This document shows positions 1 through 37,798 of a stretch of 37,798 nucleotides of DNA, piece after piece. The DNA comes from Prochlorococcaceae cyanobacterium ETNP18_MAG_14 (GTDB lineage Bacteria; Cyanobacteriota; Cyanobacteriia; PCC-6307; Cyanobiaceae). Position 1 is the first letter of the stretch, and each line of letters starts with the position of its first letter. The translations under genes were made by a program, and so were the position numbers. The notes beneath the pieces were generated by a model. That model searched no databases, was not told the origin of the DNA, and saw only the letters and a program-made list of their open reading frames with translations. The DNA lies in contig JASLWC010000009.1 in the NCBI GenBank assembly GCA_030741055.1, positions 1 through 37,798 of the forward strand, in the 5' to 3' direction.

Positions 1-195
1 ATGGTTTTAAGAACAGTTAAAAAGCTTTGCCACAGAAAACAAGATCCTCTTACAGCCATTTGGATCACCCACCGCTTAGAAGAACTAGACCATGCAGATG
101 GCGCAGCTAGAATGGAAAATGGGAAAATCGGACAATGGATTTCTGGCAAACAACTAAGAAGATCTATTTCGCCACTTGCAGTAAGGCAGGTATGA
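1..195 (+). CDS. ABC transporter ATP-binding protein, C-terminal fragment (gene begins before the window)
   Basis: Protein contains an H-loop-like segment 'TAIWITHRLEELDHADGAARMENGKI' typical of ABC ATPase C-termini; the ORF is open at the window edge. Confidence 0.75.
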   Translation: MVLRTVKKLCHRKQDPLTAIWITHRLEELDHADGAARMENGKIGQWISGKQLRRSISPLAVRQV

Positions 196-218
196 GCGGT
201 AAGTTCTTCGAGTTCCAT

Positions 219-290
219 TCCTCGGTAGCTCAGCGGTAGAGCGGTCGACTGTTAATCGATTGGTCGCAGGTTCGAATCCCGCCCGGGGAG
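219..290 (+). tRNA. tRNA-Asn (anticodon GTT)
   Basis: Cloverleaf read by eye: acceptor TCCTCGG/CCGGGGA, D-arm GCTCAGCGGTAGAGC, anticodon loop CTGTTAA, T-arm GGTTCGAATCC, discriminator G; no encoded CCA. Confidence 0.95.
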
Positions 291-297
291 CTTCATC

Positions 298-326
298 AAA
301 CCCACAGCCCTTGGCTGTGGGTTTTT
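298..326 (+). terminator. Rho-independent terminator after tRNA-Asn
   Basis: Perfect 12-bp stem AAACCCACAGCC-CTT-GGCTGTGGGTTT followed by TT. Confidence 0.85.
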
Positions 327-573
327 CTTGCCCTGCAAAGAAAATCCACAACAGTGCGTAGACAGAATTGGAAGACTTTCTAAAAAGAGGGGAGTCCTAG
401 GGAATTCTTCGTCTAAGCAAAAAGCCTGTTTTTATGGGAGTTTTAGGCATTTAGCTCAATACTCCCGCGAAGAGCACAAGCAATGCACCTAAACGCAAAT
501 CTTGAGAGAATCTGACAAGCCCTGATTTGACAGCATCCCGCTGATTTCACTTTCTTCCTGGACTCCGATCTAA

Positions 574-1383
574 ATGAAGCCTTGCATTTTGCTTATCGAA
601 GACGACCAGGACATGCGCGAGCTGGTGAGCAACCATCTAGAGCACAACGGTTTTAACGTACAAAAGGCTGATGACGGTATCAAAGGTCAGGCTCTAGCTC
701 TTCAATACACCCCAGACCTGATTTTGCTTGACCTAATGCTTCCCAAGGTGGATGGTCTAACCCTCTGCCAGCGTTTGCGTCGAGATGAACGCACAGCAGG
801 GATCCCGATCCTGATGATTACCGCCCTGGGAGGCACAAAAGATAAGGTCAGCGGCTTCAATTCCGGAGCAGACGATTACCTCACAAAGCCATTTGACCTT
901 GAAGAGTTACAGGTAAGGGTAAAAGCTCTGTTACGTCGCACCGATCGAGCACCGCTAGGCACCAATAGACATCACGAAATCCTCAGCTATGGACCACTCA
1001 CTCTCGTCCCTGAACGATTTGAAGCTATCTGGTTCGAACGTCCGGTAAGGCTCACCCACCTCGAATTTGAGCTGCTTCACTGCTTGCTTCAGCGCCATGG
1101 GCAGACTGTGGCCCCTTCTCTCATCCTCAAAGAAGTGTGGGGATATGAGCCAGATGACGACATCGAAACCATTCGAGTACATGTACGCCACCTTCGTACC
1201 AAGCTTGAACCCGATCCGCGCAAACCTCGTTTTATCAAAACTGTCTACGGTGCCGGTTACTGCCTGGAGTTGCCCACTGGTGGACAACTAGAGGGTCTAG
1301 AAGATGTGCTGGCTCAAGCCCGCCAAGAAAGGGAAGACAGAGAAGCCCAAAACAACACCCAAGGGGAACGGGCCAGCGCTTAA
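574..1383 (+). CDS. rpaA: OmpR-family response regulator, RpaA-like
   Basis: Receiver domain ([21 protein letters not shown]) plus winged-helix DNA-binding domain ([26 protein letters not shown]). Confidence 0.85.
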
Positions 1384-2360
1384 GCAGACGGCATCAACTC
1401 AAGCAAAGCCACTTCCCAAGCCAGCCTGGGTTGCACAAAACCCAACAGGTGTGAACGCAGCCGCTCCAAACGCTTCAATGGCGTTGGATCAGATTGTTGA
1501 ATCCAGAGATGTTGCTGCCACCAATCAATCAACCAAAGCTGCTGTTCGCCATTAAGAGCCTCAGTGATATCTCGCGCCAGGGCTAAGGCAACCATCGGCT
1601 GCTGCGGTCGATCCTGAAGACGTGACCACAACTCCTCTGGCACCGCCTGCCATGCGCTTAGATGATTCAAAAGCGCCCCTGGGGATCCCGCCGCCATCGC
1701 TAATAATTCCGGTTGATCCAATCCAAGCAAGGGCGATCCACCTTCAGCATCTCGTGCGCGGGCCAAAACAGCTTCCATAGCCTCTCCATCAAGACGAGAA
1801 AAGAAAATCTGTTGACAGCGGGAACGAATTGTCACGAGCAAGCGTTCAGGCGCAGCTGAAAGCAATATCAACAAACCATGGCCTGGTTCCTCCAGCGTTT
1901 TAAGCAAGGCATTAGCAGCCGCTTCAGGCATAGCTTCAGCCGCTTCGATAACCACCATGCCTCTAAGGGCCTCCACAGGCTGCCGTCCCAAAAACCTTGT
2001 CACCCCCCTTATCTGCTCGAGGCGCACCAATGGGGGAGAACGACGACTAACACCTTCATCCTCTGCCTGAGATTGGGGCACCAGGCGACCTTGATGCTGA
2101 TAAGTCGGCTCGACCCAGAGCAGGTCAGGGTGATTGAAAGCCTCTAGGCGGCGGCGCTCACGCATGAGTGACTTGCCACCAGTGAGCACCCCCTCAAGAA
2201 AACGCAATGCTGCAAGACTGCGACCCACCCCATCTGGACCAGAAAACAGATATGCCGGTGCGTATCGACCCTTACTAAGCGCTGCTTCCAACAATGAAAC
2301 TGCCAGAGGCTGCGCAATCAAGTCTTCAAATAGAACAGACAACTCAACCTCAGGGTTCAC
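1380..2360 (-). CDS. holB: DNA polymerase III delta' subunit (HolB-like)
   Basis: '[18 protein letters not shown]', '[34 protein letters not shown]'; adjacent to tmk. Confidence 0.88.
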
Positions 2361-3007
2361 CGCAGCCCCTCTGGCAAGGAGCCGAAATAATGGCGCAACT
2401 TATTCTCCAATCCAGCACTAACCAACTCAGCCTGTTGACCCGCCTTTAACGTCACCCAGGCCCGCTGCTTAGCCAAGACAGCAAATCCCTTCGCAACCCT
2501 GGTTAAGAAATCAGCCCCTTCTGCTTCGATTCGATCGTCAGATTTGGCATCACGCCGAGCCAGACTTTCTTCTACAGACAACTCCAACCAAAAGGTAAGG
2601 TCCGGAACAAGGCCAGCCGTGGCAATCTCCTCGAGTTGCTCAATTAAATCAATCTCAAGCTGTCGCCCATAGCCTTGGTAAGCAAGGGTAGAACCGCTGA
2701 AGCGATCACTGAGAACCCAGTCACCCTGATCAAGTGCCGGGCGAATCAACTGAGCAACGTGCTGAGCCCGATCAGCCGCATACAGCAACAGTTCCGCAAG
2801 AGGTTGCGGATCCGCATCCCCAGGGGGATGAAGAAGCAACTGACGCAGAGCAGCACCCAAAGCCGTCCCACCGGGCTCGCGGGTGAGATGCAAAGTTGCA
2901 CCATCAGGCATCAAACCACTACTAGGTAGCCAATTAGCAAGGTGATCAAGCTGAGTTGTTTTGCCACAGCCGTCAATGCCCTCAAGAACTAAGAAGCGGC
3001 CCTTCAT
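2357..3007 (-). CDS. tmk: Thymidylate kinase
   Basis: N-terminal 'GRFLVLEGIDGCGKTTQ', 'TREPGGTALGAALR', 'DRFSGSTLAYQGYGR'. Confidence 0.95.
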   Translation of the reverse strand: MKGRFLVLEGIDGCGKTTQLDHLANWLPSSGLMPDGATLHLTREPGGTALGAALRQLLLHPPGDADPQPLAELLLYAADRAQHVAQLIRPALDQGDWVLSDRFSGSTLAYQGYGRQLEIDLIEQLEEIATAGLVPDLTFWLELSVEESLARRDAKSDDRIEAEGADFLTRVAKGFAVLAKQRAWVTLKAGQQAELVSAGLENKLRHYFGSLPEGLR

Positions 3008-5334
3008 GCCGTACGCAACGCCAAGGCGTTTACCACCACAGTGATCGAACTAAGGGCCATCAACAAAGCTGCAATAGGCGGCGAGAGCAGCAAACCAAAA
3101 CCCGGCAGCAACAACCCTGCTGCAATCGGCAAAGCAATGAGGTTGTAGCCAAAGGCCCAAATCAGGTTCTGACGAACCTTTGCCATGGTGCGACGAGCCA
3201 ACAACAAAGCTTCCGGCAGTCCCTCCAGGCGATCCCCAAGCAAGACCAGATCGGCAGAGTCCTGGGCAATCTGGGTGCCTGTACCCACAGCGATGCCAAG
3301 ATCTGCTGCCGCAAGGGCTGGTGCGTCATTAATCCCATCACCCACCATGGCCACAAGTCCAGCCTTACGAAGAAGTTCCAGACGATCCAGCTTCTGATCA
3401 GGCAAAAGCTGCCAACCAAGTTGCTGCGGTTGAAAGCCCAGCTGCTCTCCCAAGCGTTCCACCGACTGACGTCTATCACCACTGAGCATGGCCAGAGTCA
3501 TTCCCTGCTCCCTTAAACGATCTAAGGCAATCGCTGCATCAGGCCGGAGCCGATCATCAATAGCCACTAGACCCAAGGGGGATTCCCCTTGAGCCACAGC
3601 CACAACCGATTGCCCCAGAAGAGACGCCTGATCAACATCAGCCTGAAGCTCCGCACTCCAATGGACCCCTTCAGCTAGCAGCCATTCCGGAGTGCCAACG
3701 CGCACCGTTCCTTCTACTCCTTCGATCTCACCTGCCAGGCCAGCACCTGGATAAGTGCGAGTTGTCAAGGTAGGCAATAGCGCCAAACGATGGCGCTGCG
3801 CCTCTTGCAGAACAGCATGGGCCAAAGGATGGCGGCTATTTTGCTCAAGACTTGCAGCTAACTGCAAAAGCTGATCAGGCTTATCACTGCCAAGAATCGC
3901 TGCCACCAAAGGGCGGCCAAGGGTGAGGGTGCCAGTTTTATCGAAGACAACCTGCCGCAGAGATGCAGCCATTTCAATCACATCCCCACCGCGGAATAAC
4001 CAACCGCGTCTGGCCGCCTGACCTGAGGCAACTGTGATAACAGTGGGAGTTGCCAGCCCCAATGCACAAGGACAGGCCACCACTAGAACAGCAATGGCAA
4101 GCTGCAAGGCAAGTCCCAACGAAGTTTCAGCTCCACCGCCAAGCGGTGCATGCAGTCCATGTCCATAGCCATGCACCAACCCCTGACCCGAAGCATGCAG
4201 CACCTGAGGCCAAATACGAGTACCTAACTGCCACCAAAACAGAAAGGTTGCTAAAGCCAGGCTGACAACGCCGTAACAAAAGCGTCCTGCTACCTGATCA
4301 GCAAGGCCTTGAATCGGTGCCTTACGCGCCTGGGCCTGTTCCACCAAAGTGATGATTCGTGCCAGGGCTGTCTCGGAGCCAACGCGTCGCACCTCAAGCG
4401 TCAAGGTGGCTTCAAGGTTGAGGCTGCCTGAAGTCAGCTCCGTACCTGGAGCAGCCTCCAAAGGCAAGGGCTCGCCAGTGAGGCTAGAGACGTCCACAGC
4501 TGAATGTCCCTCCAGCACGATGCCATCAACAGGTATGCGATCTCCAGCTAGAAGCTGCACTCTCTCGCCAGGTCTAAGCGCACCAACTCTTACCTCATGG
4601 ATAATCCCATTGGCGTCAATCAACCTGGCCGTGTCGGGTTGCAACTGAGCCAATTGCTTGAGAGCCCTACCTGTGCGGAAACGGGCACGCCCCTCAAGAA
4701 AACGCCCCAACAAAACAAACCCGAGCAACATCACAGGCTCATTGAAGAAACAGGGCCAACCCACTGCAGGCCAAATCAGGGCCACCAAACTCGCCAAGTA
4801 GGCGCTACTCACCCCCAGACCCACCAATGTGTCCATGGTGGGAGTGAAGGAAATAGCAGCCCGAGCTCCGCCAATCAGGATTGGTCGACCAGGGCCCAAC
4901 AAGGCAACCGTGGCCAATCCGGCATGGAAAGGCAATTCCCCCAGAATGGGCAATTGAAGATGCCCACCTTCATCAAGGTGGCCCAAAACCGAAAGCAATA
5001 ACAACACCAAGGCGACCATCAGCTGTCGCCACTGATGCCACCAAACGCCAAGGGAATCACCCGCTGAAGCAGTTGATTCCTTTAATGGGGTCGTATCTCT
5101 TGGCCGGGCAGAAAAGCCACGAGCTGCCAAAGCGGCCAAGATCGGCTGAAGAGACTGATCCGAAGCCTGCAAATCCAGCCAAGCAGTGCGTGTTACCAAA
5201 TTCACACTGGCATTAGCCACATTTGGCTGTTCCAGCAAAATTTGCTCCACGGACCGAACACAGCCGCCACACTTCATCCCCTCCACCTCAAGTGAGACGG
5301 ATTGATGACCAGATGGCAAATCGCTGCGGCTCAC
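3004..5334 (-). CDS. Heavy-metal (copper-type) P1B ATPase
   Basis: HMA motif GMKCGGCVRSVE, CPCALG, DKTGTLT, TGEPLPLE, HPLAHAV, GDGINDAPALAAADLGIAVG. Confidence 0.93.
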   Translation of the reverse strand: MSRSDLPSGHQSVSLEVEGMKCGGCVRSVEQILLEQPNVANASVNLVTRTAWLDLQASDQSLQPILAALAARGFSARPRDTTPLKESTASAGDSLGVWWHQWRQLMVALVLLLLSVLGHLDEGGHLQLPILGELPFHAGLATVALLGPGRPILIGGARAAISFTPTMDTLVGLGVSSAYLASLVALIWPAVGWPCFFNEPVMLLGFVLLGRFLEGRARFRTGRALKQLAQLQPDTARLIDANGIIHEVRVGALRPGERVQLLAGDRIPVDGIVLEGHSAVDVSSLTGEPLPLEAAPGTELTSGSLNLEATLTLEVRRVGSETALARIITLVEQAQARKAPIQGLADQVAGRFCYGVVSLALATFLFWWQLGTRIWPQVLHASGQGLVHGYGHGLHAPLGGGAETSLGLALQLAIAVLVVACPCALGLATPTVITVASGQAARRGWLFRGGDVIEMAASLRQVVFDKTGTLTLGRPLVAAILGSDKPDQLLQLAASLEQNSRHPLAHAVLQEAQRHRLALLPTLTTRTYPGAGLAGEIEGVEGTVRVGTPEWLLAEGVHWSAELQADVDQASLLGQSVVAVAQGESPLGLVAIDDRLRPDAAIALDRLREQGMTLAMLSGDRRQSVERLGEQLGFQPQQLGWQLLPDQKLDRLELLRKAGLVAMVGDGINDAPALAAADLGIAVGTGTQIAQDSADLVLLGDRLEGLPEALLLARRTMAKVRQNLIWAFGYNLIALPIAAGLLLPGFGLLLSPPIAALLMALSSITVVVNALALRTA

Positions 5335-5478
5335 GGATCAGTGAAAGGCCACCGCACGCTAGTGAAGATCAGCAAAGAAAACCCATGCCATGACATCAGT
5401 TCAACGATGAAAACAGGGACTCAAAACAATCTTGTCAGAATGCGGCGAGAATAATGTTGTTATTGCTTTAGTCCCGCC

Positions 5479-6000
5479 GTGCCCCGCACCCAGAACAAAG
5501 ACAATTTCATAGACAAGACCTTCACGGTCATGGCAGATCTGATCGTGAAGATGATGCCAATCAATGACAAGGCCAAGAGAGCCTATGTTTATTACCGTGA
5601 TGGACTGTCAGCCCAGAATGCCGGAGACTATGCAGAGGCGCTGGAAAACTACGAAGAGAGCCTGAAGCTCGAGGAAAGTCCCTTCGACCGAAGCGAAACC
5701 CTCAAGAACATAGCGATCATTTATATGAGCAACGGAGACGAAGATCTCGCTCTTGAGACATATCAGAAGGCGCTTGACCAGAACTCCAATCAACCCTCGT
5801 GCCTAAAAAACATGGGCTTGATTTACGAAAAGCGTGGTCGCACGGCTCAAGAAGCTGGTCTTCAAGATGAGGCTGATCGCTTATTCGACCAGGCTGCTGA
5901 GGTGTGGACTCAAGCAGTAAGGCTCTATCCCGGTGGCTATCTAGATATTGAGAACTGGCTAAAAACAACTGGCCGCAGCAACATAGACGTCTACTTCTAA
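5479..6000 (+). CDS. ycf3: Photosystem I assembly protein Ycf3 (TPR protein), GTG start
   Basis: Characteristic '[38 protein letters not shown]' with TPR repeats and '[21 protein letters not shown]'. Confidence 0.95.
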
Positions 6001-6080
6001 AGCCAGGACTTTAAAGCTATAACTTGATTCTCGGCTATATAAACAGTTTGGACAGTTGTCTGTCTGCAGCAGATGAAAAC

Positions 6081-7478
6081 TCAAAACTCATCATCAGCTG
6101 GATTAACACCTAAGGCCATTACCAGAGCCTCTGTAACACTCGCCGCCTCCAATAACTCCAACTCCAATCCCTCGCCGAGAGGGCCCAGAGCACTACCACG
6201 TGGAACTACAGCGCGTTCGAAACCTAAGCGAACTGCTTCCTGAAGGCGCTGTGCAAGCTGCCCTACTGGACGAAGCTGCCCTCCTAGACCCAACTCGCCA
6301 AGCAAAACCGTGCGTTTTGGCAAGGTGAGATCGCGAAAACTGGAGACAACTGCAGCGGCGACACCTAAATCAGCGGCCGGCTCCTCAACCGCCAGACCAC
6401 CAGCAACTGCCAGATAACAGTCGTAGCGCGACAACGGCAAACCCATGTGCTTCTCCAATACAGCCAGGATCTGGTGCAGGCGGTTGGTGCCAACTCCGGT
6501 AGCGGTTCGACGTGGGCTGGCATAACTAGTCACACTCACCAAGGCCTGCAGGTCTACCACCAAGGAACGAGTCCCTTCACAAGCCACGATGGTGGCCACA
6601 CCCGAGGCAATCTCACCATTAATAAAGAGTTCGCTGGGGTTATTTACTTCAACCAATCCCTTCGCCTGCATCTCGAATACACCTAACTCGTGAGTGGCAC
6701 CGAAACGGTTTTTTACGGCCCGCAGAAGTCGATGACTAGCAAACTGATCTCCCTCAAAAGTGAGAACAGCATCAACAAGATGCTCGAGCACCTTGGGGCC
6801 AGCCAGCATCCCTTCCTTAGTCACATGGCCCACCAGCACTAACGCAGTTTCTTGTCGCTTGGCTAAACGCTGCAAAGCTGCCGCACACTCACGCACCTGA
6901 GCGACTGAACCAGGAGCACTGGAAAGCTCCCCATCATGCAAAGCCTGGATGCTGTCAATAATCACTACAGCAGGCCGCAGCGCCTCTAGTTCTTTGAGCA
7001 CCAAATCGAGATCTGTTTCCGCCAATAGCTGCAGACCTGAATCGGCACCCTCAAGACGCTGCCAACGCAACTTCACCTGCTGGGCAGACTCTTCTGCACT
7101 CACATAAAGCACAGAGTGCTGAAGTGCCATAGCCGCGGCGCTCTGCAAAAGCAGCGTGCTCTTGCCAATACCAGGCTCACCCCCAACCAACACCAGAGAT
7201 CCAGGCACAAGACCGCCCCCCAGCACCCGGTCAAATTCCTCATATCCACTAGCCAGGCGCTGCAGGGGGTTATCCCCGAGCAAAGCCATCGTCGTCGAAC
7301 GAATAGCAACTGGCTCCCCGAGCGGATCCACATCAGTGCCACGGCGGCGACCATCTGTTGTACGAGAGAGCTGTTCAACCAGAGAATTCCAGTTACCGCA
7401 ACTGGCACAGCGGCCAAAAAACTGGCTGGTCTGAGCGCCACAGCTCTGGCAGACGTATACAGAGGTAGTGCGTACCAC
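6081..7478 (-). CDS. radA: DNA repair protein RadA
   Basis: N-terminal zinc finger CQSCG...CASCG, Walker A GGEPGIGKSTLL, 'KNRFGATHELGVFEM', Lon-like C-terminal domain. Confidence 0.95.
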   Translation of the reverse strand: MVRTTSVYVCQSCGAQTSQFFGRCASCGNWNSLVEQLSRTTDGRRRGTDVDPLGEPVAIRSTTMALLGDNPLQRLASGYEEFDRVLGGGLVPGSLVLVGGEPGIGKSTLLLQSAAAMALQHSVLYVSAEESAQQVKLRWQRLEGADSGLQLLAETDLDLVLKELEALRPAVVIIDSIQALHDGELSSAPGSVAQVRECAAALQRLAKRQETALVLVGHVTKEGMLAGPKVLEHLVDAVLTFEGDQFASHRLLRAVKNRFGATHELGVFEMQAKGLVEVNNPSELFINGEIASGVATIVACEGTRSLVVDLQALVSVTSYASPRRTATGVGTNRLHQILAVLEKHMGLPLSRYDCYLAVAGGLAVEEPAADLGVAAAVVSSFRDLTLPKRTVLLGELGLGGQLRPVGQLAQRLQEAVRLGFERAVVPRGSALGPLGEGLELELLEAASVTEALVMALGVNPADDEF

Positions 7479-7577
7479 GAAGATCCGTAAAGAAAATTAG
7501 CTTTAGATGAACTAAAAGGTTTGCGAACCTTAATGGCTCTTATCTAAGATTCATTCATTGCCGCCGCCAAAGCCAAC

Positions 7578-8324
7578 ATGACGGCCACCAGCCCATCAAA
7601 AGAAACGATCCTCGTGGTCGACGATGAGGCAAGCATTCGCAGGATCCTCGAAACCCGACTTTCGATGATTGGCTATCAAGTGCTCACAGCATGTGACGGC
7701 AACGAAGCCCTCGCCACCTTCCGCAATTGCGAACCTGATCTTGTTGTACTCGATGTGATGATGCCAAAGCTTGATGGCTATGGCGTCTGTCAAGAGCTGC
7801 GCAAGGAATCGGATGTGCCGATCGTGATGCTTACTGCTCTGGGTGATGTCGCTGACAGAATTACTGGGCTTGAGCTAGGTGCAGACGATTACGTCGTCAA
7901 ACCCTTCAGCCCTAAGGAACTCGAAGCACGCATTCGCTGCGTACTTCGAAGGGTTGAGAAAGAGCACGTTGCAGGCATCCCCAATTCAGGGGTCATTCAA
8001 GTTGCTGAGCTAAGAATAGACACCAATAAACGCCAGGTTTTCCGGGGGGCTGAACGGATTCGTCTCACCGGTATGGAATTCAGCCTGCTTGAGCTACTGG
8101 TCAGCCGCTCAGGGGAACCGTTCAGCCGTGGCGAAATCCTCAAAGAAGTTTGGGGTTATACACCTGAAAGACATGTCGATACCCGGGTGGTTGATGTTCA
8201 TATTTCACGTCTTCGATCCAAACTGGAAGATGATCCGGCCAACCCCGAGCTGATACTTACAGCTCGGGGCACCGGCTATTTGTTCCAGCGCATCATCGAC
8301 TCCATTGCCCCCGAAGGACTCTGA
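7578..8324 (+). CDS. rpaB: OmpR-family response regulator RpaB (Ycf27-like)
   Basis: 'ETILVVDDEASIRRILETRLSMIGYQVLTACDGNEAL', 'MMPKLDGYGVCQELR', OmpR DNA-binding domain. Confidence 0.92.
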   Translation: MTATSPSKETILVVDDEASIRRILETRLSMIGYQVLTACDGNEALATFRNCEPDLVVLDVMMPKLDGYGVCQELRKESDVPIVMLTALGDVADRITGLELGADDYVVKPFSPKELEARIRCVLRRVEKEHVAGIPNSGVIQVAELRIDTNKRQVFRGAERIRLTGMEFSLLELLVSRSGEPFSRGEILKEVWGYTPERHVDTRVVDVHISRLRSKLEDDPANPELILTARGTGYLFQRIIDSIAPEGL

Positions 8325-9651
8325 TCCCTCCTTGGCCTCAGGGTCAAGGAGCAAGACCAACCGCCCCAGAGCCATTCGGCATCTGGTTATCTGGTATCGC
8401 CGCAACACAGCAGTCACTAGCCTCGTAGGAACTGCCACCAACTCTGCTTCCGCCGCCGGGAACGTAGCCGGAAGTGTTGTTTCCAGTGCCGGGTCTGTGG
8501 TGTCAAATGCCGGATCAATGGCCGGAAGCATGCTTCAACCACTGGTCTTTGACCCCCTAAGGCGACTACAAGGTGGCGAGAACAGTGCTACTCCAGAGGC
8601 AATCAATGACAGCGAACGACTTTGGGTGGCCGTTGATGGCATGGGCGGAGACCAAGCTCCTGGCCCCATTCTTGATGGCTGTCTAAAAGCCATCCAAAGA
8701 CTTCCCCTACGCATCAAGTTCGTAGGAGAAACCAAGAAAGTGCTAGCAGCTGCGGAAGCCATGGGTCTCACCGACCTCTTCAACCAGGCAACGGCCTGCG
8801 GCCATCTTGAGCTTGTCGCAAGCGGTCCCTCTGTGGCCATGAATGAAGAGGCCACTGTGGTTCGCCGCAAACGTGACGCAAGCATCAACCTGACCATGGA
8901 CCTAGTAAAAAAGGGCGAAGCTCTAGCGATGTATTCCGCTGGCAATTCCGGAGCCATGATGGCCTCAGCCATCTTCCGGCTCGGGCGCTTAGCAGGAATC
9001 GACCGTCCCGCTATAGGGGCTCTATTCCCAACGAAGGATCCTGGACAACCTGTGCTGGTGCTGGATGTAGGCGCAAATATGGATTGCAAGCCCACCTACC
9101 TGCACCAATTCGCTCTGCTTGGCAATATCTACTCCCGCGATGTTCTTCAAGTAAATCAACCAAGAATCGGGCTTTTAAACATTGGCGAAGAAGAATGCAA
9201 AGGCAACGATCTAGCCCTGCGCACTCATGAGTTACTAAGCCAAGAAAAACGCCTTCATTTCGCGGGAAACTGTGAGGGCAGAGACGTTCTCTCAGGTGCT
9301 TTCGACGTGGTGGTATGCGATGGCTTCACCGGCAATGTGATCCTGAAATTCCTTGAATCTGTTGGCAGTGTGCTGCTTGATGTATTGCGAGCAGAGTTAC
9401 CACGGGGCAGACGAGGCAAAGTCGGCTCTGCGTTCCTACGCAGCAACCTCAAGCGAATCAAGAAACGCCTCGACCATGCAGAACATGGCGGAGCACTTTT
9501 GCTTGGTGTAAACGGTATCTGTGTGATCGGTCATGGCAGCAGCAAGGCCCTATCAGTAGTTAGCGCTCTGCGATTGGCCCACTCCGCAGCAAGCCATAAC
9601 GTCATGGAAGATCTGGCCCAACTACAAAAACCTGCTGTTGTAAGTGCCTAA
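8305..9651 (+). CDS. plsX: Phosphate acyltransferase PlsX with a ~104-aa N-terminal extension
   Basis: Catalytic domain begins near 'LWVAVDGMGGDQAPGPILDG'; 'NSGAMMASAIFRLGRLAGIDRPAIGALFPT', 'DGFTGNVILKFLESVG'. Start codon uncertain; the first ATG lies inside rpaB. Confidence 0.92.
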   Translation: MPPKDSDPSLASGSRSKTNRPRAIRHLVIWYRRNTAVTSLVGTATNSASAAGNVAGSVVSSAGSVVSNAGSMAGSMLQPLVFDPLRRLQGGENSATPEAINDSERLWVAVDGMGGDQAPGPILDGCLKAIQRLPLRIKFVGETKKVLAAAEAMGLTDLFNQATACGHLELVASGPSVAMNEEATVVRRKRDASINLTMDLVKKGEALAMYSAGNSGAMMASAIFRLGRLAGIDRPAIGALFPTKDPGQPVLVLDVGANMDCKPTYLHQFALLGNIYSRDVLQVNQPRIGLLNIGEEECKGNDLALRTHELLSQEKRLHFAGNCEGRDVLSGAFDVVVCDGFTGNVILKFLESVGSVLLDVLRAELPRGRRGKVGSAFLRSNLKRIKKRLDHAEHGGALLLGVNGICVIGHGSSKALSVVSALRLAHSAASHNVMEDLAQLQKPAVVSA

Positions 9652-9707
9652 AACCACTCCCCAGTAAACGCTGTGATTGACTGACGCCACCTAGGACCAC
9701 TTGCCCC

Positions 9708-10727
9708 TTGGCTGAAACGTCCACAATTGTTGGTGGAGTAGCTCTAGTGGGCTGCGGTAGCGCCACACCAACCCAACGAATTAGCAACGACCAGCTCGGC
9801 CAAAGGGTTGATACAAGCGATGCATGGATCCGCGACCGAACAGGCATCGGTTCACGCCGCGTCATCGGACCGGATCAGACACTCACCGGACTAAGCCATC
9901 AAGCTGCAACAAGTGCCATGACAATGGCTGGCTGGGAACCAGAAAGTATTGACCTGATCCTCCTGGCCACATCTACCCCTGATGATCTATTCGGTTCGGC
10001 ACCACAACTACAAGCACTTTTAGGAGCAAAACAAGCGGTGGCTTTTGACCTGACAGCCGCCTGCAGTGGTTTCCTTTTCGCTCTGGTCACTGCTGCCCAG
10101 TTTCTACGTACCGGTGCGATGCGTAGAGCACTCGTGATCGGTGCAGACCAGCTAAGCCGCTGGGTCGACTGGGATGATCGCCGCAGTTGTGTGCTGTTTG
10201 GCGATGCAGCGGGAGCTGTTGCTTTAGAAGCCACTAGCCCAAATCAGAATGGACTTCTGGGCTTCCAGCTCAAATCAGACGGCAGCCGCGGTAACTGCCT
10301 CAACCTGCCTCAAGTTCAGAATTATTTATCCCTGGTATCAGGCAATAGCCATCAACAAGGAGGCTTTAAGCCAATCCAGATGAATGGACAAGAGGTCTAC
10401 AAATTCGCTGTCCGAGAAGTGCCCTCAATCCTTCAGAGCCTGCTTGCAGCGACCAACACAAACCCAGAATCACTGGACTGGCTGCTGCTTCATCAAGCAA
10501 ACCAGCGCATCCTCGATGCTGTGGCGAATCGATTCGAGATTCCGCAAGCAAAAGTGCTCAGCAACCTTGCGGAGTACGGCAACACATCGGCGGCCACCAT
10601 CCCGCTAATGCTCGATGAGGCAGTGCAAGACGGCAGAATTAAACCGGGTCAACTGATTGCAAGCAGTGGTTTCGGGGCTGGCCTCAGCTGGGGGGCAGCA
10701 TTAATCCGCTGGCAAGGCTCCGCGTAG
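9708..10727 (+). CDS. fabH: 3-oxoacyl-ACP synthase III (TTG start)
   Basis: 'TSDAWIRDRTGIGSRRV', active-site 'DLTAACSGFLFAL', 'LLLHQANQRILDAVANRF', 'YGNTSAATIPLML'. Confidence 0.95.
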   Translation: MAETSTIVGGVALVGCGSATPTQRISNDQLGQRVDTSDAWIRDRTGIGSRRVIGPDQTLTGLSHQAATSAMTMAGWEPESIDLILLATSTPDDLFGSAPQLQALLGAKQAVAFDLTAACSGFLFALVTAAQFLRTGAMRRALVIGADQLSRWVDWDDRRSCVLFGDAAGAVALEATSPNQNGLLGFQLKSDGSRGNCLNLPQVQNYLSLVSGNSHQQGGFKPIQMNGQEVYKFAVREVPSILQSLLAATNTNPESLDWLLLHQANQRILDAVANRFEIPQAKVLSNLAEYGNTSAATIPLMLDEAVQDGRIKPGQLIASSGFGAGLSWGAALIRWQGSA

Positions 10728-10756
10728 GCTCCGCCTACATCGCTGCAGCATTTCAG

Positions 10757-11653
10757 ATGACGATCGCCTGGGTGTTCCCTGGTCAGGGCTCACAGAAGCT
10801 GGGCATGGCTGATCCGATCCTCAGCCTTGCCGATGCCGAAGAGCGCTTTGCCTTCGCCTCTCAACTAATGCAGCGTGACTTATTGGCCATTTGTCGTGGC
10901 ACCTGTCAGGCCGATACTGATCCAGCCGACCTAAATGACACCCGAAATACTCAACCCGCACTATTTGTAGTGGAGTCATTATTAGTAGATGAACTCCGCA
11001 GACAGGGAAGGCAAGCTTCCTTGATGGCAGGTCACAGCCTTGGTGAACTTATAGCTCTATACGCGGCTGACGTTTTTGACGTGAGCACAGCGCTAAAACT
11101 TCTCCTTCGCCGTTCTGAGCTAATGGCTGCCGCCGGTGGTGGCGCGATGACGGCCGTATTGGGCTTCGACCGCAACCAACTAGATGACCTTGTAGCAGCA
11201 ACAGAAGGCGTAGTGATTGCTAATGACAACAGTGCAGCACAGGTGGTTTTATCGGGCACACCTGAGGCTGTCGCTCAGCTAAGCAGCCAGCTAACCTGCA
11301 AGCGAGCGATTCCTTTGCCGGTCTCAGGGGCTTTCCATTCGCCATTCATGGCTGATGCCGCCACAGCATTTGCCGCTGAACTTGATCAGGTGACTTTCAA
11401 GGACGCCAGTGTTCCCGTGCTCAGCAATGTCGACCCAACCCCCAGCTGCGATGCCAGTCTGCTCAAGCAAAGGCTCAAACAGCAGATGACTACAGGTGTC
11501 CGCTGGCGCGAAACCATGGACACCATGACCAATCAAGGGATCAAAACAGTGGTCGAGATCGGCCCTGGCAATGTGCTCAGTGGACTAGTGAAGCGTTCTC
11601 TAGAAAGAGTAGCCACCAATCAACTGGCTAGTGCTGATGACCTGGGGATTTGA
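10757..11653 (+). CDS. fabD: Malonyl CoA-ACP transacylase
   Basis: 'WVFPGQGSQKLGM', 'MAGHSLGELIALYAADV', 'SGAFHSPFM'. Confidence 0.95.
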   Translation: MTIAWVFPGQGSQKLGMADPILSLADAEERFAFASQLMQRDLLAICRGTCQADTDPADLNDTRNTQPALFVVESLLVDELRRQGRQASLMAGHSLGELIALYAADVFDVSTALKLLLRRSELMAAAGGGAMTAVLGFDRNQLDDLVAATEGVVIANDNSAAQVVLSGTPEAVAQLSSQLTCKRAIPLPVSGAFHSPFMADAATAFAAELDQVTFKDASVPVLSNVDPTPSCDASLLKQRLKQQMTTGVRWRETMDTMTNQGIKTVVEIGPGNVLSGLVKRSLERVATNQLASADDLGI

Positions 11654-11656
11654 ATT

Positions 11657-12367
11657 TTGGCCCAAGCAAGCCCTCTGTCGAGCACAAACATGCAGGTGCT
11701 GAAAACACCTCGGCCAAGTATCACCTACCGAATCGTAAGCCACCTACTGGTATTTCCCCTCTTCCGTGGTCTCTTTAGGGGACGCACCTACGGCAACGAA
11801 AATGTACCTAGCCAGGGCGCTGTCGTGGTCGTAGCCAATCACGGCTCTCAGCTCGACCCTCCCCTGCTAGGCCATGCATTGGGACGCCCCGTAGCCTTCA
11901 TGGCCAAGGCAGAACTTTTCCGTATCCCCCTGTTAGGCGCAATCATCCGTGCCTGTGGTGCTTACCCCGTAAAAAGGGGCGCCAGTGATAGAGAGGCCAT
12001 CCGCATGGCCACCGCTCGACTAAGCGAAGGTTGGGCTATAGGAGTGTTCTTGGATGGCACTCGCCAGGCCAATGGCCGGGTAAATGCACCAATGCCTGGC
12101 GCCGCCCTGCTGGCTGCTCGCAGCGATGCACCTCTGCTTCCAGTAGCAATCATCAATAGCCACCGTGCCCTTGGCACAGGTGGTCGCTGGCCACGACTAG
12201 TGCGGATACAGCTTCGCATCGGAGAGCCCATCCCCGCTCCTTCCAGCCGTCGCAAGCCCGACCTAGAAGCCACCACAGCGGAACTTCAACGGCGAATCAA
12301 TAGCTTGCTGGATCAAGGGCTGGTGAACTCGGCCGAAAAGAGCCTCCCCCCACACTCTCATCGCTGA
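11657..12367 (+). CDS. plsC: 1-acyl-sn-glycerol-3-phosphate acyltransferase family (PlsC-like)
   Basis: NHGSQLDPP (NHxxxxD motif), 'GVFLDGTRQANGRV', lipid-synthesis gene context. Confidence 0.87.
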   Translation: MAQASPLSSTNMQVLKTPRPSITYRIVSHLLVFPLFRGLFRGRTYGNENVPSQGAVVVVANHGSQLDPPLLGHALGRPVAFMAKAELFRIPLLGAIIRACGAYPVKRGASDREAIRMATARLSEGWAIGVFLDGTRQANGRVNAPMPGAALLAARSDAPLLPVAIINSHRALGTGGRWPRLVRIQLRIGEPIPAPSSRRKPDLEATTAELQRRINSLLDQGLVNSAEKSLPPHSHR

Positions 12368-12941
12368 AGCCCTCTGACCAATGCCGTTGGGCCCAATACT
12401 TAAAATCCCGACCAGTAGCCACCCAGGCCCAAGCCCTTAGCCAATCGCCGATCCGCTTTTCCCACCCCTCCTCCTGACAGTTTTCCGCACAAGAAACAGG
12501 GATGCCTGTAAGGCGAATACCCCTGCTACCGGCAACAACATGACCCACGGCCATAGAACGCGGCAGATGGTCCTCACTGGTAACTAGTAAGACATGCTGA
12601 ATGCCCTGAAGGTGCAATTCATCAACAAGAGATGTGAAATTACCAAGAGTGTCTTTGGCGCGGTAATCGAGCTGAACCTGACTCAAAGGGATGCCCGCCT
12701 CACGCAGCAACCACTGCGCATACTCCTGGTTGCTGCCACCACTAACGATCAGAGGCAAACTCAAATCCCTGGCCAATCGAACCCCAATATGCTCACGATC
12801 AACATCTCCTCCCAGCACCAAGATCAACTGAGGAGGGTTCCGGTTAATTAGTGCATGCCTATAGGGACGAAGAGGTCCGGCAGCAATCAGCCAAAACAAC
12901 AGTCCTCCTACGGCAATCACTCCAGGACGAAACCATCTCAT
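12297..12941 (-). CDS. DUF218/YdcF-ElyC family membrane protein
   Basis: 'LILVLGGDVDREHIGVRLARDLSLPLIVSGGS', 'KDTLGNFTSLVDEL', 'VTSEDHLPRSMAVG'; N-terminal TM segment. Confidence 0.82.
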   Translation of the reverse strand: MRWFRPGVIAVGGLLFWLIAAGPLRPYRHALINRNPPQLILVLGGDVDREHIGVRLARDLSLPLIVSGGSNQEYAQWLLREAGIPLSQVQLDYRAKDTLGNFTSLVDELHLQGIQHVLLVTSEDHLPRSMAVGHVVAGSRGIRLTGIPVSCAENCQEEGWEKRIGDWLRAWAWVATGRDFKYWAQRHWSEGFSDESVGGGSFRPSSPALDPASY

Positions 12942-13615
12942 CCGCTCAGATCCACCGGAGATGTGGGGTAGAGAGGAAGAGCCTCCGTCCAGGGCCCTAG
13001 TTGGCCGAGACGATGAGCGGCTGCGCAGAGCTCCAATAAATGCTCCACATCCTTAGCAACATCATCTTGAGCATGAAGAGCAGGGGAAACCTCAATACCA
13101 TCAGCCAATAAATGGGGTGTTGCCAACTCAACGGCAGTAAGAGCAGGGCCCTCTTCTGCAGCCATTTGCAACTGATAGCAACCAGCCACAGTCCCCCTCC
13201 GCCGCATGGGTTTCACGATCCAAAACGGCTTTTGCATCTGCTCTGGGCTGAGCGCAATGGCCAATCGAGGAGCCATCAAAGCAAAACTACTTACCCCATC
13301 AAGAGAACAACCAAGCTGCTGAGCCAGAGTTCTTGCCATGACAACGGTTAAACGTGTGCCGGTAAATCCACCAGGCCCTGTGGCGACCGCCAAGCGAGCC
13401 AGATGCGGCCAAGATGCTGCTGGCAAAAGCTCTTCGACGCAATTAAGCAAACTATTGGAGAGCCCGCGTCCTATCGGGAAGGTATTGCTACGCAAACTTG
13501 CCTTGGGATCGCGGCAATCGAGAACAGCAACTCCAAGGGTTTCAGAAGAACTATGAAGTGCCAAAAGCAGATAAGCCTGCTCCTCTCCCAGAGTTGAAAT
13601 CGCCTGAGCGGTCAT
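12938..13615 (-). CDS. tsaB: tRNA t6A modification protein TsaB (YeaZ)
   Basis: 'LLALHSSSETLGVAVLD', 'LAVATGPGGFTGTRLTVVMARTLAQQLG'. Confidence 0.88.
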   Translation of the reverse strand: MTAQAISTLGEEQAYLLLALHSSSETLGVAVLDCRDPKASLRSNTFPIGRGLSNSLLNCVEELLPAASWPHLARLAVATGPGGFTGTRLTVVMARTLAQQLGCSLDGVSSFALMAPRLAIALSPEQMQKPFWIVKPMRRRGTVAGCYQLQMAAEEGPALTAVELATPHLLADGIEVSPALHAQDDVAKDVEHLLELCAAAHRLGQLGPWTEALPLYPTSPVDLSG

Positions 13616-13863
13616 CGCGGCAATTCCTTCCCCGGAGAAAATCGCTGCCAGCGCCCATGATCTACAAGGAAGCTACCGCAACTACGCACATCCCATTCCA
13701 CACCTGTAGAGCCGCCAGGCAAATCAAGCACACTGATATGGATGCTCGGATTCTTGGGCTCAAGATCAGGCATTGCATTGAGATGAGCAACCCCGTGCTG
13801 CCGCTCTACCGCGTGATAGGCCTGGCAACGATCGACCCAGCGGCAGTCCACACAGATGCACAT
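13612..13863 (-). CDS. ycf34: Ycf34 family protein
   Basis: 'MCICVDCRWVDRCQAYHAVERQHGV' cysteine-rich N-terminus; the ORF track start at 13908 is 15 codons too long. Confidence 0.88.
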   Translation of the reverse strand: MCICVDCRWVDRCQAYHAVERQHGVAHLNAMPDLEPKNPSIHISVLDLPGGSTGVEWDVRSCGSFLVDHGRWQRFSPGKELPR

Positions 13864-15100
13864 GCCCTCCTCAAACTCTTCTGCACCCATTCTGGAGGGC
13901 GATCCCATTGTCTGGGCACAGGCCCTTTGGAAACAACTGAATACTGATCGATGGCCACTATCAGTTCAAGAATTACCAACTGGAACGGTCCTTGTCGGAG
14001 GTGCCGTTCGTGATGGCCTAATCGGCCGACTCCAGAAGCACCCTGACCTTGACCTAATAGTTCCAGAGAGAGCTATAGAACTCAGCAACAACTTGGCCAG
14101 AACACTTGGAGGCAGATGTGTTGTCCTGGATAGCAAGCGCGACATTGCGCGCTTGGTGATTGAAGGTTGGACCATCGACCTTGCCGCCCAGGAGGGAGCC
14201 AACCTTGAGGAGGACCTCTGGCGCCGAGATTTCCGTCTCAATGCAATCGCCCTCACCCTCGAAGCCATACCTCGATTAGTGGATCCGACGGGCGGGCTAA
14301 GTGATCTACAGCAAAAAAAACTTGTGGTGGTTCACGAGCAGAACCTGCTCGACGATCCCCTCAGGTTGCTGCGTGGTTTGCGTCTGATGGCCGAACTGCA
14401 GCTAACCGCGGAAGCCCAAACCTGGGCATTGATACATCGCCACCACAAACTTCTGCCTCAAGCCGCCCCTGAAAGGATCCAAGCGGAACTTCAACGCATC
14501 GCAAATGCGCCCTGGGCCGATGAAGTGCTAACGCTGCTGCCAAGCACTGGCCTGCTGAATTCATGGCAAAACACCAGCGCAATAATCAGCCAACCACCAC
14601 CCTGCAATGAGGATGCCAAAGCCCTAACCCCTTTAGAACAAAAACTGGCACTCCCCCTCGCTCGTCTGACATATCTACTCAGCGATGAAGGGCTGTTCCA
14701 ATTGCGCTTCAGCAAAAGACAACGCCAGCGCTGTGAATTCCTGCGGCATTGGCAAAACCACAACGACGGCAAGGCATTTGCAAACCTGGCCGAAGTTGAT
14801 CGAATGCAATTACACCTAGATCTAGAAAAAGATCTCCCAGCCCTAATCCTGCAGCTACCTCTAGACAGCCAACTGCAATGGCTTAAGCGCTGGCGCAACC
14901 CCAATGATCCTCTTTTCCACCCATCTTCTCCAGTAGATGGTCATTTACTGCAAAAGAGCCTTAATCTCCCCAAAGGTCGAAATCTGGGTGATCTACTCCG
15001 CCACCTCTGCCAAGAACGAGCCTTTGGTCGTTTGCACAATCAAGAGCAAGCCTTGCATGAAGCAAGTCACTGGTGGAAGCAAAAACAAACCTTGCTGTGA
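13856..15100 (+). CDS. tRNA nucleotidyltransferase / poly(A) polymerase family (CCA-adding-like); start 13856 or 13862
   Basis: 'VLVGGAVRDGLIGRLQKHPDLDLIV', 'RRDFRLNAIALTL', 'DPLRLLRGLRLMAEL'. Confidence 0.9.
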   Translation: MHMPSSNSSAPILEGDPIVWAQALWKQLNTDRWPLSVQELPTGTVLVGGAVRDGLIGRLQKHPDLDLIVPERAIELSNNLARTLGGRCVVLDSKRDIARLVIEGWTIDLAAQEGANLEEDLWRRDFRLNAIALTLEAIPRLVDPTGGLSDLQQKKLVVVHEQNLLDDPLRLLRGLRLMAELQLTAEAQTWALIHRHHKLLPQAAPERIQAELQRIANAPWADEVLTLLPSTGLLNSWQNTSAIISQPPPCNEDAKALTPLEQKLALPLARLTYLLSDEGLFQLRFSKRQRQRCEFLRHWQNHNDGKAFANLAEVDRMQLHLDLEKDLPALILQLPLDSQLQWLKRWRNPNDPLFHPSSPVDGHLLQKSLNLPKGRNLGDLLRHLCQERAFGRLHNQEQALHEASHWWKQKQTLL

Positions 15101-15182
15101 TTAACTGCACTTGCAATAAGGACATCGATCGACCTGATCCACATCCTTTCCCCACTCCCTCTTTCCACTCCCCTCTTTTTTC

Positions 15183-15626
15183 ATGAGCGTCCGCCTTTAC
15201 ATCGGCAATTTGCCGCAAACTTTTGAAAGCAAAGAGCTGGAAACACAGCTAGCAGTTGTGGGAGAAGGTATTCGCTTCAAGGCAGTTCTTGATCGAGAAA
15301 CAGGTGGCTGTCGTGGATTTGGCTTCGCCAATGTCGATGATGAGAAGGTCGCTAATGAAGTAATTGAACAGTTCAACGGCCGAGAATTCAACGGCAACAA
15401 ATTGAGAGTGGAGCGTTCTGAGCGACGTAATTCAAACGAGGGATCCGGTGGTGGTTCACGCCGCAATGGGCAAAGTGCTGGCAACAATGCCCCAGGATCA
15501 GCCCGTAAATCAGCTAACAAAGTTGTACATAGTGATGCTCCTACCGAAGCAGCACCTGATCCTCGTTGGGCTGGAGAACTTTCAAAACTTAAGGATCTCC
15601 TCGCCAATCAAAAAACAGCCGTTTGA
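15183..15626 (+). CDS. RRM-domain RNA-binding protein (cyanobacterial Rbp type)
   Basis: RNP2 'RLYIGNLP', RNP1 'CRGFGFANV', Gly/Ser/Asn-rich linker. Confidence 0.92.
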   Translation: MSVRLYIGNLPQTFESKELETQLAVVGEGIRFKAVLDRETGGCRGFGFANVDDEKVANEVIEQFNGREFNGNKLRVERSERRNSNEGSGGGSRRNGQSAGNNAPGSARKSANKVVHSDAPTEAAPDPRWAGELSKLKDLLANQKTAV

Positions 15627-15646
15627 AGCATGTTTTTAATTAGCTA

Positions 15647-15681
15647 CTGATTGCCCAAGCTCAACGCGCCTGGGCAATCAG
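15647..15681. terminator. Possible bidirectional terminator hairpin between RRM gene and crtB
   Basis: CTGATTGCCCA (15647-15657) / TGGGCAATCAG (15671-15681), 11-bp perfect stem with 13-nt loop, between convergent genes; no strong T tract on either strand. Confidence 0.5.
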
Positions 15682-16605
15682 ATATGAAAGAGGGAGATCA
15701 ATCAACTTCGTCCAACGGTTTACATATGCCCGATTATTGAACACGTCATAATCAAGGCGTTCGATTGAATCAAGTATTCCCCTATAGAGACGCAATGAAG
15801 CCCATACTGGCCAACGAGCATCTTTAGAAAGCCAGCGCACCCCAGCTTCCGAACGGGCGAACCAATCCCTGGCACGCTGCAGTTGAAATGCCATCAACTC
15901 CTTCCAGGCACTATTCAATCTTCCAGCCATCAAGTCTGCTTCTGAATAGCCAAAGCGTTCGAGATCTTCCTGGGGAATGTAGATACGTCCACGACCACGA
16001 TCCTCACCTACATCGCGAAGAATATTGGTGAGCTGATTAGCAATACCCAAAGCAATAGCAGCATCAGATGTCTCTGGAGAGGAACTCCAAGGCGCTGTTG
16101 TGTAAGCAGGATCAAGGCCCATTACGTGCTGAGTCATCAGGCCAACAGTGCCAGCCACTCGATAGCAATAGAGCTCTAGCTGCTCAAAAGTGGCGTATCG
16201 ATGTTGATTCAGATCCATGCGTTGCCCCTCAATCATGTCTAGATAAGGCTGTATCGACTGAGGGAAACGTTTCAGGGTGTCTGCCATGACCAAATCCAAA
16301 CCATTGCGCACCTGACCAGCAAACATTGCTCTAGTGCGTTCTTCCCATTGATCTAGACGATTTGCCAGTTCCGAAACAGGGCGCATCTGAGCTTCCGAGC
16401 TATCCATCAGCTCATCTGTACGCCGACACCACACATAGATAGCCCAAATCGCTCTGCGCTTGATGGGAGGCAACAGCATGGTGCCGAGGTAGAAGGTTTT
16501 CGCCCATTGAGCTGTCTCCTGCCGACAAGTCTCATAGGCCTCTTCAAGACTCAAGCAAGCTTGAGCACTAAGAATCGATGAATCCTGCGGCGCTAGCTGA
16601 GTCAT
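15661..16605 (-). CDS. crtB: Phytoene synthase
   Basis: 'YLGTMLLPPIKRRAIWAIYVWCRRTDELMD', 'ALGIANQLTNILRDVGEDRGRGRIYIPQEDL'. Confidence 0.95.
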   Translation of the reverse strand: MTQLAPQDSSILSAQACLSLEEAYETCRQETAQWAKTFYLGTMLLPPIKRRAIWAIYVWCRRTDELMDSSEAQMRPVSELANRLDQWEERTRAMFAGQVRNGLDLVMADTLKRFPQSIQPYLDMIEGQRMDLNQHRYATFEQLELYCYRVAGTVGLMTQHVMGLDPAYTTAPWSSSPETSDAAIALGIANQLTNILRDVGEDRGRGRIYIPQEDLERFGYSEADLMAGRLNSAWKELMAFQLQRARDWFARSEAGVRWLSKDARWPVWASLRLYRGILDSIERLDYDVFNNRAYVNRWTKLIDLPLSYLIAQAR

Positions 16606-16608
16606 TTG

Positions 16609-18048
<1,440 letters not shown>

Positions 18049-18134
18049 TCAACCCTAAAAGGAACCCTCCCCCATGCACTTCCTAAAATCCCTTCAATTG
18101 CTCTAGCGGTCCCATTGCCGGACCAGTCCATACC

Positions 18135-18482
18135 ATGACCGAGACCCTGCTGAAGTGCACCACCCGCCACATAAGGATCTTCACAGCCAGGGTTGAAAAC
18201 CATGATCTCGTTCTAGATCCCAACCAGCTGACACTTGATCTCGATCCCGACAACGAGTTCCTGTGGACCGAAACGGTCATAGAGGAAATGCAGCAAGGCT
18301 TCAAAGAATTGGTGGACTCCCATGCAGGAGCTGAGCTAAGCGACTACAACCTGCGACGAATCGGCTCGGAGCTAGAGGGAACAATCCGACAGCTGCTGCA
18401 AGCTGGGAAATTAAGCTACAACCCTGAGTGTCGTGTGCTGAATTACTCCATGGGGCTACCTCGTACCCCTGAGCTGTTGTGA
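18135..18482 (+). CDS. ndhM: NAD(P)H-quinone oxidoreductase subunit M
   Basis: '[22 protein letters not shown]', '[13 protein letters not shown]', '[21 protein letters not shown]'. Confidence 0.92.
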
Positions 18483-19132
18483 ACCGTTCCCGTTACAACC
18501 GCCAATCACCTCGTGATGACTACGGTTACGAAGACAGGCGTCCAAATCGCTACGACCGCCGCCGCCGCGATGAAGGCGATAGTTACAACGAGGGCCGTTC
18601 CCCTTCAGGGCCCTCTGGCCCTCCCCCCCCATCAGGAGGTAACGGAATCCGTCTGAATCGAGCCAGCCTCGCTGTGCTCGCAGGGGTTCTTATTGTGGGT
18701 ATTGGCATCGGCAGTGCTGTAACTAGCACCACTGGGGGCGATCAAGGCAATATTGCTAGCGGTCAGCAGCTGGATATGGCTGTCCCCGATCCTGAATTCT
18801 GCCGGCAATGGGGAGCCAGTGCCCTCGTCATTGACGTTGAGATGTACACCACACTCAACCCTTCCAGCAGTTTCGTCACCCAGCCCAGCCTGCAGCCTGG
18901 ATGCGTAATTCGTCGAGAAAACTGGACGGTGCTGGAAAAACAAGGCGCTGTCACCAATAACCAGGTGAGAGAGTGCAAGCAACGCATGAATACCTTTGCC
19001 TACATCGGTTCAATCCGCGATAAACCCATAGTCCGCTGCGTCTACCAAACCGATATCAGAGACAACAAATTCATTACCAAAGGAGTTGCTGACGATTCTG
19101 TGGGCGTAACACCAGAAGCAGATCAGTTCTGA
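18479..19132 (+). CDS. DUF3172-family protein, one TM helix, Arg/Tyr-rich N-terminus (GTG start)
   Basis: Downstream of and overlapping ndhM by 4 nt; hydrophobic segment '[18 protein letters not shown]'; family recalled from cyanobacterial genomes. Confidence 0.8.
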
Positions 19133-20112
19133 ATTGAATCCTGAACTTTGCTCTCAACACCAACGGGCCTGGTCTGACGAAGGGGGCTGTCGGCACTTGC
19201 GAAAACTGGCAGCACATCTCGTCTGAAGGCCTCCGCTGCCCGAGAGCAGTAACGCGCAGGATGGCTGATCAACTTCAGCTGGCGCCGCACCTGCAGATCA
19301 GCCACCACCGGCTTATGCACAGTGCCAGCAGTCAGTTCACGCTCGATCGATACCACAGGCAGGAATGCTGCTCCGAGGCCTGACTGAACAGCATTCTTGA
19401 TCGCCTCAAGAGAATTGAGCTCCATCTCTATCCGTAAGCGCTGCACATCCAAACCGGATCGAGCTAGCAACTGATCAAGCATCTTGCGCGTAGTGGACTG
19501 AGAGTCGAGGCTAATAAAACCAAGACGGTAAAGATCTTCTTTGGTGAGTTCCACGAGCCTTGACAAGGGATGCTTCACCGGCAGCACCAGGGCCAGTTCA
19601 TCACTGGCGTAAGGCACCACCTGAAGAATTTCATTGAGCTCCGAAGGGAGCTCACCACCAATGATCGCCAGGTCAATTTGACCATTGGCAATACTCCAGC
19701 CGGTGCGACGGGTGCTATGCACTTGCAGCTGCACAGCTACATCCGGGTACTTCTGCCGAAACAAACCAATCATCCGTGGCATCAAATAAGTGCCCGTCGT
19801 CTGGCTAGCCCCTACTACTAAAGATCCACCTTTGAGCTCATGAAGATCATCAAGAGCTCGACATGCTTCCTGGCACTGACTCAAAATCCTTTCGCAGTAG
19901 CTAAGTAGCAAGTGACCTGCTTCGGTGAGTTGAGCCTTTCGACCACCTCGATCAAACAAGGAAACTTCTAACTGCTTCTCGAGGTTCTGAATCTGCAGGC
20001 TCACCGCCGGCTGGGTGACGTAAAGACTATCCGCTGCTTTCTTGAAGCTGCCCTCACTCACGATGGCGTGGAGGATACGCAACTGATCGAGGGTGAAAGG
20101 CAGATCGGCCAT
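19123..20112 (-). CDS. rbcR: LysR-family regulator, RbcR/Ycf30-like
   Basis: '[61 protein letters not shown]'; MADLPF start chosen over the longer ORF start at 20181. Confidence 0.82.
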
Positions 20113-20136
20113 AAAGGACCTGCCAGCCAGGCAGCA

Positions 20137-20155
20137 ATTACAGAAAAACTGTAAT
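20137..20155. promoter_or_regulatory. Candidate LysR-type operator (dyad ATTACAG-N5-CTGTAAT)
   Basis: Perfect 7-bp inverted repeat 24 bp upstream of the LysR gene start, in the divergent intergenic region. Confidence 0.5.
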
Positions 20156-20242
20156 CGGAAAACCCTAGACACCAGAATCAAAAATCATTGCAATGGGCCC
20201 TTGGCACAAATTTCGTCTGGAGGTCATCACAGCAGCCTTGTG

Positions 20243-20944
20243 ATGCTTGCGCTGTTGCTTGTCTTCGCAGTAATCCACAGCGGTGGAGCAGCCCTACGCA
20301 GCTATGCCGAAGCACGAGTCGGAGCCAGAGCATGGCGATTGATCTTTGCCGCAGTCAGCGTCCCCTCAGCTGTGCTGGTGATTGGCTACTTCCTTGCTCA
20401 TCGCTACGACGGGCTACATCTCTGGAATCTGCAAGGGGTGCCAGGCATGGTGCCAATGATCTGGATACTCACAGCAATCAGCTTCCTATTTCTGTACCCC
20501 GCTACCTACAACCTGTTGGAAATTCCCGCTGTGCTTAAGCCGAAAGTGCGTCTTTATGCAACGGGAATCATCCGCATCAGTCGTCATCCCCAGGCAATTG
20601 GCCAGATCCTCTGGTGTTTCTCTCATGCGCTCTGGATTGGCAGCAGCTTCATGCTCGTCACTTGCGCAGGCCTGATTGGCCATCACCTCTTTGCTGTATG
20701 GCATGGCGATCGCAGATTAAAAACCCAATTCGGAGATGCTTTTGATGAGCTGCGAGATAACACCTCCGTATTTCCTTTTTTGGCGATACTCGATGGACGA
20801 CAACAATTGCCATGGCAAGAAGTTCTAAGGCCTGCCCAATTGGGCATAGCTATCGCCGTGGGCGTGTTTTGGTATTCCCATCGCTTCATCCCACTTGGGA
20901 GCGCAGCCTTTCTTTCCTCGAAGCTAGAAGGTGTTCTGAGCTGA
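20243..20944 (+). CDS. NnrU-family membrane protein, 15-cis-zeta-carotene isomerase (Z-ISO)-like
   Basis: Multi-TM protein with 'FAVIHSGGAALRSYAEARVGARAWRLIFAAVS', 'IIRISRHPQAIGQILW'; ORF track start is upstream of the likely start. Confidence 0.72.
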   Translation: MLALLLVFAVIHSGGAALRSYAEARVGARAWRLIFAAVSVPSAVLVIGYFLAHRYDGLHLWNLQGVPGMVPMIWILTAISFLFLYPATYNLLEIPAVLKPKVRLYATGIIRISRHPQAIGQILWCFSHALWIGSSFMLVTCAGLIGHHLFAVWHGDRRLKTQFGDAFDELRDNTSVFPFLAILDGRQQLPWQEVLRPAQLGIAIAVGVFWYSHRFIPLGSAAFLSSKLEGVLS

Positions 20945-20978
20945 ATTCCCTACACTCCCAGGAGCCTGCCTCAACCGG

Positions 20979-22991
20979 ATGCCCTCGGCTGCTGACATCG
21001 CCTGGTTAATCCCGGTGCTCCCCCTGCTAGGGGCCTTGGCCACAGGCCTGGGATTAATCAGTTTCAACCACACCATTAACCGCCTGCGCAAACCAGTAGC
21101 AGTAGTGCTGCTCAGCTGTCTAGGTGCTGCTGCAGTATTGAGCTATGCAGTACTCGCAGAGCAACTAGCAGGCGCGCCTCCTGTAACCCATCTATTTATC
21201 TGGGCTAGTGCCGGCAGTTTCACCCTGCCCATGGGTTATGTGATTGATCCACTTGGGGCAGTGATGCTTGCCCTGGTCACCACCATTGCTCTGCTGGTGA
21301 TGATCTACTCCCATGGCTATATGGCCCACGACAAGGGCTACGTGCGTTTTTTCACCTACCTAGCCCTGTTCAGTAGTTCGATGTTGGGACTGATTATCAG
21401 CCCAAATCTTCTCGAAATTTACGTTTTCTGGGAGCTAGTAGGGATGTGCTCATACCTACTGGTGGGCTTCTGGTACAACCGGGATGGAGCCGCCCATGCA
21501 GCCCAAAAGGCCTTTGTGGTGAACCGTGTCGGTGATTTCGGCCTGCTACTAGGCATTCTCGGCCTGTTCTGGGCTACTGGCAGTTTTGATTTCCAAGGCA
21601 TCGCCGATGGCCTATCTGATGCCATCACTAACGGCAGCGTGCCCGGCTGGGCAGCTCTGACGTTATGCCTATTGGTATTTATGGGGCCGATGGCGAAGTC
21701 GGCTCAATTCCCACTACATGTTTGGCTTCCTGATGCCATGGAAGGCCCGACACCAATTTCCGCCTTAATTCATGCTGCCACCATGGTGGCAGCTGGTGTA
21801 TTCCTCGTTGCCAGGCTCGATCCTCTTTACAGTCAATTCCCCGTAGTGGGTTTAGTGATCGCCATTATTGGCACGATCACCTGCTTTCTGGGAGCATCCA
21901 TCGCCCTCACCCAGATGGATCTAAAGAAAGGGCTTGCTTACAGCACAGTGTCTCAACTGGGATACATGATGCTTGCAATGGGCTGTGGTGCACCCGTTGC
22001 CGGCATGTTCCATTTAGTAACGCACGCCTTTTTCAAGGCAATGCTTTTCCTCTGCTCAGGTTCAGTAATCCACGCCATGGAAGACGTGGTGGGGCATGAA
22101 CCGATCCTCGCCCAAGACATGCGGTTGATGGGTGGCCTACGCAAGAAGATGCCGATCACATCGACCACATTCCTAATTGGCTGTATTGCGATCAGTGGCA
22201 TCCCACCCTTAGCAGGCTTCTGGAGTAAGGACGAAATTCTGGGGCAGGCATTCATGGCCTTCCCACTGCTCTGGCTTGTCGGCTTCCTAACAGCAGGGAT
22301 GACAGCCTTCTACATGTTCCGCCTCTACTTCCTGACCTTTGAGGGTCCATTCAAGGGAGACGATAAAGACCTGCAGAACCAACTTCTTTCTGCTGCCGGC
22401 AAAGGCATTGACGACGACCATCCACACCATGCCGGAGTACTGCATGAGTCCCCCTGGTCGATGACGATGCCATTAGCAGTCCTTGCTGTGCCCTCAGTGC
22501 TAATCGGTCTGCTCGGAACCCCATGGAACAGCCAGTTTGCAGCCCTGCTCAACCCCAAAGAGGCGCTTGAAATGGCCGAGACATTCAGCTGGAGTGAATT
22601 CCTCCCTCTTGCAGGTGCTTCCGTTGCGATCTCGACGGCAGGTATCAGCTTGGCGGTCTTGGCTTATTACCTACACCGCATCGATCTTGGCCAATTATTG
22701 GCCGCTCGCTTCCCCAGCATCAATTCCTTCCTCGCTAATAAGTGGTATTTAGATGAAATCAATGAAAAGCTCTTCGTACGTGGCAGTCGCAAACTGGCGC
22801 GAGAAGTGCTTGAAGTAGACGCAAAAGTAGTAGATGGTGTCGTCAACCTCACAGGCCTACTAACAATTGGCAGCGGTGAAGGCCTTAAGTACTTCGAGAC
22901 CGGACGCGCCCAGTTCTATGCCCTAATTGTGTTCGGTGGAGTAATAGCCCTGGTGGTGCTTTTCGGCGTTCTTGGCAGCCCTGTGAGCTAA
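20979..22991 (+). CDS. ndhF: NAD(P)H-quinone oxidoreductase subunit 5 (NdhF)
   Basis: 'YVFWELVGMCSYLLVGFWYNRDGAAHAAQKAFVVNRVGDFGLLLGILG', 'PLHVWLPDAMEGPTPISALIHAATMVAAGVFL'. Confidence 0.96.
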   Translation: MPSAADIAWLIPVLPLLGALATGLGLISFNHTINRLRKPVAVVLLSCLGAAAVLSYAVLAEQLAGAPPVTHLFIWASAGSFTLPMGYVIDPLGAVMLALVTTIALLVMIYSHGYMAHDKGYVRFFTYLALFSSSMLGLIISPNLLEIYVFWELVGMCSYLLVGFWYNRDGAAHAAQKAFVVNRVGDFGLLLGILGLFWATGSFDFQGIADGLSDAITNGSVPGWAALTLCLLVFMGPMAKSAQFPLHVWLPDAMEGPTPISALIHAATMVAAGVFLVARLDPLYSQFPVVGLVIAIIGTITCFLGASIALTQMDLKKGLAYSTVSQLGYMMLAMGCGAPVAGMFHLVTHAFFKAMLFLCSGSVIHAMEDVVGHEPILAQDMRLMGGLRKKMPITSTTFLIGCIAISGIPPLAGFWSKDEILGQAFMAFPLLWLVGFLTAGMTAFYMFRLYFLTFEGPFKGDDKDLQNQLLSAAGKGIDDDHPHHAGVLHESPWSMTMPLAVLAVPSVLIGLLGTPWNSQFAALLNPKEALEMAETFSWSEFLPLAGASVAISTAGISLAVLAYYLHRIDLGQLLAARFPSINSFLANKWYLDEINEKLFVRGSRKLAREVLEVDAKVVDGVVNLTGLLTIGSGEGLKYFETGRAQFYALIVFGGVIALVVLFGVLGSPVS

Positions 22992-23083
22992 TTCCAACCA
23001 CATTGTGTGTGTCATCGCCTATCTAGGCGATGCCAGAACGCCGAGTATTTCTACACTCCAACAAGTGCTGATAAGGCCCTTCC

Positions 23084-24757
23084 GTGTTGGAGCTTGCCGT
23101 AAGCGCACCCTTGGAAACTGGTGCACAACTGCTTACCAATGAGGTGAGAGCCAACTTCCCCTGGTTGAGCCTCTCAATCTTGTTCCCGATTGTGGGATCC
23201 CTGCTGGTGCCATTCATCCCCGATGACGGGGATGGCAAGCAGGTGCGTTGGTTTGCCCTCGGTGTAGCCCTGGTGACCTTTTTGATCACCGTAGGTGCCT
23301 ACCTGTATGGCTATGACCCCAGCCTGAGCGGTTTACAACTATCCGAACGTGTTAGCTGGCTACCTGATCTAGGCCTGACCTGGGCCGTTGGAGCTGACGG
23401 CCTCTCGATGCCGTTAATTCTGCTCACTAGTTTCATCACAGCTCTAGCTGTGCTGGCCGCCTGGCCGGTGACCTTCAAACCCAAGCTGTTCTTCTTCTTG
23501 ATACTGGCCATGGATGGCGGCCAGATCGCGGTTTTCGCCGTTCAGGACATGCTCCTGTTCTTCCTGGCCTGGGAGCTTGAACTGTTGCCGGTTTACCTAT
23601 TGCTGGCGATCTGGGGCGGCAAAAAGCGTCAATATGCGGCCACAAAATTCATCATTTATACCGCCGGCAGTTCACTGTTCATTCTGCTGGTGGCACTAGC
23701 TATGGGGTTTTTCGGCGGAGGCACCCCCAACTTTGAATACACCAACCTGGCCCAACAAAGCTTTAGCACTGGCTTCCAGCTGCTCTGTTACGCCGGATTG
23801 CTAATTGCCTTCGGCGTAAAGCTACCGATTGTGCCCCTGCACACCTGGCTACCAGATGCCCATGGCGAGGCAACGGCTCCAGTACACATGCTGCTTGCAG
23901 GGATCCTGCTGAAAATGGGCGGCTATGCGCTAATGCGCTTTAACGCTCAGCTACTACCAGAAGCGCATGCCCAATTTGCCCCGCTGCTAATCGTGCTGGG
24001 GGTGGTCAACATCATCTACGCCGCTCTCACCTCATTCGCACAGCGCAACCTCAAACGCAAGATCGCCTACAGCTCAATCAGCCACATGGGCTTTGTACTG
24101 ATCGGTATTGGCAGCTTCAGTGTTCTAGGAACCAGTGGCGCCATGCTGCAGATGATCAGTCATGGGTTGATCGGCGCCAGTTTGTTTTTCCTTGTAGGAG
24201 CCACCTACGACCGCACCCACACCTTGCAACTTGATGAGATGGGAGGTGTAGGTCAAAAAATGCGAATCATGTTTGCCCTATGGACCGTCTGCGCACTCGC
24301 CTCACTGGCTCTGCCAGGCATGAGTGGTTTCGTTTCTGAATTGATGGTTTTCGTTGGCTTTGCCACCGATGAGGCCTACACCCTGCCATTCCGAATTGTG
24401 ATTGCTGGATTAGCAGCGATCGGCGTAATCCTCACTCCGATCTACCTGCTTTCAATGCTAAGAGAAATCTTCTTCGGCAAAGAAAATGACCAACTTGTCT
24501 CCCATACCAATCTGGTTGATGCCGAACCACGCGAGGTCTACATCATCAGCTGCTTGCTAGTACCAATTATCGGCATCGGCCTCTACCCCAGGCTGATGAC
24601 AGATAGCTATACCGCATCCATACAAGCGCTAGTTAAGCGAGATGAGATAGCCATGCAACGCATCACAAAACCCTCAGCACTGCTGATTCGCAACACCTCC
24701 ATGGCTCCTGCTGTGATCTCCTCGCCAAGACTGCCAATGGCTCAATCGCACTCTTAA
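23084..24757 (+). CDS. ndhD: NAD(P)H-quinone oxidoreductase subunit 4 (NdhD)
   Basis: '[43 protein letters not shown]', '[33 protein letters not shown]'. GTG start. Confidence 0.96.
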
Positions 24758-24858
24758 CTCTTGAACAGAGAGTAAGAAACTTCGATCTTTCTCTTGACTC
24801 CGACCTGAACCAGAGCCAAGCATTCACACCTCACGTAGGTTTCGATTAATGGAGAGGC

Positions 24859-24942
24859 ATGTCCAGACAAAAACCAAACCGACCCCGCAATCCCGCTCGC
24901 ATGAATCTCATCAAGCGACAAAAACAAAGGCAAAACGGTTGA
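24859..24942 (+). CDS. Candidate small basic ORF, 27 aa: MSRQKPNRPRNPARMNLIKRQKQRQNG
   Basis: ATG preceded by GGAGAGG at short spacing; about one third of residues are Arg/Lys; lies in the 264-bp ndhD-scpA gap and is below the ORF-track cut-off. Confidence 0.4.
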   Translation: MSRQKPNRPRNPARMNLIKRQKQRQNG

Positions 24943-25021
24943 ATTGAAAAATCACATTATGACCAGCTGCGAAATATCCCCCTAGCATCAACACAACAAG
25001 ATCGATAGCTTATTAAATAGC

Positions 25022-25936
25022 GTGATCTTTGCCTTGCCGAATGATGGGCTAATTAAGGGTTCTGATTCAGGTGCCCGCCTTGCCATTCGTCTGCTGCAAG
25101 ATGCTGCAGAGCGAGGTGAACTGGATCCCTGGGATGTTGATGTGATTGCTGTTGTAGACGGCTTCCTCGATCAACTACGCCAGAGGATTGAGGTGCCTAG
25201 ACAAGTGGCCGTTCAAATACAAAGACAAGGCGGCAGCTATGAACAAGATTTAGCCGACAGCAGCGAAGCCTTTTTAGCTGCATCTGTATTGGTGGGCCTC
25301 AAAGCAGAGGTTCTAGAAGCCCAAACCTTCCCGCCAGAGCCTCTATTTGAGGAAGGATTTGAACCCGAATTATTAGAACAAGGTTGGCTGGATCCTAGTT
25401 TTGAACTTCCCAGGCGCCCTGAACGCCACCTAAAACGACGCCCGGTAGCACCACCACCCTTGCGACGTCCGGTGACCCTAGGGGAACTGATCGAACAACT
25501 GGAATCGATAGCAGAACAACTCGAATCCGACGAATTACAGCAGCGGCGGCGCCAACGACATAAACGCTATAGCGAGCGAGAGGCCATTGCTCAAGTCACT
25601 GCCTTAGCTCACAGAGAAAAGCTTCCCGAAACAACCGCGGCCCTGGGAGTATTCCTCAATGACTGGGAGCAGGCGCTGCATTGGGTTGATTTTGAACTCT
25701 TGATTGGTCAATGGGAACAGGCGGCTAATGCAGACTTGGATACTGATCGAGTGGGAGTGTTCTGGGCACTGCTATTTCTCTGCTCTCAAGGGAAAGTGGA
25801 GCTAACTCAGGAAGGATCCCTGTATGCCCCTCTTAGGCTCAAGCGCCTGCTATCTCCAGGCACTATTGCCCAACTGCCGCTTGCCAGCCTCAACGTGCCA
25901 GCTGCCACGCCGGCCAAGGCTGCGATGGCTGCCTGA
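25022..25936 (+). CDS. scpA: Segregation and condensation protein A family
   Basis: 'GARLAIRLLQDAAERGELDPWDVDVIAVVDGFLDQL', 'EAFLAASVLVGLKAEVL', C-terminal 'VFWALLFLCSQGKVELTQE'. Confidence 0.82.
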   Translation: MIFALPNDGLIKGSDSGARLAIRLLQDAAERGELDPWDVDVIAVVDGFLDQLRQRIEVPRQVAVQIQRQGGSYEQDLADSSEAFLAASVLVGLKAEVLEAQTFPPEPLFEEGFEPELLEQGWLDPSFELPRRPERHLKRRPVAPPPLRRPVTLGELIEQLESIAEQLESDELQQRRRQRHKRYSEREAIAQVTALAHREKLPETTAALGVFLNDWEQALHWVDFELLIGQWEQAANADLDTDRVGVFWALLFLCSQGKVELTQEGSLYAPLRLKRLLSPGTIAQLPLASLNVPAATPAKAAMAA

Positions 25937-25981
25937 GTTGACGTCTATGTTGTCTACTCGATCTGAGGCCTAACAACGCCA

Positions 25982-27160
25982 ATGAAGGCGATGATCTTGG
26001 CGGCCGGCAAAGGGACGCGCGTCCAGCCGATCACCCACGTGGTTCCCAAGCCGATGATTCCCATCCTTCAGAAACCCGTTATGGAGTTTCTGCTGGAACT
26101 GCTCAAGGAGCACGGGTTTAAGGAAGTGATGGTGAATGTGTCTCACCTGGCAGAAGAAATTGAGAACTACTTCCGCGATGGCCAGCGCTTTGGTGTAGAG
26201 ATCGCCTACAGCTTCGAGGGACGTATCGAAGATGGCGAACTTATCGGTGATGCCCTTGGTTCCGCTGGCGGCCTAAAAAAAATCCAGGATTTCCAGCAAT
26301 TTTTTGACGACACTTTTGTTGTGCTCTGCGGTGATGCACTAATTGATCTAGACCTTTCAGAGGCCGTAAGACGCCATCGTGCCAAAGGGGCTCTAGCCAG
26401 CTTGGTTACCAAACGAGTTCCTAAAGATCAAGTAAGCAGCTATGGCGTCGTTGTTACTGACAAAAACGACTGTGTTCAGGCATTCCAGGAAAAACCATCT
26501 ACTGATGAAGCACTGAGCGACACAATAAACACCGGTATCTATCTATTCGAACCCGAGATCTTCGATCACATTCCTTCTAACCAACCCTTCGATATTGGTT
26601 CAGACCTATTTCCAAAGCTGGTGGAGATGCAATTACCGTTTTTTGCTCTGCCAATGGATTTCGAATGGGTAGATATTGGCAAAGTCCCCGATTACTGGAG
26701 AGCCATTCGCAGTGTGCTGCAAGGAGAAGTTCGCCAAGTAAGTGTCCCTGGCAAAGAGGTGCGTCCTGGGATATATACAGGTTTAAACGTTGCCGCGAAT
26801 TGGGACAAGATCCATGTTGAGGGTCCAATTTATGTAGGTGGTATGACCCGAATAGAAGATGGAGCAACAATTATTGGCCCCTCAATGATCGGCCCTAGCT
26901 GTTGTATCTGCGAGGGAGCAACCATCGACAATTCGATCATCTTTGACTATTCCCGCATTGGGCCCGGAGTCCAACTGGTGGAAAAGCTGGTGTTTGGCCG
27001 TTATTGCGTTGGCAAAAATGGCGATCACTTTGACCTGCAAGAAGCAGCCCTTGACTGGCTAATTACCGATGCTCGGCGCCAGGATCTTATCGAGCCATCC
27101 CCTCAGCAGAAGGCCATGGCCGAACTACTTGGCACAGAACTCACACCAGCTCCAAACTGA
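25982..27160 (+). CDS. Sugar nucleotidyltransferase, mannose-1-phosphate guanylyltransferase-like
   Basis: 'MKAMILAAGKGTRVQPITHVVPKPMIPI', 'EWVDIGKVPDYWRA', left-handed beta-helix hexapeptides at the C-terminus. Confidence 0.88.
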   Translation: MKAMILAAGKGTRVQPITHVVPKPMIPILQKPVMEFLLELLKEHGFKEVMVNVSHLAEEIENYFRDGQRFGVEIAYSFEGRIEDGELIGDALGSAGGLKKIQDFQQFFDDTFVVLCGDALIDLDLSEAVRRHRAKGALASLVTKRVPKDQVSSYGVVVTDKNDCVQAFQEKPSTDEALSDTINTGIYLFEPEIFDHIPSNQPFDIGSDLFPKLVEMQLPFFALPMDFEWVDIGKVPDYWRAIRSVLQGEVRQVSVPGKEVRPGIYTGLNVAANWDKIHVEGPIYVGGMTRIEDGATIIGPSMIGPSCCICEGATIDNSIIFDYSRIGPGVQLVEKLVFGRYCVGKNGDHFDLQEAALDWLITDARRQDLIEPSPQQKAMAELLGTELTPAPN

Positions 27161-28058
27161 CTCCAGCCTGATCAAGAATCTGGGGGATACGCTGTTCGGC
27201 TTTAACAGCCATTAAATGAACACCCTGGGTAATAGCCAAGTAACTCTTGACCTGCTCAGCAGCAATTGCAATACCCTCCGCCGCTGGATCAAGCGCTTCA
27301 TCCAGCCGAGCTATCAATGACTCAGGAATACATGCTCCAGGTACAACCCGATTAATGAACAGAGCATTACGAGCTGATTTCAGCAAAAACACTCCCGCCA
27401 GCACAGGCAAGCCGAGAGGATTGGCCACCTGATTGCAAAAGAACTCGAGCACAGCGGCTTCCATCACCATTTGAGTCTGAAGAAAACGGGCACCAGCCTC
27501 CTTCTTTCGTTCCAGACGACGACGCAGACCACTCAAACTCTGGCAATTGGGATCAGCAGCGGCGCCAGCGAACAACGCAGTAGCTCCATCAGGTAGGAGA
27601 CCCGAAACGGGATCCTCAGCACGATTAAGGGCAGTCACCTGGCCAAGTAATTTCACCGACTCGTAGTCATGCACAGGTCGCGCTTCAGGTTGATCCCCAA
27701 CCCTGACCGGATCACCTGTGAGACAAAGCAGGTTACGAATACCCAGGGCATGTGCTCCCAACAGATCAGATTGCAGAGCTATACGATTGCGATCACGGCA
27801 AGCAAGCTGCAAAATTGGCTCCAAGCCGGCATCTAGTAGCAAACGGCAGAGAGCAAGGCTGCTCATACGCATTACTGCACGGCTGCCATCCGTGACATTG
27901 ATGGCATGAACCAAACCTTTCAAACCCTGGGCCATGGTTAAGGCATGGGAAGGATCCGCACCGCGAGGGGGCATGATCTCTGCAGTAATGGTCACAGCCC
28001 CGGCCTCAATGGAGCGCTGCAAAGCTGAACTCAAATCCCAATCCCCTTCACTAACCAA
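27141..28058 (-). CDS. metF: Methylenetetrahydrofolate reductase
   Basis: 'TAEIMPPRGADPSHALTMAQGLKGLVHAINVTDGSRAVMRMSS', 'LLCLTGDPVRVGD', 'QTQMVMEAAVLEFF'. Confidence 0.88.
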   Translation of the reverse strand: MVSEGDWDLSSALQRSIEAGAVTITAEIMPPRGADPSHALTMAQGLKGLVHAINVTDGSRAVMRMSSLALCRLLLDAGLEPILQLACRDRNRIALQSDLLGAHALGIRNLLCLTGDPVRVGDQPEARPVHDYESVKLLGQVTALNRAEDPVSGLLPDGATALFAGAAADPNCQSLSGLRRRLERKKEAGARFLQTQMVMEAAVLEFFCNQVANPLGLPVLAGVFLLKSARNALFINRVVPGACIPESLIARLDEALDPAAEGIAIAAEQVKSYLAITQGVHLMAVKAEQRIPQILDQAGVSLELV

Positions 28059-28121
28059 CTATGAGGGATCGATTGCCCTAAATCTGCGTAAGATGACAAG
28101 AGATCAGGAATAGGGGAGGAA

Positions 28122-28400
28122 ATGGTCACAGGCGATGTCCCCAGTTCAGTTCATATTTCCCTCTCCGCAAGGGAAATGGAAATCATTGTCCTGGTTGCCG
28201 ATGGTCTAACCAACCAGGAAATCGCTGAAAAGCTCACTATCAGCAAGCGAACTGTAGACAATCATGTCAGCAACATGTTCACCAAAACCGGTTCAAAAAA
28301 CCGGGTGGCTCTTCTGAATTGGGCCATGGATCACGGCAAAATCTGCCGCGATGGATTTAATTGCTGCTCCCTACCCAACGGCTCCGGCGCTGATTCCTAA
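28122..28400 (+). CDS. Short LuxR-type HTH regulator, PedR-like
   Basis: 'LSAREMEIIVLVADGLTNQEIAEKLTISKRTVDNHVSNMFTKTGSKNRVALLNWAMDHGKICRDGFNCC'; no receiver domain; Cys-rich C-terminus. Confidence 0.82.
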   Translation: MVTGDVPSSVHISLSAREMEIIVLVADGLTNQEIAEKLTISKRTVDNHVSNMFTKTGSKNRVALLNWAMDHGKICRDGFNCCSLPNGSGADS

Positions 28401-28542
28401 ACGCAACAACAACTGGCTCTGTTATAGGCAAAAGAGAGCATCCAGCGACCTCTAGTTCAAACAACTCGGCGTAGGCCATACAAACCTCACGATCGCGGCA
28501 AGTGACGCGGAGAATGCCATCGGTGTCATACAAACCAAGCAC
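28357..28542 (-). CDS. Small hypothetical protein (61 aa, GTG start)
   Basis: ORF 'LGLYDTDGILRVTCRDREVCMAYAELFELEVAGCSLLPI' looks like a genuine compact fold; same direction as CYTH; overlaps the 3' end of the PedR-like gene. Confidence 0.5.
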   Translation of the reverse strand: MLGLYDTDGILRVTCRDREVCMAYAELFELEVAGCSLLPITEPVVVAFRNQRRSRWVGSSN

Positions 28543-28632
28543 AACTTGCCTCCCGCAGCCTCAACTGCCCGAGCAGCCAGCCCATCTGGCTTGAACTATA
28601 AAGAAATCCTAAAGGAGCATGGGTTGTTTTGG

Positions 28633-29133
28633 CTAACCCAAGGAGTAATAAAGGCGCTTCTCTAGGGACCATTGATTAATTGGCGTGTGTGCCAGCGCTG
28701 CATTGCTCCATTGAGAAGCACTAGTCACCTCCTCCCCGCACCAATTGGGAACCTGTAAAGGCTCCTCAGCGCAGGGAAGTTCCACCTCGGCCAGCACAAG
28801 AGGAGAATTCTCAGCTTCAAAACAATCAACAACCCAATCGCCGCCATCGAGGCTCAGTTTGTAACGCGTCTTGGTGAGCCGATGAGGGGCCAAGCCCCAA
28901 AGGGCTTCTGCGTCTACCAGTGGAATCAAGTATTCGAACTCATGGCGAGCAATTCCCTCAGCAGGGGCCTTAAGGGTTAGCCAAGCCTGATCCATCGCAA
29001 TGATCCTGATCCTGACGGTAAATCCATGCAGGCTTGCGGCTAGGTAACCCTGGCGTAAAGGTTGAGCCGGCCCCGCCAAAGCCCGCCACTCTTCTCCAGT
29101 AACCAAAAATCGCCTCTCTATCTCCAAGCCCAT
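28633..29133 (-). CDS. CYTH-domain protein (triphosphate tunnel metalloenzyme family)
   Basis: N-terminal 'GLEIERRFLV', 'RIRIIAMDQAWLTLKAPAEGIARHEFEY', 'KTRYKLSLDGGDWVVDCFE', 'LAEVELP'. Confidence 0.9.
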   Translation of the reverse strand: MGLEIERRFLVTGEEWRALAGPAQPLRQGYLAASLHGFTVRIRIIAMDQAWLTLKAPAEGIARHEFEYLIPLVDAEALWGLAPHRLTKTRYKLSLDGGDWVVDCFEAENSPLVLAEVELPCAEEPLQVPNWCGEEVTSASQWSNAALAHTPINQWSLEKRLYYSLG

Positions 29134-29153
29134 CGCACTCAGCCAGAGGATGG

Positions 29154-30086
29154 TTAACTATTGAGCAAACTGCCCGCCCAGTGCAACTTATGGGTGAGCG
29201 TTCGGTAGTAAGAGGGACTCTGTTCAAGGACCACCATCAATGCATGGTGACGCGCCCTCTGAACTACACAACCCTCTCCAGGCTCAAGCAAAGCCCCACT
29301 AGAACCATCTTTCCATAGCTTTACCCGGCGAGTGCTATCCCTTGGCAGGCCGATCACCAGCCGTGAAGCTGGAGGCACGATGACCGGACGACTGGAAAGG
29401 CTCATCGGGCAAATTGGACTAACGACTATGGCATCGATACCAGGATGAAGAATCGGCCCACCAGAAGCCATGGCATAGCCAGTTGACCCTGTTGGCGTAG
29501 CCAAAATCAAGCCATCACCGCGATAATGATCGACGACCTCACCATCGATTTCGAGTTCAAGAGTGCAGGTCGGCGATACCTCATCTCGATAGGGCCGCAA
29601 ATAAAAATCATTCAAAGCCCAGTGCGGCGACTGATTGCCATTGAGATCTTGTAGTGACGCGGTAGATCGAGTGGATCGCTTTGCATTGGAGCGTCTATCC
29701 ACAGCGGCCCGCAACATCATCCGACGCTCCAATGCAAAGCGATCCTGCGACAGTCGCTGCCAAAGCTTTTCGCCACTAAGCAAACGGCGATCATGGGTGA
29801 GAAAACCTAAATGCCCGCCGACGTTGAAGCTGAGGATAGGGACATCATGAACAGCAAGATGGCGAGCCGCACCAAGCACCGTGCCATCTCCACCAAGCAC
29901 AACAGCCAAATCAGGCAGCCCTGCTTCTGAAGCCAACAAATCCGGGAAAGGATTGGCGTTGACGCCACTCATGGCAACAACTACTTTCGCTCCCAGCGCT
30001 TGAAGCTCCTCCTCACAACGAGATGCTTCGCAATGCGCAGGCTGGCTTTCTGCCCGATAGATCACCCAGACCAGATCGAGACGCAT
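29154..30086 (-). CDS. nadK: NAD kinase
   Basis: '[17 protein letters not shown]', '[17 protein letters not shown]', '[48 protein letters not shown]'. Confidence 0.95.
29673..29745. repeat. Perfect 23-bp inverted repeat with 27-nt spacer inside nadK
   Basis: GGATCGCTTTGCATTGGAGCGTC (29673-29695) and its exact reverse complement GACGCTCCAATGCAAAGCGATCC (29723-29745). Confidence 0.95.
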
Positions 30087-30101
30087 AGTGTCGACTCCTC
30101 C

Positions 30102-30473
30102 TTACCAGCGCAGAAGATTGAAGCGCTCCATATCAACCGTGACGCGATTGCGATACAAAGAAAGGAGAATCGCCAAACCCACCGCCGCCTCTGCTGCTGC
30201 AACAGTGATTACAAACACAGCGAATACCTGACCACGAATCAGATCACCATCGATATATGAAGAGAAAGCCATCAGATTGATATTCACCGCATTGAGCATC
30301 AGCTCAATGCTCATCAAAACCCTTACTGCATTGCGGCTATTGATCAGCCCCCATACTCCGATGCAAAAGAGCAACGCAGCAAGCAAAAGGAAAGCCTGAA
30401 GAGGAACAAGGCCGGACGAAGGCTCGGGCATGGGATCAATCAGTGAAAAAGTAAAGAAACCTGAGCGAGTCAA
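30102..30473 (-). CDS. ndhE: NAD(P)H-quinone oxidoreductase subunit 4L (NdhE)
   Basis: '[29 protein letters not shown]', '[25 protein letters not shown]'. Confidence 0.95.
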
Positions 30474-31072
30474 GACGTGGACTTGTCGATGAGCAGAGGT
30501 GTTTGCGGCTTCTCGACCAGAACCTGATTCACAGCATCACCTGTACCAACATCAGCCTCAAGCACATCTCGACGGGCTAAAACTATGGCGCCAATCATTG
30601 CCATCAGCAAAAGCACTGAGGCCAACTCAAAAGGCAGAAGGTAATCGGTAAATAGATGTTCACCAATTCGCTCGGTAGCCCCTACTCCAATAGCGGCAGG
30701 GCCCGGCACTGCCCAAGGGGTTGTTAAAGCCACACGAATGAGCAGAGCAAGTAAACCTAAGCAAACTCCTCCTGAGAGCAGCCTTCTCAAAGCCAAACCC
30801 TCGATGGGTTTGAGATCTTCGCGCTTGTTCACCAACATGATCGCAAAGAGAATCAACACGTTGACTGCACCCACATAAACCAGCACCTGTGCCGCCGCAA
30901 CAAAACTGGCATTAAGCAACAGATAGAGACCAGCCACAGCCATAAATACACCTCCAAGCAAGAAGGCGGAATAGACAATGTTGGCTAGTAAAACGACACC
31001 AAGACTGCCGAGAACCACCACTGCCCCAAGGATCAAGAAACAGATCAGTTCTGTGGAGTTTGCAATAGTCAT
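30470..31072 (-). CDS. ndhG: NAD(P)H-quinone oxidoreductase subunit 6 (NdhG)
   Basis: '[62 protein letters not shown]'. Confidence 0.95.
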
Positions 31073-31725
31073 CCTGCGGACTGTTCTCCATCAGGGCCAT
31101 CCTGCACCGATTCTCCCCCATCCCCTAGAGGAGAATCTTTCGATCGGCTAAGAGTCTTAAGCACCTCAGCAGGCAACTTTCCCGCCCGAGGTTGATTAGC
31201 AGAAACATCATGGGGATCCATCAAGCCTTTGGGGAGATAGGCCAACTCACGCAAAGGCTGCACAGAAGGATCCGTAGTCACACTGGTTGGCAGACGGCCC
31301 AAGGCAACATTGTCGTAGTTAAGGCTGTGCCGGTCAAATGCGGCAAGCTCATATTCCTCTGTCATCGATAGACAATTTGTAGGGCAGTACTCCACACAGT
31401 TGCCACAAAAGATGCAAACACCGAAATCAATGGAGTAATTACGTAGCTCCTTTTTCTTGGTCTCCTTATTCATTACCCAGTCCACCACCGGCAGGTTGAT
31501 GGGGCATACCCTGACGCAAACTTCACAGGCGATGCATTTATCGAACTCGTAGTGAATCCGACCGCGATAACGCTCTGAGGGGATGAGCTTCTCGTAGGGA
31601 TACTGCACCGTGATCGGCCGCCGGCGCAGGTGATCAAATGTGACCGAAAGACCTTGGGCCAGATAGTTCGCTGCATCTACCGCTTCGCGGGTGTAATCAG
31701 CGACTTTCTTGAGGAACCCGAACAT
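31069..31725 (-). CDS. ndhI: NAD(P)H-quinone oxidoreductase subunit I (NdhI), 2x[4Fe-4S] ferredoxin
   Basis: '[16 protein letters not shown]' and '[25 protein letters not shown]'. Confidence 0.96.
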
Positions 31726-31839
31726 GCGAACTGAGCCTATGAGAGGCCCACTAGGAGCATGGGCAGATCTTACAAGCTTTTTGGTCAGCGTAGGCAGAAT
31801 TGCCTAGCGAACTTGCCATATTGAGGACCTTCCGCTGCG

Positions 31840-32994
31840 TCAACCACCAAAAGCGAACGGAAAGACCAACTTGAGTGCAGCAGTAGCAAGCAGATTCACG
31901 AGGGCAATCGGCAGGAGAAACTTCCAACCCAAATCAAGCAACTGATCAATGCGCACCCTCGGCGTGGTCCAGCGCAGCAAGATTGCCAAAAACACCAACA
32001 AGTAAGTCTTTAGCACCGTCATCACGATGCCAACAGAGCCAGTAATTACCTGCACCAAGGGAGCATCAACCGACTGCCCCAACCAGCCGACCAACCATTC
32101 CACTGGAATAGGAAAGCCCCAACCGCCCAGATAGAGCACTGAGACCAGCAAAGAAGAAAGCACCAGGTTGATGTAACTACCCAGATAAAAAAGTGCAAAC
32201 TTCATCCCGGCGTACTCGGTCTGATAGCCAGCTACCAACTCTTCCTCGGCCTCGGGAAGGTCGAAAGGAAGTCGTTCGCATTCAGCCAAGGCACAGATCC
32301 AAAAGATCAAAAAGCCCACAGGCTGACGCCAGACATTCCAACTGAGCACGCCTGCGCCATTCTGTTGGTCAACAATGTCGACCGTACTAAGTGAATTACT
32401 CATCATCACCACTGCCAAAACAGCCAAGGCAAGTGGGATTTCATAACTAATCGATTGAGCAGCAGCCCTAAGCCCACCGAGAAGCGAGTACTTGTTATTG
32501 GAGGCATATCCACTCATCAACAAGCCAATGGGCTGAATGCTGCTGAGGGAGATCCAGAGGAAAATCCCTACTCCCACGTTGCTGATTAACAGATTCTGAC
32601 CAAACGGCACAATCAGCCAGGAGAGAATCACAGGCACCAGCACCAACACTGGGCCAAGAGTGAACAGCAGACCATCAGCCCTGACGGGAATCACGTCTTC
32701 TTTCACCAGCAGCTTCAAGCCATCGGCCATCGGCTGCAGAACGCCAAGAGCTCCTGCATATTCGGGTCCGATCCGCTGCTGAGCAGCCGCGGAAATCTTC
32801 CGCTCCAACCAAACTGTCACCAATACACCCACCACGGCCGCAACCAACACCAACAACATTGGCAACGGCAACCAGAGCAGATGGGCAACCTGAGGAGAGA
32901 TACCCAGCCCTTGCAAAAACTGGCTAAAGCTCAACTCCAGATCAAGCCCAGAACTCACCAAGCCTGTGGCAGCGTTGGCAAAGGTAGTCACCAT
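31840..32994 (-). CDS. ndhA: NAD(P)H-quinone oxidoreductase subunit 1 (NdhA)
   Basis: '[42 protein letters not shown]', '[33 protein letters not shown]'. Confidence 0.96.
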
Positions 32995-33008
32995 GATGAT
33001 GGCTTAGA

Positions 33009-33038
33009 TAGCTGCAACTTAGGTAGATGCAACTTAGG
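33009..33038. repeat. 15-bp tandem duplication spanning the gltA stop codon
   Basis: TAGCTGCAACTTAGG (33009-33023) followed by TAGATGCAACTTAGG (33024-33038), 14/15 identical. Confidence 0.9.
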
Positions 33039-34248
33039 CGCCCGCAGAAGTGGGACGATCCTCGCCAGGGATCCAAGCCCTAGCTTGGGCACCGGTATAA
33101 ATCTGCGAAGGCCTGAAAATCCGATTAGCGCCGAGTTGCTCTCGCCAATGAGCTAACCAGCCCGCCACCCTGGAAATTGCAAACACAGGAGTGAACAAAT
33201 CGCGGGGAATTCCGAGTTTGCGATACACCAAACCGGAGTAGAAGTCGACATTGGGATAGATGCCTTTAGGGCCTAAACGGCTGGCAGCCTCATGCTCCAA
33301 AGCCCTAGCTACGTCATACATCTCATCTTTACCAAATCTGGCGAACAACTCTTCTGCAAGGCCCTGAAGAATCACCGCACGAGGATCCTTGACCCGATAT
33401 TCACGATGACCAAAGCCCATTATCTTGCGCTTGCAAGCAATGGCTTCATCTAAATATTCACCAGCTCGTTGTGGGCTGCCAATCTCTTCGAGCATCGCCA
33501 AAACATCCTCATTAGCCCCGCCATGCAAAGGTCCTGCAAGGGTGCCCACAGCAGAGGCCACAACCGCATAAGGATCAGTGAGAGTACTCGCGGTTACTCG
33601 AGCACTAAAAGTACTGGCATTAAGGCTGTGTTCCGCATGCAGGATCAAACAACGATCAAAGATCCTGGCCGCCAAAGGATCCGGCTCACGCTCAGTAAGC
33701 ATGTAAAGGAAATTGGACGAATACGCCAGGTCATCACGAGGCTGAATGGGATCTTGACCTTTACGAATCAACTTAAAGGCCGCCACCATCGTGGGGATCT
33801 TGGCAATCAGCCTCACTACGGCTTCATAGACGTACTTAGGGTTATCAATTGCCCGACGGGAATAGAAAAGCCCCAGGGATGCCGCACTGGATTGCAGCGC
33901 ATCCATCGGGTGCCCCGTAGCAGGGAAACACTTCATCATGTCCCTTACCCGGAAACTCACCCGCCGGTGCATCTGCACCTCAGCCTCGAAATCTCGGAGT
34001 TGCTTTGGGCTGGGTAGCTCACCCCAAATCAATAGATAGGTGGTCTCCAAAAAAGTGCTGTGAGCGGCAAGGTCCTCAACGGGATAACCCCGATAAGTGA
34101 GGCTCCCCTGCAAGCCATCAATGTCACAGATGGCGGACTGGGTAACAGGTACTCCCTCCAACCCAGGACGAAACACGATGCCACTGCGATCGTGGAGAAT
34201 CTCACCAGCCTGCTCCTGCCCCAACGCCTGTTTACGACTACTTGGCAA
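33034..34248 (-). CDS. gltA: Citrate synthase
   Basis: 'LQGSLTYRGYPVEDLA', 'LILHAEHSLNASTFSARV', 'GTLAGPLHGGANEDVL', 'GFGHREYRVKDPRA'. Confidence 0.95.
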   Translation of the reverse strand: MPSSRKQALGQEQAGEILHDRSGIVFRPGLEGVPVTQSAICDIDGLQGSLTYRGYPVEDLAAHSTFLETTYLLIWGELPSPKQLRDFEAEVQMHRRVSFRVRDMMKCFPATGHPMDALQSSAASLGLFYSRRAIDNPKYVYEAVVRLIAKIPTMVAAFKLIRKGQDPIQPRDDLAYSSNFLYMLTEREPDPLAARIFDRCLILHAEHSLNASTFSARVTASTLTDPYAVVASAVGTLAGPLHGGANEDVLAMLEEIGSPQRAGEYLDEAIACKRKIMGFGHREYRVKDPRAVILQGLAEELFARFGKDEMYDVARALEHEAASRLGPKGIYPNVDFYSGLVYRKLGIPRDLFTPVFAISRVAGWLAHWREQLGANRIFRPSQIYTGAQARAWIPGEDRPTSAGA

Positions 34249-34249
34249 C

Positions 34250-34750
34250 TTAAACGGAACAGGGCAATAACAAACCAGGCCTCAATAACACCCGCAACTC
34301 TGCCCGGCCAGCAGGGCTTCGATCCTGCTGTGACCACCTGAGATGGGCAAAACCGGCCTTCTTCAAGACCAGGCAACCCAGCGGGGCACCAAGTAATCGA
34401 GCTGCTAAATGGCTCAAATCAGGTTCATGACCTACCAAAAGACAGCGCCCAAACAATCCTTCAAGCAAAGGCCAAGCATCACCCCCTGGAACCAAGCAAC
34501 TCTCGAATTCCACCTGCTCCGCCAAGCCCGCCTGCTGCGCAAGTTCTGCGGTCTGAGAAGCACGCAGGTAAGGACTACTCAACAGACGATCAGCAGCAAA
34601 GCCAAGACTTCGCAACCGACGGGCAACCTCCATCGTGCGCAGGATCCCTTCATCTGTAAGTGGGCGTAGAGAATCATCAAGGCCATGGCGGCGCTCTTCA
34701 GCGATGCCATGGCGAAATAGGAAAAGATCAACCGAGGTTGAGGCGAACAC
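34250..34750 (-). CDS. Phosphohistidine phosphatase SixA-like (histidine phosphatase superfamily)
   Basis: 'DLFLFRHGIAEERRHGLDDSLRPLTDEG', 'LLSSPYLRASQTAELAQQ', 'LLVGHEPDLSHLAARLLG'; GTG start near 34750 preferred over the long ORF start. Confidence 0.85.
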   Translation of the reverse strand: MFASTSVDLFLFRHGIAEERRHGLDDSLRPLTDEGILRTMEVARRLRSLGFAADRLLSSPYLRASQTAELAQQAGLAEQVEFESCLVPGGDAWPLLEGLFGRCLLVGHEPDLSHLAARLLGAPLGCLVLKKAGFAHLRWSQQDRSPAGRAELRVLLRPGLLLPCSV

Positions 34751-36341
34751 GCATATGAAGGGAAGAACTGTTCTCATCCTGATCAGGGCCAACGGCCATG
34801 GCCAGACCCTGCACACTGGGCTGTAGAGAGCCACCCGCAAGCTTTTGCACATAGCGCCAAGGGCGCCAATGCTGAAGCTGCCCGCGTCCTGGAATGGCAC
34901 CTAGAGCCAACTGCTGAGCCAGAGGGTAACTATCCCCGTTCAGTTCGTTCAGCTGGCTAAGGCGAGGCTGAAGAGCCTTGGTTTGCTTACGCTGCTGAAG
35001 AGCCGTTAAGGTTTGACCCCACCAGGCGAGACCAGGCTCCTGGTCCAAAGCAACGCCTAGCTGCGCCTCAAGGGAACCTTTAGTGCTGCTTTGTTGACGT
35101 GATAACCGAGTCCAAACTTGCAGAGGTTGCTGATCAGAGGGCAGATCAGAGCGAATAAAACCCTGCTCACTTAGAGCGTCATCAACCATCGAAATAGCTG
35201 GATGTTCCTGCTGGGTACCAACCACCCAGCCTTCTGGCTGCTGAAGCCACAGCAACGGTCCATCATCCAAGCCAGCAATCGTGGCTGCAGAGGAAACATC
35301 CGCTTTGGTGAGCTGCTGACGCAAGAATGGCCCTAGCCACTGCGCAAGCGGGTCATGATCTGTGGCATCGAGCAAACTAGAAGGTGAATTAATCAGGGCC
35401 AACGCCTCTGCCTGTCCACCAGCTGAGGCAGTGAGCTGAGCAAGGCCATCTCCGATCTCACTCACACTGATGACGTCTTCCAGGGGCTGCTTAAAACGCA
35501 ACACACCTTCCAAGGCCAAATCAGCCCCAGAAGGCTGAAAGGCAGCCACCAATCCCAATAAATCCTCACGTTTGCTTAGCTGCTCAGGCAAACCCAACCA
35601 TGAATTCAAAGCAGCTGGGGAGGCAATAACTACTGCAACACCATCGCCAAGCTGGCGCACCACACGAACGAGTTCATCATCGCCAAGTTGCTGCTGATCA
35701 GATAACTGCGAAACATCAAGGGTCTGCTCCAACACCTCACGGCCGGAGGCAAGCAACAGCAAGTCATCGTCGATCAATGCTGTAGCTAAAGGCTGAGGAT
35801 CACGTCCGGACAAAGCCCCTTGGCCACTAATGACCCCCATCCCCCGGTATCGGCTGATCTGCAAATCTGTACCCGCCAGACTGCGGGCTTGCCAAAAGCG
35901 CTGCAAGAAACGCTTAGCCCCATCTTGATCACGGCTCTCTAGAACCAAAAGCCAACCCATAGATCCCTCTGGCCCTTCGGGTTCCAACAAGGCCATACTC
36001 ACTTGAGGGCCTAGCCAATCGCCCAACTCCGACTCGAAATCCAATCCAGCGAGGGCAAAAGCACCATCGCGAATTTGTTGGGCACGATCGCGAACCACAC
36101 GACGATGACGTGATGGAGCTACAGCCTGGGCATAGGCCGGCACACGAACTGAATCCACTAACCAATGGATAGAAAGCGTGGCCTGTTTAGGCACAAACCT
36201 TGCTGCACGTGGCAGCTCCAGAGGCTGATCAACCAAGCGAAGCGGGTTTTGACGAGCCATAGTCCATCCGAGGCCCGCCACCATTGAGAGCAAGACAAGC
36301 ACCGTGGCCACTAAGGCAATCAGGAATGGGCGGGCCTTCAT
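34728..36341 (-). CDS. DUF3352-family protein with N-terminal signal/TM segment
   Basis: 537-aa ORF, 'FLIALVATVLVLLSMVAGLGWTM' followed by a periplasmic-type domain; family recalled from cyanobacteria. Confidence 0.78.
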   Translation of the reverse strand: MKARPFLIALVATVLVLLSMVAGLGWTMARQNPLRLVDQPLELPRAARFVPKQATLSIHWLVDSVRVPAYAQAVAPSRHRRVVRDRAQQIRDGAFALAGLDFESELGDWLGPQVSMALLEPEGPEGSMGWLLVLESRDQDGAKRFLQRFWQARSLAGTDLQISRYRGMGVISGQGALSGRDPQPLATALIDDDLLLLASGREVLEQTLDVSQLSDQQQLGDDELVRVVRQLGDGVAVVIASPAALNSWLGLPEQLSKREDLLGLVAAFQPSGADLALEGVLRFKQPLEDVISVSEIGDGLAQLTASAGGQAEALALINSPSSLLDATDHDPLAQWLGPFLRQQLTKADVSSAATIAGLDDGPLLWLQQPEGWVVGTQQEHPAISMVDDALSEQGFIRSDLPSDQQPLQVWTRLSRQQSSTKGSLEAQLGVALDQEPGLAWWGQTLTALQQRKQTKALQPRLSQLNELNGDSYPLAQQLALGAIPGRGQLQHWRPWRYVQKLAGGSLQPSVQGLAMAVGPDQDENSSSLHMRVRLNLG

Positions 36342-36672
36342 GGGCCGGCATTGTGAGGATTTAGATCATCTTTATCCATGAACCGTCTTGCGCCCAGTGT
36401 TTGGCTCATAAAGGCAACATCAATGCATCGAAATTCAAAGCTCTCAGCAGAAGTCAGCTGAACCGCCAATTTCAGTTAACTTCACCTAGCCAGAGCTGTT
36501 GCAAAGGCTGAACTAAAACGATGATCTTCAATCAGGCAATGGGCATCGACACAAAGCAGCGGTGGAGTTGAAACCAAGGCCCACCGGAGCTGAACCACAA
36601 TCAAAGAGTTCATGACAGAGCGAAGAAGAACACCAAACACCCCCGTAGCATCAACATCCCGACGTCACCACC

Positions 36673-37671
36673 TTGCAGTCGCTGCCCGCAAGACAACAGC
36701 AGGTGCTTCAAGCAACGGTGCATCACTACGTCGACACGATTGAACCTGTTGGCAGCAAAACCCTGGTGCAACGCTTTGGCCTAAAAGCCAGCGCCGCCAC
36801 GGTTCGTTCGGCAATGGGAGCCCTTGAACAGCGTGGCCTGCTAACCCAACCTCATACCTCGGCGGGAAGAGTGCCGAGTCCCCAGGGCTATCGCCACTAT
36901 GTGAACTGCTTGCTGCCGCCCCCAGGATCGGCGGCGCAGCACCTTGAACGGGAACTGACAAACCTCAGTCTGCGCTGGGCAGCTCTCGATGACTTGATGT
37001 GGCAATTGGCCCGTCGCCTCACCGATTTCACTGGCCTGATGAGCTTGATTACCAGGCCAGCACGTCAGAAGCCAACGCTTCAAGCAGTACGGCTGGTGCG
37101 CAGTGGCGACCGGCTGCTGGTGATGCTGGTGGAAAACTCAAACCACGCCAGTCATCTCAATCTGCGGCTGCCCCATGAAGCCACCCACGAACTAGAAGCC
37201 ATCGAGGAGTGGACCCGCGATCAACTAGCTGCAACGGGAAACGGCGAGATCGACTGGTTGAGCCTGCCACCGCAACTTCATCTGAGCGGTTCCGTTCTGC
37301 GTGAAGCGATCAGCAGTCACCGTCAATCGACAGCACCGATTGAATCGGAGGCAGTATTCCATGGCATGTCTAGGCTTCTGGCCCAGCCAGAATTCAGCAG
37401 TAGCGCCAGCCTCCAACCTTTACTTGAACTGATGGATACGCAGCCAGCTGCCGTTGTTCCAGTTGGCAATCAGCAGCTTGGGGGCGTGTGGATCGGCGCT
37501 GAACACCCTAAGAGCGCCCTGGAAGGCTGTTCCGTGGTGCAAGCGACTTATCACAGCTCAGGGGAAGGCATCGGACAGGTTGCTCTCGTTGGACCGATGC
37601 GCATGGCTTATGCCACAGCCAAGGCAGCCGTAAGCAGCGTGGCAAATCACCTTGAAAGGCTGCTCTGCTGA
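36673..37671 (+). CDS. hrcA: Heat-inducible transcription repressor HrcA (TTG start)
   Basis: 'RQQQVLQATVHHYVDTIEPVGSKTL', 'SAATVRSAMGALEQRGLLTQPHTSAGRVPSPQGYRHYV', 'LVGPMRMAYATAKAAVSSV'. Confidence 0.95.
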   Translation: MQSLPARQQQVLQATVHHYVDTIEPVGSKTLVQRFGLKASAATVRSAMGALEQRGLLTQPHTSAGRVPSPQGYRHYVNCLLPPPGSAAQHLERELTNLSLRWAALDDLMWQLARRLTDFTGLMSLITRPARQKPTLQAVRLVRSGDRLLVMLVENSNHASHLNLRLPHEATHELEAIEEWTRDQLAATGNGEIDWLSLPPQLHLSGSVLREAISSHRQSTAPIESEAVFHGMSRLLAQPEFSSSASLQPLLELMDTQPAAVVPVGNQQLGGVWIGAEHPKSALEGCSVVQATYHSSGEGIGQVALVGPMRMAYATAKAAVSSVANHLERLLC

Positions 37672-37798
37672 TAGATACTGCTAGCTATTACTTGCAAGCT
37701 TTCTTGCTACGACTACCGAGCTTCTACAACAAGGTTCTCAGCGGCATAAGCGGCCAAATAAAAACTGGATAACTAGATGCAATGCACTGAGCATTTCG

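Follow-up and report, generated by a model that had tools for sequence, protein, structure and literature searches.

Ripley proposed that quasipalindromes are corrected through template switching, a model backed by E. coli genetics (as cited in PMC7202029). The mechanism is documented in the E. coli thyA and lacZ reporters (PMC7202029). In the evolution of yeast genes, a template switch has replaced as many as five adjacent amino acids (PMC8604942), and template switching can also create RNA hairpins (PMC8794818). Perfect inverted repeats in coding DNA are known as well from the mitochondria of Nematomorpha, where coding palindromes are numerous, reach 284 bp and have both arms encoding conserved residues (PMC6649704).

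Here we describe an inverted repeat inside the nadK gene of a cyanobacterium, Prochlorococcaceae cyanobacterium ETNP18_MAG_14. The case is similar to the E. coli thyA hotspot and the lacZ quasipalindrome (QP) reporters in that it is internal to a gene and in that one arm would have templated the other, turning an imperfect repeat into a perfect one (PMC7202029). In contrast to the E. coli cases, which are mutations selected in the laboratory, it distinguishes species that have diverged in evolution, and its altered tract carries seven substitutions with the reading frame kept. As in the homogenisation of repeat arms in Saccharomyces cerevisiae, several nucleotides of one gene are changed in a cluster and adjacent amino acids are replaced, probably through one event (three replacements in nadK, up to five in yeast; PMC8604942); the yeast comparison is, however, among strains of one species, whereas the nadK case is cyanobacterial and the sister genome is ∼11% diverged. 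The coding palindromes of Nematomorpha are likewise perfect inverted repeats inside functional protein-coding genes (PMC6649704), but nadK presents one 23-bp case in which the left arm alone is conserved. We rejected a coding palindrome of the Nematomorpha type for this locus: the right arm lies in a variable loop and was changed in this lineage, hence the two arms are not both conserved. A limited literature search on template switching in Prochlorococcus and on cyanobacterial quasi-palindromes gave, judging by titles and abstracts, no earlier report of this case. Read as an arm correction, the nadK repeat is a new, clean instance; the mechanism itself has long been known.

The nadK gene and its inverted repeat

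The window, i.e. the whole stretch of DNA that was analysed (37,798 nt), carries nadK on the minus strand (Table 1). The 310-aa ORF scores 457.9 bits against the NCBIfam equivalog NF002731, NAD(+) kinase (cut-off 312), and has hits to the two NAD_kinase domains of Pfam (PF01513 and PF20143). As judged by reading the ORFs, the genes upstream of nadK have products resembling NdhA, NdhI, NdhG and NdhE; downstream of nadK lies a CYTH-domain gene.

The two arms, 29673–29695 and 29723–29745, are complementary at 23 of 23 positions and are separated by a 27-nt spacer inside the intact gene; the perfect repeat that the earlier note had placed within nadK is present base for base. Its description of the left-arm product as family-like also holds, since DRFALERR is a segment conserved across the family. 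The right arm belongs to a segment, between MMLxAxVDRRS and HWALND, that varies in length and sequence among relatives and is mostly missing from solved NAD kinases in a phmmer alignment; judging from these alignments, the right arm probably sits in a tolerant loop of NadK. The sequence following RRSNAKRS had been called low-complexity in the same note. This description has to be dropped, as the segment is conserved in part and its alignment with the sister and the congeners is gap-free.

Table 1. Coordinates of nadK and of the parts of its inverted repeat
Feature	Position in window	Strand	Support or comparison
nadK, NAD(+) kinase, 310 aa, intact	29154..30086	-	NCBIfam NF002731, Pfam PF01513 and PF20143
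Left (putative donor) arm, coding sense GGATCGCTTTGCATTGGAGCGTC, encodes DRFALERR	29723..29745	-	Conserved in relatives
27-nt spacer; MMLRAAV and its flanking codons	29696..29722	-	Aligned without indel in relatives
Right (putative recipient) arm GACGCTCCAATGCAAAGCGATCC, encodes RRSNAKRS in variable loop	29673..29695	-	
8-bp inner core GACGCTCC, pairs with 29723–29730 already in sister; putative priming homology	29688..29695	-	Present in G001
15-nt tract, putative copy of left arm; seven differences from sister, all left-arm matches	29673..29687	-	
Synonymous Ala change in left arm, GCT to derived GCA (T to A in the coding sense)	29733	-	Own genome vs G001, G003 and MIT 0701

The remaining inverted pairs recovered from the window, with arms no shorter than 15 nt and a distance no greater than 300, are just 72–76% complementary. 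A wider scan covered 1.17 Mb of this genome, a total that does not count short contigs masked as N. At spacers of 3–100 the nadK repeat is the longest perfect inverted repeat in this sequence; the runner-up has 18 bp and lies outside an ORF, and the search for other long perfect inverted repeats within ORFs, which the earlier note had put forward as a check, gave 16 bp as the next longest. In five first-order Markov simulations of the same size the maximum was 12–14 bp. The genome exceeds the simulations in inverted repeats at every length, and the 23-bp repeat is still an outlier in both. With three mismatches tolerated, the arm sequence has no second locus in the genome, and an exact pattern scan for it across viral contigs gave no match.

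Comparison with relatives

Five genomes of the genus were examined and four have a comparable nadK: our own, G001, G003 and G004, the latter apparently Prochlorococcus sp. MIT 0701. The sister, G001, is a marine MAG with 93% protein identity to our NadK and ∼11% divergence in the gene. A codon alignment was made of the four congeners and ten marine Synechococcus/cyanobacterial genomes, and the same 23 column pairs were scored in each. Arm complementarity is 23/23 in our genome, 15/23 in G001, 10/23 in G003, 9/23 in MIT 0701 and 8–13/23 in the ten others. The right arm is thus inverted-identical to the left in this lineage only, with 15/23 in the sister and 8–13/23 in the other 12 genomes. Among 102 distinct sequences of the homologous 150-nt region, the longest inverted repeat is 23 in our genome and 5–11 in the rest. 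A second genome with the perfect right arm was not found among these relatives, and on the sequences compared the perfect repeat is specific to this lineage. What the relatives have at the site is an imperfect inverted repeat, formed by conserved codons in the segments ERR and RS, and the sister already has a perfect 8-bp core, GGAGCGTC/GACGCTCC.

Read in the coding sense, core first and tract second, G001 has GACGCTCC CCTGCTCAACGAGCT and our genome has GACGCTCC AATGCAAAGCGATCC; the eight bases of the core are common to the two and pair with the left-arm GGAGCGTC in both. Seven of the 15 tract sites differ from the sister, and at all seven our genome has the base complementary to the left arm. 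If bases were equally likely, the odds that seven of seven changes would all give the pairing base are 3^-7, about 5e-4. Divergence from G001 is 7/15 in the tract vs 10.7% in the rest of the gene (binomial tail 4.8e-4), and changes unique to our genome, counted where the other three congeners agree, occupy five of the 12 such columns in the tract vs 5.5% elsewhere (Fisher p = 4e-4), both values being descriptive since the tract was picked after the repeat was seen. Changes unique to G001 within the tract number zero. The alignment to G001 and G003 is gap-free over the region, and the flanks are co-linear and back to ordinary similarity. Four of the seven tract changes alter the first or second base of a codon; over the gene the third position holds 81 of the 105 differences. 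The effect on the protein is a change from P-A-Q-R-A to N-A-K-R-S, with three amino-acid replacements that are probably tolerated, because the changed arm is in a length-variable loop of NadK.

Probable origin by template switching

The perfect inverted repeat is very probably the scar of a template switch that corrected a quasipalindrome during DNA replication. Three features by which such an event is recognized are found at this locus: an imperfect repeat in the unaltered relative (G001, 15/23 with the perfect 8-bp core), clustered changes templated by the other arm (seven of the seven right-arm differences from the sister) and a return to the template with co-linear flanks and no other rearrangement (gap-free alignment to both G001 and G003).

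In the proposed sequence of steps, the coding-sense strand under synthesis would reach GACGCTCC and its 3′ end would fold back onto GGAGCGTC. The folded end would then copy ∼15 nt of the left arm outward, a length suggested by the product, and the nascent strand would go back to its normal template. Being in frame and within the length-variable loop, the product was probably tolerated and may have been fixed by drift. An intramolecular switch would be placed on the coding-sense nascent strand, because the changed arm is the later-made one in the coding direction; as an alternative, the switch may have been intermolecular.

Template-switch correction of an imperfect palindrome was the origin that the earlier note had suggested, and the seven right-arm differences, which all copy the left arm, bear it out. 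Copying of the right arm from the left remains very probable, but position 29733 calls for at least one further mutation. There, one mismatch was resolved oppositely, with the left-arm change of T to A matching an unchanged T in the right arm (29685), which complements it. Because the left arm has this derived change of its own, GCT to GCA, a single switch would not by itself account for every site; the change either predates the switch or is a second correction in the reverse direction. We infer the order of changes, since just four congeners have a comparable nadK and the sister is ∼11% diverged.

If the template switch is accepted, one replication error probably changed seven bases, and with them three adjacent amino acids, in a single step. 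Such a cluster, taken as independent mutations, could pass for positive selection or for fast evolution of a loop. A strong intragenic hairpin, too, can arise without selection.

Alternative explanations

Best placed among the alternatives, and still quite unlikely, is an artefact of library preparation, amplification or assembly, in which snap-back synthesis in vitro would have overwritten the right arm with a copy of the left. Whole-genome amplification generates inverted chimeras and is a known source of them; the assembly is a draft in 140 contigs with a completeness of 78.8%, and no other genome was found with this right arm. Chimeras, however, usually fuse distant segments and leave a break, whereas the flanks here are co-linear with those of relatives, there is neither gain nor loss of a base, and NadK remains in frame. 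Nor does the scanned genome abound in similar structures: palindromes and short hairpins aside, just three inverted matches within a contig reach 22 bp or more, all ∼90% identical and >1 kb apart.

We give even less credence to a hairpin under selection, acting as a regulatory or mRNA-stability element of the ndh-nadK-CYTH cluster. Folding of the mRNA did predict the strong hairpin that the earlier note had anticipated, with a stem of −50.7 kcal/mol (z = −6.1 vs shuffles), and after GC correction our region ranks second among the 102 homologous regions. Yet the strong stem is absent from all other relatives, the sister included, and the coding-sense RNA has no U-run after the stem. Stems inside genes are unfolded by translating ribosomes, and the same would happen to this one, located mid-gene. 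An intrinsic terminator was rejected separately, as the stem is followed in the coding sense by ACUCGAUCUA, without a U-run. The influence on translation or decay that the earlier note had proposed for the hairpin is thus far unsupported, and we assign no function to the hairpin; on sequence evidence neutrality seems the simplest reading.

An inserted mobile or dispersed palindromic element, like the Rickettsia palindromic elements, REP or MITE, would fit the palindromic structure within an ORF but is hardly credible: the length equals that of the sister and G003 with no insertion in the alignment, both the left arm and the spacer read as ordinary nadK, and the arms occur at a single locus in the genome at up to three mismatches, so that both the copies and the insertion at an empty site are missing and the candidate was rejected. 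No more credible are independent point mutations gathered by chance, even with a sister matching at 15/23 positions already and a fast-evolving loop, as seven clustered changes, each restoring pairing, would be needed and the simulated genomes reach at most 14 bp, in agreement with the note's statement that chance is very unlikely.

Other inverted repeats in the genome

One may extend the template-switch reading and suppose that coding quasipalindromes in this lineage are homogenised repeatedly and in both directions, so that picocyanobacterial proteins would change recurrently through inverted-arm conversion. We consider this extension speculative and rather doubtful. It draws on the seven mismatches resolved toward the left arm, the one resolved toward the right and a second coding repeat, in a tetrapyrrole methylase gene.

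At L205:2302-2370 (G000:C88) a 254-aa ORF contains a perfect inverted repeat of 16 bp, its arms 37 nt apart. A 53-aa piece of this ORF matches the Pfam family TP_methylase, and the ORF resembles precorrin-2 C20-methyltransferase; the repeat arms encode QGDAS and KKHHPD. In the sister, as in three congeners, the arms are imperfect, so this repeat may be a second, weaker case of arm correction. Another 16-bp inverted repeat, in L193, was rejected, as its alignment in relatives is not that of a coding repeat with a corrected arm.

Perfect palindromes without a spacer were seen as well. The one at L178:2874-2903, CTTGTTGTGCTGCTTAAGCAGCACAACAAG, is 30 bp long and lies in a 428-aa ORF that resembles IspG/GcpE by the motif RIGVNHGSL. 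Palindromes of 24–26 bp are located in ORFs of 151–413 aa at L212:3261-3286, L178:9677-9700, L187:12502-12525, L191:4492-4515 and L230:2987-3010; these are perhaps more than chance would give. Two more perfect 30-bp palindromes, L202:4722-4751 and L236:42-71, are outside ORFs of at least 80 aa; a T-run comes after the latter, which resembles an intrinsic terminator.
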